In this document: one piece after another, positions 1 through 64,000 of the stretch
Position numbering within the stretch: position 1 is the first letter of the stretch
Layout of the letters: each line of letters begins with the position of its first letter
Source: Micromonospora zamorensis
GTDB taxonomy: Bacteria; Actinomycetota; Actinomycetes; Mycobacteriales; Micromonosporaceae
DNA length: 64,000 nucleotides
Direction of reading: 5' to 3'
Assembly (NCBI RefSeq): GCF_900090275.1
Contig: NZ_LT607755.1
Coordinates: forward strand, 682,001-746,000
Position numbers and translations under genes: made by a program
The notes under the pieces: model-generated
The model's input: the letters and a program-made list of their open reading frames with translations, nothing else
Databases searched by the model: none
What the model was told of the DNA's origin: nothing

Positions 1-1151
1 GCCTGCACGTCCGCCCACATCGAGCGCAGCGCGGTCATCGGCGACGTGTCGTCCCCGCCGACCAGCGACGCGGAGCCGGGCAGCAGGTGGATGGTCGAGC
101 CGAACGGGCTCGGCGCGTCGGCCGGCAGGCAGGAGAACCGGGGCAGCCCGGTGAGCGCCAGGTTGAGCTTGAGGGTGGTGCCGGGGCGGCGGACCGCCGC
201 CATCCGTTCGCCGAGCGGCGCCGGGAGCGCGCCGTCGGGCAGCAGGTCCATCAACCGGTACGGGTCACACGCGCCGAGCACCACCTTGGCGGCGACCTGT
301 CGGCCGTCGGCCAGCACCACTCCGCTGGCCGCGCCGCCGTCGAGGGTCACCGCACTCACCGGCGTACCGGTCAGGATTGTCGCCCCGGCGGCGCGGGCGG
401 CCTCGGCGAACGTCCGTGAGACAGTGCCCATCCCACCCTCGGCGATCATCCAGGTGCCGCCGGACCCGGGCAGCCGGCACATGTTGTGCACGAGGAAGTT
501 GTGGCCCGTGCCGGGGTCGTCCGGGCCGGCGTTGAGGCCGGACAGCCCGTCGGTGACCGCGTACATGCTGACCAGCAGCTCGGAGCGGAACTCGAACCGG
601 GCCAGGTAGTCGGCCACCGAGCCCTGCACGAGGTCGACGAAGACCTGCCGCAGCGCCGGTCGCACGTGCCGCTCCGCGGTCTCCTGGACGCTCAGTGGCT
701 CGGCCAGCCAGGCCGGGGCGAGATCCTCGCGCAGCGCGGCCAGTTCGGCCTGCATGGCGTCGTCGGCGGCCACGTCGGCGGGGGAGAAGAACTCCGCGAG
801 CTGCGCCCGGGTGGCTGCGGTGTCGCTTCCGAAGAGCAGGTACGGCGAGCCGAGGCCACCCGGCGTGGGCAGGAAGTAGTGCGGGTCGCGGCGCAGCACC
901 GGGATCCGGACGTCGAGCGTGGCGAGCAGTTCCGGTGGCATCAACCCGAGCAGGTACGAGCCGGTGGAGTGCCGCAGCCCTGGCACCTTCGGGAACGGGT
1001 TCTCGGTGCGGGTCGCGCCGCCGATCACGTCGGCCGCCTCCAGCACCAGGACGTCCAGGCCGGCGCGGGCCAGCAGGACTGCGGAGACCAGGCCGTTGTG
1101 CCCGGCACCGACGATCACGACGTCGGCGCGGGCCGGAATCTCACTGCTCAT
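1..1151 (-). CDS. FAD-dependent oxidoreductase, phytoene-desaturase-like (3' end outside window)
   Basis: Reading leftward from ATG at 1151 the protein begins MSSEIPARADVVIVGAGHNG and continues open to the window edge (about 383 residues seen). The N-terminal GxGxxG dinucleotide fold (VIVGAGHNGL) and the following acidic strand end (VLVLEAADVIGG) are the FAD-binding signature of the amine-oxidase/phytoene-desaturase superfamily, and a GGTWMIAEGGMGTVSRTF stretch near residue 250 is typical of its members. The closest fit by memory is the NAD(P)/FAD oxidoreductase family related to human PYROXD2. There is no neighbouring carotenoid gene in view, so the substrate is unknown. The start sits 11 bp downstream of the stop of the co-directional YihY gene, suggesting an operon. 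The C-terminus lies outside the window. Confidence 0.85.
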   Translation of the reverse strand, partial: MSSEIPARADVVIVGAGHNGLVSAVLLARAGLDVLVLEAADVIGGATRTENPFPKVPGLRHSTGSYLLGLMPPELLATLDVRIPVLRRDPHYFLPTPGGLGSPYLLFGSDTAATRAQLAEFFSPADVAADDAMQAELAALREDLAPAWLAEPLSVQETAERHVRPALRQVFVDLVQGSVADYLARFEFRSELLVSMYAVTDGLSGLNAGPDDPGTGHNFLVHNMCRLPGSGGTWMIAEGGMGTVSRTFAEAARAAGATILTGTPVSAVTLDGGAASGVVLADGRQVAAKVVLGACDPYRLMDLLPDGALPAPLGERMAAVRRPGTTLKLNLALTGLPRFSCLPADAPSPFGSTIHLLPGSASLVGGDDTSPMTALRSMWADVQ

Positions 1152-1162
1152 GCCGCCGCAGC

Positions 1163-2002
1163 CTAGTCCGTGGAGCCGGTGCGCTGGGCGCGCCAGCGGG
1201 AGAGGGTCAGGGTGGCGGAGTAACCGGCCAGGACGATCACGTGGAACATGTAGAGCCATAGGAGCACGGCCACGCCGGCGCCGATCTCGTCGAAGCCACC
1301 GAACGGCACTCCCAGGTCCAGGGGGAGCGAGGCGAAGAGCACGAAGCCGTGCAGGAAGCCGGAGAGGTTCGCCGCGGTGAACGATCCGATCCCGAGCGTG
1401 GAGAGCCAGTCCGGGGAGGCCGACCCGACGACCCGGAACACCCACACCAGCACCGGCGTGAGCACCAGCCAGACCGCCAGGAACGACAGCACCACGCCCA
1501 GCGCGCCGACCCAGCCGCCCTGACGGACGAGACGGGTGGTGAGCGGGAGTGCCAGCAGGATCGACAGCAGCAGCGCGGGGGCCGGCGCGAGCAGCGGTAG
1601 CAGGAGGATCCGACCCCGCCAGCCGACCAGGTGCTCGTCGGAACGGGGTGCCGCCACCGAGACGAACGCCCGGCGCAGCCCCTCGCCGTACAGGGACGCG
1701 GGAAGCAGCGAGGCCAGAGCCAGCAGCGGGGTCAACTCCACCCCGGCGTTGACCAACGCGTCCACCGCGCGGGGTGCGCCGATCGCGGTGGGCAGGGCTT
1801 CCACGGCGTACGAGGTGAGCCGGCGTACCCGGTCGGCTCCGGCGACCAGGGAGGTGAGCCAGATCGCCAACAGGGCGACCGGCACCACGGCGATCGCGCC
1901 GTAGAAGGTGATCGCGGCGGCGTGCAGTGACAGGTCCCGCCCACGTAGCGGGCGGAACGCGGCCCGGGTGATCCGCTTCGCCTGCTGCCATCCGCTGCCC
2001 AT
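1163..2002 (-). CDS. YihY/BrkB-family inner membrane protein
   Basis: A 279-residue integral membrane protein of the YihY (former RNase BN/BrkB) family. It has the family layout: a basic N-terminus, a first helix (HAAAITFYGAIAVVPVALLA), a central cytoplasmic stretch and four or more further hydrophobic helices, ending in a basic tail. The family's molecular role is not settled; the old RNase BN assignment is known to be wrong. The start is the ATG at 2002 because the run AGGGAAAGG lies 7 nt upstream of it; an upstream in-frame start at 2035 has no such site. The gene runs head to head with the GNAT gene at 2054 and probably shares a transcript with the downstream FAD oxidoreductase. Confidence 0.85.
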   Translation of the reverse strand: MGSGWQQAKRITRAAFRPLRGRDLSLHAAAITFYGAIAVVPVALLAIWLTSLVAGADRVRRLTSYAVEALPTAIGAPRAVDALVNAGVELTPLLALASLLPASLYGEGLRRAFVSVAAPRSDEHLVGWRGRILLLPLLAPAPALLLSILLALPLTTRLVRQGGWVGALGVVLSFLAVWLVLTPVLVWVFRVVGSASPDWLSTLGIGSFTAANLSGFLHGFVLFASLPLDLGVPFGGFDEIGAGVAVLLWLYMFHVIVLAGYSATLTLSRWRAQRTGSTD

Positions 2003-2053
2003 CGTGATGCCTTTCCCTGTCGTCGGGGCCGCCACTCCTTAAGATCGCGGGTC

Positions 2054-2605
2054 ATGACTGTTGTCACCACCGAACGCCTCATCCTGCGCGATTGGACCGA
2101 CGATCCGGCTGATCTGGCCCGGATCTACGACATCTATTCCCGCCCCGAGATCACCCGCTGGTTGGGCGCGGCACCGGGTCTGCCGCTGACCGACCCGAGC
2201 GAGGCCATCGATCGGCTGCGCATCTGGCAGAACCGGCACGCCGCCGACGGAGGCCGGTACGGCACCTGGGCGATGGAGGTACGCGAGACCGGGCTGGTGG
2301 CGGGCACAGTGTTGCTCAAGCGGCTGCCGGGGAACCCGGAGACGCAGCTCACCGAGGACATCGAGACGGGCTGGCACCTGCATCCGGACTCTAGGGGTCA
2401 CGGCTACGCCACCGAGGCGGCCCGTGCCCTCATGGCGCGGGAGTTCGCGGCCGGCACCTCGGAGATCTACGCGGTCGTGTCGCCGGGCAACGAGCCGTCG
2501 ATGGCGGTCTGCCGGCGCCTCGGCATGGAGCACGTGGGCCGGCGCACCGAGTGGTACGGCGGTGAGGAGTTGGAGACCTTCGTCCGAGCGGCGCCGACTG
2601 CCTGA
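2054..2605 (+). CDS. GNAT-family N-acetyltransferase (RimJ/RimL-like)
   Basis: A 183-residue acetyltransferase of the Acetyltransf_3 type. It opens with the family-typical TTERLILRDWTDDPADL, and the acetyl-CoA pyrophosphate loop is seen as SRGHGYATEAARALM (residues about 115-129), followed by the late beta-bulge region SVCRRLGMEHVGRR-like (here AVCRRLGMEHVGRRTEWY). Such enzymes acetylate small amines, antibiotics or ribosomal protein N-termini; nothing here fixes the substrate. There is no Shine-Dalgarno sequence, but TAAGAT ends 8 nt before the ATG, so the mRNA may be leaderless. It is monocistronic, followed by a hairpin at 2658-2693. Confidence 0.85.
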   Translation: MTVVTTERLILRDWTDDPADLARIYDIYSRPEITRWLGAAPGLPLTDPSEAIDRLRIWQNRHAADGGRYGTWAMEVRETGLVAGTVLLKRLPGNPETQLTEDIETGWHLHPDSRGHGYATEAARALMAREFAAGTSEIYAVVSPGNEPSMAVCRRLGMEHVGRRTEWYGGEELETFVRAAPTA

Positions 2606-2657
2606 ACACCCGGGCACCTCCGTGCCCGTGCCGTGAGCCCAACGCGTTGCGAACCCT

Positions 2658-2693
2658 GATGCCGGTGAGTCGTTCTGACGACTCGCCGGCATC
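2658..2693 (+). terminator. Hairpin terminator candidate after the GNAT gene
   Basis: A 16-bp nearly perfect inverted repeat (GATGCCGG...CCGGCATC, with one G-T pair) closes on a loop of about 4 nt, 52 nt after the GNAT stop. No T-run follows, as is common for terminators in high-GC actinobacteria. Confidence 0.6.
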
Positions 2694-2781
2694 ACTGTTG
2701 TGCCGACGGGCGCCCGCCACAGCGAAGTGGCGACGGCCCGCAGGACGCGCATGCCCATAAATAGTCACGGTGGTCGAAGTG

Positions 2782-2810
2782 TTGACGCTCCCGTAGCACG
2801 TCAGTAACCT
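2782..2810 (+). promoter_or_regulatory. Candidate sigma-70-type promoter for the glucanase gene
   Basis: TTGACG (2782-2787) and TAACCT (2805-2810) are separated by exactly 17 bp. The inverted pair GTCAAA (2814-2819) / TTTGAC (2832-2837) follows immediately and could be an operator. This AT-richer stretch is unlike the rest of the window. Identified by eye only. Confidence 0.45.
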
Positions 2811-2875
2811 TTGGTCAAAGTTGCGCAAGATTTTGACAAAGACGTGCGTGATTTAGCGCATGTCCTCGGAAGATT

Positions 2876-2901
2876 CAACGGGCCCCCTGGGGGGCCCGTT
2901 G
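2876..2901 (+). promoter_or_regulatory. GC-rich hairpin in the leader of the glucanase gene
   Basis: A 26-nt palindrome with 12-bp arms (CAACGGGCCCCC / GGGGGCCCGTTG) and a 2-nt loop lies between the candidate promoter and the start codon at 2981. It could be an attenuator, an mRNA-stabilising structure or a protein-binding site. Confidence 0.45.
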
Positions 2902-2980
2902 ATGGTCGTCCCACCGCCGCACCCCCACCCCCCGTGGTCAAGCCGCCGCGGCAGCCGTCCCCCCGACGACAAGGACAGTG

Positions 2981-5900
2981 ATGAGACGAACGAATCTGTT
3001 CAGGATGGTGGCGGCGACAGCCGCGGCCACGCTGATCGCCACGGCAGGGGCCACCGCCCTCGCGAACCCCGCCAGTGCCGCCCGCCCCGCCGACACGGCG
3101 GCCGCGCCGAGCGCCGGCTTCGCCGCGGCGGCCACCAACCTCGCGCAGGGCCGACCCACCCAGGAGAGCGGCCACGCCGACGTCTACGACTCGTCGAAGG
3201 TCGTCGACGGCAACGCGGGCAGCTACTGGGAGAGCGTCAACAACTCCTTCCCGGAGTGGGTCCAGGTCGATCTCGGCTCATCGCAGAGCGTCAACCAGGT
3301 CGTACTGAAACTGCCGACCTCCGGTTGGGGCACCCGGACGCAGACGTTGAGCGTGCAGGGCAGCGTCAACGGTTCGTCGTTCACCGACCTGGTCGGGTCC
3401 CAGACGTACACCTTCAACCCGGCTAGCGGCAGCACGGTCACCATCAACTTCGGTCAGACCTCCACCCGCTACGTGCGGATCACCATCACCGCCAACAGCG
3501 CCTGGCCGGCCGGGCAGCTCTCCGAGCTGGAGGTGTACGGCAGCGGCGGCACCACCCCGGACACCACCGCGCCGAGCGTCCCCGGCAACCTCTCGTACAC
3601 CCAGTCGGGCACCACCATCAGCCTCAACTGGGTGGCCTCGACCGACAACGCGGGTGGCAGCGGCATCGCCGGCTACGACGTCTACCGCAACGGCGCGTTC
3701 CTCCAGTCCATCGGGAACGTGACCACCTTCAACGACACCCAGCCGACGACGGCCACCGTGTCCTACCACGTCCGGGCGCGCGACGCCGCCAGCAACCTGT
3801 CCGGCAACAGCAACACCGTCACCCGGACCGGCAGCAACCCGCCCGCCTGCACCAACGTGGCGCAGGGCAAGAGCATGACGGCGAGCGGCTCCACCTTCAG
3901 CTTCACCCCGGACAAGGCCAACGACGGGCAGCTCACCACCTACTGGGAGGGCGCGGCGAGCTACCCGCAGAACCTGACCGTCGCGCTGGGTGCCAACCAC
4001 ACCATCTCCGGCGTCACCGTCAAGCTCAACCCGGACCCGGCCTGGGGCACCCGTACCCAGACCATCCAGGTCCTCGGCCGCGACCAGGCCTCGTCCTCGT
4101 ACACCAGTCTGGTGTCGGCGGCGACCTACCAGTTCGTCCAGGGCACCAACGTGGTGAGCATCCCGGTCACCGCGACCACCGCGGACGTGCAGTTGCGGTT
4201 CACCGGCAACACCGGCGCCCCGTCCGGCCAGGTGGCCGAGTTCGAGGTGTGCGGCACGCCGGCGCCCAACCCGGACCTGGTCGTCAGCTCGGTGACCTGG
4301 TCGCCGACCTCGCCCAGCGAGGTCTCCCCGGTCACGCTCTCGGCCGTGGTGCGCAACATCGGCTCCGCCGCCGCCGCGGCGACCACTGTGAACTTCAGCC
4401 TGGCCGGCGCCGTCGCCGGCAGCGCCACGGTGGGCGCGCTCGCCGCGGGCGGCTCGACCACCGTGTCGTTCAACGCCGGCACCCGGCCGATGGGCAGCTA
4501 CGCCGTCTCGGCGGTGGTCGACCCGACGAACACGATCGTCGAGCAGAACAACGGCAACAACAGCTTCACGGCGGCGTCGCCGCTGGTGGTCGCGCAGGCG
4601 CCCGGCCCGGACCTGCAGGTGCTCAGCATCGCCTCGAACCCGCCGAACCCGGCGGTCGGCGCGTCCGTCACCTTCACCGTGGCGGTCCGCAACCGTGGCA
4701 CCACCGCGACCGGCGCGACCACTGTCACCCGGTTGGTGGTGGGCAGCACCACGCTCAACACCAGCACCGCCTCGATCGCGGCCGGCGCGACGGTCAACGT
4801 GGCCGTCACCGGCAGTTGGACCGCCACCAGCGGAGGTGCCACCATCACGGCCACCGCCGACGCGACCAATGCGGTGACCGAGACCAACGAGACCAACAAC
4901 GGGTTCAGCCAGTCGATCGTGGTCGGGCGCGGCGCAGCCGTCCCGTACGTCTCGTACGAGGCCGAGGCCGCTCGCTACCAGGGCACGCTGCTGGAGCCCG
5001 ACGCGCTGCGTACCTTCGGCCACACCAACTTCGCCAGCGAATCCTCCGGCCGCAGGTCGGTACGGCTCACCAGCACCGGACAGTTCGTCGAGTTCACCTC
5101 GGCCAACCAGGCCAACTCCATCGTGGTGCGTAACTCGATCCCGGACGCGCCCGGTGGTGGCGGCATCGAGGCGACCATCAGCCTCTACGTCAACGACGTC
5201 TTCTCCCGGAAGTTGACACTGTCGTCGCGGCACAGCTGGCTCTACGGCAACACCGACGGGCCGGAGGCGCTGACCAACACCCCGCAGGCCGACGCCCGAC
5301 GGCTCTTCGACGAGTCGAACGCACTGCTGGGGCAGTCGTACCCGGCCGGCACCCGGTTCAAGTTGCAGCGCGACTCGGGTGACACCGCCTCGTTCTACGT
5401 CATCGACATGATCGACCTGGAGCAGGTGGCACCGGCGGCGAGCCAGCCGGCCGGCTGCACCTCGATTACCTCGTACGGGGCGGTCCCGAACGATGGGCTC
5501 GACGACACCGCCGCCATCCAGCGCGCGGTGACCGACGACCAGAACGGCGTCATCAGCTGCGTATGGATCCCGGCCGGGCAGTGGCGGCAGGAGCAGAAGA
5601 TCCTGACCGACGACCCGCTGAACCGGGGCACGCACAACCAGGTCGGCATCAGCAACGTCACCATCCGGGGCGCCGGGATGTGGCACTCGCAGCTCTACAC
5701 GCTGACCGAGCCGCAGAACGTGGTGGGTGGCATCAACCACCCCCACGAGGGCAACTTCGGCTTCGACATCGACAAGAACACCCAGATCTCCGACATCGCC
5801 ATCTTCGGTTCCGGCCGGATCCGTGGCGGTGACGGCAACGCCGAGGGTGGCGTCGGTCTGAACGGTCGCTTCGGCACCGGCACCCGGATCAGCAACGTGT

Positions 5901-6673
5901 GGATCGAGCACGCCAACGTGGGTGTCTGGGTGGGTCGCGACTACGACAACATCCCCGACCTGTGGGGGCCGGCCGACGGGCTGGAGTTCACCGGCATGCG
6001 GATCCGCAACACGTACGCCGACGGCATCAACTTCAGCAACGGCACGCGCAACTCGCGGGTGTTCAACTCGTCGTTCCGCACCACCGGTGACGACGCGCTC
6101 GCGGTCTGGGCCAACCCGTACGTGAAGGACCGCAACGTCGACATCGCCCACGACAACCACTTCGTCAACAACACCATCCAGTTGCCCTGGCGGGCCAACG
6201 GCATCGCCATCTACGGCGGCTACGACAACTCCATCGAGAACAACCTGATCTACGACACGGCGAACTACCCGGGCATCATGCTGGCGACCGACCACGACCC
6301 GCTGCCGTTCTCCGGCACGACGCTGATCGCCAACAACGGGCTCTACCGCACCGGTGGCGCCTTCTGGAACGAGGACCAGGAGTTCGGGGCCATCACGCTC
6401 TTCCCCGCCACCAGGGACATCGTCGGCGTCACGATCCGCGACACCGACATCATCGACTCCACGTTCGACGGCATCCAGTTCAAGAACGGCGGCGGCAACA
6501 TGCCGAACGTCGCCATCACCAATGTGCGGATCGACAAGTCCAACAACGGCGCCGGCATCCTCGCGATGAGCGGCGCGCGCGGCAACGCCAACCTGACGAA
6601 CGTGACCATCACGAACTCGGCCGACGGCAACATCGTCATCCAGCCGGGCTCGCAGTTCGTCATCAACCCCTGA
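2981..6673 (+). CDS. Secreted multidomain glycoside hydrolase, GH87 alpha-1,3-glucanase (mutanase) type
   Basis: A 1230-residue exported enzyme predicted to cut alpha-1,3-glucan (fungal wall or mutan). Order of parts: Sec signal peptide (1 to about 36, ending ASA), discoidin/F5-8C carbohydrate-binding domain (about 51-187), fibronectin III (196-283), second discoidin domain (290-425), two CARDB domains (430-540, 542-648), a beta-sandwich (about 655-815) and a right-handed beta-helix (about 825-1230). In the helix, D1014 in ADGINF and the pair D1037-D1038 in TTGDDALAVW are 23 and 24 residues apart. From memory this is the spacing of the catalytic aspartates of the GH87 enzyme Agl-FH1 (D1067, D1090, D1091). 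The ATG at 2981 is preferred over the GTG at 2978 because AAGGA sits 5 nt upstream. The gene stands alone, followed by a strong hairpin. Confidence 0.85.
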   Translation: MRRTNLFRMVAATAAATLIATAGATALANPASAARPADTAAAPSAGFAAAATNLAQGRPTQESGHADVYDSSKVVDGNAGSYWESVNNSFPEWVQVDLGSSQSVNQVVLKLPTSGWGTRTQTLSVQGSVNGSSFTDLVGSQTYTFNPASGSTVTINFGQTSTRYVRITITANSAWPAGQLSELEVYGSGGTTPDTTAPSVPGNLSYTQSGTTISLNWVASTDNAGGSGIAGYDVYRNGAFLQSIGNVTTFNDTQPTTATVSYHVRARDAASNLSGNSNTVTRTGSNPPACTNVAQGKSMTASGSTFSFTPDKANDGQLTTYWEGAASYPQNLTVALGANHTISGVTVKLNPDPAWGTRTQTIQVLGRDQASSSYTSLVSAATYQFVQGTNVVSIPVTATTADVQLRFTGNTGAPSGQVAEFEVCGTPAPNPDLVVSSVTWSPTSPSEVSPVTLSAVVRNIGSAAAAATTVNFSLAGAVAGSATVGALAAGGSTTVSFNAGTRPMGSYAVSAVVDPTNTIVEQNNGNNSFTAASPLVVAQAPGPDLQVLSIASNPPNPAVGASVTFTVAVRNRGTTATGATTVTRLVVGSTTLNTSTASIAAGATVNVAVTGSWTATSGGATITATADATNAVTETNETNNGFSQSIVVGRGAAVPYVSYEAEAARYQGTLLEPDALRTFGHTNFASESSGRRSVRLTSTGQFVEFTSANQANSIVVRNSIPDAPGGGGIEATISLYVNDVFSRKLTLSSRHSWLYGNTDGPEALTNTPQADARRLFDESNALLGQSYPAGTRFKLQRDSGDTASFYVIDMIDLEQVAPAASQPAGCTSITSYGAVPNDGLDDTAAIQRAVTDDQNGVISCVWIPAGQWRQEQKILTDDPLNRGTHNQVGISNVTIRGAGMWHSQLYTLTEPQNVVGGINHPHEGNFGFDIDKNTQISDIAIFGSGRIRGGDGNAEGGVGLNGRFGTGTRISNVWIEHANVGVWVGRDYDNIPDLWGPADGLEFTGMRIRNTYADGINFSNGTRNSRVFNSSFRTTGDDALAVWANPYVKDRNVDIAHDNHFVNNTIQLPWRANGIAIYGGYDNSIENNLIYDTANYPGIMLATDHDPLPFSGTTLIANNGLYRTGGAFWNEDQEFGAITLFPATRDIVGVTIRDTDIIDSTFDGIQFKNGGGNMPNVAITNVRIDKSNNGAGILAMSGARGNANLTNVTITNSADGNIVIQPGSQFVINP

Positions 6674-6689
6674 TCAACACGTTTTCCAG

Positions 6690-6728
6690 GAAGTCGGGGT
6701 GTCCGCAGTACGCGGACACCCCGACTTC
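6690..6728 (+). terminator. Strong hairpin terminator after the glucanase gene
   Basis: Arms of 17 bp (6690-6706 and 6712-6728) pair perfectly around a 5-nt loop, 16 nt after the stop. The right arm and following bases (6712-6747) resemble the palindromic element at 17972-18007 (29 of 36 identical), so the terminator may derive from a dispersed repeat. Confidence 0.75.
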
Positions 6729-6828
6729 CGTAAGCCCGAGTCGACCAAGCCTGTGCGTCGCGGAGACACCGCCGCAGTGCCGGCAACGCCACGGCCGCGG
6801 CGGCCAGGTCGACGCGGGCCGGCCCCGA

Positions 6829-7272
6829 TCAGGCGGTCGGCACCGGCGCCAGGGCTGCCGCGAGCTCCTCGGCGTTCTTCTTGTCCACCCGCGGGAAGGT
6901 CAGGCTGACGCCGTCCCCCGTACCGCCGAAGGCGAGGCGGAGCAGGCTCACAAGGCCCATCTTCGCCTCGGCGAGCTCGACGTGTTCCCGGGGCACCTCG
7001 CCGAGAACACCGGTGCCGGGCCCGCCGAGGAAGGTCTGCGGCAGAAAGATCAGCCGCTGGTCGGTGAGCACGACGAACTGCTTCTTGGTCCGCGCCAGCG
7101 CGGCACCCGTCGCACCGGCAGCAGCCTGGATCAGCCCCTGAGCAACGGCCGTCCCGAGCCGACTGGCCGAGAAGCTTCCGACCATCGCCCGGGTCGCGGT
7201 GACCGGCCGTTCCCCCGGCTTCAGGATCGGCGCCACCCGCTCGAACGCGCGGGCCTGGAGTTTCTGGTTCAT
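6829..7272 (-). CDS. Conserved hypothetical protein, possible PH-like fold
   Basis: A 147-residue soluble protein of unknown function. The central sequence (KKQFVVLTDQRLIFLPQ, then a strand-rich half ending LTFPRVDKKNAEELAAAL) has the look of small bacterial PH-like domains, in which the phrase 'vvLTdqRLi' is characteristic; this is a guess from pattern. The start is the ATG at 7272 because GGGGGAA lies 6-12 nt upstream; the longer open frame to 7419 has no support. It converges with the glucanase gene. Confidence 0.65.
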   Translation of the reverse strand: MNQKLQARAFERVAPILKPGERPVTATRAMVGSFSASRLGTAVAQGLIQAAAGATGAALARTKKQFVVLTDQRLIFLPQTFLGGPGTGVLGEVPREHVELAEAKMGLVSLLRLAFGGTGDGVSLTFPRVDKKNAEELAAALAPVPTA

Positions 7273-7499
7273 GGTGTTCCCCCGTCTGTGATCGTGATCG
7301 CCGCTGATGTTACGGAGCAGGCCACGGCGGGCTATCCGTCGATCAGACGCATGATCATGACGGTCGGACGGCAACGGGCCCCGAGCGAACCGCGTGTTGG
7401 CCAACTGCGCCTCCCGCACACCTCAGTCGTGGCCTTGCTACCCCGAACCAGCCCTTGCAGTTGTATGGGTGCAACGACTCTCCCGCCCAGAAGTGGGCC

Positions 7500-8491
7500 T
7501 TCGCTGCCACACCGAACCAGGCAACCCAACCTGGGCACGCTCGCCGCGTACGACAACTGGTGCCTCCAGCCGGCGGCTAACACCGCGGGCTCAGCCTTCG
7601 CCGTGCAGAGCTGCAACGGCTCCGCGGGCCAGCAGGTGGACGCCTGTCGACCGGGCAGCTCAAGCACCCCGCCTCCGGGCTGTGTGTCGCCGTCAAGGAC
7701 GCGGCGACCGCCGATGGCACGCCGATCGTGTTGGCGGCGTGCGCCACTGGGCCTGCCCAGCAGTGGGAGGCGCAGGACGAGGCCCGGCACATCTACGGGC
7801 CGGGCCGCAACCGTCTCCTGACGATCCAGCAGCGTCAGGCCACCCTGAACCTGGGTGAAGCGCAGCTGACCGTGCAGAGGGGCGGGTTGCAGGTCTCCGC
7901 CCCAGCGGTCCTATTCCACGCCGGGTGGCGCCGTGGTGCGCTACGCGAACAACGCTGTTGCCAACTCCTACCTGCTGGCCCTCGCAGGCGATCACCAGGG
8001 CAGCACGTACGCCGAGATCGGCATGTACGACACGGCGATGCCCGTGCGAATCCGGAAGCAGGATCCGTTCGGCAACCAGCGGGGCCTGCGCCCCTCGGCG
8101 TCAACATGCAGAACAACACCGGATTCCTCGGTGCGGTCCGCGATGACGCCTCGGGTTACACCCCGCTCGGCGCCCGCCTGTACGACCCGGCCGTGGGACG
8201 GTTCCTGTGCGCCGACCCGGTCCTGGACCTGGCCGACCCGGCACAGTCCAACGGGTACGCGTACGCCCACAACAACCCGGTGACCCACTCGGACCCGACG
8301 GGTCTGTCGGTGTGGATGAGAACAAGGCATCGTTTGTCGCAGCACTTGCAGGCGGAAGCACGCCGGAACAGGCTGCATGGATGACCTGGACCGGAAAAAT
8401 GGCTCAAAGGCATGGCTTCACGAAGCCGTTGCATGTAGACCAAGAGGTATCTGGCGGGGCGCCCGTTCGGCTACAGTTCGGCAGGCCGTGA
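7500..8491 (+). pseudogene. Rhs/YD-repeat toxin C-terminal remnant with ricin-B lectin domain, frameshifted
   Basis: Homology runs through three frames and cannot be read as one protein. First a ricin-B lectin piece (AAYDNWCLQPAANTAGSAF, then after a shift SGLCVAVKDAATADGTPIVL and GPAQQWE). Next the Rhs stem (GDHQGSTYAEIGMYDTA, KQDPFGNQRG) in a second frame. Then the Rhs core (LGARLYDPAVGRFLCADPVL, NGYAYAHNNPVTHSDPTGLS) back in the earlier frame. Finally, after another shift, a unique tip beginning DENKASFVAALAGGSTPEQA and ending APVRLQFGRP at 8491. At least four frameshifts are needed. The 5' part, including secretion signals and most YD repeats, is missing. This is the 3' end of a polymorphic toxin gene in decay, although one or more shifts could be assembly errors. 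Confidence 0.8.
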
Positions 8492-8745
8492 TGTCTGTTG
8501 CGGGAGAGTGGCGTCATATGTTTCGCGCGTCGATCGATTCTGGTGGCGGCCTAGTTGATATTGCTCGCATAATCAGGCTTCATGGAGAGCCTGGTCAGTA
8601 CATTCAGGCGGCAGCAGCACTGCGGCAAGAGTTTGGATTCAAGATTGTTGAAGCCTTGGCTGTTGTGGGTTGGGCTGAGGGGAACGACGACAGCGAAGCA
8701 TCTCTGTTAGAAATGTGCCGTAAGATACGAACCGGAATAAGATAG
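8491..8745 (+). CDS. Small protein coupled to the Rhs toxin tip, candidate immunity protein
   Basis: An 84-residue protein starting MSVAGEWRHMFRASID. Its ATG overlaps the stop of the Rhs tip (TGATG at 8489-8493), the arrangement of toxin-immunity pairs. It is predicted alpha-helical, acidic toward the C-terminus, and has no family I recognise. Base use is unlike the neighbours: several ATA, CTA and GTT codons and one TTA leucine codon at 8707, which is rare in such genomes and in Streptomyces needs the bldA tRNA. The immunity role is inferred from position only. Confidence 0.6.
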   Translation: MSVAGEWRHMFRASIDSGGGLVDIARIIRLHGEPGQYIQAAAALRQEFGFKIVEALAVVGWAEGNDDSEASLLEMCRKIRTGIR

Positions 8746-8959
8746 CTCCATTAACCCGGGTGACGTGCTCGGCGTAGCGTCTCCTGACGCTGAACCTCCC
8801 CTTTCGGTGAGCCAAGTAGAGACTGCTACCGCTCAGCGCTTGGCAACGCACGGAGGGTTGTCCTTGCGGACGCCGGACTGGGTGTGCGACGACGCACAGC
8901 TGAGGCTGCGGTGGCTAGGCTGAGCTGAGCAGAATGTCCCGCTGAGGGGGTGAGCCCGG

Positions 8960-9592
8960 ATGGCCCAGGCCGCGTTCGCGCCGGAGCCGGCGCCGCAGCA
9001 CACCGAGCCGTCGTTCGACGTGCTGCGGTGGCACGACGAGCCTTGGACCGCGCAGCTCGCCCTCGACCTGTTGCCGGAGACCAACGGCCCCAGGGTTGAG
9101 GTCCTGAGCGGAAGCGTGATCGTGACACCACACGCGGGAATCGATCATCAGTCGGTCGAGCGGGAGCTGCCGTACGTGCTTCACCGTGCTGCGCGGAAGG
9201 CCGGATTCTGGGTCTACCCGGAGATCAACGTCATCGCCGGGGATGACCTCTTCATTCCGGACATCGCCGTGCTGCGCAAATCCGGTGGTGGCCGCACGAC
9301 GGTCCCCATCGCCGAGGCGGTGCTGCTGGGGGAGATCGTGTCTCCTGGAAATCGGCGTAAGGACGTGATCGACAGGCCCAGGGAGTACGCCGCCGCCGGG
9401 GTGCCGTTCTTCCTTCGGGTGGACCTGCGCAACCGGGTGCCGACCATGGCGCTGTTGGAGCTGGTCGACGGGGAGTACCGCCCGTTGGCCGCCGCTGCGG
9501 CAGGGAGCACCTTCGCGATGCGGGAGCCGTTCGAATTCTCCATCGACCCGGCCGAGTTGCTGGACGAGGAGGAGCCGGGCGGGGAGGGCTGA
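8960..9592 (+). CDS. Uma2-family (DUF820) PD-(D/E)XK nuclease-like protein
   Basis: A 210-residue protein of the Uma2/DUF820 family, whose fold is that of restriction endonucleases. The core motif is present as FIPDIAVL (Asp, residues about 99-106) followed by [20 protein letters not shown] (Glu plus basic residues, about 122-141) and YAAAGVPFF, all typical of the family. The usual 'VEVLSPST' is here [15 protein letters not shown] lies about 10 nt before the ATG. Family members are widespread in Cyanobacteria and Actinobacteria, and their cellular role is not established. It is separate from dxr, 43 bp downstream. Confidence 0.85.
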
Positions 9593-9635
9593 GGCTCCCA
9601 GCGGGTGTTCAGCGGGGGTGGGGAAGAATGGCCTC

Positions 9636-10847
9636 GTGACTTCCCCCCGCGACCTTGTCCTGCTCGGGTCCACCGGCTCGATCGGCACGCAGGCCATCGA
9701 CATCGTTCGGCGTAACCCCGACCGGTTCCGGGTGGTCGCCGTGGGTGCGGGTGGCGGCAATGTCGAGCTGCTCGCCGCGCAGGCCCTCGAACTGGGCGTC
9801 GAGGCGGTCGGGGTGGCCAAGGCGTCCGCCGCGCAGGACCTGCAACTGGCGTTCTACGCCGAGGCGAGCCGGCGCGGCTGGGCCACCGGCGACTTCAAGC
9901 TTCCCAAGATCGTGGCCGGTCCCGACGCCATGACCGAGCTGGCCCAGTGGCCGTGCGACGTCGTGCTCAACGGGGTGGTCGGCTCGCTGGGCCTCGCTCC
10001 TACGCTGGCTGCGCTGCGTGGTGGTCGTACCCTCGCGTTGGCCAACAAGGAGTCCCTCGTGGCCGGCGGCCCGCTGGTCAGGGCCGCGGTGACGCGGCCG
10101 GGGCAGATCGTGCCGGTCGACTCGGAGCATTCGGCGCTGGCCCAGTGCCTGCGCTCCGGCTCGCGCCCTGAGGTGCGCCGGTTGATCGTCACGGCCAGCG
10201 GCGGCCCGTTCCGCGGTCGGCGGCGCGACGAGTTGACGCAGGTCACACCCGAGCAGGCGCTCGCGCACCCCACCTGGAACATGGGGCCCGTCGTCACGAT
10301 CAACTCGGCCACCATGGTCAACAAGGCCCTTGAGGTGATCGAGGCGCACGAGCTGTTCGACGTGCCGTACGCCGACATCACAGTGATGGTGCACCCGCAA
10401 TCGGTGATCCACTCGATGGTCGAGTTCGTCGACGGGTCGACGATCGCCCAGGCCAGCCCACCGGACATGCGGCTGCCCATCGCGCTGGGCATCGGCTGGC
10501 CGGACCGGGTGCCGGAGGCGTCCAGGGCGGTGGACTGGACGGCCGCGCACACCTGGGAGTTCGCGCCGCTGGACGACGAGGCGTTCCCGGCCGTCGCGCT
10601 GGCCAAGGCCGCGGGGGAGGCCGGGCGTTCCCGGCCGGCGATCTACAACGCGGCGAACGAGGAGTGCGTCGCGGCGTTCGTGGCGGGCCGGCTGCCGTTC
10701 CTCGGCATCGTCGACACCCTCGAACGCGTGTTGGAGGACGCTCCGGACTTCGACGAACCAGGTACCGTCGAGGACGTGCTCGCTGCCGAGTCGTGGGCAC
10801 GCGCGCACGCGCAGGAGATCATCGCGGGTTCGGTGGAAGGAGCTTGA
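9636..10847 (+). CDS. dxr: 1-deoxy-D-xylulose 5-phosphate reductoisomerase
   Basis: Converts DXP to 2-C-methyl-D-erythritol 4-phosphate with NADPH, the first committed step of the MEP isoprenoid route. The 403-residue protein has the NADPH loop [10 protein letters not shown] (residues about 10-19), the metal/substrate region [13 protein letters not shown], the SGGPFRGR phosphate-binding loop and HPTWNMG. The GTG at 9636 is chosen because GGGGAAG lies 9 nt upstream; the in-frame GTG at 9618 would overlap that site. The stop overlaps the rseP start (TGATG), so the two are translationally coupled, and ispG of the same pathway follows. Confidence 0.97.
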
Positions 10848-12097
10848 TGTCGTACCTGCTCGGGGTGGTCCTCTTCGCCCTGGCCATTCTCATCTCGGTG
10901 AGCCTGCACGAGGCGGGTCACCTGCTGACCGCCAAGGCGTTCGGGATGAAGGTCACGAAGTTCTTCGTCGGTTTCGGCCCCACCGTCTGGTCGTTCCAGC
11001 GAGGCGAAACCGAGTACGGCGTCAAGGGCATCCCGCTCGGCGGCTTCTGCAAGATCGTCGGGATGACTCCGCAGGACGACGACGTCGAGCCGGGTGACGA
11101 GTCGCGGGTGATGTGGCGCTACCCGGTCTGGAAGCGGACGATCGTGATGGCCGCCGGCTCGGTCACGCACTTCGCGCTCGCCCTGGTCACGATCTGGATC
11201 CTCGCCGTCTCCGCCGGCCTGCCCAACCCGGACTTCCCGACCACCGACGCGCAGGCCCGCCAGGAGCCCGCGGTCATCCAGCTCAGCGATTGCGTGGTCC
11301 CGGAGAACGCGGTCCGCGCGTGCACGAGCGCCGACGCGGCCAGCCCCGCCGCGCAGGCGCAACTGCGCAACGGTGACCGGATCACCTCGGTCAACGGCAC
11401 GCCGGTCAACTCCTACGGCGACCTGCTCACCACGCTGCGCGGTCTCAAGCCGGGCGACACCGCGCAGATCGCGTACGTCCGCGACGGGCAGCCGGGCACC
11501 ACCAGCACGGTGCTCGCGCAGACCCAGCGTCCGCCGCTGGACAACCCGACCGGTGCCGCCGCGCCGGTGGCCGCGCTCGGCGTCGGGCTCGTCCCCAGCA
11601 CGCCCACCCGCGTGACGTACGGGCCGGTCGGCGCCTTCGGTGCCACCGCCGACTTCACCGGTGAGCTGGCCGTCGGCACCGTGAAGGCGCTCCAGCGTCT
11701 CCCGCAGAAGGTCCCCGCCCTGTGGACCGCCCTCACCGGCGGCGAGCGGGACGTCGACACCCCGATCAGTGTGGTCGGCGCCAGCCGACTCGGCGGCGAG
11801 GCGGTGGAGAACAACGCCTGGCTGGTCTTCTTCATGCTCTTCGTGTCGCTGAACTTCTTCATCGGCGTGTTCAACCTGCTGCCGCTGCTCCCGGTGGACG
11901 GCGGCCACATCGCCATCGCCTGGTTCGAACGGGCCCGCTCCTGGGTCTACGCGCGGATCGGGCGGGCCGACCCCGGCCGGGTGGACTACCTCAAACTGAT
12001 GCCCTTCACGTACGTGGTGATCCTGATCGGTGGCGCGTTCACGCTGCTGACCATCGCCGCGGACGTGGTCAACCCCATCACGCTCTTCTCAAGGTGA
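10847..12097 (+). CDS. rseP: Site-2 intramembrane zinc metalloprotease (M50, RseP/RasP)
   Basis: A 416-residue membrane protease that cuts transmembrane anti-sigma factors and signal-peptide remnants. The zinc motif HEAGH sits in the first helix (SVSLHEAGHLLTAKAFG, residues about 17-33), a PDZ domain lies in the middle (AQLRNGDRITSVNGTPVNS, about 172-190), and the third-ligand motif PLLPVDGGHI is near residue 347. There are four hydrophobic segments in total. It is coupled to dxr by a 1-nt TGATG overlap, the usual actinobacterial order dxr-rseP-ispG. Confidence 0.95.
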   Translation: MSYLLGVVLFALAILISVSLHEAGHLLTAKAFGMKVTKFFVGFGPTVWSFQRGETEYGVKGIPLGGFCKIVGMTPQDDDVEPGDESRVMWRYPVWKRTIVMAAGSVTHFALALVTIWILAVSAGLPNPDFPTTDAQARQEPAVIQLSDCVVPENAVRACTSADAASPAAQAQLRNGDRITSVNGTPVNSYGDLLTTLRGLKPGDTAQIAYVRDGQPGTTSTVLAQTQRPPLDNPTGAAAPVAALGVGLVPSTPTRVTYGPVGAFGATADFTGELAVGTVKALQRLPQKVPALWTALTGGERDVDTPISVVGASRLGGEAVENNAWLVFFMLFVSLNFFIGVFNLLPLLPVDGGHIAIAWFERARSWVYARIGRADPGRVDYLKLMPFTYVVILIGGAFTLLTIAADVVNPITLFSR

Positions 12098-12106
12098 GTG
12101 CCTGAA

Positions 12107-13279
12107 GTGACCGCAATCAGTCTCGGTATGCCAGCCGTGCCGCCCCCGCCGCTCGCTCCCCGTCGGGCCAGCCGCCAGATCATGGTCGGTTCGGTGCCGG
12201 TCGGCGGCGGTGCGCCGGTGTCGGTGCAGTCGATGACCACGACCCTCACCTCCGACATCAACGCCACCCTCCAGCAGATTGCCGAGCTGACCGCGTCCGG
12301 CTGCCAGATCGTCCGGGTGGCCGTGCCGTCCCAGGACGACGTCGAGGCGCTGCCCGCGATCGCCAAGAAGTCGCAGATCCCGGTGATCGCCGACATCCAC
12401 TTCCAACCCAAGTACGTCTTCGCGGCGATCGACGCCGGCTGCGCGGCGGTCCGGGTCAACCCGGGCAACATCCGCCAGTTCGACGACAAGGTCAAGGAGA
12501 TCGCCCGCGCCGCGGGGGCGGCGGGGGTGCCGATCCGCATCGGCGTGAACGCCGGCTCGCTGGACAAGCGGCTGCTGTCCAAGTACGGCAAGGCCACCGC
12601 CGAGGCGCTCGTCGAGTCGGCGCTGTGGGAGTGCTCGCTGTTCGAGGAGCACGGCTTCCGCGACATCAAGATCTCGGTCAAGCACAACGACCCGGTCGTG
12701 ATGATCCGCGCGTACCGGCAGCTCGCCGAGCAGTGCGACTACCCGCTGCACCTCGGTGTCACCGAGGCCGGCCCGTCCTTCCAGGGCACCATCAAGTCGG
12801 CGGTCGCCTTCGGCGCCCTGCTCGCCGAGGGGATCGGCGACACCATCCGCGTGTCGCTGTCCGCCCCGCCGGTGGAGGAGATCAAGGTCGGCAACCAGAT
12901 CCTGGAGTCGCTGGGCCTGCGCGAGCGGGGCCTGGAGATCGTCTCCTGCCCGTCCTGCGGGCGGGCCCAGGTCGACGTCTACAAGCTCGCCGAGGAGGTC
13001 ACCGCCGGTCTGGAAGGGCTGCCGGTGCCGCTGCGGGTCGCCGTGATGGGCTGCGTCGTCAACGGTCCCGGCGAGGCACGCGAGGCCGACCTGGGCGTCG
13101 CCTCCGGCAACGGCAAGGGCCAGATCTTCGTCAAGGGCAAGGTCGTCAAGACGGTGCCCGAGGCGCAGATCGTGGAGACGCTGATCGAGGAGGCGCTGCG
13201 GATCGCCGACGAGATGGGCGCCGAGCTGCCCGAGGAGCTGCGCGGGCTGATCACCGGCCCGACGGTCACCGTGCACTGA
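12107..13279 (+). CDS. ispG: (E)-4-hydroxy-3-methylbut-2-enyl-diphosphate synthase
   Basis: An iron-sulfur enzyme that makes HMBPP from MEcPP, the penultimate MEP-pathway step. The 390-residue protein carries the TIM-barrel part ([37 protein letters not shown]) and the C-terminal [4Fe-4S] ligands SCPSCGR and [11 protein letters not shown]. It is the short bacterial two-domain form. The GTG at 12107 is preferred because AAGGTGAG lies 8 nt upstream; the GTG at 12098 is in frame and possible. It follows rseP after 9 bp and is closed by a strong terminator at 13293. Confidence 0.97.
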
Positions 13280-13292
13280 TTTTCCAGTTGGA

Positions 13293-13328
13293 AAAAGCGG
13301 CCGTTCCCCCGGGGGAACGGCCGCTTTT
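13293..13328 (+). terminator. Rho-independent terminator after ispG
   Basis: A perfect inverted repeat with 18-bp arms (AAAAGCGGCCGTTCCCCC and its complement) ends in CTTTTGTTG, which gives a short U-run. It closes the dxr-rseP-ispG operon. Confidence 0.9.
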
Positions 13329-13380
13329 GTTGCATCCCGGCCCCGTCGGTGCGGGGCGTGGTTGGTGTGCGGTGGATGCG

Positions 13381-13413
13381 GCTCGCGTCACTGCGGGGCT
13401 CGCGTCACTGCGG
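13381..13413. repeat. Two 16-bp direct repeats
   Basis: GCTCGCGTCACTGCGG occurs at 13381 and again at 13398. Read on the minus strand it gives CCGCAGTGACGCGAGCCCCG, loosely like the core of the 59-bp element at 38531 (GCGAGCCCCGCAGTCGCG), and may be a degenerate relative. Confidence 0.5.
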
Positions 13414-13441
13414 TTTCGCCTCGCGGTGGTGCGGGCTGGTG

Positions 13442-14032
13442 TCACTCGGATTCGGCGAGGATCGCGTACAGCTTGCGCCGCGTCTCGTCGAGCACCTGAG
13501 CGGCCCGCTCACGCTGGTCGTCGGTGCCGTTCATCATGACCTGTCGTAGCGCGTTCATCGCCTGCGCGCCGGAGTCGCGGATGTCGTGCCAGCTGCTCAC
13601 CGTGCCCTGGGCGACGTCCGCCCACGCCGGGGTCTGCGCCGCCTCGGTGGCCTCGGCCTGACCGGCCTCGGTGACCGTGAACCGCTTCCGTCCGCCGCCG
13701 GACTCCTCCGTGCTGGCGACGATCACGCCCTCGTCCTCCAACAGCTGGAGGGTGGGGTAGATCGAGCCCGGGCTCGGCCGCCACGCGCCGCCGGTGCGGG
13801 AGTCGATCTCCTGGATCATCTCGTAACCGTGCATCGGCCGCTCGGTGAGCAGAGCCAGCACGGCCGCCCGGACGTTGGGGCGTCGGCCCCGACCCCGTCC
13901 ACGGCCCCGGCCGCCCCAGGGGCCGCCGTGTCCGTGCTCGCCGTGGCCGTGCGGGCCGGGCGGGACCGGCGGGAAGCCGAACCCACGCATCCGGGCCTCG
14001 TGCATCTGGTGGTGCTGTCGATGGAACCTCAT
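13442..14032 (-). CDS. PadR-family transcriptional regulator
   Basis: A 196-residue regulator. After a His/Gly/Arg-rich N-terminus (about 1-55) comes the PadR winged helix: RAAVLALLTERPMHGYEMIQ (about 58-77), then WRPSPGSIYPTLQLLEDEG and FTVTEAGQ. A C-terminal helical dimerisation region ends YAILAESE. The ATG at 14032 is fixed by GAGGGAGAA 6-14 nt upstream. The His-rich head (MRFHRQHHQMHEARMRG, GPHGHGEHGHGG) could bind metal, which is unusual and common only in some actinobacterial PadR proteins. It is divergent from the MFS gene at 14145 and probably represses it. Confidence 0.9.
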   Translation of the reverse strand: MRFHRQHHQMHEARMRGFGFPPVPPGPHGHGEHGHGGPWGGRGRGRGRGRRPNVRAAVLALLTERPMHGYEMIQEIDSRTGGAWRPSPGSIYPTLQLLEDEGVIVASTEESGGGRKRFTVTEAGQAEATEAAQTPAWADVAQGTVSSWHDIRDSGAQAMNALRQVMMNGTDDQRERAAQVLDETRRKLYAILAESE

Positions 14033-14061
14033 CGGGTTCTCCCTCTCTTCGTACTGTCGCT

Positions 14062-14092
14062 GATGCATCAACGATATATCGCCAATGCATCG
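14062..14092. promoter_or_regulatory. Candidate PadR operator between regulator and MFS gene
   Basis: Two copies of ATGCATC-type boxes (GATGCATC at 14062-14069, AATGCATCG at 14084-14092) flank the 10-bp palindrome CGATATATCG (14072-14081). The AT-rich symmetric cluster sits in the short divergent intergenic region, where a PadR repressor of its own gene and of the transporter would bind. Confidence 0.55.
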
Positions 14093-14144
14093 CCGACAAG
14101 TGGCCCTTTACAAACCGTACGTACGTCTTGTTAAGGTGTCGGTC

Positions 14145-15485
14145 ATGCGCCTGCTTCCCCCACCGGGCCCGGCCCGGGTCCTCACCGTCGGCACCCTGGT
14201 CAAGACCGTCGGGCGTGGCCTGTGGCTCGTCGCCAGCGCGCTCTTCCTGACCCGGTCGGTCGGCCTGTCGGCGACCCAGGTGGGCATCGGCCTGACCATC
14301 TCGGCCCTCGTCGGCGTGCTGGCCAGCACACCCAGTGGCTACCTGGCCGACCGGGTCGGCCCGCGCGGCGTACAGGTCGGCGCGTTGTTCGCCGCCGGCA
14401 CCCTCACCATCGGCCTCATCGCTGTCCGGTCGTTCCCCACCTTCGTGCTGGTGGGAGCCGCCACGGCGCTCGCCGACGCGGTGGAGCGCGGTGCGCGGGG
14501 CGCGCTGATCGCCGGGGCGATCCCGGCCGACCAGCGGGTACGCACCCGCGCCTACCTCCGGGCCACCACCAACGTCGGGATCTCCGTCGGCGCGGTCCTC
14601 GGCGGCTTTGCCATCGCCGCCGACACCCGCACCGGGTACGTCGCGCTGATCCTGGCCGCGGCGGCGGCGTCGCTGGCCGCAGCGGTGGTCTTCATCCGAC
14701 TGCCCAGCATCGCCCCGGTCGCCGCCCCCGCGCACGGCCCTCGACTGGTCGCCCTGCGGGACCGCCCGTTCCTTGCCTTCACCCTGGTCGACGGGCTGAT
14801 GTCCATGCACTTCAGCCTGCTCACCATCGCCCTGCCGCTGTGGATCGCCGGGCACACCCGGGCGCCCATCTGGATGATCTCCGCGTTGACGCTGGTCAAC
14901 ACCGTGCTGGTGGTGCTCTTGCAGGTCCGCGCCGCGGGCACCGCCGCCACCCTGCCCGGAGCCGCCCGTGCCGCCCGTCGAGCGGGGGTGGCCATCGCCC
15001 TGGCCTGCGTACTCTTCGCCGCCAGCGGTGCACTGCCCACGGCCGGTGCCATCGGCCTGCTTGCCTGCGGTTCGGTCGCCCACGTGACCGGGGAGCTGTG
15101 GCACTCCGCCGCCGGTTGGGGGATCTCCTTCGGCCTCGCGCCAGCGGACGCCCAGGGCCAGTACCAGGGGGCGTACGGCATGGGCTACGAACTGGGCAAG
15201 ATGCTCGCGCCGGTGGTGGTGACCACCCTCGCGCTGGGCTGGGGCGTACCGGGCTGGTTCGTGCTCGGTGGCCTGTTCCTCCTGCTCGGGGCACTGGTGC
15301 CACCGGTCGTCCGGTGGGCTGGTCGAACCCGGCCGCTCGGTGAGCCGACAGAGCAGGTGCCAGCCTTGTCACTCGACCGGCGGACCGGGGGGTCGATCTG
15401 GCAGGCTGGTAGTCGTGCTGACGGTGCCGGTACGCCAACTGGGGGAATCGGAGCGCCGCGCGGTCGAGCGACTACTCGACCATGA
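14145..15485 (+). CDS. MFS transporter
   Basis: A 446-residue major facilitator protein with about 12 hydrophobic segments. Motif A is visible as GYLADRVGPRGVQVG (residues about 65-79) after helix 2, and a charged central loop lies near residue 200. The charge pattern and a divergent PadR gene suggest a drug or small-molecule efflux pump; the substrate is unknown. The ATG at 14145 has AAGG 8 nt upstream; the longer frame from 14085 would run through the operator. The last 71 bp overlap the start of the next gene in another frame, so the extreme C-terminus (after the last helix, about residue 395) may be non-essential. Confidence 0.85.
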   Translation: MRLLPPPGPARVLTVGTLVKTVGRGLWLVASALFLTRSVGLSATQVGIGLTISALVGVLASTPSGYLADRVGPRGVQVGALFAAGTLTIGLIAVRSFPTFVLVGAATALADAVERGARGALIAGAIPADQRVRTRAYLRATTNVGISVGAVLGGFAIAADTRTGYVALILAAAAASLAAAVVFIRLPSIAPVAAPAHGPRLVALRDRPFLAFTLVDGLMSMHFSLLTIALPLWIAGHTRAPIWMISALTLVNTVLVVLLQVRAAGTAATLPGAARAARRAGVAIALACVLFAASGALPTAGAIGLLACGSVAHVTGELWHSAAGWGISFGLAPADAQGQYQGAYGMGYELGKMLAPVVVTTLALGWGVPGWFVLGGLFLLLGALVPPVVRWAGRTRPLGEPTEQVPALSLDRRTGGSIWQAGSRADGAGTPTGGIGAPRGRATTRP

Positions 15486-16254
15486 CCCGTTCGCGGGCGC
15501 GCAGGTCGCCGAACGGATCGCCGCGCGCGGCCTCTCGTGGTGGCGGGCCGAGGGCAGAATCCTGGGGTACGGGGCACGACGCAACCTCGAATCGCTGTGC
15601 TGGCTCGGCGGCAACCTGACGCCGGTGCTGGCGAGCGACGCCGCGGTGTCCGCCTTCGCGGACCTGCTCGCGGGCGAGGAGCGGTTGTGCTCGTCCATCG
15701 TCGGTCGGGCCGACGCAGTGCTCGGGCTGTGGGACCGGCTCTCCGACACCTGGGGGCCAGCGCGAGACGTCCGCCCCAACCAGCCGCTGCTGGTCGCCGA
15801 CTCCCTGCCACCCGTACCGGCCGACCCGGAGGTACGCCAGGTCCGCTCCGGCGAGGTCGACCGGCTCTTCCCCGCGGCAGTTGCCATGTACACCGAGGAG
15901 GTCGGCGTCTCCCCACTGGCCGAGGACGCCGGGCGCAGCTACCGCCGACGGGTCAACGACCTGGTCCGCGCCGGTCGGGCGTACGCCCGCCTCGTCGACG
16001 GCAAGGTCGTGTTCAAGGCCGAGCTGGCCGTGGTGACCAAGCGGACGGCGCAGGTCCAGGGCGTCTGGGTCGCACCCGAGTGGCGTGGCCGAGGGATCGC
16101 CACAGCCGCCATGGCAGCCGTGGTCCGCGACGCGTTGCTGCGGGTCGCCCCCACTGTCAGCCTCTACGTCAACGACTTCAACCTCCCGGCCCGCCGGGTC
16201 TACGAACGCTGCGGCTTCCAGCCGGTCGGCACCCTCGCCACGGTCCTCTTCTGA
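15415..16254 (+). CDS. GNAT acetyltransferase with N-terminal DUF4081
   Basis: A 279-residue protein starting VLTVPVRQLGESERRAVERL. Residues about 5-115 fit DUF4081, an N-terminal domain that precedes a GNAT domain in actinobacteria. The GNAT half shows VQGVWVAPEWRGRGIATAAM (acetyl-CoA loop RGRGIA) and LYVNDFNLPARRVYERCGF. The gene sits just downstream of ispG in many actinobacteria, but its substrate is unknown. The GTG at 15415 is chosen because the family begins here; CAGGCT ends 7 nt before it, so a leaderless start is possible. It overlaps the MFS gene by 71 bp. Confidence 0.85.
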   Translation: MLTVPVRQLGESERRAVERLLDHDPFAGAQVAERIAARGLSWWRAEGRILGYGARRNLESLCWLGGNLTPVLASDAAVSAFADLLAGEERLCSSIVGRADAVLGLWDRLSDTWGPARDVRPNQPLLVADSLPPVPADPEVRQVRSGEVDRLFPAAVAMYTEEVGVSPLAEDAGRSYRRRVNDLVRAGRAYARLVDGKVVFKAELAVVTKRTAQVQGVWVAPEWRGRGIATAAMAAVVRDALLRVAPTVSLYVNDFNLPARRVYERCGFQPVGTLATVLF

Positions 16255-16593
16255 CCCTGGCCGGGCGCCCTGTGCCGAGCGCGGGTGCCGCACCGGCCAC
16301 CGGCACCGGGTGCGGGGCGCCACGTGTGCCGCACTGGACATCGGACGCCGCGTGCTGCGCCGCCTGCCGCCTGCCGCCTGCCGCGTGCCGGGTGCCGCAC
16401 CGCCCCGCCAGCACCTGGGCCGCGCGGATCTGCCGAGTCCCCGCGGCCCCGGCGCACCCCTGCCGGGTGCCGAGGGGGGCGATCTCTGCCGCTTCGCAGG
16501 TAGATCTTGGACAGTTTCCGTTAGCGGCTAACGGAAAGTGTCCAAGGTCTGCCGGGCCTGGTTGTTGGTGTCCTTGTGGTTGTGCGGGATATG
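16255..16593. other. Non-coding GC-rich stretch with short C/G repeats
   Basis: No credible gene is seen. The stretch is dominated by variants of GCCGC(C/G)TGCC and GTGCCGCAC (16281-16410), for example three consecutive GCCGCCTGCC-like units at 16360-16385, then the long palindrome at 16502-16550. Open frames here are artefacts of GC bias. Confidence 0.6.
16502..16550. repeat. Long intergenic palindrome (24-bp arms)
   Basis: The left arm AGATCTTGGACAGTTTCCGT plus TAGC pairs with a right arm ending GTGTCCAAGGTCT around a single G, with only two mismatches in 24 bp. There is no T-run and it is not next to a stop codon, so it looks more like a REP-type element than a simple terminator. Confidence 0.7.
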
Positions 16594-16632
16594 CCGCTGG
16601 CCGGCACCCCGGGTTGGGGTGCCGGCCAGCGG
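16594..16632 (-). terminator. Hairpin terminator of the lysozyme-like gene
   Basis: Perfect 17-bp arms (16594-16610 and 16616-16632) surround a 5-nt loop, 29 nt past the stop of the minus-strand gene at 16662. Confidence 0.75.
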
Positions 16633-16661
16633 TCGGGTCGTTCAGTGTTCGTGTTGGTGGG

Positions 16662-17222
16662 TCAGCTGTTCCAGTACTGGCCGACCAGGTCGGTGGCCTG
16701 CTGCTCCCACTGGGCGTAGGCATCCGGGTAGGCGGAGACCTGGACGGTCTGCGCGGCGTCGGTCAGCGCCATGTCCTGCCACCCGTCAACCTGGCGCAGG
16801 CCCTTGAGGAACGCGGTCGTCGAGTAGGCCGGGTCGGTGATCTGCTCCGGCGTACCCCAACCACTGGTCGGGCGCTGCTGGAACAGGCCCAGCGAGTCAT
16901 GGTCATTGGCGTCGCCGAGGTGGCCCAGGTTCTCCAGCTTCGACTCCTGCAGGCTCGTCGCGATCGAGATGACCGCGGCGCGCTCGGGCAGGCCGGCCTT
17001 CTTCGTGGCGGCGATGATCGCCTTGACGTTGGCGGTCTGCTCATCGTTGAGGGTGATGTGGGACTGGTCGCCCTGGGGCTTCGGGGCGGCCGACTGCACC
17101 GCCACCGCCACCGGCTTGGCATCCACGGGGTTGGCGTGGGCGGCGATCGGGCCGGCGAAGACACCACCGGCGAACGCGAGACCAGCAACAGACAGCATGC
17201 TCTTACGGAAGATCGTGTTCAT
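16662..17222 (-). CDS. Secreted lysozyme-like / transglycosylase-fold protein
   Basis: A 186-residue exported protein. A signal peptide (MNTIFRKSMLSVAGLAFAGG ... AAHA) is followed by a short linker and a domain containing IISIATSLQESKLEN-type sequence (here AAVISIATSLQESKLENLGH) and LGLFQQRPTSGWGT. The Glu in LQES and the phrase GLFQQRP are hallmarks of the lysozyme-like fold in actinobacterial cell-wall proteins. It may help remodel peptidoglycan; activity is not proven. The ATG at 17222 has GAAGGAGC 8 nt upstream, so the longer frame to 17444 is not used. Confidence 0.85.
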   Translation of the reverse strand: MNTIFRKSMLSVAGLAFAGGVFAGPIAAHANPVDAKPVAVAVQSAAPKPQGDQSHITLNDEQTANVKAIIAATKKAGLPERAAVISIATSLQESKLENLGHLGDANDHDSLGLFQQRPTSGWGTPEQITDPAYSTTAFLKGLRQVDGWQDMALTDAAQTVQVSAYPDAYAQWEQQATDLVGQYWNS

Positions 17223-17421
17223 GGGGGTAGCTCCTTCGGGGGTAGGAAACACCCGCACCGCCAATGGGGGTCGGCGACGCAAGGGTGTGAGCACCTCGTC
17301 CGGCGCTGCATCAAAATCAAGGGGAAAAGTCTTCGGGGAGATCGGCACCGTCAAGCGGGGGGCTTGTGGGGGCCGGGTCGGCGGCCTGCGAGCGGGGGGC
17401 TCGGGCGCCGGGTCCATGTGT

Positions 17422-17721
17422 AACGACCGGGGGTCGGGGGTCATTCCCCGGTGGGCCCATCCGCCGACGTCCGCTCGTGTGAAGCGGTGGCGGGGTGGTC
17501 GCTCGTGGGGACTGCAACGACCGGGGGCCGGGGGTCATTCCGGGGGCCGGGCCATCCCGTCGCACCCGATGGAGCGCGGGTGCTGGGGAGGCTTCAACGA
17601 TGCGGGCCGGGGCGGCATTCCAACCCCGCGACCAGCTGTTCCAACCCCGGTGGGCGGGGCGGCGAGGCAGTGGTCCTGCGATCGTCAGAGTGTGTAACGA
17701 CCCCGCCCCGGCCATCATTCC
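17422..17721. repeat. Four copies of a 26-nt module AACGA-N15-CATTCC
   Basis: AACGA and CATTCC occur at identical 26-nt spacing at 17422-17447, 17516-17541, 17596-17621 and 17696-17721, with a G/C-only core between them (for example ACCGGGGGTCGGGGGT). Starts are 94, 80 and 100 bp apart. Spacing is conserved while the core drifts, which suggests selection on the ends or a mobile repeat. Confidence 0.65.
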
Positions 17722-17928
17722 GACCCACCGGTGCGACCGGTCACAGCCAAACGCCCCGAAGGCCGCGAACCTCGTACCGGGGCCATCGGCGCTCTCGCCT
17801 TAACCCCTCAGACCGGACAAACCTCGCATCAGTCAGCCGCTGCCCGAGCAGGCCGGGGTCGCACCGTCCCACCGGCCGGGGTGCCGCGCGCCCGGGCACC
17901 CATCGGGCACGCACAACCCCCATGCGGG

Positions 17929-18009
17929 CATGATCCACTCGACTTCACGGAAACCGCGGCATCCGCGACAGGCTGACACCCCGACTTCAATGAAGCCGAG
18001 TCGATCATG
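17929..18009. repeat. 81-bp palindromic element
   Basis: Terminal arms CATGATCCACTCGACTTCA (17929-17947) and TGAAGCCGAGTCGATCATG (17991-18009) are inverted copies (17 of 19 match). The right half (17972-18007) is similar to 6712-6747 downstream of the glucanase gene, indicating a dispersed family. Confidence 0.65.
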
Positions 18010-18116
18010 AGTTCGGCGATGACTGACGCCCTGCTCAGGGCCGGAAATTCGGTTGAATCTACGCGCCGGCGCCGGCAGGCTGAAGTCTCCGCCACCCCAC
18101 ATCCGGAGGACTTTCC

Positions 18117-21100
18117 ATGCGCCTGCTCCGTGATCTGTGGGGCACCTCGGCACGTCGTATGACGGTCGTGGCCGTCCTGATCGTGCTCGGCGCCGCCGGT
18201 CAGGCGGGCGCCTCGGCGCTGGCCGGAGCGGTGTTGGTGCATCGTTCGGCCGGCTTCTTCGTCGTGCTGGCCGCGGCGCTGGTCGCCGTGGTGCTCAGCG
18301 ACCTCGCGGTGAGCCTGCTGATGGCCGGCCTGACCGCCGACTGGTCCGCCGACGTCCGCCGACGGCTCTGCCGGGTCGCCTTCGGGCAGGACCTGCCCAC
18401 CCTGGAGACCACCCCGGTGGGTGAACTGCTCGACCGCATCGACGGGGACGTCTACCAGGTGGCGTCGGCGATCCGCAACCAGGGCACCCGGCTCGCCCAG
18501 GGGCTGTGCGTCGGCCTGTTGTCGATGGTCGTGGCGTTGGTCGTGTGGTGGCCGGCCGGTGTCGCGATGCTGCTGCTCACTGTGGTGCTCGCAGTCAGTC
18601 TGCGCCGGCCCACGGCGCGGATCGCCCCGGCCCGGATGGCTGAGGAGGAGGCGTGGTCCGACCTGGCCGCCGTGATGGAGGAGGCGGTGCACGGCCAGGA
18701 CGACGTACGGACCAGCCTGGCCCGCCCGTACGTGCTGCGGCTGTACGCAAGGCGGGCCGCCGCCGTGCTGTCCCGGGGCGGCCTGGTCTGGGTGTTGTCC
18801 GCGCGGGTGGCCGCCGCCGCGACCGCGACGATCCGGGCTGGCATCGGCGCGGTGGTGCTCGGCGGGGCCTGGGCGTTGACCACCGACCGGATCGACGCCG
18901 CCCGGCTCACCGCCATCTGGCTGCTCGCCCTGGCCTTCGGTGCCACCGCGGAACACGTCAGCCGGATGGTGCCGGAAATCCAGGAGGCTCTCGGCGCGTG
19001 GGCCCGGGTGCAGTTGCTGCACAAGGCACGGCAGGAGCCCGTCGGCGGCGCCAGCCCGACCGAGGGTGACCTGCGCATCCGCGACCTGACCTTCGGATAC
19101 CAGGTGAGTGGCCCGGAGGGTGGCCGGGGGGCCGCGCTGCGCGGGCTCAGCCTCACCTTTGCGCGTGGACGCTCGTACGCGCTGATCGGGCGGACCGGTT
19201 CGGGTAAGTCGACGCTCGCGAAGGTGCTCACCAGGGCTGTCGACGTGCCGTCGGGCACTGTCTTCCTCGGCGGCACCGACCTGTGTGACCTCGACGTCGA
19301 GCAGTTGCGCCGCTGGGTGGCACTGGTGCCGCAACGTACCGAGATCGTGGCCGGCACCCTCGCGGAGAACGTGGCGCTCTACGACCCCGAGCTGCTCGAC
19401 GCCGCGGCCCAGGCACTGAACGAGCTGGGCCTGGCCGGCTGGATCGCCGAGTTGCCGGACGGGTTGGCGACCCGGCTGGGGGAGGGCGGGCACGTGCTCT
19501 CCGCCGGCCAGGAGCAGCTGGTGGCGTTCGCCCGGATCCTGGTCCGGGACCCGCATGTGGTGATCCTCGACGAGGCCACCGCACGTCTGGATCCTGTCAC
19601 CGAGGCGCGGGTGCAGCGGGCCACCGAACGACTGCTGCGCGACCGGATCGGCATCGTCATCGCCCACCGGCTCTCCTCGGTGCGCCGCTGCGACGAGGTG
19701 GTCGTGCTGGCCGACGGCGCGGTGGTCGAGGCGGGCCCGTTGGAGACGTCGACGCGCTTCGCCGAACTGCTGGCGACCAGTCACGCGGCCGCGTACGCCG
19801 CAGTGGCACCGGCCGGCCGCGCCGGCGCCGGCGCCGGCACCGACCTGCTGGTCGGCCCCGACCCGGCCGACGCCTGGCCGAGCGAGCCGACCACCGAGCC
19901 GGTCGAGAGGGCCGGGCAGGTCGAGAAGGCCGAGCCGGTTGAGAAGGCCGGGCAGGTCGAGTCGGTCGAGAAGGCCGGGCCGACGCGGGCCGACCCGCCA
20001 CCGCTGCCTCCCGTGCCGCCGGCCCGGACGCTGCGGGAGATCATCCGACTCTGCACCAACGATCCCCGGTACGGGCTGGCGGCGATCGGGTTGTTCCTCG
20101 GGCTCAGCCTGCTGGGGCTGGACGGCCCGGTGCTGCCCTGGCTCTGGGCCGACCTGGTCGACGGGACCGGCAACCCGTACCTGCCGGCGATCGGGATCGT
20201 GGCCGGGCTGCTGGTCACCATGCCGCTGCCGTACTACACCCACGTCTGGTTCCCCCAGTGGTGGGTGCGGCAGATGCTGCGTATCGGCCTGCGCCTGGTG
20301 CACGGCCAGACCGGGGCGCGCCGGGTCAGCTCGCATACCCCGGCGGAGGTCGTGGCGCAGGGCGGTGACACCGAGCGGGTGGTCCAGCTCGCCGACAACG
20401 TGCTGGACCAGGGCGTCGCGCTGGTCCTGGTGGTCGCCATGACGGCGGTCACCGGGAGCGTCGTACCGGGGCTGTTCTTCCTCGGCACGATGGTGGTCTC
20501 CGGGCTGGCCGCGACGTTGTTCGGGCCGAAACTCGAACGCGCGGCCCGGGCGACGGTGGCGGCGCGGGCCGCCTTCGCCACGGCGCTGGTCTCCGCGCTC
20601 TCCGCGGCGCGGACGGTGAAGCTCGCCGGCGCGACCACGGCGGTGCTGCGTCACCTGGCGGGCCTGGACGTGCTGCGCAGCGACCGGCAGCGGCGGGAGA
20701 TCTCGGTGCAGGTGTGGGCGCGTTCCACGCCGTCGGTGGCCAGCGGGCTGTTGCCGATCGGCGCGTGGGCGCTCTACCTGAGCGGCTCGCTCTCCGCCGG
20801 GGCGGTGCTGGTGGCCGTCTCCACGCTGGGCGCGGCGCGCTGGTTCGCCTGGACCACCGCGTCGTTGATCTCCCAGCTACCCTCGGCGCGGGTCTGGACG
20901 CGGCGCACGGCGGCGATGACCGGAGTGAGCGCGTACTCCGCTGGGGTTTCGGCTGTCGACCTGGCCGCCGGGACGGCGCCCGCGCCCACGCCACCACCCC
21001 GGCATCCGCTGCGCTGCCTGGAGCTGCGCGGCTTCGGGGTGGTGCATTCCGACGGTACGGTGGCCGTCCGGGACGTCGACCTGAGCGTGCAGCGTGGGCA

Positions 21101-21692
21101 GTTGGTGCTGGTCGTCGGGCCGGTGGGGTCGGGCAAGTCCTCGTTGCTGCGGGCGCTGGCCGGGATCGTGCACCACACCGGTGAGCTGGCCTGGAACGGT
21201 GACCCGGTCACCGAGCCGGAGCTGTTCCTGCGCCCCAACCAGGTCGGTTACGTCGGCCAGTTGCCTCGGGTGCTGTCCGGCACTGTCGCCGACAACATCG
21301 CGCTCGGGCACGAGGTGGATGCGGCCGGGGCGGTCAGCACCGCACAGCTCGACCACGACCTGGCCGCCGCTGGCGGTGGGCTCGGTCTGCTCATCGGGCA
21401 CAAGGGCACCCGGCTGTCCGGCGGCCAGTTGCAACGGTTGGCGCTGGCCCGTGCGCTGGCCCCGCGTACCGAACTGCTGGTCGCCGACGACGTGTCGTCG
21501 GCGCTGGACGTCACGACCGAGCTGGCGCTGTGGCAGGCGTTGCGCGACCACGGGGTGACAGTGGTCGGCTCCACCGCGAAGCGCGCCGCGCTGGTCCGGG
21601 CCGACCACGTGGTGGTGCTGCTCGGCGGGCAGGTGGCGGCCCAGGGGACCTGGCAGGACCTGGAGGGGCGCTGGTCACACCTGGCCGGCTGA
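18117..21692 (+). CDS. Fused ABC exporter (TMD-NBD-TMD-NBD)
   Basis: A 1191-residue single-chain exporter made of two ABC half-transporters. TMD1 covers about 20-290. NBD1 has Walker A LIGRTGSGKST (about 357-367), signature LSAGQ (about 461) and Walker B VVILDEA with H-loop IVIAHRL. A linker of about 560-645 contains repeated VEKAG/VEKAE units. TMD2 covers about 645-930. NBD2 has Walker A VVGPVGSGKSS (about 999), signature LSGGQLQRLALARA and Walker B ELLVADDVS, where the catalytic Glu is Asp and the H-loop His is missing (VVGSTAKRAA). The protein therefore pairs one intact with one degenerate ATP site, as in heterodimeric exporters. The start ATG has GGAGGA 6 nt upstream. Substrate unknown. 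Confidence 0.93.
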   Translation: MRLLRDLWGTSARRMTVVAVLIVLGAAGQAGASALAGAVLVHRSAGFFVVLAAALVAVVLSDLAVSLLMAGLTADWSADVRRRLCRVAFGQDLPTLETTPVGELLDRIDGDVYQVASAIRNQGTRLAQGLCVGLLSMVVALVVWWPAGVAMLLLTVVLAVSLRRPTARIAPARMAEEEAWSDLAAVMEEAVHGQDDVRTSLARPYVLRLYARRAAAVLSRGGLVWVLSARVAAAATATIRAGIGAVVLGGAWALTTDRIDAARLTAIWLLALAFGATAEHVSRMVPEIQEALGAWARVQLLHKARQEPVGGASPTEGDLRIRDLTFGYQVSGPEGGRGAALRGLSLTFARGRSYALIGRTGSGKSTLAKVLTRAVDVPSGTVFLGGTDLCDLDVEQLRRWVALVPQRTEIVAGTLAENVALYDPELLDAAAQALNELGLAGWIAELPDGLATRLGEGGHVLSAGQEQLVAFARILVRDPHVVILDEATARLDPVTEARVQRATERLLRDRIGIVIAHRLSSVRRCDEVVVLADGAVVEAGPLETSTRFAELLATSHAAAYAAVAPAGRAGAGAGTDLLVGPDPADAWPSEPTTEPVERAGQVEKAEPVEKAGQVESVEKAGPTRADPPPLPPVPPARTLREIIRLCTNDPRYGLAAIGLFLGLSLLGLDGPVLPWLWADLVDGTGNPYLPAIGIVAGLLVTMPLPYYTHVWFPQWWVRQMLRIGLRLVHGQTGARRVSSHTPAEVVAQGGDTERVVQLADNVLDQGVALVLVVAMTAVTGSVVPGLFFLGTMVVSGLAATLFGPKLERAARATVAARAAFATALVSALSAARTVKLAGATTAVLRHLAGLDVLRSDRQRREISVQVWARSTPSVASGLLPIGAWALYLSGSLSAGAVLVAVSTLGAARWFAWTTASLISQLPSARVWTRRTAAMTGVSAYSAGVSAVDLAAGTAPAPTPPPRHPLRCLELRGFGVVHSDGTVAVRDVDLSVQRGQLVLVVGPVGSGKSSLLRALAGIVHHTGELAWNGDPVTEPELFLRPNQVGYVGQLPRVLSGTVADNIALGHEVDAAGAVSTAQLDHDLAAAGGGLGLLIGHKGTRLSGGQLQRLALARALAPRTELLVADDVSSALDVTTELALWQALRDHGVTVVGSTAKRAALVRADHVVVLLGGQVAAQGTWQDLEGRWSHLAG

Positions 21693-21703
21693 GAGCGGGA
21701 TGA

Positions 21704-21741
21704 CGGTCGGGCGGCTGCGCACAGCGGCAGCCGCCCGACCG
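21704..21741. terminator. Bidirectional terminator between ABC gene and Old Yellow Enzyme gene
   Basis: Perfect 15-bp arms (CGGTCGGGCGGCTGC and complement) around an 8-nt loop lie between two convergent stop codons. Confidence 0.8.
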
Positions 21742-21750
21742 CCCGGAAGA

Positions 21751-22818
21751 TCAGGCCGCGCGGGCGTACTGGGCGGGGCCGGAGTACGCGACGCCGAGCT
21801 TGGCGGCGGCTCGGCGCGGCCAGTACGGGTCGCGCAGCAGCTCCCGGCCCAGCAGCACCAGGTCGGCCTCGCCGCTGGCGACGATCTGCTCCGCGTGCTC
21901 GGGCTCGACGATCAGGCCCACAGCGCCGGTCGGCACACCGGCGTCGCGGCGGATCTGCGCGGCCAGCGGCACCTGGTAGCCGGGGCCGAGCGGGATGCGC
22001 TGGTCGGTGCTGACGCCACCGGAGGACGCGTCGACCAGGTCGACGCCGACGCCGGCCAGCTCGCCGGCGAGCACCACGCTGTCCTCGATCGTCCAGCCGC
22101 CCTCAGCCCAGTCGGTGGCGGAGATCCGGGTCAGCACCGGCACGTCCTCGCCGACCGCGGCGCGCACCGCGCGGGCCACCTCCAGGGTGAGTCGCATCCG
22201 GGCGGCCCGGTCGCCGCCGTAGGAGTCGGTGCGGTGGTTGGTCAGCGGCGAGAGGAACTCGTTGAGCAGGTAGCCGTGCGCGGCGTGGATCTCCACGGCG
22301 GCGAAGCCGGCGTCCAGCGCGCGTTCGGCGGCCGCGGCGAACGCCTGGACCACACCGGCGATGCCGGCCTCGTCGAGGCTGGTCGGCGTCCGGTAGTCGG
22401 TGGTGAACGGCTCCGAGCCGGGCGCGACGGGCGTCCAGCCACCCTCGCTGTCCGGCACGCCACCGCGTTCCGGTGCCCACGGCCGGTAGGTGGAGGCCTT
22501 GAAACCGGCGTGCGCTAGCTGCACGGCCGGCACGGCGCCGTGGGCGGCGACGAACGCGGTCACCGGTCGCCAGGCGTCGACGTGCGCGCCGGACCACAGC
22601 CCGGTGTCCTGCGGGCTGATCCGGCCCTCGGGGAGCACGGCGGTCGCCTCGGTCAGGATCAGACCGGCACCGCCGACCGCGCGACTGCCCAGGTGGATCA
22701 GGTGCCAGTCGGTGGGCAGACCATCGGGGCCGGCGGAGTACTGGCACATGGGGGCCATGGCGATCCGGTTGGGCAGTGTGACCCCGCGCAGGGCCAGGGG
22801 GGTGAACAGGGAACTCAT
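21751..22818 (-). CDS. Old Yellow Enzyme, YqjM/NamA-type NADPH:flavin oxidoreductase
   Basis: A 355-residue FMN TIM barrel that reduces activated C=C bonds of enones or quinones with NADPH. It shows the class III (YqjM-like) marks: Cys in MAPMCQYSA (about residue 25), AVQLAHAGFKAS, the His pair in VEIHAAHGYLLNEFLSP and a C-terminal LLGRELLRDPYWP with the arginine after the FMN phosphate site. The physiological substrate is unknown; these proteins often act in stress and xenobiotic response. The start ATG follows AGAGGA. It is co-directional with the upstream symporter but separated by a terminator. Confidence 0.93.
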   Translation of the reverse strand: MSSLFTPLALRGVTLPNRIAMAPMCQYSAGPDGLPTDWHLIHLGSRAVGGAGLILTEATAVLPEGRISPQDTGLWSGAHVDAWRPVTAFVAAHGAVPAVQLAHAGFKASTYRPWAPERGGVPDSEGGWTPVAPGSEPFTTDYRTPTSLDEAGIAGVVQAFAAAAERALDAGFAAVEIHAAHGYLLNEFLSPLTNHRTDSYGGDRAARMRLTLEVARAVRAAVGEDVPVLTRISATDWAEGGWTIEDSVVLAGELAGVGVDLVDASSGGVSTDQRIPLGPGYQVPLAAQIRRDAGVPTGAVGLIVEPEHAEQIVASGEADLVLLGRELLRDPYWPRRAAAKLGVAYSGPAQYARAA

Positions 22819-22837
22819 GGGGTCATCCTCTCGAAGA

Positions 22838-22873
22838 CGGCGACGGGCCCCTCCGGGGAGGGGCCCGTCGCCG
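22838..22873 (-). terminator. Hairpin terminator of the symporter gene
   Basis: Perfect 17-bp arms (CGGCGACGGGCCCCTCC and complement) around a 2-nt loop lie 16 nt past the minus-strand symporter stop and just upstream of the Old Yellow Enzyme start. Confidence 0.8.
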
Positions 22874-22888
22874 TCGGTGTCAGCTGGA

Positions 22889-24205
22889 TCAGGCGGGTAC
22901 GGGGCTCAGCTCGTCCTGTCGGGTCGGCCGGGGGTCGGCGACCGGCTCCGGGTCGGTCAGGTCCCGCCGACCGGCGGACTCGTACGCGGCCCGGTCGAGG
23001 GTGCCCTCCCGGGCGGCGACCACTGTCGGCACGAGTGCCTGCCCGGCCACGTTGGTGGCGGTGCGGATCATGTCCAGGATCGGGTCGATGGCCAGCAGCA
23101 GGCCGGCGCCGGCAAGCGGCAGGCCCAGCGTGCTGAGGGTCAGGGTGAGCATCACGATCGCGCCGGTCAGGCCGGCGGTGGCCGCCGAGCCGACCACCGA
23201 GACGAAGGCGATCAGCAGGTAGTCGGTCACGCCGAGCTGCACACCGAACACCTGGGCCACGAAGATCGCAGCGAGTGCCGGGTAGATGGCTGCGCAACCG
23301 TCCATCTTCGTGGTGGCGCCGAACGGCACCGCGAACGAGGCGTACTCGCGGGGGACGCCGAGGCGCTCGACGGAGCGCTGGGTCACCGGCATGGTGCCGA
23401 CCGAGGAGCGGGACACGAAGGCCAGCTCGATCGCCGGCCAGGCGCCGGCGAAGAAGCGCAGCGGGTTGAGGCGGCCGGCGAGGATCAGCACCAGCGGGTA
23501 GACCACGAACAGCACGATGGCGCAGCCGACGTAGACGGCGGTGGTGAACTTCGCGAGGGGGGCCAGCAGGTCCCAGCCGTACGAGGCGACGGCGTTGCCG
23601 ATCAGGCCGAGGGTGCCGATCGGGGCGAGGCGGATGACCCACCAGAGCGCCTTCTGGACGATCTCCAGCAGGGACCGGTTCAGCGCCACGAAGGGCTCGG
23701 CGGGCTCGCCGACCAGCAGGGCCGCGGCACCCACGACGACGGCGAGGAAGACGATCTGGAGGACGTTGCCCTCGACGAACGCGCCGACCGGGTTGGTGGG
23801 CACGATGCCGGTGAGGAAGTCGGTCCACGAGCCGGTGTTCTTCGGCGGGGCCGCGCCACCCAGGTCGAGGGTCACGCCCTTGCCCGGGTTGGTGAGCAGG
23901 CCGAGGCCGATGCCGATGCTCACCGCGATCAGGGCGGTGATGCCGAACCACATCAGGGTCTTGAGGGCGAGCCGGGCGGCGTTCGCGACGCCGCGCAGGC
24001 TGACCACGCTGACCACGATGGCGGTGAAGACCAGCGGCGGCACCGCCAGTTTGAGCAGCTGGATGAAGAGGCTGCCGACGGTGTGCAGGGTGGTGGTCAG
24101 CCAGCTCAGGTCGTTGGCGCGGGCCAGGAAGCCCAGCGCGACGCCGAGCACGAGGCCGAGCAGGATCTGCACGGAGAAGGGAATCTTGCGCAGGCCGAAA
24201 GGCAT
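22889..24205 (-). CDS. Dicarboxylate/amino acid:cation symporter (DAACS, GltP/DctA family)
   Basis: A 438-residue sodium- or proton-coupled importer for C4-dicarboxylates or acidic amino acids. The family's hairpin 1 serine motif (VSRSSVGTMPVT), the helix 7 motif FGATTKMDG (usually NMDG; here KMDG), hairpin 2 (MLTLTLSTLGLP) and the helix 8 binding segment DPILDMIRTATNVAGQ are all in place. The Asp and Arg/Thr of DMIRTATNV are the residues that contact substrate; the usual actinobacterial dicarboxylate type has this arginine. The start ATG has no clear ribosome-binding site. The 210 bp upstream hold CCAGACAATTGGAC, a possible operator half. Confidence 0.93.
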   Translation of the reverse strand: MPFGLRKIPFSVQILLGLVLGVALGFLARANDLSWLTTTLHTVGSLFIQLLKLAVPPLVFTAIVVSVVSLRGVANAARLALKTLMWFGITALIAVSIGIGLGLLTNPGKGVTLDLGGAAPPKNTGSWTDFLTGIVPTNPVGAFVEGNVLQIVFLAVVVGAAALLVGEPAEPFVALNRSLLEIVQKALWWVIRLAPIGTLGLIGNAVASYGWDLLAPLAKFTTAVYVGCAIVLFVVYPLVLILAGRLNPLRFFAGAWPAIELAFVSRSSVGTMPVTQRSVERLGVPREYASFAVPFGATTKMDGCAAIYPALAAIFVAQVFGVQLGVTDYLLIAFVSVVGSAATAGLTGAIVMLTLTLSTLGLPLAGAGLLLAIDPILDMIRTATNVAGQALVPTVVAAREGTLDRAAYESAGRRDLTDPEPVADPRPTRQDELSPVPA

Positions 24206-24416
24206 GAGACGTTGTCCAATTGTCTGGTTCCGAGCGGGTGGGCGTGTGTGTCGCGGCTATGCCGGACAGACGCCGCTGGCCTGCAGTCGGAGATCGACGT
24301 ACAGGCGCTCGGTGAGGCCCCAGACATTGGTCATCGCTCGCCGACGTTACGCCGATTCCCGCTCGGAGGAAGGGGTGATCGGCGTGAGGCTCCTTACATC
24401 CGGTCCGTCCGCCGTC

Positions 24417-25073
24417 CTATCGACGGGCCAGGGCGAGGGCTGTCGCGGTCGAGAGGCCCCACAGCACCGCGACGGCGAGGACCAGCCGTTCCAGCACGCC
24501 CACCACCGCACCCCGGCCGAGGACGAGCATCGCCAGCCCCACCGCGGCGCAGAGCGGCAGCGCCACCGCGGCGGCCAGGCCGGCCAGCCGACGGAGCACC
24601 GGGCCCGCCGGCCCGGACACGGCGAGCGTGACCATGGCGAGGACCACCGACGCGGTCGCCGCGATGCTCGTGCCGCCGTGCACCAGATCCGCCGCCGTCG
24701 CCCGCTCGAACGGTGGCAGCGGGCAGCCAGCGGAGCAGGTCACGGCCCCGGACACGGCGGTGAAGACCGCGCCGGTGGCGAGCAGGGCCGGTGCCGCCCA
24801 CACCCCGGGAGGCAGCGCCGCGCCGACCAGCAGCAGCGCTGCGGCCAGAGCGAGGATCCCGATCCGGTACGTCGTGGCGTGACCACTGCCGGCGATGCCC
24901 GCCTCGCTGACGTACCCGGTGAGCCCCGGACCGGGACCGGCGACCACGGCGACGGTCACCGCGACCGCCCCGGCCAGCGCGCAGCCGGCCGCGGCGGACC
25001 CGGCGACCCGGCGGGCGACGTCGGCGCGGGCCCTCGGCGCGGTCGTGGTGCCGGGCCGACCCGGCTCAGCCAC
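24417..25073 (-). CDS. DUF998-type membrane protein
   Basis: A 218-residue integral membrane protein with about six hydrophobic segments and the spacing of the DUF998 family, whose function is unknown. A pair of cysteines (VTCSAGCPLPPFERA) in an extracytoplasmic loop and a following His (DLVHGGTS) are typical family positions. The start is the GTG at 25073, which overlaps the 3' end of the upstream reductase gene by 8 bp; the frame extends further upstream only inside that gene. Translational coupling is likely. Confidence 0.75.
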   Translation of the reverse strand: MAEPGRPGTTTAPRARADVARRVAGSAAAGCALAGAVAVTVAVVAGPGPGLTGYVSEAGIAGSGHATTYRIGILALAAALLLVGAALPPGVWAAPALLATGAVFTAVSGAVTCSAGCPLPPFERATAADLVHGGTSIAATASVVLAMVTLAVSGPAGPVLRRLAGLAAAVALPLCAAVGLAMLVLGRGAVVGVLERLVLAVAVLWGLSTATALALARR

Positions 25074-26031
25074 GCCCGTGTGGCGTGCTCCAACCGGAGT
25101 CGTCAGGCCCGAGCGGCACGATGCCGCTCGGGTTGATCTCCCGGTGGGTGCCGTAGTAGTGCCGCTTGATGTGGTCGAAGTCCACCGTCTCACCGAAGCC
25201 CGGGGTCTGGAACAGGTCCCGGGCGTACGCCCAGAGCATCGGCATCTCGGTCAGCTTCTGCCGGTTGCACTTGAAATGTCCGTGGTACGCGGCGTCGAAC
25301 CGGACCAGTGTGGTGAACAGCCGCACGTCGGCCTCGGTGATCGCCTCACCCATCAGGTAGCGCTGCCCGGCGAGGCGTTCGGACAAGGCGTCCAGCCGGG
25401 CGAAGAGTGCCCGGAATGCCTCTTCGTACGCCTCCTGCGAGGTGGCGAACCCGCACCGGTACACGCCGTTGTTGACGTCGGTGTGGATCTCGGCCATCAG
25501 CGCGTCCATCTCGGGGCGCAGTTCGACCGGGTACAGGTCCGGTGCGTCGGGCGCGTGCAGCGAGCGCCACTCGGTGGAGAGGTCGAGGGTGAGCTGCGGG
25601 TAGTCGTTGGTGACGACCCGGCCGGTCAGGGTGTCGACCAACGCCGGCACTGTCACCCGGCCCGTGTAGTCCGCGTCGGTGGCCAGGTACGCCTCGGAGA
25701 GGAAGCTGACGCCGAGGACCGGGTCGAAGCCGTCCGGGTCCAGGGCGAACGCCCAGCCCCGCTCGTCGCGGATCGGGTCGACGGTGCCCAGCGAGATCGC
25801 GTCGTCCAGGCCGAGCAGGCCCCGCACGATCCTCGCCCGGTGCGCCCACGGGCAGGCGCGGCACCAGATCAGCCGGTACCGGCCGGCCTCCAGCGGCCAA
25901 CGGTCCTGCTCGTCGGGCCCGCCACCGGGCGGGGACGTGGAGTCGGCGGTGACCCGACCGGTGAACCGGTTGGGCTGACGGACGAACGCGCCGCCGCCGC
26001 TGGTCTCTGCGCTGAACTGGGCCCGGGCCAT
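25066..26031 (-). CDS. Glutathionyl-hydroquinone-reductase family enzyme (Xi-class GST)
   Basis: A 321-residue GST-fold protein of the YqjG/EcM family. The catalytic cysteine motif WCRACPWAHRARIVR (residues about 56-70) and the C-terminal all-helical domain with TEADVRLFTTLVRFD-type sequence and HIKRHYYGTHREINP are diagnostic. In bacteria with glutathione it reduces glutathionyl-hydroquinones. Actinobacteria generally use mycothiol, so the true thiol is uncertain and may be mycothiol. TAGGTT ends 6 nt before the ATG, with no Shine-Dalgarno site, so the transcript may be leaderless. The coupled DUF998 gene follows. Confidence 0.92.
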   Translation of the reverse strand: MARAQFSAETSGGGAFVRQPNRFTGRVTADSTSPPGGGPDEQDRWPLEAGRYRLIWCRACPWAHRARIVRGLLGLDDAISLGTVDPIRDERGWAFALDPDGFDPVLGVSFLSEAYLATDADYTGRVTVPALVDTLTGRVVTNDYPQLTLDLSTEWRSLHAPDAPDLYPVELRPEMDALMAEIHTDVNNGVYRCGFATSQEAYEEAFRALFARLDALSERLAGQRYLMGEAITEADVRLFTTLVRFDAAYHGHFKCNRQKLTEMPMLWAYARDLFQTPGFGETVDFDHIKRHYYGTHREINPSGIVPLGPDDSGWSTPHGRG

Positions 26032-26137
26032 GCCGCCAACCTATCCGCTGCCGACGCGGATATCCTGGCGGCCGGCAGCCCCCGCGACCCCGTGGGCGTG
26101 CCCCACCCCCGCCGTCTGCACCCCCGAAGGACTCGCG

Positions 26138-27343
<1,206 letters not shown>

Positions 27344-27453
27344 AGTGGTCCACACCACACGACCCGCGGGTCGACCGGTGCCCACGCGTGCCCGCTGCGC
27401 GCCCCGACGCCGGTGCTGTCCCGCGCCGCGGCGATGAACTGGGGAGCACGCTG

Positions 27454-28266
27454 ATGCCGGACGGACTGCCGACCGAGATCGATCTGACCAGGCCGAGCGC
27501 GGCCCGGGTGTACGACTATTTCCTGGGCGGGGCGCACAACTTCGAGATCGACCGGCAGCTGGCCGAACAGATCGCCAGCATGACGCCGAATCTCGCCGCC
27601 ACCATGCGTTCGGGCCGCGAGTTCCTGCGCCGGGCCGTCCGGGCGCTGCTCGACGCCGGCATCGACCAGTTCCTCGACATCGGCTCCGGAATTCCCACCG
27701 TGGGCAACGTGCACGAGGTGGCCCAGGGGGTGAACCCCAAGGCCCGAGTGGTGTATGTCGACATCGACCCGGTGGCGGTCGCGCACAGCCGGGAGTTGCT
27801 CGCCGGCAACGAGCTGACCGGGGTCATCCACGCCGACCTGCGTGAGCCGGAGCGGATCCTCGCCGAGACCCGGCAGCTCGGGCTGATCGACTTCAGCCGG
27901 CCGATGGGCATCCTGCTGGCCGGGGTGGTGCACTTCATCCCCGACAGCGACCGGCCTGAGGAGATTCTGGCCACCCTGCGGGCCGCCGCCGCGCCGGGCA
28001 GCTTCCTGGTCATCTCGCACTCCACGTTCGAGGACCAGCCGCAGGAGATGCTGGACGCCCAGCGTCTCTCCGCGCGGACGGACACCGAGATCACCCTGCG
28101 CTCCCGCGCCCAGGTCACCGGTTTCTTCGGGGACTGGACGGTCCTCGAACCGGGCGTGGTGCACATGCCGCTCTGGCGGCCCGACTCACCGTCCGACGTG
28201 GACGAGCACCCGGAGCGGTTCGGCGCCTTCGGGGGCGTCGCCCGGTACGACCAGCCCGCCGGCTGA
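27454..28266 (+). CDS. SAM-dependent methyltransferase, DUF574 family (Methyltransf_19)
   Basis: A 270-residue protein with the DUF574 opening IDLTRPSAARVYDYFLGGAH, then MTPNLAATMRSGREFLRRAV, the SAM-binding strand QFLDIGSGIPTVGNVHEVAQ and VVYVDIDPVAVAHSRELL. The family is abundant in Streptomyces and Micromonospora, with no settled substrate. GGGGAGCA precedes the ATG at 27454. It is followed after 4 bp by the GGDEF-EAL gene, so the two are probably co-transcribed. Confidence 0.93.
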   Translation: MPDGLPTEIDLTRPSAARVYDYFLGGAHNFEIDRQLAEQIASMTPNLAATMRSGREFLRRAVRALLDAGIDQFLDIGSGIPTVGNVHEVAQGVNPKARVVYVDIDPVAVAHSRELLAGNELTGVIHADLREPERILAETRQLGLIDFSRPMGILLAGVVHFIPDSDRPEEILATLRAAAAPGSFLVISHSTFEDQPQEMLDAQRLSARTDTEITLRSRAQVTGFFGDWTVLEPGVVHMPLWRPDSPSDVDEHPERFGAFGGVARYDQPAG

Positions 28267-28270
28267 TCCC

Positions 28271-30517
28271 GTGGCCGCCGTCCCGGACCCCGCCGGGGTC
28301 GGTGCTGGCCGGGACCCCGCCGGGGTCGGTGTCGGTCGGGACCCCGCCGGGGTCGGTGCTGGCCCGGACCCCGCCGGGGTCGACGCCGGCCGGGCCGACG
28401 CCCAGGGGTACGCCGCCGACTGGGCCCGTGCGGTGCGCCGCCTCGGGTTCGTGCCGCTCAGCGCGGCCGAGACCGAGCGGCTGCTGCTGGTGCACACGAT
28501 CCGGCTGGCGCAGGCGGTGCGGGCGGAGCCCTTCTCCGCCCGCCCGGCCGAGGAGGTCGGGTGGGCGCTGGTGGAGGCGCACCTCACCGAGCCGCAGGCC
28601 CTGGACTGGACACTGCACGCCCTCGGTGCGGATTTCGCCGACCGGGTGCTGGGTGCCCTCGACCGGCCGGCGGACCTCGCCGACCGGATCGCGGCGGTGC
28701 AGGGCGGGCTGGCCGCCGGGTTCGCCCGCGCGCTTCGCGACCGCACCTTCAGTCAGCAGGAACGGATCGCCCGGTCCGCCTGGCAGGCGCGTGACGAGGT
28801 CGAGCAGGCGCTGCGCGACAGCGAGGCACGGTTCCGGGCCGTCTTCACCGGTGCCGCCATCGGGATCGGCATCGCCGGCGTGGACGGTCGGATCATCGAC
28901 GTCAACCAGGCCTTCGCCGACATGCTCGGCTACTCCATGGAGGAGCTGCGCGGGACCAACGTGGCGGCACTGTTCCACGCCGACGACGCCGCCGGGATGT
29001 GGGAGCTGTACCAGGAGCTGATCGAGGGCAAGCATGACGCGGCCCGGGTGGAGAAGCGCTACCACCGCAAGGACGGCAGCGTGGTCTGGACGGACCTGGC
29101 CGTCTCACTGATCCGCTACGACGACGGCCGGCCCCGGTTCACCGTCGCGATGATCGAGGACATCACCCAGCGGTACGAACTCCAGCAGCGGCTGCGCTTC
29201 CAGGCGTTGCACGACCCGCTGACCGGGCTGCCCAACCGGACGTTGTTCTTCGAGACGTTGGCGCGGGTCCTCGACGGCGCGGACAACGGGCGGCGAGTCG
29301 GGGTGTGCTTCCTCGACCTGGACGGCTTCAAGGCGATCAACGACAGCCTCGGTCACGACCTCGGTGACCGCCTGCTGGTGATGATCGGCCGGAGGCTGGC
29401 CGCGTGCGTGGCCGACCACGGCCACCTGGTCGCCCGGATGGGCGGCGACGAGTTCGTGATCCTCGTCGACGGAGGGGACGACATCGACGACGCGGTGGCC
29501 GTCGCGGAGGCCGCGCTGGCCGCCGTCGCGTCCCCGGTGCACGTCGGTGAACACCAGTTGGCCGTCTCGGCCAGTGTGGGCATCGTGCAGTGCCCGGCTG
29601 CGGAGACCTCCCCGTCGGAGCTGATGAAGGCCGCGGACACCACGCTGTACTGGGCGAAGGCGGCGGGCCGGGGCCGGTGGGCGGTCTACGACCCGGAGCG
29701 CAGCGCCCGGGACATCGCCCGGTCGGCGCTGGTGGCCGGGCTGCCCGCCGCACTGGACCGGGGCGAGTTCGTCCTGCACTACCAGCCGATCGTGTCGCTG
29801 CTGGAGGGCAGCATGCTCGCGGTGGAGGCGCTGGTCCGGTGGGAGCATCCGGAGCTGGGCCTGATCGGGCCGGACCGGTTCATCGGCCTGGCCGAGGAGA
29901 CCGGCCTGATCGTCCGGCTCGGTGAGTGGGTGCTGCGGCAGGCCTGTCACGACGCCGAGCGGTGGTGGCGGCAGTTCCCCGAGGCCAGGCTGGTGGTCAG
30001 CGTCAACCTGGCCGCGCGGCAGGCCGACGACCCGGCGATCGTGGAGACGGTGGCCGACGCGCTGCACACCAGCGGACTGCCGGCCGAGCTGCTTCAACTG
30101 GAGCTGACCGAGAGCGCCGTGATGGGCAGCGCCGACGAGCCTCTGCGCAGCCTGTACCGGCTCGCCGCGCTCGGCGTCCGGCTGGCGGTGGACGATTTCG
30201 GCACCGGATACTCCAACCTGGCGTACCTGCGGCGGCTGCCGATCCACTGCCTGAAGCTCGCCGGCCCGTTCGTCGAGGGCATCCGCGCCGACGGCACCGA
30301 CGTCGCCGCCGACCACCGTGACGAACGGATCGTCGACGCGCTGGTCCGGTTGGCGCACGCGCTGGAGCTGTGGGTGACCGCCGAGGCGGTGGAGACCGAG
30401 GTGCAGGCGGAACGGTTGCGGGCGTTGCGCTGCGACACCGGGCAGGGGCGATTCTTCGGCGCCCCGGCTCCGGCCGACACGATCACCGCCCGGCTCCGTG
30501 GCGGGGCGACGGCGTGA
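28271..30517 (+). CDS. PAS-GGDEF-EAL cyclic-di-GMP protein
   Basis: A 748-residue c-di-GMP turnover protein without transmembrane segments. Parts: a repetitive DPAGVGAGR head (about 5-42), a helical region (about 45-175), a PAS domain (about 185-300), a GGDEF domain (about 314-475, active motif RMGGDEF at about 390-396, no RxxD inhibition site five residues before it) and an EAL domain (about 490-748). EAL residues are largely kept: EALVRW, NLAARQ, LELTES, DDFGTGYSNL, EAVET and GQGRFF. The usual KID is KLA (LKLAGPFV). Both synthase and phosphodiesterase activity are plausible. The GTG at 28271 lies 4 bp after the methyltransferase stop, without its own ribosome-binding site. Confidence 0.92.
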   Translation: MAAVPDPAGVGAGRDPAGVGVGRDPAGVGAGPDPAGVDAGRADAQGYAADWARAVRRLGFVPLSAAETERLLLVHTIRLAQAVRAEPFSARPAEEVGWALVEAHLTEPQALDWTLHALGADFADRVLGALDRPADLADRIAAVQGGLAAGFARALRDRTFSQQERIARSAWQARDEVEQALRDSEARFRAVFTGAAIGIGIAGVDGRIIDVNQAFADMLGYSMEELRGTNVAALFHADDAAGMWELYQELIEGKHDAARVEKRYHRKDGSVVWTDLAVSLIRYDDGRPRFTVAMIEDITQRYELQQRLRFQALHDPLTGLPNRTLFFETLARVLDGADNGRRVGVCFLDLDGFKAINDSLGHDLGDRLLVMIGRRLAACVADHGHLVARMGGDEFVILVDGGDDIDDAVAVAEAALAAVASPVHVGEHQLAVSASVGIVQCPAAETSPSELMKAADTTLYWAKAAGRGRWAVYDPERSARDIARSALVAGLPAALDRGEFVLHYQPIVSLLEGSMLAVEALVRWEHPELGLIGPDRFIGLAEETGLIVRLGEWVLRQACHDAERWWRQFPEARLVVSVNLAARQADDPAIVETVADALHTSGLPAELLQLELTESAVMGSADEPLRSLYRLAALGVRLAVDDFGTGYSNLAYLRRLPIHCLKLAGPFVEGIRADGTDVAADHRDERIVDALVRLAHALELWVTAEAVETEVQAERLRALRCDTGQGRFFGAPAPADTITARLRGGATA
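28286..28393 (+). repeat. Coding 27-bp tandem repeat, four copies
   Basis: The 15-bp palindrome GACCCCGCCGGGGTC recurs at 28286, 28313, 28340 and 28367 with an exact 27-bp period. It encodes four DPAGVxAGx units at the N-terminus of the GGDEF-EAL protein. Because the period is a multiple of three, copy number can change without breaking the frame. Confidence 0.85.
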
Positions 30518-30572
30518 GCGGGGGCCCACTACGGTTCGGTCGGCACCGATGGCGGCGATGGAAGGTGGCGAC

Positions 30573-31073
30573 GTGAGCCTGACGGACTCGCAGACCGTGG
30601 TGACGGTGGTGGCCGGCCTGGCCATCCTGGCCGGGCTGGCCGGCGTGGTGGTGCCCGGCCTGCCGGCGTTGCCGCTGTGCTGGGGTGGTGTGCTGGTCTG
30701 GGCGGTCTTCGGCGGTGCGGGCATGGTCGGCTGGGCGGTGTTCGGCGCCGCCACTGTGGTCGTGGCGGGCGGCACCGTGATCAAGTACGCGTGGCCGGGC
30801 CGGAACCTGAAGCGCACCGGTGTGCCGACGTCCACACTGCTCGCCGGCGGCGTGCTCGGCATCGTCGGGTTCTTCGTGGTGCCGGTCGTGGGGCTGGTGC
30901 TCGGCTTCGTCGCCGGGGTGTGGGCGGCGGAGCGGCTGCGGCTCGGCAGCAACCAGCTCGCCTGGCCGTCCACAGTGCAGGCGCTCAAGGCCGCTGGTCT
31001 GTCGATGCTGGTTGAGTTCGCCGCCTGTCTGGTCGTTACCGCACTGTGGCTGGCCGGCCTGCTGCTGGCGTGA
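30573..31073 (+). CDS. DUF456-type small membrane protein
   Basis: A 166-residue membrane protein with four to five hydrophobic segments. The pattern GLAGVVVPGLPALPLCWGGV near the N-terminus and a Gly-rich middle (GVLGIVGFFVVPVVGLVLGF) match DUF456, a family of unknown role. The GTG at 30573 is favoured because GGAAGGTGG ends 4 nt upstream; ATG 30549 in the same frame is the alternative. It is not tightly linked to its neighbours. Confidence 0.75.
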   Translation: MSLTDSQTVVTVVAGLAILAGLAGVVVPGLPALPLCWGGVLVWAVFGGAGMVGWAVFGAATVVVAGGTVIKYAWPGRNLKRTGVPTSTLLAGGVLGIVGFFVVPVVGLVLGFVAGVWAAERLRLGSNQLAWPSTVQALKAAGLSMLVEFAACLVVTALWLAGLLLA

Positions 31074-31133
31074 TCCCCCGGTCTGACGAGTTCGGGGCGA
31101 TAAGGCGGAGCGGCAGCGGCTAGGGTCGATCCC

Positions 31134-31880
31134 ATGCGCGTCGTGGTGCTTGGCGGTCTTGGTGCCTGGCCCTCCGCCGAGCAGGCGTGTGCGGGCTTTC
31201 TGGTCGAGCACCAGGGCTTTCGGCTGTTGGTCGATCCTGGCTACGCGACAGTGCAACCGCTGCTGACCCGGCTGCCCGCCTCATCGGTCGACGCGGTGTA
31301 CGTCAGCCACGGCCATCCCGACCACTGCGCCGACCTGCAGCCACTGCTGCGGGCCAGGGTGTTGCCCGACCGGTCCGCGCCGGCCCTGCCGGTGTACGCG
31401 CCAAGCGGCAGCCTCGACCCGCTGCTCGCGATCGACGAGTCAGGGCTCATCGACACGGCGTACCGACTGCACGGGTTCACCCCCGGCGACAACTTCGGCG
31501 TCGGTCCGTTCACCGTGCGGACATGGTCACTGCCGCACTGGGTGCCGAACGCCGGGGCCCGTTTCACCGCCGGCGGAACGGTGCTGGCCTACACCGGGGA
31601 CACCGGGCCGAGCCCGATGTTGGTTGAGTTGGCCCGCGACGCCGACCTGCTGATCGCCGACGCGACGTATGTCGACGAGATCCCGGACCGGCATGTCGGA
31701 TTCCTGTCGAGCGCCGCCGAGGTGGGTCGCTACGCCACCGCGGCACGGAGCAGAGCGGTCCTGCTGACGCATCTGTGGCCTGGCACGGACCCCGACGCGG
31801 CCGTCGCCGCGGCACGGCGGGCATACAGCGGTTCGGTCGACGTGGCCCGGTCGGGCCTGCTGGTCGACCTGCCCGCCTGA
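31134..31880 (+). CDS. Metallo-beta-lactamase-fold hydrolase
   Basis: A 248-residue MBL-fold enzyme. The zinc motif is YVSHGHPDHCAD (residues about 58-69; HxHxDH type), with further ligands in SLPHWVPNAG (His), YTGDTGPSP (Asp) and LLTHLWPG (His). The set resembles the RNase Z / phosphodiesterase-like branch that acts on small phosphodiesters or RNA, and the substrate is unknown. TAGGGT ends 7 nt before the ATG with no Shine-Dalgarno site, suggesting a leaderless mRNA. Confidence 0.88.
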   Translation: MRVVVLGGLGAWPSAEQACAGFLVEHQGFRLLVDPGYATVQPLLTRLPASSVDAVYVSHGHPDHCADLQPLLRARVLPDRSAPALPVYAPSGSLDPLLAIDESGLIDTAYRLHGFTPGDNFGVGPFTVRTWSLPHWVPNAGARFTAGGTVLAYTGDTGPSPMLVELARDADLLIADATYVDEIPDRHVGFLSSAAEVGRYATAARSRAVLLTHLWPGTDPDAAVAAARRAYSGSVDVARSGLLVDLPA

Positions 31881-31907
31881 CGCCGGGGCTCGTGGTGACG
31901 GGCTGGG

Positions 31908-31970
31908 GGCGCGGGGCACTGGTCGGGTACGGCGACGCGCCGTACGTGAGAGAGAGGTGTGCCCCGCGCC
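31908..31970. other. Nested hairpin after the MBL gene
   Basis: Outer arms GGCGCGGGGCAC (31908-31919) and GTGCCCCGCGCC (31959-31970) enclose an inner hairpin GTACGGC / GCCGTAC (31927-31933, 31939-31945). It lies 28 nt past the MBL stop and may be a terminator or a small structured RNA. The remaining 200 bp to the permease start hold TATGTA and TTGACC motifs near 32103-32113 as weak promoter candidates. Confidence 0.5.
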
Positions 31971-32177
31971 GCCGCGGTCCGGGCGGTCCGAGCGCCCGGG
32001 GGTACGCCCGTCGCGAACGGGCTGGTCACGGGCTCAAGGATGCGGCCGGGGTGGCCGCAGGGGCAACACAATTAGCCGTCGGCGGTGACATTCCCGCCGA
32101 GTATGTATTGACCGTCTTGATCGCCCGGGATCACACTTTGCCCACTCGCACGCGGAACCACCTCAGGGAGGTGTGCA

Positions 32178-33764
32178 GTGGCAACGACCCCCGTGCCGAC
32201 CGCCGAGCACCCGATGGACGACGACGCCCGACGGCTCGCCGAACTCGGCTACAAACAGGAGTTGCGCCGCAAGTGGAGTGGCTTCTCCAACTTCGCCATC
32301 TCGTTCTCGATCATCTCGATCCTGGCCGGCTGCTTCACCACCTTCGGTCAGGCGTGGAACAACGGAGGCCCGGTCGCCATCTCCTGGGGCTGGCCGCTGA
32401 TCTCCCTGTTCATCCTGATCATCGGTTTCTGCATGGCCGAGCTGGTGTCGGCGTACCCGACCGCGGGCGGAATCTACTGGTGGGCGGCCACCATGGGTCG
32501 CCCGGTGCACGGCTGGTTCACCGGCTGGCTGAACCTCATCGGTCTGGTGGCGGTCACCGCCTCGGTGGACTACGGCTGCGCGACGTTCCTCAACCTCACC
32601 CTGTCCGCGCTCTTCGACGGCTGGGCGGGGACGCTGCGGCAGGCGTTCGTCCTCTTCGTGATCATCCTGATACTGCACGGGCTGATCAACATCTTCGGGC
32701 ACCGGATCATCGACGTACTCCAGAACGTCTCGGTCTGGTGGCACGTGGCCGGCGCGGCCGTCGTGGTGGCCATCCTGGTCTTCGTGCCGGACAACCACCA
32801 GAGCTTCCAGTTCGTGTTCACCGAGCGCTTCAACAACTCCGGTTTCGGTGACGGCGACATCGGCGGGCTGACGTTCTGGTTCTACGTGCTGCCCCTGGGT
32901 TTCCTGCTGACCCAGTACACGATCACCGGCTTCGACGCCTGCGCGCACGTCTCCGAGGAGACCCGCGGCGCTTCGCAGGCCGCCGCGCGAGGGCTCTGGC
33001 AGTCGATCTTCTATTCCGCTGTCGGCGGCTGGATCCTGCTGCTGGCGTTCCTCTTCGCAGCCACCGACGTCGAGGCGGTCAACGCCGCGGGCGGCTTCTC
33101 CGGTGCCATCTTCGAGTCCGCGTTGACGCCGATCTTCTTCAAGATCGTCATCATCATCTCCACCATCGGTCAGTTCTTCTGCGGCATGAGCTGCGTGACC
33201 TCAATGAGCCGCATGGCGTACGCGTTCAGCCGGGACCGGGCGGTGCCCGGGTGGCGACTCTGGTCGAAGGTCGACCGCAACGGCACCCCGGTCAACGCGA
33301 TCATCGGCGCGACCCTGGCCGGCCTGGTGCTGACCCTGCCGGCGCTCTACGAGAGCTCGGCCGGCATTCCGATCGCCTTCTACGCGGTGGTCTCGGTGGC
33401 GGTGCTCGGGCTCTACCTGTCCTTCCTCATCCCGATCGCACTGCGGCTGCGGATGGGCGACCGGTTCGTGCCTGGGCCGTGGACGCTCGGCCGCAAGTAC
33501 AAGCTGCTCGGCTGGATCGCGGTGATCGAGATTGCCGTCATCGCGGTCTACTTCGTGCTGCCCATCGTGCCCGCCGGGGTGCCCGGCAACGACGGGTTCA
33601 CCTGGTCGGCCGTCAACTATGCGCCGCTCGCCGTCGGCGGGGTGCTGCTGGTGGTCGCCGTCTGGTGGTACGCCTCGGCCCGCACCTGGTTCACCGGGCC
33701 CGTCCGTACCGTCGAGGAGCCGGCCGCGAGGTCAGAGCCTGCGGCGGTCGACGGCCCCGAATGA
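32178..33764 (+). CDS. APC-superfamily amino acid/amine permease (GABA permease-like)
   Basis: A 528-residue transporter with about 12 hydrophobic segments and APC marks: AELGYKQELRRKWSGFSNFA at the N-terminus, the unwound helix region FAISFSIISILAG, AYPTAGGIYWWAA, GFDACAHVSEETRGA and VTSMSRMAYAFSRDRAVPGW. The closest subgroup by pattern carries GABA, choline or other amines (the ACT/UGA4-like branch). It heads a likely amine-breakdown cluster (ligase, ALDH, SDR, hydrolase) and so is the probable uptake system. GTG start with AGGGAGG about 8 nt upstream. It is convergent with the PQQ-type dehydrogenase gene, with only 17 bp between stops. Confidence 0.92.
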   Translation: MATTPVPTAEHPMDDDARRLAELGYKQELRRKWSGFSNFAISFSIISILAGCFTTFGQAWNNGGPVAISWGWPLISLFILIIGFCMAELVSAYPTAGGIYWWAATMGRPVHGWFTGWLNLIGLVAVTASVDYGCATFLNLTLSALFDGWAGTLRQAFVLFVIILILHGLINIFGHRIIDVLQNVSVWWHVAGAAVVVAILVFVPDNHQSFQFVFTERFNNSGFGDGDIGGLTFWFYVLPLGFLLTQYTITGFDACAHVSEETRGASQAAARGLWQSIFYSAVGGWILLLAFLFAATDVEAVNAAGGFSGAIFESALTPIFFKIVIIISTIGQFFCGMSCVTSMSRMAYAFSRDRAVPGWRLWSKVDRNGTPVNAIIGATLAGLVLTLPALYESSAGIPIAFYAVVSVAVLGLYLSFLIPIALRLRMGDRFVPGPWTLGRKYKLLGWIAVIEIAVIAVYFVLPIVPAGVPGNDGFTWSAVNYAPLAVGGVLLVVAVWWYASARTWFTGPVRTVEEPAARSEPAAVDGPE

Positions 33765-33781
33765 CCCGAGCCCTGCCGGGG

Positions 33782-34927
33782 TCAGGGCTGCACCGGGTCC
33801 GCGAGACGGAACCCGGCACGGCCGGCGGGTGGCGGCTGCCGCTCGCCGGTCGTGAATCGGAGGATGCGGTCGTCCTGTGGCCTCGGCGTGCCATTGCCGT
33901 CGCGGTTGCTGGTGGCCACCCAGAGGGAGCCGTCCGGGGCCACCTCGACGGTACGGAGCCGGCCGTAGGCACCCACCAACTCGGCGGACGGTGTGCCGAC
34001 CGTCCCGGCGGGGCTGATCGGGACGGCCCACAGCCGGGCTCCCCGCAGCGCGGCGACGAACAGGGTGCCGCCCGCGAAGGCGGCACCACTTGGCGACGCC
34101 TGCGCCGGTGGCCAGACGACCACCGGGGCACGGAACCGGGGATCGTTGCTCGGGCCCTCCACGACCGGCCAGCCGTAGTTACCGCCCGGGACGATGCGGT
34201 TCACCTCGTCCCAGGTGGCCTGGCCGAACTCGGTGGCGAACAGTCGTCCCTGCGCGTCCCAGGCCAGACCCTGCACGTTGCGGTGGCCGTAGCTGAACAC
34301 CGGCGAGCCGGGGAACGGGTTGCCCGCGGGGACGCCACCGTTCGGCCGGATCCGCAGGATCTTGCCATTGCGGCTGGCCAGGTTCTGCGCGTTGGACGGG
34401 ACACCGGCGTCACCGACGCCGACGTAGAGCATCCCGTCGGGGCCGAAGGCGATCCGTCCACCGTTGTGGATGGACGCCCGCACGGGGCCGCTGAAGATCA
34501 CCTGCTGGCGTTGCGGCGCGTTCAGCCGGAACCGCGCGATCCGGATGTCGGACGCGGTGGTGAAGCAGACGTAGACCCACCGGTCCAGGCGGTACCGGGG
34601 AGAGACGGCCAGGCCGAGCAGGCCTCCCTCGCCGCCGCCGACCACTCCGGCGATCCGGGCGACCTGCACCGTCGGTTGGCCGGGTCGGACCCGCAGCACG
34701 GTGCCCTGGTTGCGCTGAGCCACCAGGGCGCTGCCGTCGGGCAGGAAGTCGAGCCCCCAGGGTGCTTCCAGCCCGGTCGCGACGACCTCCGGTTGGGCGA
34801 AGTCGAACCCGCCGGCACCGGCTGCGGTGACCGACCCGTCCGGCGTACGAACCCCCGCCTCGGCGCTCACCGCCGTGCCGAGCGCGATGGCGAGAGTGAC
34901 GACGGTCAGGACTGCTCGAAGACGCAT
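33782..34927 (-). CDS. Secreted PQQ-dependent sugar (glucose/sorbosone) dehydrogenase-like protein
   Basis: A 381-residue exported beta-propeller of the soluble glucose dehydrogenase / sorbosone dehydrogenase family. A signal peptide (MRLRAVLTVVTLAIALGTAV SA, ending AEA) precedes the propeller, with blade phrases GLEAPWGLDFLPDGSALV, GEGGLLGLAVSPRY, HNGGRIAFGPDGMLYVGVGD, RNVQGLAWDAQGRLFATEFG and NYGWPVVEG. PQQ use is inferred from the family; no PQQ biosynthesis gene is in view. GAGGAG lies 6 nt before the ATG at 34927. It is inserted on the opposite strand within the permease-ligase-ALDH cluster and is divergent from the ligase gene, sharing a 91-bp regulatory region. Confidence 0.92.
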   Translation of the reverse strand: MRLRAVLTVVTLAIALGTAVSAEAGVRTPDGSVTAAGAGGFDFAQPEVVATGLEAPWGLDFLPDGSALVAQRNQGTVLRVRPGQPTVQVARIAGVVGGGEGGLLGLAVSPRYRLDRWVYVCFTTASDIRIARFRLNAPQRQQVIFSGPVRASIHNGGRIAFGPDGMLYVGVGDAGVPSNAQNLASRNGKILRIRPNGGVPAGNPFPGSPVFSYGHRNVQGLAWDAQGRLFATEFGQATWDEVNRIVPGGNYGWPVVEGPSNDPRFRAPVVVWPPAQASPSGAAFAGGTLFVAALRGARLWAVPISPAGTVGTPSAELVGAYGRLRTVEVAPDGSLWVATSNRDGNGTPRPQDDRILRFTTGERQPPPAGRAGFRLADPVQP

Positions 34928-34969
34928 GACAACTCCTCGCGTGGTTTGCCGCCGACCACGCCGGGGGCA

Positions 34970-34998
34970 TTGACGGTGATCCGGTTTGCCAGTAGACC
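34970..34998 (+). promoter_or_regulatory. Candidate promoter of the ligase-ALDH-SDR operon
   Basis: TTGACG (34970-34975), a 17-bp spacer and TAGACC (34993-34998) fit the actinobacterial housekeeping consensus. A direct repeat GGTTTGCC (34943-34950 and 34983-34990) spans the region and may be an operator shared with the divergent dehydrogenase gene. Confidence 0.55.
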
Positions 34999-35018
34999 TT
35001 GGTGATGGAGGCCCGCTC

Positions 35019-36383
35019 ATGAGCAGAACGCCACTGACGCTGGAAGAGTTGCGGGTCGCTGTCGAGGCCGGCGAGATCGACACCGTGGTGTTGGCCCTGG
35101 TCGACATGCAGGGGCGCCTGCAGGGCAAGCGGTTCCACGCGCCCTTCTTCCTCGACCAGGTGGTGGCCAACGGCAGTGAGGGCTGCAACTACCTGCTCGC
35201 CGTGGACGTCGACATGAACACCGTCGACGGGTACGCGATGTCCAGCTGGGAGCGCGGCTACGGCGACTTCGCGATGGTGCCGGACTTCGGCACGTTGCGT
35301 CGCACGCCCTGGCAGCCCGGCTCCGCGATGCTGCTGGCCGACCTGACCTGGCTCGACGGGTCGGGTGACGTGGTCGCCTCGCCCCGGCAGATCCTGCGCC
35401 GGCAGTTGGACCGGCTGGCCGAGCACGGGCTGACCGCGTACGCCGGCACCGAGTTGGAGTTCGTGCTGTTCCGCGACTCGTACGAGGACGCCTGGCGGCG
35501 CGGCTACCGCGATCTCACCCCGGCCAACCAGTACAACGTCGACTACTCCCTGCTCGGCACCGCCCGGGTGGAGCCGCTGCTGCGCCGGATCCGCACCGAG
35601 ATGGCCGCTGCCGGGCTCACCCCGGAGAGTGCCAAGGGTGAGTGCAACCTCGGCCAGCACGAGATCGCCTTCCGCTACGACGAGGCGGTCGCCTGCGCCG
35701 ACCACCACGTGATCTACAAGAACGGCGCCAAGGAGATCGCCGCCCAGGAGGGCATGTCGATCACCTTCATGGCCAAGCCGAACGAGCGGGAGGGCAACTC
35801 CTGCCACATCCACTTCTCCCTGCGGGACAGCACCGGTGGCTCGGCGATGCTCGGCGACGGGCCGGCGCACCTGTCGCAGACCGGGCAGCGGGTGCTCGCC
35901 GGGCTGCTGGCGACCATGCGGGAGTTCAGCCTGCTCTTCGCCCCGAACATCAACTCCTACAAGCGCTACCAGCCCGGATCGTTCGCCCCCACGGCACTGC
36001 GGTGGGGGGTGGACAACCGCACCTGCGCGCTGCGGGTGGTCGGGCACGGGCAGGGCATGCGGGTGGAGAACCGGGTGCCCGGCGGCGACGTCAACCCGTA
36101 CCTGGCGATCGCCGGCCTGGTCGCCGGCGCGCTGCACGGCATCGACAGTGAGCTGGAGTTGGGCGACGAGTGCACCGGCAACGCGTACGACGACCCGGAG
36201 GCCGAGCGGGTCCCCGGCACCCTGCGCGACGCCCTGGCCCTCTGGGAGGGCTCCACTGTCGCCCGGGAGGCGTTCGGCGACGAGGTGGTGGCCCACTACG
36301 CCAACCAGGCGAGGGTCGAGCTGGCCGCCTTCGACGCGGCGGTGACGGACTGGGAGCTGACCCGAGGCTTCGAGCGTCTGTGA
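35019..36383 (+). CDS. Glutamine-synthetase-family ligase (gamma-glutamyl amine synthetase, GlnA3/GlnA4-like)
   Basis: A 454-residue member of the glutamine synthetase superfamily. It has the N-terminal beta-grasp (VVLALVDMQGRLQGKRF) and the catalytic domain with TELEFVLF, KGECNLGQHEIAFRY, NSCHIHFSLRD, NINSYKRYQPGSFAP and RVENRVPGGDVNPYLA. It lacks the adenylylation Tyr loop of classical GlnA. Its neighbours (permease, ALDH, gamma-glutamyl hydrolase) point to ATP-dependent glutamylation of an amine such as ethanolamine, putrescine or another monoamine. Streptomyces GlnA4 acts on ethanolamine; GlnA3 acts on polyamines. Which substrate applies here cannot be told. GGAGG lies 7 nt before the ATG at 35019. 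Confidence 0.92.
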   Translation: MSRTPLTLEELRVAVEAGEIDTVVLALVDMQGRLQGKRFHAPFFLDQVVANGSEGCNYLLAVDVDMNTVDGYAMSSWERGYGDFAMVPDFGTLRRTPWQPGSAMLLADLTWLDGSGDVVASPRQILRRQLDRLAEHGLTAYAGTELEFVLFRDSYEDAWRRGYRDLTPANQYNVDYSLLGTARVEPLLRRIRTEMAAAGLTPESAKGECNLGQHEIAFRYDEAVACADHHVIYKNGAKEIAAQEGMSITFMAKPNEREGNSCHIHFSLRDSTGGSAMLGDGPAHLSQTGQRVLAGLLATMREFSLLFAPNINSYKRYQPGSFAPTALRWGVDNRTCALRVVGHGQGMRVENRVPGGDVNPYLAIAGLVAGALHGIDSELELGDECTGNAYDDPEAERVPGTLRDALALWEGSTVAREAFGDEVVAHYANQARVELAAFDAAVTDWELTRGFERL

Positions 36384-36405
36384 TCGACGGAGCAGGGGGA
36401 CGAGC

Positions 36406-37761
36406 GTGACGGTTCTGGTGGACCCGGCTTCCGGGGTGGAATTTCAGGAGGTCGTGGGGGCTTCCGTCGACGAGGTTGACCAGGCGATCTCGCGGGCCGC
36501 CACCGCGTTCGAGGCGTGGCGGAGGGTGGCTCCCGGGGACCGGGCACGCCTGCTGCGGCGGTTCGCCGCCGTGGTCGACGCGCACCTGGACGAGCTGGCC
36601 GCGCTGGAGGTCCGCAACTCCGGCCACACCATCGGCAACGCCCGGTGGGAAGCCGGCAACGTGCGGGACGTCCTGGACTACTACGCCGGGGCGCCCGAGC
36701 GGTTGACCGGGCGGCAGATCCCGGTGCCGGGCGGGCTGGACGTCACCTTCCACGAGCCGCTCGGCGTGGTCGGCGTGATCGTCCCCTGGAACTTCCCGAT
36801 GCCGATCGCGGCCTGGGGGTTCGTCCCGGCCCTCGCCGCCGGCAACACGGTGGTGCTCAAACCCGCCGAGCTGACCCCGCTGACCGCGCTGCGGCTGGCC
36901 GAGCTGGCCCGCGAGGCAGGCCTGCCCGACGACGTGTTCATCGTCGTACCGGGCGAGGGCGCGGTGGTGGGGGAGCGGTTCGTCAGCCACCCGGCGGTCC
37001 GCAAGATCTGCTTCACCGGCTCCACCGAGGTCGGCACCCGGATCATGGCCGGCTGTGCGGCCCAGGTGAAGCGACTCACCCTGGAGCTGGGCGGCAAGAG
37101 CGCGAACATCGTGTTCGCCGACGCCGACCTGGAGCGCGCCGCCGCGACCGCGCCGGGCGCGGTCTTCGACAACGCGGGCCAGGACTGCTGCGCACGGTCG
37201 CGGATCCTGGTCCAGCGCCCGGTGTACGACAGGTTCCTGGCACTGCTCGAACCAGCGGTACGCGCGGTGCGGGTCCAGGACCCGTCCCGGGACACCGCCG
37301 AGATGGGTCCGCTGATCTCCGCGGCCCAGCGCGACCGGGTCGCCGGCTACCTGACCGGGGCGACTGTCGCCTTCACCGGCTCCTGCCCCGACGGCCCCGG
37401 GTTCTGGCACGCCCCCACAGTGCTGCTGGCCGACTCGCCAGCCGACCGGCACTGGCGGGAGGAGATCTTCGGCCCGGTGGTCTCGGTGCTGCCGTTCGAC
37501 GACGAGGCCGACGCGGTCCGGCTCGCCAACGACACCGAGTACGGGCTCTCCGGCTCGATCTGGACCCGGGACGTGGGTCGGGCCCTGCGCCTGGCCCGCG
37601 CCGTCGAGTCGGGAAACCTGAGCGTCAACTCGCACTCCTCGGTGCGCTACTGGACCCCGTTCGGCGGGATGAAGCGTTCCGGGCTCGGCCGTGAGCTGGG
37701 CCCGGACGCGCTGCACTCCTTCACCGACGTCAAGAACGTGTTCATCGCGACAGAGGAGTGA
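36406..37761 (+). CDS. NAD(P)+-dependent aldehyde dehydrogenase
   Basis: A 451-residue ALDH that would oxidise the gamma-glutamylated aldehyde formed after deamination of the amine. Catalytic Cys is in AGQDCCARSR (about residue 260), the general base Glu in LELGGKSAN (about 228), Asn in IVPWNFPMP (about 128) and Lys in VVLKPAELTP. It is shorter at the N-terminus than most ALDHs (about 490). GTG start 22 bp after the ligase stop; the stop overlaps the SDR start by GTGA. It is the middle gene of the operon. Confidence 0.93.
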   Translation: MTVLVDPASGVEFQEVVGASVDEVDQAISRAATAFEAWRRVAPGDRARLLRRFAAVVDAHLDELAALEVRNSGHTIGNARWEAGNVRDVLDYYAGAPERLTGRQIPVPGGLDVTFHEPLGVVGVIVPWNFPMPIAAWGFVPALAAGNTVVLKPAELTPLTALRLAELAREAGLPDDVFIVVPGEGAVVGERFVSHPAVRKICFTGSTEVGTRIMAGCAAQVKRLTLELGGKSANIVFADADLERAAATAPGAVFDNAGQDCCARSRILVQRPVYDRFLALLEPAVRAVRVQDPSRDTAEMGPLISAAQRDRVAGYLTGATVAFTGSCPDGPGFWHAPTVLLADSPADRHWREEIFGPVVSVLPFDDEADAVRLANDTEYGLSGSIWTRDVGRALRLARAVESGNLSVNSHSSVRYWTPFGGMKRSGLGRELGPDALHSFTDVKNVFIATEE

Positions 37762-38534
37762 CGCCAGTGCAGGGTCGATTGCAGGACCGGGTGGCCGTTA
37801 TCACCGGAGCGGGCAGCGGCATCGGGTTGGCCACCGTCCGGCGGTTCACCGCCGAGGGGGCCCGGGTGGTCTGCGTGGACATCGACGTGGCGGCCGGCGA
37901 GAAGGCCGCCGAGGAGTGCGGCGGCGAGTTCGTCCGCGCAGACGTCGCCGACGAGTCGGCGGTACGCGACCTGTTCGACGGGGTGGTCGACCGGCACGGC
38001 CGGGTGGACATCGCGTTCAACAACGCCGGCATCTCGCCGCCCGACGACGACTCCATCCTGGACACCGGCCTCGACGCGTGGGAGCGGGTGCTGCGGGTCA
38101 ACACCACCAGCGTCTTCCTCTGCTGCAAGTACGCGATTCCGCACATGCGCCGCCAGGGCAAGGGGTCGATCATCAACACGGCCTCGTTCGTGGCGCTGAT
38201 GGGCGCGGCGACGTCGCAGATCGCGTACACCGCGAGCAAGGGCGGCGTGCTGGCGATGACCCGGGAGTTGGGTGTGCAGTTCGCCCGCGAGGGCATCCGG
38301 GTCAACGCGCTGTGCCCCGGCCCGGTGGCCACCCCGTTGTTGCTGGAGTTGTTCGCCGCCGACCCGGAGCGGGCCGCCCGTCGGCTGGTGCACGTGCCGA
38401 TGGGCCGCTTCGGGCAACCCGAGGAGATCGCCGCCGCGGTGGCGTTCCTGGCCAGCGACGACGCCTCGTTCATGACCGCCGCGCAGTTCGTGGTCGACGG
38501 CGGCATCACGGGCGCCTACGTCACCCCCCTGTGA
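37758..38534 (+). CDS. Short-chain dehydrogenase/reductase (SDR)
   Basis: A 258-residue classical SDR with the cofactor motif TGAGSGIG (residues about 14-21), NNAG at about 92, the active-site Ser-Tyr-Lys in INTASFVALMG and YTASKGG, and PGPVATPL. The Asp after the second strand (VVCVDID) indicates NAD(H). In Puu-like or ethanolamine-type clusters an SDR may oxidise an alcohol intermediate, but the role is not settled. GTG at 37758 overlaps the ALDH stop (GTGA). Its own stop lies in the first unit of a 59-bp repeat (38531). Confidence 0.9.
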   Translation: MTPVQGRLQDRVAVITGAGSGIGLATVRRFTAEGARVVCVDIDVAAGEKAAEECGGEFVRADVADESAVRDLFDGVVDRHGRVDIAFNNAGISPPDDDSILDTGLDAWERVLRVNTTSVFLCCKYAIPHMRRQGKGSIINTASFVALMGAATSQIAYTASKGGVLAMTRELGVQFAREGIRVNALCPGPVATPLLLELFAADPERAARRLVHVPMGRFGQPEEIAAAVAFLASDDASFMTAAQFVVDGGITGAYVTPL

Positions 38535-38711
38535 GCGCGAGGAGTGAGCCGGTCTTGCGAGCCCCGCAGTCGCGAACGAGGCCGGCACTGTGAGCGCGAG
38601 GAGTGAGCCGGTCTTGCGAGCCCCGCAGTCGCGAACGAGGCCGGCACTGTGAGCGTGAGGAGTGAGCCGGTCTTGCGAGCCCCGCAGTCGCGAACCTTGG
38701 CAGCCCTGTGA
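38531..38711 (+). repeat. Three tandem 59-bp repeats, GTGA-flanked, plus the start of a fourth
   Basis: Units start at 38531, 38590 and 38649, with a partial fourth at 38708, an exact 59-bp period. Each starts GTGAGCG(C/T)GAGG and contains GCGAGCCCCGCAGTCGCGAA; the third unit diverges at its end. The GTGA of unit 1 supplies the TGA stop of the SDR and the GTGA of unit 4 supplies the GTG start of the next gene. Removing three units would restore a 4-bp GTGA stop-start overlap. Arms inside the unit (AGTGAGCCGG ... CCGGCACT) can pair. Confidence 0.9.
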
Positions 38712-39406
38712 GCGCGAGGCCGCTGATCGGGATCAGCGCGTACGTCGAACCGGCCGACTGGGCGGTCTGGAGGGGTGTGCCGGCCGTGCTGGTGCCGGCG
38801 GCGTACGTGCGGGCGGTGACGGCGGCGGGCGGCCGGGCGTTGGTGCTGCCCCCGGACGACGTGGACGGCGAGGTGGTGGCCGTCCTGGACGGGCTGCTGC
38901 TGGCTGGTGGCGCCGACGTGGGTCCGGGGCGGTACGGCCAGCGGCCCGACCCGCGTACCGAGGACCGGCCGGACCGGGACGCCGGTGAGTTGACCCTGCT
39001 GACCGCCGCTCTCGCCGCCGAGCTGCCGGTGTTGGGGGTGTGCCGGGGGATGCAACTGCTCGCCGTGGCCTACGGCGGGACACTGCACCAGCATCTGCCC
39101 GATGTGGTCGGTCACGAGGCACACCGTCCGGCGCCCGGTGTGTATGGCAGCCATCCGGTGCGGTTCGCGCCGGGCAGTCTGGCCGCGACGGTGTTGGCCG
39201 GGGTGGACCGGGTCAACTCGTACCACCATCAGGCGGTCGCCGACCCGGGCCGGTTGTCGGTGACGGGTTGGGCGGAGGACGGTGTGGTCGAGGTGGTGGA
39301 GGACCCGGCCCGGCCGTTCGTGCTGGGGGTGCAGTGGCACCCGGAGAACGAGCCTGACCCTCGTCCGATCACCGCCCTGGTCGGGGCCGCTGGCCAGCGG
39401 GTGTGA
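38708..39406 (+). CDS. Gamma-glutamyl-gamma-aminobutyrate hydrolase-like class I amidotransferase (peptidase C26, PuuD-like)
   Basis: A 232-residue glutamine-amidotransferase-fold hydrolase that would release the glutamyl group after oxidation. The triad is Cys in LGVCRGMQLL (about residue 113), His in GVQWHPENE and the Glu three positions on; LLLAGGADVGPGRYG and VNSYHHQAV are family typical. The GTG at 38708 and the first residues VSAR come from the partial fourth 59-bp repeat. It closes the amine cluster. No ribosome-binding site is clear, so coupling or read-through from the SDR is likely. Confidence 0.92.
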   Translation: MSARPLIGISAYVEPADWAVWRGVPAVLVPAAYVRAVTAAGGRALVLPPDDVDGEVVAVLDGLLLAGGADVGPGRYGQRPDPRTEDRPDRDAGELTLLTAALAAELPVLGVCRGMQLLAVAYGGTLHQHLPDVVGHEAHRPAPGVYGSHPVRFAPGSLAATVLAGVDRVNSYHHQAVADPGRLSVTGWAEDGVVEVVEDPARPFVLGVQWHPENEPDPRPITALVGAAGQRV

Positions 39407-39453
39407 CGGATATCGCCCCCGCGCGCTGGTGCCGCCGGTGGGAGGATCAGCGT

Positions 39454-40005
39454 ATGGGCAAGGTCTATCCCGAGATCGACGCTCGACTGCGTGACTTCAT
39501 CGCGGCCCAGGCGGTCTTCTTCGTGGCCACCGCTCCGTCCGGCGCGGAGGGCCACGTCAACGTCTCGCCGAAGGGCATGCGGGGCACGTTCGTGATCCTC
39601 GGGGCGCACCGGGTGGCCTACCTCGATTACCACGGCAGCGGGGCGGAGACCATCGCCCACCTGCGGGACAACGGCCGGATCACGCTGATGTTCTGTGCCT
39701 TCGACGGGCCGCCGAAGATCGTCCGGTTGCACGGTCGGGGCAGCAGCGTCGCCGTGACCGAGGACGCCTTCGCCGACCGGCTCGCCGAGTTTCCCGCACC
39801 GCCGGACGTGCACGCCGTCCGGGCGGTGATCACGGTCGAGGTGGAGCGGGTCAGCGACTCCTGCGGCTACGCGGTGCCATTGATGGACTTCCGCGCCGAG
39901 CGTGATCTGCTGCTCACCTCACACTCGCGTCGTACGGCCGATGACCTGGTGGTCTACCGGGCCACCAGGAACGCGGCGAGCATCGACGGGCTGCCTGTCT
40001 TCTGA
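39454..40005 (+). CDS. Pyridoxamine 5'-phosphate oxidase-like flavin/split-barrel protein
   Basis: A 183-residue split-barrel protein starting MGKVYPEIDARLRDFI and containing GHVNVSPKGMRGTFVILG, AYLDYHGSGAETIAHL and RITLMFCAFDGPPKIVRLHG. This is a well-populated actinobacterial family that binds FMN or F420, and the substrate is unknown. ATG 39454 has GGGAGGATC 7-15 nt upstream. The longer frame from GTG 39403 would give a GTGA overlap with the hydrolase but has no homology support. It may ride on the amine operon transcript. Confidence 0.87.
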   Translation: MGKVYPEIDARLRDFIAAQAVFFVATAPSGAEGHVNVSPKGMRGTFVILGAHRVAYLDYHGSGAETIAHLRDNGRITLMFCAFDGPPKIVRLHGRGSSVAVTEDAFADRLAEFPAPPDVHAVRAVITVEVERVSDSCGYAVPLMDFRAERDLLLTSHSRRTADDLVVYRATRNAASIDGLPVF

Positions 40006-40111
40006 CGCGTCGGGGCGCCTCTGCGACCGCCGTCCGACGCCGCCTCGGGCCCGCACTGTCCGGTGCCCGACCGCTCAGGCGTAGGTAAACAGCGTCCGCC
40101 GGTCGTGATGC

Positions 40112-40137
40112 GTTACGTTGCTGGTCCGCTTGGGTAC
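40112..40137 (+). promoter_or_regulatory. Candidate stress-sigma (sigmaB-like) promoter
   Basis: GTTACG (40112-40117), a 14-bp spacer and GGGTAC (40132-40137) resemble the actinobacterial sigmaB-type consensus (GNNTN 14-16 GGGTAY). It lies 62 nt upstream of the SpoIIE-type phosphatase gene, itself a predicted sigma-pathway regulator. Confidence 0.45.
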
Positions 40138-40198
40138 AAGTCGAGGCACGGCGGGTGAAGATCAACGGTCGAGGGGTACGGCCGGAGCGGGAGGCTGC

Positions 40199-43100
40199 AT
40201 GAGCTCGGCTCAGGGGGGCGGGGACGTCGGGCATCCCTTCGTGTCCGGCCGCGAGATCCCCCCGATGCTGGCAGCGGCGTTCGCGTCCGGTGGCGAGATG
40301 GGCGAGCGGCTGAGCAGCTTCGACTGGTCCACCAGTTCGCTCGGCGAGCCCGGTCGCTGGCCGTTGGCGCTCTCCAACGCGGTCGGCATGATGCTCGCCT
40401 CCAGTGCGCAGATCGTCATGTTCTGGGGCGACGAGCAGTCCGCCTTCTACAACGACGCCTACCGGCCGACCATCGGTGCCAAGCACCCGCAGGTGATCGG
40501 CCAGCCGGCCCGCCAGCACTGGGCGGAGACCTGGGCGGTGCTCGGCCCGCTGCTCGACGGCGTCCGGAGCACCGGGCGTTCCTACCGCGGCGAGGATCAC
40601 CCCTTCCTGCTGGACCGGTACGGCTTCGTCGAGCAGACCTACTTCAACGTCTCGTACGACCCGATCCTGGGCGACGACGGCTCGGTCAGTGGCGTCTACT
40701 GCATCGTCAACGAGACCACCGGGCGGGTGCTCGGCGAGCGTCGGCTGCGGGCACTCGCCGAACTGGGTGCCGAGCTGAACGACAGCGGCAGCGCCGCCGA
40801 ACTCGGCCGGACCGCCGCCACGGTGCTCGGCCGGCACCGGGCGGACCTGCCGTTCGCCCTGATCTACCTGGCCGACGACAGCGGCCAGCTCGCCCTTTCC
40901 GGCGCCACCGGCACCGCCCCGCCCGCCGTCGACGTCACGTCTCAGCTGCTCACCCGGGTGATCGCCGATGGCGCGCCCGCCACGGTCGAGGTGACCGAGC
41001 TGCTCGATGCACCGCCGGCCGACGCTGCCGGCCAGGCCCTCGTGCTGCCGCTCACGGCGACCAACCAGACGGTCGGCGCGCTGGTCGTCGGCGTGGCCCG
41101 CCAGCTGCCGCTCAATGACGACTACCGCGACTTCCTCGACCTGGTCGCCGCCCAGATCTCCCGGGCGGCGGGCATTCAACGGGCGTACGAGCAGGAACGG
41201 GCTCGCGCCGCCGAGCTGGCGGCGTTGGATCGGGCGAAGACCAACTTCTTCGCGAACGTCAGCCACGAGTTCCGTACCCCGCTGACCCTCGTGCTCGGCC
41301 CGCTGGAGGACATGCTGGCCGACCCGGCGCTGCCCGCCGCCGACACCGAGCGGCTCACCATGATGCACCGCAACGCGCTGCGCCTGCTCAAGCTGGTCAA
41401 CACCGTTCTGGACTTCTCCCGACTGGAGTCCGGCCGGCTCGCCGCCCGCTATCAGCCCACCGACCTCGCCGGCTACACCGCCCGGCTGGCCAGCACCTTT
41501 CGCTCGGCCACCGAGCGGGCCGGGCTGCGGCTGGTGGTGGACTGCCCGCCGCTGCCGGCACCGGTCTTCGTCGACCGGGACATGTGGGAGAAGATCGTCC
41601 TCAACCTGGTGTCCAACGCCGTCAAGTTCACCTTCGACGGCGAGATCCGGGTGCGGGTCCGGGCCGTGGACGGCGTGGCCCGGCTGGACGTGACAGACAG
41701 CGGCATCGGCATCGTGCCGGACGAGTTGCCGCACGTCTTCGAGCGGTTCCACCGGGTGCCGGGGGTGCGTGCGCGCACCCATGAGGGCACCGGGATCGGT
41801 CTGGCGCTGGTCCGGGAGCTGGTCGAGATGCACGGCGGTGAGGTCGGGCTGACCAGCGAGGTCGACCGGGGCAGCACCTTCACGGTGACCGTGCCGTTCG
41901 GGTCGGCCCACCTGCCCGCGGACCATGTGGCGGCGTTCCGCCCGCTGCCCGCGGGTGAGCCCGAGCAGGCCCGGCTCTATGTGGCGGAGACCGCGCTGTG
42001 GACCGGCGTCGAGCCGGCAGCCGAGTTCGACAGCCGACCGACGGCGGCCGCTCCGGCCGGTCGGATCCTGGTCGTCGACGACAATGTGGACCTGCGCGAG
42101 CACGTCACCCGGCTGCTCTCGCCCACCTGGGAGGTGGTCACCGCGAGCGACGGGCTGGCCGGCCTGCAGCTGGCCCGCGAGGGCGGATTCGACCTGGTGC
42201 TCACCGACGTGATGATGCCCCGGCTGGACGGGTTCGGGCTGGTGAGCGCGCTGCGCGCGGACCCGCGTACCCGTCATGTGCCGATCGTGCTGCTCTCCGC
42301 CCGGGCCGGCTCCGCGGAGGCCGTCGCCGGTCTGTCCGTCGGTGCCGACGACTACCTCACCAAGCCGTTCACCGGCCAGGAGTTGATCGCCCGGGTCCGG
42401 GCCAACGTCGAGCTGGGTCAGCTCCGTGGCCAGATCATCCGTCGGCTCCGGGCGTTGGCCGACGCGGCGGTGGATGTCAACACCGCCCGCTCGACCGGCG
42501 ACGTGCTCCAGGTGGCCGCCGGGCACGCGCTCAGCCTCGCCGAGGCCGCCCGGGTGGTGGTCACCGCGACCGGCGCCCGTGGCGAGGCGGACACCGGCGG
42601 TGCCACCGTCACCGACCCGTCCTTCGTGGCCGAGCTGACCGGCACCACCAGCAAGCCCCTCGGCGAGCTGCGGGTCTGGGGGCCGGCCGCTGACGACACG
42701 CAGGCCGACGAGGCCGCGTTGACCCAGCTGGCCCGCCTGGTCGGGGTGCGGTTGGAAAACGCCCAGCTCTACGAGGCCGAGCACCGCATCGCCAGCACGT
42801 TGCAGCACAGTCTGCTGCCCCGGTCGCTGCCTCGGCTGCCGGGAGCGGTCGTGGCCAGCCGTTACCTGCCCGGCAGCGCCGACGTCGAGGTCGGCGGCGA
42901 CTGGTACGACGCGATCGCCCTCGAAGAGGACGAACTGGTGCTGGTGATCGGCGACGTGGTGGGCAAGGGTGTCCAGGCCGCTGCGGCCATGGGACAACTG
43001 CGCAACGCGCTGCGGGCGTACCTGTTGGAGGGCTACGACCCGGGGGAGTCGCTGACCCGCCTCAACCGGCTGGTCGTGTCCACCGAACGCCGATCCTTCG

Positions 43101-43858
43101 CCACGGTGGTCTGTCTGCTGTTCAACCCGCGCACCGGCCGCCTGCGGTACGCGAGCGCCGGCCACCCATCGCCGCTGCTGATCACGGGAGGCGACGTGAC
43201 GTTCCTGCACGACCGGGCGCTCGGTCCACCGGTCGGCGCCCTCCCGGGCGCGACGTACGAGGCGGTCGAGGGGGAGTTGGCTCCCGGCAGCCGGCTGCTG
43301 CTCTACACCGACGGGCTGATCGAGGACCGCCAGATCGACATCGACGCCGCGCTGGCCCAGCTGCGCGTCGACGCGGCGGCCCCCAGCGAGCACATGGCGG
43401 ACCTGATCGACGCGGTGGTGAAGCGGGTCGCCGGTCGGCCGCGCCGCGACGACGTGGCGGTCCTCGCACTGGAGGCGGTGGAGCTGAACCGTTTCGCGTT
43501 GCGACTGCCGGCGGACCCGACCCGGCTGAGTGTGCTGCGTAAGCGTCTGGAGGACTTCCTGGTCGCGCACGCCGTCAACGAGACGGACGTGTTCGACCTG
43601 ACCGTCGCGGTCTCCGAGGCAGCCGCCAACGCCATCGAGCACCCGATCCACCCCGCCGAGGCCATGATCAGCGTGGAGGTGGCCATCGAGGACCGGACGG
43701 TGACGGCCACCGTGCGCGACAGCGGGCAGTGGCGCGAGTCGACCGACTCCGGGTTCCGGGGGCGCGGCCTGTCCCTGATCAGGGCGCTGGGCGACCTCAC
43801 TGTGCGGCGTACCGATGAGGGCACCGAGGTGACGCTGCGCCGGCAGCTGCGGGACTGA
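40199..43858 (+). CDS. Hybrid histidine kinase / response regulator / PP2C phosphatase / anti-sigma kinase
   Basis: A 1219-residue soluble multidomain regulator. Domains: PAS-like sensor (about 34-175), GAF (184-325), HisKA with phospho-accepting H356 in NVSHEFRTP, HATPase (about 440-570; N-box EKIVLNLVSNAVKF, DSGIGI, GTGIGLALVRE), receiver domain (622-735) with phospho-acceptor D670 in LVLTDVMMP, second GAF (about 745-860), SpoIIE/PP2C phosphatase (about 867-1095; LQHSLLPRSLP, EVGGDWYDAI, GDVVGKGVQA) and an RsbW-type HATPase (about 1100-1217; SEAAANAIEHP). It probably senses a signal by phosphorelay and controls a partner-switch sigma cascade. GGGAGG lies 5 nt before the ATG. It converges with a STAS gene. 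Confidence 0.93.
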   Translation: MSSAQGGGDVGHPFVSGREIPPMLAAAFASGGEMGERLSSFDWSTSSLGEPGRWPLALSNAVGMMLASSAQIVMFWGDEQSAFYNDAYRPTIGAKHPQVIGQPARQHWAETWAVLGPLLDGVRSTGRSYRGEDHPFLLDRYGFVEQTYFNVSYDPILGDDGSVSGVYCIVNETTGRVLGERRLRALAELGAELNDSGSAAELGRTAATVLGRHRADLPFALIYLADDSGQLALSGATGTAPPAVDVTSQLLTRVIADGAPATVEVTELLDAPPADAAGQALVLPLTATNQTVGALVVGVARQLPLNDDYRDFLDLVAAQISRAAGIQRAYEQERARAAELAALDRAKTNFFANVSHEFRTPLTLVLGPLEDMLADPALPAADTERLTMMHRNALRLLKLVNTVLDFSRLESGRLAARYQPTDLAGYTARLASTFRSATERAGLRLVVDCPPLPAPVFVDRDMWEKIVLNLVSNAVKFTFDGEIRVRVRAVDGVARLDVTDSGIGIVPDELPHVFERFHRVPGVRARTHEGTGIGLALVRELVEMHGGEVGLTSEVDRGSTFTVTVPFGSAHLPADHVAAFRPLPAGEPEQARLYVAETALWTGVEPAAEFDSRPTAAAPAGRILVVDDNVDLREHVTRLLSPTWEVVTASDGLAGLQLAREGGFDLVLTDVMMPRLDGFGLVSALRADPRTRHVPIVLLSARAGSAEAVAGLSVGADDYLTKPFTGQELIARVRANVELGQLRGQIIRRLRALADAAVDVNTARSTGDVLQVAAGHALSLAEAARVVVTATGARGEADTGGATVTDPSFVAELTGTTSKPLGELRVWGPAADDTQADEAALTQLARLVGVRLENAQLYEAEHRIASTLQHSLLPRSLPRLPGAVVASRYLPGSADVEVGGDWYDAIALEEDELVLVIGDVVGKGVQAAAAMGQLRNALRAYLLEGYDPGESLTRLNRLVVSTERRSFATVVCLLFNPRTGRLRYASAGHPSPLLITGGDVTFLHDRALGPPVGALPGATYEAVEGELAPGSRLLLYTDGLIEDRQIDIDAALAQLRVDAAAPSEHMADLIDAVVKRVAGRPRRDDVAVLALEAVELNRFALRLPADPTRLSVLRKRLEDFLVAHAVNETDVFDLTVAVSEAAANAIEHPIHPAEAMISVEVAIEDRTVTATVRDSGQWRESTDSGFRGRGLSLIRALGDLTVRRTDEGTEVTLRRQLRD

Positions 43859-43879
43859 CAGTGCGCCCGGCGGCGTCTC

Positions 43880-44194
43880 TCAGGCCGGGTCGAGCCAGGT
43901 CTGCTCACCCAGGCCGGAGATCTCCAGCACCCGGCGGACCTGCCGGGACGGCAGGACGGTGAGCGCGCCCGGAAACTGCTGGGCGAGCCGGACCAGAGCA
44001 TGGATGGCGGCCGAGTCGAAGAAGGTGACAGCGCTCAGGTCCAGGGTGACCTGCCCGGCGGGTTCGCGCAGCGCGGTCTGGAGCATGGTGTCGGCGGTGG
44101 CCATGTCGACCTCACCGGCCACCACCACGTGGAGGTGGTCACCATCGATCTCCGCGCTGGCGGAGAAGACTGGCGGTGCTCCACCTTGATCCAC
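43880..44194 (-). CDS. STAS-domain anti-sigma factor antagonist
   Basis: A 104-residue STAS protein (RsbV/SpoIIAA type). The phosphorylatable serine region is VTFFDSAAIHALVRLA, with the conserved DS where anti-sigma kinases act, preceded by VVVAGEVDMATADTM. It is a natural partner for the RsbW-like kinase domain and PP2C domain of the convergent gene ending at 43858. The start GTG at 44194 gives VDQGGAPPVFSASAEIDG; upstream in-frame codons belong to the divergent map leader, and there is no clear ribosome-binding site, so the start is uncertain. Confidence 0.8.
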   Translation of the reverse strand: MDQGGAPPVFSASAEIDGDHLHVVVAGEVDMATADTMLQTALREPAGQVTLDLSAVTFFDSAAIHALVRLAQQFPGALTVLPSRQVRRVLEISGLGEQTWLDPA

Positions 44195-44289
44195 GCTGAC
44201 ACCATGGCACAGCCGACCAGGCTGGGCAACAACCACTCCCGAGCGGCCGTGGCGCGGGTCACCAGCGACCCCGGCGATAGGCTTGTCGC

Positions 44290-45147
44290 ATGACCGTTCG
44301 CCCGCCGCTGACACCAGGCACGCTCTCCCCGCTGCGACCGGTGCCATCCCAGATCACCCGACCGGAGTACGTGGGCAAGAAGCGCCCGCAGGAGTGGCGC
44401 GGCTCGCACGTGCAGACGCCGGAAACCATCGAGAAGATGCGGATCGCCAGCCGGCTCGCCGCCCAGGCGACCCAGCTCGCGGGCGAGCACTGCAAGCCGG
44501 GCGTGACCACCGACGAGATCGACAAGGTGGTGCACGAGTTCCTCTGCGACCACGGCGCGTACCCGTCGACGCTGGGCTACAAGGGCTTCCCGAAGTCCTG
44601 CTGCACCAGCCTCAACGAGGTCATCTGCCACGGCATCCCGGACTCCACCGTCCTGCAGGACGGCGACATCATCAACGTCGACGTGACCGCGTACATCGGT
44701 GGGGTGCACGGCGACACCGACGCCACCTTCTGCGTCGGTGAGGTCAGCGAGGAAGCCCGACTGTTGGTCGAGCGCACCCACGAAGCGATGATGCGCGGCA
44801 TCCGCGCCGTCGCCCCGGGCCGCCAGATCAACGTGGTGGGCCGGGTCATCGAGTCGTACGCCAAGCGGTTCGGCTACGGCGTCGTCCGCGACTTCACCGG
44901 CCACGGCATCGGCGAGTCCTTCCACAGCGGGCTCTACGTTCCGCACTACGACAGCCCGCGCCCCACGGACATCATGGAACCGGGTATGACGTTCACCATC
45001 GAGCCGATGATCACGCTCGGCACCTACCAGTACGACATGTGGGACGACGGGTGGACCGTGGTCACCAAGGACCGCAGGTGGACGGCCCAGTTCGAGCACA
45101 CCATCGTGGTGACCGACAGCGGTCACGAGATCCTGACCCTGCCGTGA
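44290..45147 (+). CDS. map: Methionine aminopeptidase type I
   Basis: Removes N-terminal methionine during translation. The 285-residue protein has the five metal ligands: Asp in NVDVTAYIG, Asp in GDTDATFC, His in GHGIGESFH, Glu in FTIEPMI and Glu in QFEHTIVV. An N-terminal extension of about 35 residues ([16 protein letters not shown]) is the type Ic SH3-binding motif-like extension seen in actinobacteria. TAGGCT ends 6 nt before the ATG with no ribosome-binding site. The stop is part of a 59-bp GTGA-flanked repeat. Confidence 0.96.
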
Positions 45148-45206
45148 GCGCGAGGAACGCAGCGAAGCGAAGTCCCGCAGTCGCGAACGAAGGGCAGGCG
45201 CCGTGA
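45144..45206 (+). repeat. Single 59-bp GTGA-flanked repeat between map and the VIT1-like gene
   Basis: GTGA at 45144 contains the map stop and GTGA at 45203 contains the start of the next gene; the distance is exactly 59 bp, as in the tandem array at 38531. The left end GTGAGCGCGAGGA and core CCCGCAGTCGCGAACGA are the same; the middle differs. Removal would recreate a GTGA overlap. Confidence 0.85.
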
Positions 45207-45916
45207 CCGACGCCCCGGCAGCCCTGCGGGAGGCGCACCACGCGGACGTCTCCGGCGGTTGGTTGCGTCCTGCCGTCTTCGGCGCGATGGACGGCCTGGT
45301 CACCAACATCGCCCTGATCGCCGGCGTCGGCGGCGGCGGGGTCTCGTCGCACAGCATCGTGCTCACCGGCTCCGCCGGCCTGGTCGCCGGTGCGATCTCG
45401 ATGGGTCTCGGCGAGTACACCAGCGTGCGCTCCGCCAACGAACAGGTCGCCGCCGAGGTGGCCAAGGAGCGGCGGGAGCTGGAACGGCACCCCGAGGCCG
45501 AGGCCCGGGAGCTGGCCGACGCGTGGGTGGCACGCGGCCTTCCCCGTGATCTCGCCACCCAGGTCGCCGAAGCCGTGCGGCGTGACCCGGAGGAGGCGCT
45601 GCGGGTGCACGTCCGCGAGGAGTTGGGCGTCGACCCCGACGACCAGCCCAGCCCGTGGGCCGCGGCGATCTCGTCGTTCCTGTTCTTCTCGTTGGGCGCA
45701 CTGGTCCCGCTACTGACCTACCTGTTCGGCGCCACCGAGCTGTGGCTCGCACTGGCCGTCGGCGGGCTCGGGCTGTTCGTCGCGGGCGCGGTGGTGGCCC
45801 GCTTCACCAACCGGCCCTGGTGGACCAGCGGCCTGCGCCAACTGCTGCTGGGTGCCGCCGCAGCCGGCGCCACCTACCTCATCGGCTCGCTGATCGGCGT
45901 GCAGGGCGGGCTGTGA
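45203..45916 (+). CDS. VIT1/CCC1-family metal transporter
   Basis: A 237-residue membrane protein of the VIT1/CCC1 family (iron or manganese transport). It shows LRPAVFGAMDGLVTNIALIAGV (helix 1 with the conserved Asp), the SLGEYTSV-type helix 2 sequence (SMGLGEYTSVRSANEQ), a charged metal-binding helix (EVAKERRELERHPEAEARE) and three C-terminal helices. The direction is usually export or sequestration. GTG start donated by the 59-bp repeat. It converges with a nucleotidyltransferase-like gene. Confidence 0.9.
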   Translation: MTDAPAALREAHHADVSGGWLRPAVFGAMDGLVTNIALIAGVGGGGVSSHSIVLTGSAGLVAGAISMGLGEYTSVRSANEQVAAEVAKERRELERHPEAEARELADAWVARGLPRDLATQVAEAVRRDPEEALRVHVREELGVDPDDQPSPWAAAISSFLFFSLGALVPLLTYLFGATELWLALAVGGLGLFVAGAVVARFTNRPWWTSGLRQLLLGAAAAGATYLIGSLIGVQGGL

Positions 45917-45922
45917 CACCGG

Positions 45923-46657
45923 TCAACCGGTGAGCAGCTCGTCGATAGTGCCGTCCACCCCACGACCACGGGCGGCCAACTCCTCGGCCTGCCGGGCCAG
46001 CACCACACCCACCTCTGTCATGTCCGCGCCGGCCAACCCGGTGCGTCGTACCGCGTCCCCGGGATCACGGAAGTAGGTGCGACTCAGCAGACCGGTCACC
46101 GTGGCCGCCGCCAACCGGGCCTCACCGAGCATCAGCAGGGCCTGGTCGGTCTCGTACCACTCGGCCAGTCGGGCGGCCCGGGCGTGCGCCGCGCTGCCCC
46201 TGTACCAGGCCTGCCGGGCCGCGGTGCTGAACTCCGCCGGCCGGGCCCTCGCCAACCGGCCGAGGTGCTCGTCGCGCAGCGTCCGCAACCAGCCCGTCGG
46301 GTCGTGCAACGCCTGCGTGGTGACGTACCGGTCGGCGGTCAACGGCCACAGTGGGGAGAGCACCCGGGCCTGCGCCAGGTAGTCCTCGGCGGCGGCCACG
46401 GTCAGGTCGACCAGCACCCCGTCCACCCGCCGGGTCGCGGGCGGTGGACCCGCGCCGGACCGATAGGTGACCACCAGCATCCCCGCCTCGCGGTCCCCAC
46501 CGCCGTCGTCGTCGCCGTGCGCCAGGGGCCCGTGCACCGCGACCGTGAGCACGTCGGCCGGAAACCGCCGTCGGACCGCCTCGGCGACCCGCTCCGCGAC
46601 CGTCCACCGTCGATCATCGAGGTCCCGGCCGCCAGCCGGCTCACTCCTCGCGCTCAC
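45923..46657 (-). CDS. Nucleotidyltransferase-like hypothetical protein
   Basis: A 244-residue soluble protein. Near residue 40 it has VAVHGPLAHGDDDGGGDREA, which resembles the GS-x-DxD active site of MNT/aminoglycoside nucleotidyltransferases but with GPLAHG in place of GSxxxG, so activity is doubtful. The rest is helical, with AARQAWYRGSAAHARAA and a C-terminal helix ending TIDELLTG. The start GTG at 46657 and the first eight codons (MSARSEPA) lie in a half copy of the 59-bp repeat. It lies 33 bp after the upstream deazaflavin-type gene, in the same direction. Confidence 0.65.
   Translation of the reverse strand: MSARSEPAGGRDLDDRRWTVAERVAEAVRRRFPADVLTVAVHGPLAHGDDDGGGDREAGMLVVTYRSGAGPPPATRRVDGVLVDLTVAAAEDYLAQARVLSPLWPLTADRYVTTQALHDPTGWLRTLRDEHLGRLARARPAEFSTAARQAWYRGSAAHARAARLAEWYETDQALLMLGEARLAAATVTGLLSRTYFRDPGDAVRRTGLAGADMTEVGVVLARQAEELAARGRGVDGTIDELLTG
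46636..46657 (-). repeat. Half copy of the 59-bp repeat that supplies a gene start
   Basis: On the minus strand the first 22 bases from the start codon (GTGAGCGCGAGGAGTGAGCC plus GG) equal positions 1-22 of the tandem unit at 38531. It is thus read as the N-terminal codons of the nucleotidyltransferase-like gene. Confidence 0.8.
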
Positions 46658-46690
46658 GGGACCACCTCGCCTCGGCTACCGAGCGTCAGC

Positions 46691-47191
46691 CTAGCCAGCC
46701 GGCGGCGGGCCGGCCGGTGCGCCGCGCCCGGTCGGCACCAGCCGGAAGATGCGGATCTCCCGGCCGCCGGCCCGCTGCACGTAGCTGCGGTACGCGGGCC
46801 ACTCGGTGACCAGCAGCTGCCACAGCCGGTCACGTTCGGCCCCGGACGCCAAGTCGGCCCGCACCGGGACCCGCAGGCCCTTCACGTCCACCTCGGCTGT
46901 CGGACTGGCGAGCAGGTTCATCGCCCAGCCGGGCTGCTGCGTCTGCCCCCAGTTGGAACCGATCACCACGTACGCGTCGCCGTCGGGCACGTAGAGCAGC
47001 GGGTTGCTGCGTGGCTTTCCGGAGCGACGGCCGGTCGTGGTGATGACCAGGGAGGGGATCAGGCCGAGTGCCACCACCCGGCCCCGGGTGAGCCGACCGA
47101 CCACCCGGTCGGCGGGCACCAGCAGGCGTGCGGCGGCACCGAACCAGCGATGATGACCGACTCGACGGGTGAGAGTTCCCAGCACTGACAC
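46691..47191 (-). CDS. Nitroreductase/deazaflavin (F420)-dependent oxidoreductase, Ddn-type
   Basis: A 166-residue split-barrel protein of the Ddn family, which in mycobacteria uses F420H2. Key phrases: LVITTTGRRSGKPRSNPLLY (residues about 43-62), YVVIGSNWGQTQQPGWAMNL and a C-terminal YRSYVQRAGGREIRIFRL. The substrate is unknown, possibly quinones or nitro compounds. The GTG at 47191 is chosen as homology begins there (VSVLGTLTRRVGHHRW); the longer frame to 47266 is unsupported. It is in line with the nucleotidyltransferase-like gene. Confidence 0.88.
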   Translation of the reverse strand: MSVLGTLTRRVGHHRWFGAAARLLVPADRVVGRLTRGRVVALGLIPSLVITTTGRRSGKPRSNPLLYVPDGDAYVVIGSNWGQTQQPGWAMNLLASPTAEVDVKGLRVPVRADLASGAERDRLWQLLVTEWPAYRSYVQRAGGREIRIFRLVPTGRGAPAGPPPAG

Positions 47192-47276
47192 GCGGATCAG
47201 TCTGCCCGCTGCCGGGCTCCGGCGGCACCCCCCCGTACGCGCCCGGATCGCCGACCGGCCGGCCACCGCGCGGCGG

Positions 47277-50048
47277 TCAGTCCATCTGCCGCTCGATCGG
47301 CAGCCGGGCGCGGGTGAACAACCCGGCCCCGAGCATCGCCACCACCGGCACCAGCACCAGGACCCCGAGCGCGGGCCACGGCACCAGGATCGGGTACGGG
47401 TCGGCGAACGGCCAGTCGTCCGCGTACTGCCGGTTGACCGAGAACAGCACGATCGCGGCGGTGCCGAGCCCGGCCACGATGCCGAGCACCGAACCGAGCC
47501 CGGCGATGACCCCGGCCTGGCAGATCGCCAGCAGCCGGCGCAACGCGGGTGCCGCGCCGACGGCCGCGAGGGTGGTCATCTCGGCGCGCCCCTCGGCAGC
47601 GGCGAGCGCGGTGGCGATCCCCGCCGCCCCCACCGTGATCACACCGGCCGCCGCCGCGAGGAGCAGCAGCAGCGGTGACACGTCGCGGGGTGCAGCGCCA
47701 TACTCCACGCTCAGCGAGACCGTCCCGAAGGACCGCAGGGCGGCGGCGAAGCGCTTCCGATGGTCCTCGTCGGGCGCACTGGTGGTGCCGATCACCCAGC
47801 CGGCCGGTGACCAGGTCAGGCCGAGTTCTCGGGCCGCGGTCCCGGACAGCAGCAGGCGGGGCGGGCCGACCGCCCGGGGCAGCGCGTACCCCGGGAGGTC
47901 ACGGACACCGGTCGGCGGGTCCGGTCCGGCCTCCACCTCGTTGACGCGTACGGTCACCAGGCCGTCGTGCAGGTAGCGCGGGTCGGTCACCACCACGCCA
48001 CCGGCGCGCAGCACCACCGCGGCTGCGGCGGTCGTCGCCGGGTCCGCGCCGGTGAGCAGTGGCAGAGCGGTCCCGTCGTCCACCCCGGTCTGCACGTACC
48101 CGCCGAAGTAGTCCGTCTCACGGATGCGACAGCGGGGGTCGGCGCGGGCCTGCCGGCGGTCGGACTCGGGAAGGCCGTCCCGGGGCTGCCACGGGCAGGC
48201 TTGCTCCACCGGGAGCACGGGCGTGACCTCGCAGTAGCCGGTGCTCGCCGGCCCGCAGCCCAGGCTGTGCAGCGGGGCGACAGCGCCGGTGCCCAACTGT
48301 TCCCGGGCCGCGGCGGCGACCTGGGTCAGCGTGGGCTGCCGGGTCGACTCGATCGGGTCGACCCGCACGTGGCCGACCGGCAGTGCCGCCTGGTAGGCGC
48401 GCGCGTCGCGCTCGCCGTCACTGGCGAGGTACGCGCCGAGAGCGACGCTGCTGGCGACGGCGGCCATCACTGCACAGATGGCCGGCGCCGCGGCGGCCCG
48501 GTTGCGGCTCGCGTCGCGCAACGCGATCCGCGGGGCCAGTGGCAACACCCGACCGAGGCGGGCGAGCGCCCCGATCAGCGTGGGCGTGCAGCAGACCAGG
48601 CCCAGTTCGCCGAGGATCAGGCCGGTGAGGATCACCGCCGGTGAGGTCCGGGCGGCCCCGAACGCCGCCAGTCCGGCCCCGCCGGCCACCAGTCCCAGGC
48701 CGAGGGCCAGCCAGCGGGCCTGGGACACCGGTGGGGTACGCCGACCGGTCAGGCCGGCGCTGACGTCCTGCCGTGCGGCCGACCAGGCCGGTGCCAGCGC
48801 GGCGAGCACCCCGGCCAGGACCGCGACCCCACCGAGCAGCACCAGCGCCGCGGGCCAGCAGCGGTACCCGCCGAAGCGCGCGCCGAACACGTACTGCTCC
48901 ACCAGTGGACGAGCGGCGAACGCCGCGAGGACACCGACGAGCAGGCCGGCGGCGGCGCCCAGCACACCCAGCACCACTCCGTCGGCCAGCACGACCCGGC
49001 GGAGCTGGGCGGCGTCCCCGCCGGCCACCGCGACCAGCGCCAGATCCCGCCGACGGCGACGGACGCCGACGGCGAACGCCGGCCCGACCAGGAGTACGAC
49101 CTCCAGCAGCCCGAGGCCGGCGATCAGCACGCCGGTGCTGAGGTCGTTGGTGTCGCCCAGGTTGATCGAGCCGAGCCACGACCGGTCCGGTTGGGTCGGG
49201 GGACGTGGGGTGACCACCACCCCCCGGTCGTTGAGCCGGGACACCAGGGCGGCGTCGACGGCTCCGGGTATGTCCGCCAGCCACACGCTGTCCGTCTCGG
49301 GACCGGTCGGCGGCGCGGCTCCCGGGTGCAACGCCACCAACGGGCCGAGATCGTCGGGGAACTCGACCACACCGACCACGGTGTACGCCCTGCTTCCGTC
49401 GGCCACGGCGACGGCACGGCCGAGGTGGAGGTCCAGGCGACGCAGCGCCGCCGGGCTGACCGCGACCTCGCCGGGCTGCTGCGGCGCCCGGCCGGCCCGG
49501 AACCGCACCAGCGCGCGGGCCAACGGGTCGTCGAGGTCCAGCGCCCGCCCGGTCACCTCCTCGTCGCGGTGTGGGCCCCGCAGCGTCAGGGTGATGTACG
49601 TGCGTACCTCGGTGACCCGGCTTCCGGGCCCGAGCAGCGCGGTCAACTGGGCCGCGGTCGCCTTCGCGGGAGGCAGGTACGTGTCGTCCCGCGTGAACCA
49701 GCCCTCACCCCGCTCGTCCTGTCCCACCGGGTTGTCGGCGATCCAGCGCAATTCCGCGTCGGCCACGCCGAGCCGGCGGTCGACGCGTTCCTGCGGAGTC
49801 AGCTCGGCCATGTCGTAGCTCGCCGCCAGGAAGGCCAGCGCCGCCACCGGCAGGGCGATCATCGCGAGCACCAGGGCGGTCCGTCGTCGGGCCCGACGGG
49901 ACTCCCGCCGGGCGATGCGCAGCGCCGTCCGCCAGGAGCCGGTCAGCTCGGCGATCCGCCGCCGGCCGACGAGAGCGGGTGGCTCGACCGGCTCCGCCGT
50001 GGGGGCGTCCACCCGGCCAGGGGCCTGCCTGGTCCGGCGGCTGGTCAC
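47277..50048 (-). CDS. FtsX-type ABC transporter permease
   Basis: A 923-residue permease of the MacB/FtsX type. An N-terminal helix (about residues 55-75) is followed by a large extracytoplasmic region, then a first FtsX core near 300-430 (VVLLVGPAFAVGVRRRRRDLA), more helices in the middle and a second FtsX core near 800-905. It pairs with the ATPase encoded directly upstream, whose stop overlaps its start by GTGA. The target is unknown; such exporters move lipids, peptides or antibiotics. It is part of the PadR-ATPase-permease operon. Confidence 0.88.
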   Translation of the reverse strand: MTSRRTRQAPGRVDAPTAEPVEPPALVGRRRIAELTGSWRTALRIARRESRRARRRTALVLAMIALPVAALAFLAASYDMAELTPQERVDRRLGVADAELRWIADNPVGQDERGEGWFTRDDTYLPPAKATAAQLTALLGPGSRVTEVRTYITLTLRGPHRDEEVTGRALDLDDPLARALVRFRAGRAPQQPGEVAVSPAALRRLDLHLGRAVAVADGSRAYTVVGVVEFPDDLGPLVALHPGAAPPTGPETDSVWLADIPGAVDAALVSRLNDRGVVVTPRPPTQPDRSWLGSINLGDTNDLSTGVLIAGLGLLEVVLLVGPAFAVGVRRRRRDLALVAVAGGDAAQLRRVVLADGVVLGVLGAAAGLLVGVLAAFAARPLVEQYVFGARFGGYRCWPAALVLLGGVAVLAGVLAALAPAWSAARQDVSAGLTGRRTPPVSQARWLALGLGLVAGGAGLAAFGAARTSPAVILTGLILGELGLVCCTPTLIGALARLGRVLPLAPRIALRDASRNRAAAAPAICAVMAAVASSVALGAYLASDGERDARAYQAALPVGHVRVDPIESTRQPTLTQVAAAAREQLGTGAVAPLHSLGCGPASTGYCEVTPVLPVEQACPWQPRDGLPESDRRQARADPRCRIRETDYFGGYVQTGVDDGTALPLLTGADPATTAAAAVVLRAGGVVVTDPRYLHDGLVTVRVNEVEAGPDPPTGVRDLPGYALPRAVGPPRLLLSGTAARELGLTWSPAGWVIGTTSAPDEDHRKRFAAALRSFGTVSLSVEYGAAPRDVSPLLLLLAAAAGVITVGAAGIATALAAAEGRAEMTTLAAVGAAPALRRLLAICQAGVIAGLGSVLGIVAGLGTAAIVLFSVNRQYADDWPFADPYPILVPWPALGVLVLVPVVAMLGAGLFTRARLPIERQMD

Positions 50049-50779
50049 CGGTCGCTGCCGGACAGCAGTTGCTCCACGCTGCCCAACGGTGCCGTGGTGT
50101 CGACCAGCACCCCGTCGCGGAGGAACACCACCCGGTCGGCCCAGCCGGCATGTCGCGCCTCGTGGGTGACCAGCACGCCGGCGGCGCCCGCGTCGATCCG
50201 GCGGCGCAGCAGGTGGAGGACCGCCTCACCGGTCTGCGAGTCCAGTGCCCCGGTGGGCTCGTCGGCGAGCACCAGTCGGCGTTCTCCCACCAGGGCGCGG
50301 GCGATGGCCACCCGCTGCTGCTGGCCGCCGGAGAGCTGGTCCGGGAAGCGGTCACCCAGTGCGGGTAGACCCACCTCGGTGAGCGCCGCCATGGCCAGCG
50401 CCCGGGCCCGGCGGCCGCTGGTGCCGTCGAGTTCCAGCGGGAGCGCCACGTTCTCCAGTGCGCTCAGGCTGCCGAGCAGGTTGAGCTGCTGGAAGATGTA
50501 GCCGATCCGGCGGCGACGCAGTTGGGCGAGCCCGCGCCGGTCCAGTGCCCCCAGCGGTTGTCCCTCGACCCGGACCTCGCCGCCGGTCGGGCGGTCCAGC
50601 CCTCCGGCGAGGGCCAGCAACGTCGACTTGCCGGAGCCGGACGGCCCCATCACGGCGACCAGCTCACCGGGCCGGACGGCCAGGCTGACGCCGCGCAGCG
50701 CGTGCACCGCCGCCGGTCCGGCGCCGTGGGTGCGGTGGACGGCGCGGAGTTCCAGCACCGCGTCGTCCGACCCGCTCAC
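50045..50779 (-). CDS. ABC transporter ATP-binding protein (MacB/LolD type)
   Basis: A 244-residue ATPase: Walker A VMGPSGSGKSTLLAL (residues about 42-56), Q-loop YIFQQLNLLG, signature LSGGQQQRVAIARALV, Walker B LVLADEPTGALD, H-loop VLVTHEARHA. Start GTG 50779 overlaps the PadR stop by GTGA, and its stop overlaps the permease start by GTGA. The three genes are thus translationally coupled and the transporter is likely controlled by the PadR protein. Confidence 0.93.
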   Translation of the reverse strand: MSGSDDAVLELRAVHRTHGAGPAAVHALRGVSLAVRPGELVAVMGPSGSGKSTLLALAGGLDRPTGGEVRVEGQPLGALDRRGLAQLRRRRIGYIFQQLNLLGSLSALENVALPLELDGTSGRRARALAMAALTEVGLPALGDRFPDQLSGGQQQRVAIARALVGERRLVLADEPTGALDSQTGEAVLHLLRRRIDAGAAGVLVTHEARHAGWADRVVFLRDGVLVDTTAPLGSVEQLLSGSDR

Positions 50780-51378
50780 CGTCGCGCCTCCTCGCCGGCC
50801 CATCTGGCAGCGGCACGTGCGTCGGCGTCACCCGGTCGGGGAGGTGCGGGTGCCTGATCACTGGGCTGGTGCCGGACCAGGCTCGTCTCGCAGTGGTCCA
50901 GCCAGCGCACCTCGGCCTCGGCCTGGAACACCATCGAGTCCAGCACGAGGCGCCAGGGGAGGTCCTCCGGTCGGTTGCTGCCGTACTTCAACCGGGTCAA
51001 CTCCTGCAGGGCCCGCATGGTCGCGCTGCGCTGGGCCTGCACCACGGAGCGGACGTCGACACCGGGGGTGGTCAGCGCCAACGCCAGCTTGATCGCCAGC
51101 TCGTCGCGGGGCCGGTCGGTTCGGCTGACCGGGGTCGCGAACCACAGCGCCAGGTCCGCCCGGCCGGCGTCGGTGATCTCGTACGGGCGCTGCCCGGCCT
51201 CGCTCTCCGGCAGCGGGCGCACCAGACCGTCGCGCTCCAGCCGGGACAGCGTGGTGTAGACCTGCCCGATGTTCAGCGGCCAAGTCGAGCCGGTCGACTC
51301 CTCGAACGCGGCGCGCAGCTGGTAGCCGTACATCTGGCCGCGTTCGAGCAGGGCGAGCAACCCGTGACGGATGGACAT
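50776..51378 (-). CDS. PadR-family regulator of the ABC operon
   Basis: A 200-residue PadR protein: winged helix SIRHGLLALLERGQMYGYQL (residues about 2-21), WPLNIGQVYTTLSRLERDGL, then EITDAGRADL and a C-terminal helical region. The ATG at 51378 is preceded by CATACT ending 8 nt upstream and by no ribosome-binding site, so the mRNA is probably leaderless. A perfect operator-like palindrome lies right in front (51392-51406), so it should repress its own operon with the ABC transporter. Confidence 0.92.
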   Translation of the reverse strand: MSIRHGLLALLERGQMYGYQLRAAFEESTGSTWPLNIGQVYTTLSRLERDGLVRPLPESEAGQRPYEITDAGRADLALWFATPVSRTDRPRDELAIKLALALTTPGVDVRSVVQAQRSATMRALQELTRLKYGSNRPEDLPWRLVLDSMVFQAEAEVRWLDHCETSLVRHQPSDQAPAPPRPGDADARAAARWAGEEARR

Positions 51379-51391
51379 GGCAACGGAGTAT

Positions 51392-51406
51392 GCATACCTG
51401 GTATGC
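51392..51406. promoter_or_regulatory. PadR operator candidate over the operon promoter
   Basis: GCATACC-T-GGTATGC is a perfect inverted repeat that begins 14 bp upstream of the PadR ATG and overlaps a second palindrome GTATGCATAC (51388-51397) holding the -10-like CATACT of the minus strand. Binding here would block transcription directly. Confidence 0.75.
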
Positions 51407-51430
51407 GCACCGCAACCGGAGTGGACCCGC

Positions 51431-51868
51431 TCAGGCCGGACGTCCGGGAAACGGGACAGTCAGCGGGGTCGACCCGGCCGTCTTACGCCACCGGGTGGCG
51501 CGCACAGCGTACTCGACCAGGGCCGCCAACGCCTGGTCCCGGTCGGCGCCGGTGGTGGACGCCAGAGCCGCCCGCCAGTGCGCTGCCGTGCGTTCCTCGA
51601 CCTCGGCGGCGAGCCGCAGGGCGCTCGCCCGGTCGGTGACCGGGAACGGCAGCGCGTACCCGGCGCGGTCCGGAGGCACGACGCCGCCGGCGGTGGTGAG
51701 CTGCACCACGAGGGTGTCGCGTCGGCGTCGATGCGCGGCCTCCGCCTGGTGCGCCGCCTCCCGGGCGGCGCCGGTGAGCCGGACGCCGATCCGCCCGTAG
51801 GCGTAGATGGCCGCGTACTCGGCGGACAGGGCGGAGGCGAGGGCCTCGCCGGAGGACGGCTGCCTCAC
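51431..51868 (-). CDS. DUF4439 ferritin-like protein
   Basis: A 145-residue helical protein of the DUF4439 family (ferritin-like fold, YxxY and Glu/His-rich helices). It has [20 protein letters not shown] and [20 protein letters not shown], with Glu and His at metal-ligand positions typical of ferritin-like folds. Its role is unknown. Start GTG 51868 overlaps the stop of the upstream gene by GTGA; the two likely form a pair. Confidence 0.82.
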
Positions 51869-52392
51869 TTCAGTGCCTCCTGGTGGGTGGCTCGGGCGGC
51901 GACGATCGACCCGAGCAGCGCGGCCCGTTCCGCTGGCGCTGCGGCGCAGGCCTGGGTGGCGGCCTGCTGGGCGGTCTTCTCCAGGGCGCGCAGTGCGGCG
52001 AGCGCGCCGGCCGGCTCGGCCGCCGGGGCGGTGGTGGGGGCGGTGGCCGCCGCCGACGGCAGGGCGACACCGATCACCCGGGCCAGTTCGGTGGCGTGTG
52101 CGGTGTGCGCCTCGGCGATCGGACCGAGCCGGTCGGCCAGGTCGGGATGAGCGGTGGCCGCACTCCGGTGTGCCTCGGCCAGCGCCAGTGACTCGTCCAC
52201 CATCGGGCGCAGCGGGTCCGGTGGTGGCGCCGGCTGGTCGTCACGGTCGAAAAGATCACAGCCGGTCAGCGGCGCAGCGGCGCCGCCGAGCACCAGCAGC
52301 GCCCCGCCGCGCAGCAACTTTCGCCGGGAATGTCCGGATGCCTGGTCGCGCTGTGTCGTTCTGCCGATCCCCACCGGGCAAGTCAACACCAT
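51865..52392 (-). CDS. Putative exported lipoprotein with ferritin-like (DUF4439-type) domain
   Basis: About 175 residues. An SRRKLLRGG segment (twin-arginine-like) and a hydrophobic stretch ending in the lipobox-like LTGC ([13 protein letters not shown]) are followed by a helical domain with Ala-rich helices and His/Glu positions similar to its neighbour. This suggests a membrane-tethered partner of the DUF4439 protein. The start is uncertain: ATG 52392 or GTG 52374; neither has a ribosome-binding site. It is divergent from rimP. Confidence 0.65.
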
Positions 52393-52547
52393 CGGCGTCG
52401 GTCCAGGGGCGACCGGCGTCGGTGCGCCGCCCGGTCCGCTGCCGGGCAGGCGCGTTACGCTCTGCGCAGCCACCGGCGTGTCCGCTCCGGTGGCGTGCCG
52501 GCATGGCGGGACGGCCGATCACCGTCGACCAGGGAAAGGGTGCGGAG

Positions 52548-53237
52548 ATGACGCAGCGTGGCCGTGCCACCAGGCCGACAGGTCGACCCCGTGATGCCGC
52601 GGGTCCCCGCGGTGGTGATCTCGCCGGGCGACGTGCCCGACTACGAGCTGTGATCGAGCCGGTCGTCAACGACGCCGGCTACGACCTGGAGGACCTGACG
52701 GTCTCCCGGGCCGGTCGCCGGCACGTGGTGCGGGTGATGGTGGACGCCGACGGCGGGATCGACCTGGACGCCGTCGCGGACGTCTCCCGGGCGGTCTCGG
52801 CCGCGCTGGACGCCGCGGAGGAAGCCGGTGGCGACATCGTCGCCGGGGAATACCAGCTGGAGGTCAGCTCGCCGGGCGTCGACCGGCCACTGACCCTGCC
52901 CCGGCACTGGCGGCGCAACGTGAGCCGGCTGGTCAAGGTCACCGTCCGGGGCGCGGCCGCGCTGCCCGAACAGCGCGGCGAGCAGCCCACCGGCGACCGC
53001 CAGCTGACCGGTCGGGTGATCGCGGCCGACGACGAGGGCGTGCAGCTGGAGACCGAGGACGGCCGCACCTCCTGGGCGTACGCCCAGCTGGGCCCGGGCC
53101 GCGTGCAGGTCGAGTTCACCCGGCTCGCCGAACTCGGTGAGCCGGACGAGGAGTTCGACGACGCGGACGATTCAGACGAGATCGACGATTCAGACGACAT
53201 CGACGACGAAGATGATGTGGAGGACGAGGAGAGGTGA
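52548..53237 (+). CDS. rimP: Ribosome maturation factor RimP
   Basis: A 229-residue 30S assembly factor. Family phrases: [40 protein letters not shown] and [20 protein letters not shown], then the C-terminal SH3-like domain ([16 protein letters not shown]). It has an N-terminal basic extension (about 1-25) and a very acidic C-terminal tail ([20 protein letters not shown]) of about 35 residues, unusual in length. The ATG at 52548 follows GGGAAAGGG. The stop overlaps nusA by GTGA. Confidence 0.95.
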
Positions 53238-54277
53238 ACATCGACCTCGCGGCGCTGCGCGCACTCGAGCGCGAGCGGGAGATCCCGTTCGACACGATTC
53301 TCGCGGCGATCGAGACCGCGTTGCTGACCGCCTACCGGCACACCGACGGCGCCGAGCCGCACGCCCGGGTGGAGATCGACCGTAAGTCCGGCGCCGCCCT
53401 GGTGTACGCGCAGGAGATGGACGCCGACGGCAGCCTGGTGCGGGAGTGGGACGACACCCCGCACGACTTCGGCCGCATCGCGGCCATGACCGCCAAGCAG
53501 GTGATCCTCCAGCGTCTGCGGGAGGCCACCGACGAGGTGCACTTCGGTGAGTACGTGGGCCGCGAGGGTGACCTGGTCACCGGCGTGGTGCAGGCGCACG
53601 AGACGCGCACCGAGAAGGGCATCGTCAGCGTCGACCTGGGCAAGCTGGAGGGTGTGCTGCCGCAGTCCGAGCAGGTGCCCGGTGAGCGGTACGCCCACGG
53701 TGAACGGGTCCGCTGCGTCGTGGTGCACGTGGCCAAGGGCATGCGCGGGCCGCAGATCACCCTGTCCCGGTCGCACCCGGCGCTGGTCAAAAAGCTGTTC
53801 GCGCTGGAGGTGCCGGAGATCGCCGACGGCACTGTGGAGATCGGCGCGATCGCCCGTGAGGCAGGTCACCGTACGAAGATCGCCGTACGCTCCACCACCC
53901 CCGGTGTGAATCCCAAGGGCGCCTGCATCGGCCCGATGGGCCAGCGGGTGCGCGCCGTGATGAGCGAACTGCACGGCGAAAAGATCGACATCATCGACTG
54001 GTCGGACGACCCGGCCACCTTCGTCGGCAACGCGTTGTCACCTGCCAAGGCGTTGCGGGTCGAGGTGGTCGACCTGGCCAACCGGGCCGCCCGGGTGACC
54101 GTCCCCGACTTCCAGCTCTCGCTCGCCATCGGTCGGGAGGGGCAGAATGCCCGACTCGCTGCCCGCTTGACCGGTTGGCGGATCGACATTCGCTCGGATG
54201 CGGAGCAGACCGCCCCGGCCGCGCGAGGGTCGGCTGATCACGTGCGGGAGCCGGGCGGAGCGATCTCGGGCAGCTAG
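53234..54277 (+). CDS. nusA: Transcription termination/antitermination factor NusA
   Basis: A 347-residue NusA: N-terminal RNA polymerase-binding domain ([16 protein letters not shown]), S1 domain near 110-180 ([20 protein letters not shown]), then two KH domains ([40 protein letters not shown]). No acidic repeat region of the E. coli type, as usual for Gram-positive NusA. GTG start coupled to rimP. The operon continues into ylxR after an internal promoter candidate. Confidence 0.97.
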
Positions 54278-54280
54278 GGG

Positions 54281-54293
54281 TAGACTTCCTCCA
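54281..54293 (+). promoter_or_regulatory. Leaderless-type promoter element before ylxR
   Basis: TAGACT at 54281-54286 matches the -10 consensus and ends 7 nt before the GTG start of ylxR, the distance expected when transcription starts at the start codon. No clear -35 was found. Confidence 0.5.
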
Positions 54294-54626
54294 GTGGTAC
54301 GACGCGCGCTGCCGGAGCGCACCTGTGTGGGTTGCCGGCAACGTGCGCCGGCCAGCGAATTGCTGCGGATAGTCGCGGTCAGGGACGAGGCTGGTTACAG
54401 TCTCCGGCCTGATCCGCTTCGCAGGCTGCCGGGTCGGGGAGCGAACATGCACCCGGATCCGGCCTGCTTCGCGCTGGCGGTGCGGCGCCGCGCCTTCGGG
54501 CGTGCGTTGCGCATCACCGAGGTCCTTGACCACGGTGTGCTGGCGGAGCACGTCGATGCGCCAACCACTACGTCCGGTCAGCCCGACCGGGCGAGGGTCG
54601 CTAGCAGGGTAGGACGACCGACATGA
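54294..54626 (+). CDS. ylxR: YlxR (DUF448) RNA-binding protein
   Basis: A 110-residue YlxR-family protein: RRALPERTCVGCRQRAPASE (residues about 3-22, with the family's TCxGCR motif) and GRGANMHPDPACFALAVRRR. It is thought to bind RNA or RNase P and act in gene regulation; its role in this genus is not known. GTG 54294 is supported by homology starting at once. It lies between nusA and infB as in most Gram-positive bacteria. Confidence 0.93.
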   Translation: MVRRALPERTCVGCRQRAPASELLRIVAVRDEAGYSLRPDPLRRLPGRGANMHPDPACFALAVRRRAFGRALRITEVLDHGVLAEHVDAPTTTSGQPDRARVASRVGRPT

Positions 54627-54672
54627 GCACACGATGAAGTCCCTGAAATGACCAGGCTTCAAGTGCACGAGT

Positions 54673-54704
54673 GAGGTCGCTGCGGGTGCTGCCCGCACGA
54701 CCTC
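54673..54704 (+). promoter_or_regulatory. Hairpin in the infB leader
   Basis: GAGGTCG and CGACCTC plus inner TGCGGG / CCCGCA pair over a short loop (54673-54704) in the 93 bp between ylxR and infB, just before GAGGAG at 54710. It may slow termination or modulate infB translation. Confidence 0.5.
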
Positions 54705-54719
54705 GGAGTGAGGAGTGCA

Positions 54720-57700
54720 GTGGCAGGCAAGGCCCGCGTACACGAGCTTGCAAAAGAGCTCGGGGTCGAGAGTAAGACCGTTCTCGCCAAGCTGAAGGAA
54801 ATGGGCGAGTTCGTGAAGTCCGCGTCGAGCACCGTCGAGGCGCCCGTCGCCCGGCGACTGCGTAACGCATTCGTCGCGTCCGCCGGTGCTCCGGCACCGG
54901 CCGCCGCTCCGTCGGCGCCCGCGTCGACGCCGGCTTCGACCCCGACCCCGACGACGGCCCCGACCCCGGGCGCGCCCCGGGTTGCGGCCAAGCCGATGCC
55001 GCCCCGGCGGCCGACCGCGCCGGCTCCCGGCCCGAAGCCGAAGGGTCCGGTGCCTGGTGCACCGCAGCCCGCGGCTCCGGTCGCCAAGCCGGCGAGTGCC
55101 CACGACATCGAGGTGGCGGCCGCGGAGGCGCGTGCCGCCGCGCTGAAGGCTGAGCAGGAGGCCGCGGTCAAGGCCGCGCAGGCCGCCCGCCAGCAGCAGC
55201 GGGACAACCCGGTACGCCGGGAGCCCCCGGCAGACGGCGGCAACCGCCCCGGCCCTCGGCCGGGTCCGGCCGCGATGCCCCCTCGTCCCGGTTCACCGGC
55301 AGCTCGTCCGAGCACGCCGGCTCCGGGTCCGGGTGCCCGACCTGGTGGTCGCCCGCCGGCGCGTGGCGCCGGTAACAACCCGTTCGGCATCCAGGGTGGC
55401 CAGCAGCAGCGGCCCCCGGCCGCGGGTGCGGGTGGCCCCCGTCCCAACAGCCCGGCGGGCATGCCGCCGCGGCCGAGCCCGAACTCGATGCCGCCGCGGC
55501 CCAGCCCGGCGTCCATGCCGAGTCAGCGTCCGGCTGCCGGTCGCCCTGGTCCCGGTGGCGCTGGTCGCCCCGGTGGCGGTGGCGCTGGTCGTCCCGGTGG
55601 TGGTGGCGGCGGCGGTGGCTTCCGTGGCGGTCCCGGCGGTGGCGCCGGTGGCGGTGGCGGTTACCGAGGCGGCCCTGGTGGCGGCGCGGGTGCCGGCGGT
55701 GGCGGTGGCTACCGTGGCGGTCCCGGCGGCGGTGGCGGTGCTCCCGGTGGCGGTTTCCGTCCGGGTGCTCCGTCCGGTGGTGGCGGTCGCCCGGGTGCGG
55801 GCGGTCGTGGCCGTGGCGGCGGCGCTGCGGGTGCCTTCGGGCGTCCGGGTGGCCGGCCGACGCGCGGTCGCAAGTCCAAGAAGCAGCGCAGACAGGAGTT
55901 CGACAACCTGTCGGCTCCGACCATGAGCTCGGGCGCTCCCCGGGGTCAGGGTCAGATCGTCAGGCTCTCCCGTGGCGCCTCGCTGTCCGACTTCGCGGAC
56001 AAGATCAACGCCAACCCGGGTTCGCTGGTCCAGGAGATGTTCAACCTGGGCGAGATGGTCACCGCGACCCAGTCCTGTTCTGACGACACCCTGCACCTGC
56101 TGGGTGAGCACCTGGGCTTCGACATCCAGATCGTCAGCCCGGAGGACGAGGACCGCGAGCTGCTCGCGCAGTTCAACATCGACCTCGACGCGGAGGTGGC
56201 CGAGGAGCGTCTGGTCAGCCGTGCGCCGGTGGTGACCGTCATGGGTCACGTCGACCACGGTAAGACCAAGCTGCTCGACGCGATCCGCAAGGCGAACGTC
56301 GTGGCCGGTGAGGCGGGTGGCATCACCCAGCACATCGGTGCGTACCAGGTCCACGTGCCGCACGAGGGCGAGGACCGGGCGGTCACCTTCATCGACACCC
56401 CGGGTCACGAGGCGTTCACCGCCATGCGTGCTCGTGGTGCCCAGGTCACGGACATCGTGATCCTGGTCGTCGCGGCCGACGACGGTGTGATGCCGCAGAC
56501 GATCGAGGCGTTGAACCACGCCAAGGCGGCCGACGTGCCGATCGTGGTCGCGGTCAACAAGGTCGACAAGCCGGACGCCAACCCGGACAAGGTCCGCCAG
56601 CAGCTGACCGAGTACGGCCTGGTCGCCGAGGAGTACGGCGGCGAGACCATGTTCGTCAACGTGGCAGCCAAGCCGGGCATCGGCATCGAGGAGCTGCTCG
56701 AGGCTGTCCTGCTGACCGCCGACGCGTCGCTGGAGCTGACCGCTCCGATCGACGGGCCGGCCCAGGGTGTGGCCATCGAGGCACACCTGGACAAGGGCCG
56801 CGGTGCGGTGGCGACGGTGCTGGTGCAGAAGGGCACCCTGCGGGCAGGCGACTCGATCGTCGCCGGTGGGGCGCACGGCCGGGTTCGGGCCATGCTCGAC
56901 GAGAACGGCAACCAGCTCACCGAGGCTGGGCCGGCGCGTCCGGTCATGGTGCTGGGTCTGACCGCGCCTCCCGGCGCGGGCGACACGTTCCTCGCCGCGG
57001 CGGACGACCGCACGGTGCGGCAGATCGCTGAGCAGCGGCAGGCACGGCGGCGGGCGGCGTCCTTCGCCAACTCCCGTGGTCGGGCCACCCTTGAGACGCT
57101 CATGGAGCAGCTCAAGGAGGGCGAGAAGACCTCGCTCAACCTCATCCTCAAGGGCGATGTCTCCGGTTCGGTGGAGGCTCTCGAGGACGCGCTGTTCAAC
57201 CTGGACATCCCCGAGGAAGTCCAGCTCAAGGTCCTCGACCGTGGCGTGGGCGCGATCACCGAGAGCAACGTCATGCTCGCGAGTGCCTCGTCCGAGCCGG
57301 TCACGATCATCGGCTTCAACGTGCGGGCCTCCAACAAGGTCCGTGAGATGGCCGACCGCGAGGGCGTGGAGATCCGGTACTACACCGTCATCTACCAGGC
57401 CATCGAGGAGATCGAGGCGGCGCTCAAGGGCCTGCTCAAGCCGGAGTACGAGGAGGTCGAGCTGGGCAGCGCGGAGATCCGCGACGTCTTCCGCTCGTCC
57501 AAGATCGGCAACATCTCCGGTTGCATCGTCCGGTCGGGTGTCCTTCGGCGCAACGCCAAGGCGCGCCTGCTGCGAGACGGGGCGGTCGTGGCGGACAACC
57601 TCACGATCAGCTCGTTGAAGCGGTTCAAGGACGACGCCACCGAGGTTCGCGAGGGCTTCGAGTGTGGTCTGACCCTGGGTGGTTACAACAACGTCCAGGT

Positions 57701-57749
57701 CGGCGACGTCATCGAGACCTTCGAGATGCGGGAAAAGGTTCGCGCCTGA
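54720..57749 (+). CDS. infB: Translation initiation factor IF-2
   Basis: A 1009-residue IF-2 that recruits fMet-tRNA to the 30S subunit. An IF2_N domain (1-50, [18 protein letters not shown]) is followed by a long Pro/Ala then Gly/Arg-rich segment (about 280-380, with repeated [12 protein letters not shown]), a second IF2_N (about 418-475) and the GTPase core: G1 [10 protein letters not shown] (about 508-517), G3 DTPGHEAF, G4 NKVDKP, then the C-terminal fMet-tRNA domains. The low-complexity Arg-Gly region is longer than in E. coli. GTG start with GAGGAG 4-9 nt upstream. Confidence 0.97.
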
Positions 57750-57765
57750 TCCGGCAGTGACACGC

Positions 57766-57807
57766 TGATCAAGGGGTTTACGCCGTACGGCGTAAACCCC
57801 TTGATCA
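57766..57807. terminator. Perfect 42-bp palindrome, terminator after infB
   Basis: Both halves (TGATCAAGGGGTTTACGCCG plus T, and complement) pair fully with no loop bases left over, 17 nt after the infB stop. A terminator role is likely. It is followed by a new promoter-like sequence for the DUF503 gene. Confidence 0.8.
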
Positions 57808-57839
57808 TGCGGGGCGGGTTGGCGGTATCGTCCGGAGCG

Positions 57840-58136
57840 ATGTTTACCGGAACCGCGGTCTTCGACCTGCTGCTGCCGGGTGACTCCCGGTCGCTCAAAG
57901 CCAAGAGATCATATGTACGGCCGATCGTGGCGGCTCTGCGCCGCTTCGAGGTGTCGGCCGCCGAGGTGGGTGCGCTCGACCTGCACGGTCGAGCGCAGAT
58001 TGCGGTGGCCGTGGTGGCCGCCGAGACGGCGCACGTCCGCGAGGTGCTCGACTCCTGTGAGCGCCTGGTGGCCGGCCGTCCCGAGGTCGAGCTGTTGTCG
58101 GTTCGACGCCGGTTGTACGGCGTGGACGACGACTGA
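57840..58136 (+). CDS. DUF503 family protein
   Basis: A 98-residue protein with the DUF503 start MFTGTAVFDLLLPGDSRSLK followed by AKRSYVRPIVAALRRFEV and AAETAHVREVLDSCERLV. It always sits between infB and rbfA in actinobacteria, and its function is unclear. TATCGT ends 8 nt before the ATG and no ribosome-binding site is seen, so translation may be leaderless. Confidence 0.92.
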   Translation: MFTGTAVFDLLLPGDSRSLKAKRSYVRPIVAALRRFEVSAAEVGALDLHGRAQIAVAVVAAETAHVREVLDSCERLVAGRPEVELLSVRRRLYGVDDD

Positions 58137-58262
58137 CCACGGTGCCGGCTGTGCCGGGCGACCGGTGCGGCCGCGAAGGTAGTGTTCGAGATGTTGGCCG
58201 GTCGGCCGGCGGCCCCCGGGTCGCCGGGTCGGCCGGGAGCAGGACGCCGTGGAGGTGGCGAG

Positions 58263-58763
58263 ATGTCTGATCCGGCCAAGGTACGCCGGCACGCGGAACG
58301 GGTGCGTGAGCTGGTCGCGTCGGTGGTGCGGAGCCAGATCAAGGACCCGCGGCTCGGGATGATCACCATCACCGATGCCCGGATTACCGCTGACCTGCGC
58401 GACGCGACGGTCTTCTACACCGTGCTCGGTGACTCGGTGGCCCAGGCGGACACCGCGGCGGCTCTGGAGAGCGCCAAGGGGCTGCTGCGCAGCACTGTCG
58501 GCAAGGCGCTCGGGCTGCGTCACTCGCCGACCCTCACGTTCGTCCTCGACGACGTTCAGGACCAGGTCAAGCACATCGACGACCTGCTCGCCGCGGCCCG
58601 CAACGCCGACGCCGAGGTGCAGCGGCTCGCCGCCCAGGCGAAGTACGCGGGCGAGGCCCAGCCGTACCGGGTCGACGACGAGACGGACGAGGACGACGAG
58701 ACGGACGAGGCCGAGGAGGCCACCGACGTCAAGGAGACCCCGCGGGGTGGGGAAACGCGGTGA
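58263..58763 (+). CDS. rbfA: Ribosome-binding factor A
   Basis: A 166-residue 30S maturation factor of KH-like fold: KVRRHAERVRELVASVVRSQ, KDPRLGMITITDARIT, ATVFYTVLGD and LRHSPTLTFVLDDVQDQVKH. The C-terminal 30 residues are an acidic low-complexity tail (DDETDEDDETDEAEEATDVK), matching the style of rimP's tail. The ATG at 58263 follows GGAGGTGG by 5-6 nt. The stop overlaps nrnA by GTGA. Confidence 0.95.
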   Translation: MSDPAKVRRHAERVRELVASVVRSQIKDPRLGMITITDARITADLRDATVFYTVLGDSVAQADTAAALESAKGLLRSTVGKALGLRHSPTLTFVLDDVQDQVKHIDDLLAAARNADAEVQRLAAQAKYAGEAQPYRVDDETDEDDETDEAEEATDVKETPRGGETR

Positions 58764-59818
58764 CGAGCACCGCCAGCGTCCCGCTCGCCGGGGCGGCCGG
58801 GGTCGCTCCCGCCGAGTTGGACTGGGCCGCGGCCGAGGCGCTGCTGCGGGCTGTCCCGCCGAACGGCCGGGTGCTGCTGATCTGTCACGTCAACCCGGAC
58901 GGCGACGCGCTGGGCAGCATGCTCGGCTTCGGTCTGGGTCTGCGGCAGCTCGGCGTACGCGAGGTGCAGGCGACCTTCCCGGGGCCGCCGGAGGTGCCGG
59001 AGCCGTTCCACGGGCTGCCCGGCCTCGAGTTGCTGGTCCCGGCGGACGCCGCGGACGTCGCACCCGATCTGGTGATCTGCTTCGACGCGGCGAGCGAGTC
59101 GCGCCTCGGCGAGTTGGCCGGGCGGCTGTCGTCGGCGGGTGCGGCGCTGGTGCTGGACCACCACGCCTCCAATCCGGGGTTCGGCACCGTCAACCTGGTC
59201 GACCCGGGCGCCGCGGCGACGTCGGTGGTGGCCGAGCAGTTGCTGGCCAGGCTCGGGGTCGTGGTGGATCGGGCCATCGCCGAGTGCCTCTACGTGGCCC
59301 TGACCACGGATACTGGTTCGTTCCGGTTCGCGGCGACCACCCCGGCGGTGCACGAGATGGCCGCCCGGTTGCTGGCGACCGGCATCTCGCCCGGTGACAT
59401 CTCCCGGCGGGTCTTCGACACCCGGCCCTTCGGCGCGGTCCGGCTCTTCGGTGAGGTGCTCGGCCGTGCGCAGCTGGAGCCGAGCGCTGCCGGTGGCAGG
59501 GGGCTGGTCTGGACCTTCGCCACTCTCGATGACCTGGCCCGGCACGACCAGCGTCCGTACGTGCTTGAGGCGTTGATCGACTCGGTGCGCTGCACGGCCG
59601 AGGCGGATGTGGGCTGTGTGTTGAAGCAGACCACGTCGGGCGAGTGGGCGGTGTCGATGCGCAGCAAGGGCGCGGTGGACGTCAGCCGGGTCGCTGTCGC
59701 GCTGGGCGGTGGTGGTCACACGTTCGCGGCCGGGTTCACCGGTCGGGGCACCGTCGAGCAGGTGGTGGAGTCGATTCGCGGCCAGCTGGACGCGGCGCTG
59801 GTCCGCTCCGTACGCTGA
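58760..59818 (+). CDS. nrnA: DHH/DHHA1 phosphoesterase (nanoRNase/pAp phosphatase, NrnA)
   Basis: A 352-residue enzyme that degrades short RNAs and 3'-phosphoadenosine 5'-phosphate. Metal-site motifs: ICHVNPDGDALGSML (residues about 39-53; the usual His-x-Asp-x-Asp is Asn-Pro-Asp-Gly-Asp), CFDAAS, the DHH motif VLDHHASNPGFG and the C-terminal DHHA1 motif GGGGHTFAAGF. Start GTG 58760 is coupled to rbfA. It is followed by two small membrane genes. Confidence 0.93.
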   Translation: MTSTASVPLAGAAGVAPAELDWAAAEALLRAVPPNGRVLLICHVNPDGDALGSMLGFGLGLRQLGVREVQATFPGPPEVPEPFHGLPGLELLVPADAADVAPDLVICFDAASESRLGELAGRLSSAGAALVLDHHASNPGFGTVNLVDPGAAATSVVAEQLLARLGVVVDRAIAECLYVALTTDTGSFRFAATTPAVHEMAARLLATGISPGDISRRVFDTRPFGAVRLFGEVLGRAQLEPSAAGGRGLVWTFATLDDLARHDQRPYVLEALIDSVRCTAEADVGCVLKQTTSGEWAVSMRSKGAVDVSRVAVALGGGGHTFAAGFTGRGTVEQVVESIRGQLDAALVRSVR

Positions 59819-59915
59819 AACGGCGTTCGTCGCCGTCGGTCGGTCCCGAAGATCAGGGTCAGCTCCGGGGAGTGTTGGTCTTCCCGCGCTCCGTGAGACC
59901 GGGAAGAATTGCGGG

Positions 59916-60323
59916 ATGGAGCAGCCGCACGACCTCACCGTGGAGGCCCCCCGCGCATGGGACCGGCCCGCCGTCTCCGTTCCCGTCCTGGTCTGCCTTT
60001 CGCTCGTCGGTGGCCGGTTCGCGTCCTTCTCCACCGAGGCGAATCTTTTCACGCTCGGCACCGGCGGGGTGCTGATCTGGCTCGGTCTGAGCAATCGGGT
60101 GCCCCGCCGACCGGCCCCGCGTCGTCTGGGTGCGGGGGCGGCCTGGTGGGCGGTGCCGGTGGTGGTCTTCGGCGTCTTCGAGGGGGCGACCTTCGTGATG
60201 GCGGTCGGGGATGACTTCCCCACCTTCTCCCGGCTGGCCGACCCCCTCCTGGAAGATCACCTGACCCGCTCGGCGGTCTGGTTCGCCTGGCTGGCGGCCT
60301 TCTGGGGGCTGGTGCGGCGATGA
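59916..60323 (+). CDS. Small membrane protein, unknown
   Basis: A 135-residue protein with three to four hydrophobic segments (VSVPVLVCLSLVGG, NLFTLGTGGVLIWLGL, AAWWAVPVVVFGVFEGAT, WFAWLAAFWGLV). No family recognised. GGGAAG is 9 nt before the ATG. Its stop overlaps the next gene by ATGA, so the two are probably a pair of linked membrane proteins between nrnA and the MATE gene. Confidence 0.75.
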   Translation: MEQPHDLTVEAPRAWDRPAVSVPVLVCLSLVGGRFASFSTEANLFTLGTGGVLIWLGLSNRVPRRPAPRRLGAGAAWWAVPVVVFGVFEGATFVMAVGDDFPTFSRLADPLLEDHLTRSAVWFAWLAAFWGLVRR

Positions 60324-60532
60324 TGCGGGCGCTCGCGATCGGCGGCTTCCTGACCGCGCTGGTCCTCTTCGCGGTGGTCGAGTGGATGGCCCGTCGGGAG
60401 GGTTCCCGGATTCCCACTCTGGGCGAGATGTGTGCGTACGTGATGCGCTACGAGGTCGGTCCGGTGCCGGTGGGCCGGATCGGTCTGTTCGGGTTCTGGT
60501 GGTGGCTGGGCTGGCACTTCCTGGCCCGCTGA
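60320..60532 (+). CDS. Small membrane protein, DUF6186-like
   Basis: A 70-residue protein: one N-terminal helix (ALAIGGFLTALVLFAVVEWM), a short loop (ARREGSRIPTLGEMCAYVMR) and a Trp-rich C-terminal helix (IGLFGFWWWLGWHFLAR). It resembles the short actinobacterial DUF6186 family by pattern, which is uncertain. It is coupled to the preceding gene by ATGA. Confidence 0.7.
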   Translation: MMRALAIGGFLTALVLFAVVEWMARREGSRIPTLGEMCAYVMRYEVGPVPVGRIGLFGFWWWLGWHFLAR

Positions 60533-61032
60533 GCCGGGTTGTCGGCTGTCCAGATGGCGGGAACCGAGAGCAGCATGTGGACCTGAACGATAACTTGGGA
60601 GAGGGCCGGCGCCGCATGGCGGCGCAGCTCATGGGTGGTGGTGCCACACCTCGTGCCGCCTCCCTCCAGGGTCGCACCGACCCGGGCTCACGCTGCCCAG
60701 TCGGCTGCTCCGGTAATCCCGGACCGCCGTGGGGCGCTCAGCACGACCGCCCGTGAGGGCCGCCGCGTGTCGGTGGCTCGCTCCCTGGAAGGACCACCAC
60801 CATGCCGAACAAGCCCAAGCCTGAGACCACCGACGACGCCCGCGAGCAGGCCCGCCGCGCGCTGCAGACGTCGATGGACACGCGTCAGTAGACCGTTCCT
60901 GCCGGTGGGACGCCGCCGAGGCGTCTCGCGGCCACCCGTCCGTTTGACGCCCTACCTGGTTGCCGCTCGCAATCCTCGCCGAGCCGCGCCTGTGCGCTCG
61001 ACCATTCGACCCGGAAGCTCTGGAACCACCGT
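60533..61032. other. Mostly non-coding region with a very small ORF
   Basis: Apart from the 29-codon ORF at 60802-60891 I see no gene. There is a small hairpin near 60608-60625 (GCCGC ATG GCGGC) and GC-rich sequence with no tRNA-like folding. Confidence 0.55.
60802..60891 (+). CDS. 29-residue small ORF
   Basis: MPNKPKPETTDDAREQARRA then LQTSMDTRQ, ending at TAG. A good ribosome-binding site (GGAAGGA) lies 8-10 nt upstream of the ATG. The peptide is charged and likely a short amphipathic helix. It lies below the usual gene-calling length, and it is not obviously part of another gene. No function known. Confidence 0.5.
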   Translation: MPNKPKPETTDDAREQARRALQTSMDTRQ

Positions 61033-61079
61033 CGGGCGGCCGGGGCGGCCGGGTGTAACCGTCCTGCCCCGGCCGCCCG
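61033..61079. terminator. Hairpin terminator of the minus-strand anchored protein gene
   Basis: 14-bp perfect arms (CGGGCGGCCGGGGC and complement) lie 11 nt past the minus-strand stop at 61090, with a 19-nt loop. Confidence 0.65.
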
Positions 61080-61089
61080 TGGGGGCCGC

Positions 61090-61965
61090 TCAGGACAGGA
61101 ACTTGTCCAGGGCGCTCTCGATGGTGCCGGCGTCCGGCGACGCGTACGCCTTCATGGTGACGTTGTTGTACGAGATGACGCTCGGGCACCTGTTCGCCGG
61201 GGCTGCCACGGTGCCGCCGTCGCCGACCTTCTCGCCGGTCTTGGCGGCGTAGAAGGTCAGGACGTAGCGCGACGAGACATAGTCGACAGTGACCTGCTTG
61301 CCGGTCTTGTCCTTGTACAGGCACTTCGTCGGCTCACCCTCGCTGCCCTCCACGAACTTCAGGCAGCCGACCACTGACACCGCCTCGTACTCGGTGGTCT
61401 TGGCGGAGTAGGGCTTGGTCGATGAGACGTACTTCGACGACCAGGACGTCGGCCGGTCCGGGCTGTTCGAGAACGTGTACGCCTTGGCGCCAGCCGGGCC
61501 GTTGTAGGGTGCCGAGTTCAGGATCCGGCTGCCCTGGCAGACGTTCGACAGGTCGCTGGAGAAGCGGGCCGTCATCGAGTTGTTGTCGCTCGGGGCATCC
61601 GACTGCCCGGGTGCGGGTGAGGCCGTCGTCCCCGGCGTGGTGCCGGAGGTGGGTTCGGCGGACGTGGCCGTCGTGGGCTCGTCGTCGTCGCCGTAGGCGA
61701 CCAGGAGTCCGATACCGCCGCCGCAGAGGGCGAGGATCAGGACGACCGCACCGACGACGAGTCCGATGATCAGACCCTTGTTCGACTTCTTGGCCGGCGG
61801 AACGGGGGCGCCGTACTGCGGCATCGGGGGCTGCTGCCCGTACTGCGGTACCGGGGGCTGCTGCCCGTAGGGCGGTTGCCCGCCCTGCTGCGGCGCGGGG
61901 GGCCCGCTCCACGGCGTGACGTTCGGGTCAGGCTGCTGCCCGTACGGAGGGTATTGGTCACTCAT
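61090..61965 (-). CDS. Membrane-anchored secreted protein with Pro/Gln-rich cytoplasmic head
   Basis: A 291-residue protein. Residues 1-58 are Pro/Gln/Tyr/Gly-rich (repeats of QQPPxPQYG), then a single hydrophobic helix (GLIIGLVVGAVVLILALCGG, about 65-84), a Thr/Ser/Pro-rich linker (TTATSAEPTSGTTPGTTASP) and an outer domain of about 165 residues with four cysteines (NVCQGS, VGCLKF, TKCLYK, NRCPSV), probably two disulfides. This topology is common among actinobacterial cell-surface proteins; the function is not known. AAGGG precedes the ATG. Confidence 0.78.
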   Translation of the reverse strand: MSDQYPPYGQQPDPNVTPWSGPPAPQQGGQPPYGQQPPVPQYGQQPPMPQYGAPVPPAKKSNKGLIIGLVVGAVVLILALCGGGIGLLVAYGDDDEPTTATSAEPTSGTTPGTTASPAPGQSDAPSDNNSMTARFSSDLSNVCQGSRILNSAPYNGPAGAKAYTFSNSPDRPTSWSSKYVSSTKPYSAKTTEYEAVSVVGCLKFVEGSEGEPTKCLYKDKTGKQVTVDYVSSRYVLTFYAAKTGEKVGDGGTVAAPANRCPSVISYNNVTMKAYASPDAGTIESALDKFLS

Positions 61966-62159
61966 CGTAAGCCCTTATCGCTGTCAGTGCGTTGTCAAGA
62001 TCGTGGAACGTGGTCAGGGTAGTAAGCCCTGCAAGTGGGACGCCCGGCACTCACTCGTGGCCACGCTCGCCTCGCCGGCTAGCGTCGAACGGGGAATGCC
62101 CCGCGTAAGTCGCTAGGTGCCTTGCACTCCTTACTGTGGCCGTGCCAGGATCGGCGGCG

Positions 62160-63500
62160 ATGAGCCAGTCAGCCCACACCGACACCGCGACGGCCACCAG
62201 CGGGTCCGCCTCGCCGCGCCGCATCGCCAGCCTCGCCCTGCCGGCCCTCGTGGTGCTCGCCGCCGAGCCGCTCTACGTGCTGGTCGACACGGCCGTGGTC
62301 GGTCACCTCGGCCGGGTGCCGCTCGCCGCACTCGCCGTCGGCGGCACCGTGATGACCCTCACCGCATGGGTCGGCACCGTGGTCGCGTACGGCACCACCG
62401 GGCGCGCGGCTCGCCGCTTCGGCGCGGGTGACCGGGCCGCCGCGGTGGCCGAGGGCGTCCAGTCGTCCTGGCTGGCGTTCGGTGTCGGTCTGCTGATCGC
62501 GATCGGCATGCAGTTCGGCGGCGGCGCGCTCGCGCGTACCCTCGCCGGCGGTGGTGGCGAGGTGGCCGACGCCGCCGCGCACTGGCTGCGCATCGCGGCC
62601 CTCGGCGCCCCTGGCCTGCTGCTCGCCGCCGCCGGCAACGGCTGGCTGCGCGGTGTGCAGGACACCCGACGCCCGTTGTTCTTCGTGCTCGGCCCCAACC
62701 TGCTCTCCGCGCTGCTCTGCCCGCTGCTGGTCTACCCCGGTGGGCTGGGCCTGATCGGCTCGGCGGTGGCCAACGTCGTCGCGCAGACGCTCTGCGGGGC
62801 GCTGTTCGCCGCAGCACTGGTCGCCGAGCGGGTGTCGCTGCGGCCCCGGCCCCGCGTGATCCGCCAGCAACTGGTGCTCAGCCGCGACCTGCTGATCCGA
62901 GGGGTGGCGTTCCAGGCCAGCTTCCTCTCCGCGACCGCCGTCGCCGCCCGCTTCGGCGCCGCGGCCGTCGGCGCCCACCAGATCGCCCTGCAACTCTGGT
63001 TCTTCACCGCGCTGGTGCTCGACGCGCTGGCCATCGCCGCCCAGTCGCTGGTGGGCGCCGCGCTCGGCGCCGGCGACGACGCCGGCGCCCGGGCGCTCGC
63101 CCGCCGGATCGGGTTGCTCGGCGGCGTCTGCGGCGTCGGCTTCGCGCTGCTCATCGCCGCCGGCGCCGGCGTCGTGCCGTCGTGGTTCAGCTCCGACGCT
63201 GGCGTACGCGAGCAGGCCATGGCCGCCTGGCCGTGGTTCGTCGTCATGCTGCCGCTGGCCGGGGTGGTGTTCGCCCTGGACGGCGTGCTGATCGGCGCGG
63301 GGGACGTGCGGTACCTGCGCAACCTCACCATCGTGGCGGCGCTCGGCGGTTTCCTGCCGGCCATCTGGTTGGCGTACGCCCTCGACCTCGGGCTGGGCGG
63401 TATCTGGGCCGGGCTCACCCTTTTCGTGGTGATCCGGCTGGTCGCCCTGCTGCTGCGCCTGCGCAACGGCGGTTGGGCGGTCACCGGCGCGGTCCGCTGA
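62160..63500 (+). CDS. MATE-family efflux transporter
   Basis: A 446-residue membrane protein with about 12 hydrophobic segments and the two-fold MatE layout. Segments include ALPALVVLAAEPLYVLVDTA, VVGHLGRVPLAALAVGGTVM, GNGWLRGVQDTRRPL and GALLGAGDDAGARAL-type repeats (here AALGAGDDAGARAL). Na+ or H+ driven drug or cation export is expected. It lies between nrnA and truB in this genus. CAGGAT ends 8 nt before the ATG, which may be a leaderless element rather than a ribosome-binding site. Confidence 0.92.
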   Translation: MSQSAHTDTATATSGSASPRRIASLALPALVVLAAEPLYVLVDTAVVGHLGRVPLAALAVGGTVMTLTAWVGTVVAYGTTGRAARRFGAGDRAAAVAEGVQSSWLAFGVGLLIAIGMQFGGGALARTLAGGGGEVADAAAHWLRIAALGAPGLLLAAAGNGWLRGVQDTRRPLFFVLGPNLLSALLCPLLVYPGGLGLIGSAVANVVAQTLCGALFAAALVAERVSLRPRPRVIRQQLVLSRDLLIRGVAFQASFLSATAVAARFGAAAVGAHQIALQLWFFTALVLDALAIAAQSLVGAALGAGDDAGARALARRIGLLGGVCGVGFALLIAAGAGVVPSWFSSDAGVREQAMAAWPWFVVMLPLAGVVFALDGVLIGAGDVRYLRNLTIVAALGGFLPAIWLAYALDLGLGGIWAGLTLFVVIRLVALLLRLRNGGWAVTGAVR

Positions 63501-63557
63501 CCGGGTCGGCCCGCCCACACACCGCCGCGTGCCGGGCATCTGGCAGGCTTGGCCGAC

Positions 63558-64000
63558 GTGAGCACCGATGGTCTGATCGTGGTCGACAAGCCCGGCGGCA
63601 TGACGTCGCACGACGTGGTGGCGCGGATCCGCCGGCTGGCGAAGACCCGACGGGTCGGGCACGGCGGCACCCTCGACCCGATGGCCACCGGGGTGCTGGT
63701 GATCGGTGTGGGCCGAGCCACCCGCCTGCTGACCTATGTGATCGGCGCGGGCAAGAGCTACAACGGCACCATCCGGCTGGGCCAGGCCACCGTCACCGAC
63801 GACGCCGAGGGCGATGTGATCGCCACCGCGCCCGCCGGTCACCTCACCGACGACGCGATCCGGTCGGCGCTGACCGCGCTCAGCGGCGAGGTCGAGCAGG
63901 TGCCGAGCGCGGTCAGCGCCATCAAGATCGACGGCCAGCGGGCGTACAAGCGGGTCCGCGACGGGGAGAGCGTCGAGCTGCCCGCGCGCCGGGTCACCAT
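63558..64000 (+). CDS. truB: tRNA pseudouridine(55) synthase (5' part; runs off window)
   Basis: Makes pseudouridine 55 in tRNA. The visible 147 residues contain the catalytic loop [20 protein letters not shown] (Asp in TLDP), [19 protein letters not shown] at the start and [23 protein letters not shown] start 57 bp after the MATE stop; CAGGCT ends 8 nt upstream. The gene continues past 64000. Confidence 0.95.

Follow-up and report, generated by a model that had tools for sequence, protein, structure and literature searches.

A probable MIRU-type mobile repeat at stop-start overlaps in the Micromonosporaceae

In the window, by which is meant the whole stretch of 64,000 nucleotides of the Micromonospora zamorensis genome that was analysed, an SDR gene is joined to a gene for a Peptidase_C26 or gamma-glutamyl hydrolase-like protein by a tandem array of three 59-bp units and 12 nt of a fourth (38531-38719; TRF: period 59, 3.2 copies, 93% matches). 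The first-pass annotation had described three units and the start of a fourth, which TRF and a comparison of the units confirm, and had placed the TGA stop of the SDR gene in the first GTGA of the array and the GTG start of the hydrolase gene in the last, with which the open reading frames and Pfam agree. The features of the region, together with one isolated copy of the beginning of the element, are as follows.

37758..38534, + strand: upstream gene, SDR (longest ORF from the predicted start; Pfam PF13561, PF00106)
38531..38589, + strand: element unit 1, 59 bp
38590..38648, + strand: element unit 2, 59 bp, identical to unit 1
38649..38707, + strand: element unit 3, 59 bp, with one head substitution and the last 12-13 nt different
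38708-38719, + strand: partial fourth unit, 12 nt, GTGAGCGCGAGG
38531..38593, + strand: mini-ORF 1, GTG to TGA, 20 codons, its start overlapping the SDR stop by 4 nt
38590..38652, + strand: mini-ORF 2, 20 codons, its start overlapping the stop of mini-ORF 1
38649..38711, + strand: mini-ORF 3, 20 codons, its stop overlapping the hydrolase start codon
38708..39406, + strand: downstream gene, Peptidase_C26 / gamma-glutamyl hydrolase-like (Pfam PF07722)
46639..46657, - strand: isolated 19-nt element head without core (L066), between two co-directional genes (genome 728639-728657)

The SDR stop codon occupies 38532-38534 and the hydrolase gene starts at 38708, and from the one to the other a chain of overlapping stops and starts runs at 0, 59, 118 and 177. 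Since 59 is two more than a multiple of three, each unit amounts to a 20-codon GTG...TGA mini-ORF with overlaps of 4 nt at both ends. A 22-nt core of the unit gave three matches in the window (up to three mismatches) against none in 100 shuffles. Elsewhere in the window, at 28277-28394, a 27-bp unit is repeated 4.4 times in tandem at the start of a called gene (28271-30517).

The element is dispersed in the genome of M. zamorensis, with copies at about 40 loci. The core has 48 matches in the 7.1 Mb (up to three mismatches) as opposed to none for the reversed pattern, the 19-nt head has 45 (up to two mismatches; control 0), and BLAST returned at least 50 matches, several of them in tandem, with 40 of 76 candidates scored. 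The analysis covered 42 loci; L109, which had no match under the thresholds, was left out, and head-only matches at 5315504, 5381550 and 6153741 lie outside the 42. At four loci (L027, L033, L052, L101) a short form of 56 nt has 5 nt fewer between head and core and a longer tail, the tail bringing the length to 56 nt and so keeping the frame. A second sample was drawn from a scan of named species (80 loci listed of 120 stretches), which uses exact matches and so favours well-kept copies; 73 of its 84 arrays were usable, 11 being too near the end of a locus, and the 73 are not 73 independent insertions, as there may be orthologues among them or between them and the M. zamorensis arrays.

The arrays listed in this sample have between one and four units, and the single unit is the commonest form (44 of 73). 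The units within an array are near-identical and array sizes differ between relatives, as would be expected of a tandem repeat born in place by slippage at GTGA, and a true local duplication of 14 nt does exist at a GTGA junction (site L016, in genome G039). The presence of the same sequence at about 40 loci of one genome, mostly as single units in the wider sample, refutes slippage as the origin of the family as a whole and leaves it to account for array growth alone; that the repeat is no mobile family at all is thus highly improbable.

Placement of the copies is far from random, and searches of these genomes bear out the suspicion of the first-pass annotation that stop-start junctions are favoured. 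In the M. zamorensis genome the TGA of a co-directional upstream gene falls exactly at the head of the element at 28 of 42 loci, with L030 a 29th that is one base off, where genes were called with a codon-usage caller made for this analysis and not taken from published annotation. The same holds for 55 of the 73 listed arrays of the second sample, whilst a downstream start codon lies at the tail in 63 (the tetranucleotide at this right edge being GTGA in 48 and ATGA in 11) and both edges fit in 48. Exceptions occur: 18 of the 73 have no upstream stop at the head, two of the 73 listed arrays lie within a called gene, and in M. zamorensis the copies at L096, L099, L102, L103 and L066 lie elsewhere.

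It could be supposed that the element inserts unspecifically at any RTGA and that selection alone spares the stop-start copies, since copies inside genes would be lost and RTGA is short. At the same loci, gene stops make up only 12 of 536 GTGAGC sites outside the element and 158 of 5577 RTGA sites (2-3%). Even if targets are confined to those that would be tolerated, that is gene stops and wholly intergenic sites, stops come to 21-22%, compared with 55 of the 73 listed arrays (binomial P about 1e-22, taking the arrays as independent), and neither chance nor tolerated insertion at any RTGA therefore explains the placement. As intergenic copies may decay beyond detection, selection is possibly part of the cause, and we regard this account, a variant compatible with the explanation preferred below, as unlikely though not negligibly so.

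Comparison with relatives shows what such junctions look like when the element is absent. The SDR gene was found in 59 of 61 genomes of the genus, and both genes could be parsed at 36 of these 59 loci, 18 occupied and 18 empty; five of the 23 unparsed loci were inspected and lacked a hydrolase start after the SDR stop. All 18 empty junctions have a 4-nt ATGA or GTGA stop-start overlap, L117 being read by eye and the other 17 by script. In five (L118, L126, L127, L130, L133) extra in-frame sequence follows the overlapping start. At a second site, rph-rdgB, 56 of 60 loci were parsed as 31 clearly empty, 21 occupied and four odd, and all 31 of the clearly empty ones overlap by 4 nt, 28 by ATGA. 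One of the odd loci, L160, resembles a worn copy of the element; L218 (G043) and L221 (G015), from small genomes, carry at the same point a diverged insert of some 53 nt whose head is different and which may represent a sister family. In the SDR-hydrolase junction of G048 (L172) the head of the element is itself interrupted by a palindrome-like insert of about 50 bp, and a second short repeat family may thus use the element as its own target.

Twenty further sites of the M. zamorensis genome were each looked up in four relatives. Of the 80 junctions 70 were recovered, 36 empty and 34 occupied, and 27 of the 36 empty ones overlap by 4 nt. The other nine comprise two with TAATG (the empty relatives at L110 and L023), four at L028, one duplication and two at L025. 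The four at L028 stand outside the 27 as the frame taken by the script was wrong there; read by eye, three have an ATGA at which an 8-codon ORF begins by overlap and runs on to the gene, and the fourth has an in-frame ATGA start. In these three (L257, L265, L262) the 8-codon mini-ORF, of 23 nt and unrelated to the element, joins stop to start through two 4-nt overlaps. Site L016 in two relatives (L248 of G039 and L271 of G056) shows a 14-nt tandem duplication that starts at the junction GTGA, with the chain kept when read by eye; de novo duplications at stop-start overlaps therefore exist as well.

The first-pass annotation had staked its interpretation on empty junctions overlapping by 4 nt and on copies not lying at random positions, and on both counts it is supported. 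The target it proposed has to be widened: the stop-start overlap stands, GTGA as the only sequence does not, and RTGA takes its place (ATGA in 21 and GTGA in 13 of the 36 empty junctions). A strict duplication of the GTGA, as proposed, is not borne out by the individual sites. L006 is the cleanest case, with ggtggccgc followed directly by ATGA in three relatives and by GTGAGCGC... and then ATGA in M. zamorensis; here and at L026 and L052 the base before TGA is G at the left edge, where empty relatives have ATGA (at L052 one of them has GTGA), and A at the right edge, whilst L028 shows the reverse, A at the left and G at the right. As both patterns occur the exact insertion joint is not fixed, the edge bases being free to change, one as the third base of a codon and the other as the initial base of a start codon.

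The same site holds one, two or three units in different relatives, and occupancy itself has changed often. Gene trees give at least 13 state changes at rph-rdgB (52 rows) and at least nine at the SDR-hydrolase site (31 rows), counts that leave out five and four rows of neither clear state and come from trees with many weak branches; sisters that differ in state, at a support of 83-97, are L137/L140, L155/L157, L163/L216 and L147/L150. At most sites the trees do not fix whether a change was a gain or a precise loss. Recent gain is argued for L028, since of five genomes only M. zamorensis is occupied and all four relatives are without the element; L008 is similar, but one of its relatives (G024) reads as empty in one comparison and as occupied in another.

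Within the genus the core pattern was found in all 151 genomes drawn, with 2 to 85 matches each and three matches in total for the reversed control. In a sample of 200 genomes of the family it occurs in 90, from 23 of 44 genera (38 of 38 genomes within the genus and 52 of 162 outside it), and among the carriers in the listed named species are many Micromonospora, Plantactinospora mayteni, Plantactinospora alkalitolerans and Paractinoplanes toevensis. A class-wide BLAST in which two candidates were scored per genome gave matches in only four of 394 genomes (M. zamorensis itself, two of the genus, and G362 of another family with a single weak match, E = 2.8e-4); as this was too insensitive, range was judged by an exhaustive pattern search on the order. 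The core was present in 68 of 397 genomes, namely 62 of 62 of the genus, three of 17 other members of the family and three of 318 from other families. Each of these last three has one core match and the reversed control likewise gives three single matches, so that outside the family the pattern is at control level in the 318 genomes of the order. One record of a plasmid collection, from Micromonospora terminaliae, has a match between genes for a glycerol-3-phosphate dehydrogenase and an acyltransferase. No description of such an element in Micromonospora was found among the titles and abstracts listed from the open-licence literature, and a report may exist outside them.

How the reading frames of its neighbours are joined through the element was scored by whether a chain of overlaps reaches the next gene; a tally of unit length modulo 3 is true by construction and was not used. 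Of 53 listed arrays in the second sample 50 preserve the link, as 42 mini-ORF chains and eight in-frame fusions, and three break it, and it is reached by chain or in frame at 29 of the 42 M. zamorensis loci. Among the 39 occupied junctions of the two orthologous sites 33 preserve it (28 by chain and five in frame) and six break the chain, and when 1 or 2 nt were deleted in silico the link was reached in 29 of 78 cases as against the 33 of 39 intact. At L010, L011, L013 and L023 of the M. zamorensis genome the element shares the frame of the gene that follows, whose product may gain N-terminal residues from it.

The tail of the element often has a Shine-Dalgarno-like GAAGG or GGAGG some 7 nt before the next start, although the third unit in the window is without GAAGG. 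Predicted pairing with the anti-Shine-Dalgarno sequence is -9.50 kcal/mol for tails and -6.68 kcal/mol for shuffled ones at 24 of the 42 loci, chosen for a clear right edge, and is not significantly better than for the flank left of the element (-9.50 vs -8.34, paired P = 0.21). Occupied orthologues have stronger Shine-Dalgarno values than empty ones, both at rph (-9.02, n = 20, vs -7.36, n = 31) and at the SDR site (-5.93, n = 18, vs -2.90, n = 17), with P values that are indicative only as they treat related sequences as independent.

This last difference, and the high conservation of head and core, are what one would look for if the element were a regulatory RNA or a protein-binding site, conserved for its control of the downstream gene. 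Rfam, however, has no matches up to E = 1 in 38300-38900, and the unit-length stretch at 38534-38592 folds no better than its shuffles (z = 0.02, for this one 59-nt stretch as a single sequence), on which grounds a riboswitch or other structured RNA was rejected. A regulon was rejected likewise, as the genes that flank ten sites are unrelated (M16 peptidases, sugar and urea transporters, a sensor kinase, a response regulator, rph-rdgB and nuoK among others). Junctions that hold the element in M. zamorensis are, besides, found empty in its near relatives. It would seem very unlikely that the element is maintained as a regulatory site.

Among known repeats, REP and REPIN sequences are short, palindromic and dispersed, have no gene of their own and are tied to a Y1 transposase. 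The element is also short, dispersed and without a gene, and it adjoins a conserved tetranucleotide, so that movement by such a transposase (RAYT) comes to mind. The single stretch that was folded shows no distinctive hairpin, and the Y1 transposase domain (PF01797) has no match in the genome of M. zamorensis, whilst the control for this search was positive in 5 of 14 genomes; a REP/RAYT system was rejected for this absence and must be rated extremely improbable. We know of no REP element with a precise placement between stop and start.

A closer likeness is found in the mycobacteria. The first-pass annotation knew of no name for the element, yet its kind has one, that of the mycobacterial interspersed repetitive units (MIRUs), which mostly serve as typing markers in tuberculosis. 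Supply et al. are said to have recognised in 1997 that empty MIRU sites are DTGA stop-start overlaps, and to our knowledge how MIRUs spread into such junctions has been an open question since then. In the new element, too, empty sites are stop-start overlaps (18 of 18, 31 of 31 and 27 of 36, with TAATG at two exceptions). According to a 2025 review, which credits the coupling to Supply et al. 1997, MIRUs are apparently mobile and insert at start codons, with an internal ORF coupled to the next gene at a spacing of -4 nt (PMC12548453); the Micromonospora element, as read from sequence alone, has its internal small ORF linked at -4 nt by a mini-ORF chain in 42 of 53 arrays, with eight more in frame and three broken. 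Other accounts state that MIRUs measure 40-100 bp, occur at 41 places in one genome and have units of 77 and 53 bp (PMC2734929, PMC4213456), and describe variable copy numbers and mostly intergenic positions within presumed operons (PMC12548453, PMC2734929, PMC4213456, PMC3635867).

The 59 and 56 nt of the element lie within that size range, its 48 core matches correspond to tens of loci, its tandem arrays vary between relatives (one to four units among the 73 listed), and it is co-directional, in operon sense, at 28 of 42 M. zamorensis loci and in 55 of 73 listed arrays, the rest not being so. The unit lengths, 77 and 53 there and 59 and 56 here, all leave a remainder of 2 when divided by 3, as is required for a chain of 4-nt overlaps. 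The hosts differ, the Micromonosporaceae being another bacterial family, and the tail, often Shine-Dalgarno-like here, may be a further difference. The same sources disagree on MIRU range, which one gives as many mycobacteria and another, for the senX3-regX3 repeats, as M. leprae and the tuberculosis complex alone (PMC12548453, PMC2734929, PMC4213456, PMC3635867). By these structural features, present in most copies, the element would be of the same kind as MIRUs; common descent is not claimed. Short leader ORFs that deliver a ribosome to the next gene by termination-reinitiation, as outlined in the review (PMC12548453), resemble it in that a short ORF precedes the gene, and differ in that the ORF of the element comes with a dispersed repeat and not with the operon.

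We conclude that the element is, with high probability, a MIRU-type short mobile repeat of the Micromonosporaceae that sits at RTGA stop-start overlaps in operon sense. In sequence, the GTGA of a unit holds both the stop (TGA) of the gene before it and the start (GTG) of a mini-ORF of about 20 codons, whose own stop in a typical copy overlaps the RTG start of the next unit or gene, leaving the chain of 4-nt overlaps unbroken. Ribosomes that finish the upstream gene would then re-initiate on the mini-ORF and after it on the downstream gene, and an insertion would for that reason be nearly silent and carry little cost. Spread would proceed by insertion at stop-start junctions through a putative mobilising machinery, and arrays may lengthen through slippage or through re-insertion at the GTGA of a unit. 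A bolder and decidedly speculative reading, to which we give a low probability, is that translation-transparent mobile repeats occur well beyond mycobacteria as stop-mini-ORF-start cassettes whose putative machinery recognises the overlap itself, possibly via translation or RNA, rather than just a tetranucleotide of DNA; the TAATG of the empty relatives at two sites is cited in its favour.

For annotation the element is a warning, as downstream starts and N-terminal extensions of about 20 residues beside the repeats are easily miscalled. What it offers is a soil-bacterial family of the same design as MIRUs, many of whose host genomes hold dozens of copies, and with junctions that are empty in one species and occupied in a related one, so that both the targeting of such repeats and their effect on coupled translation would be directly testable outside a pathogen.
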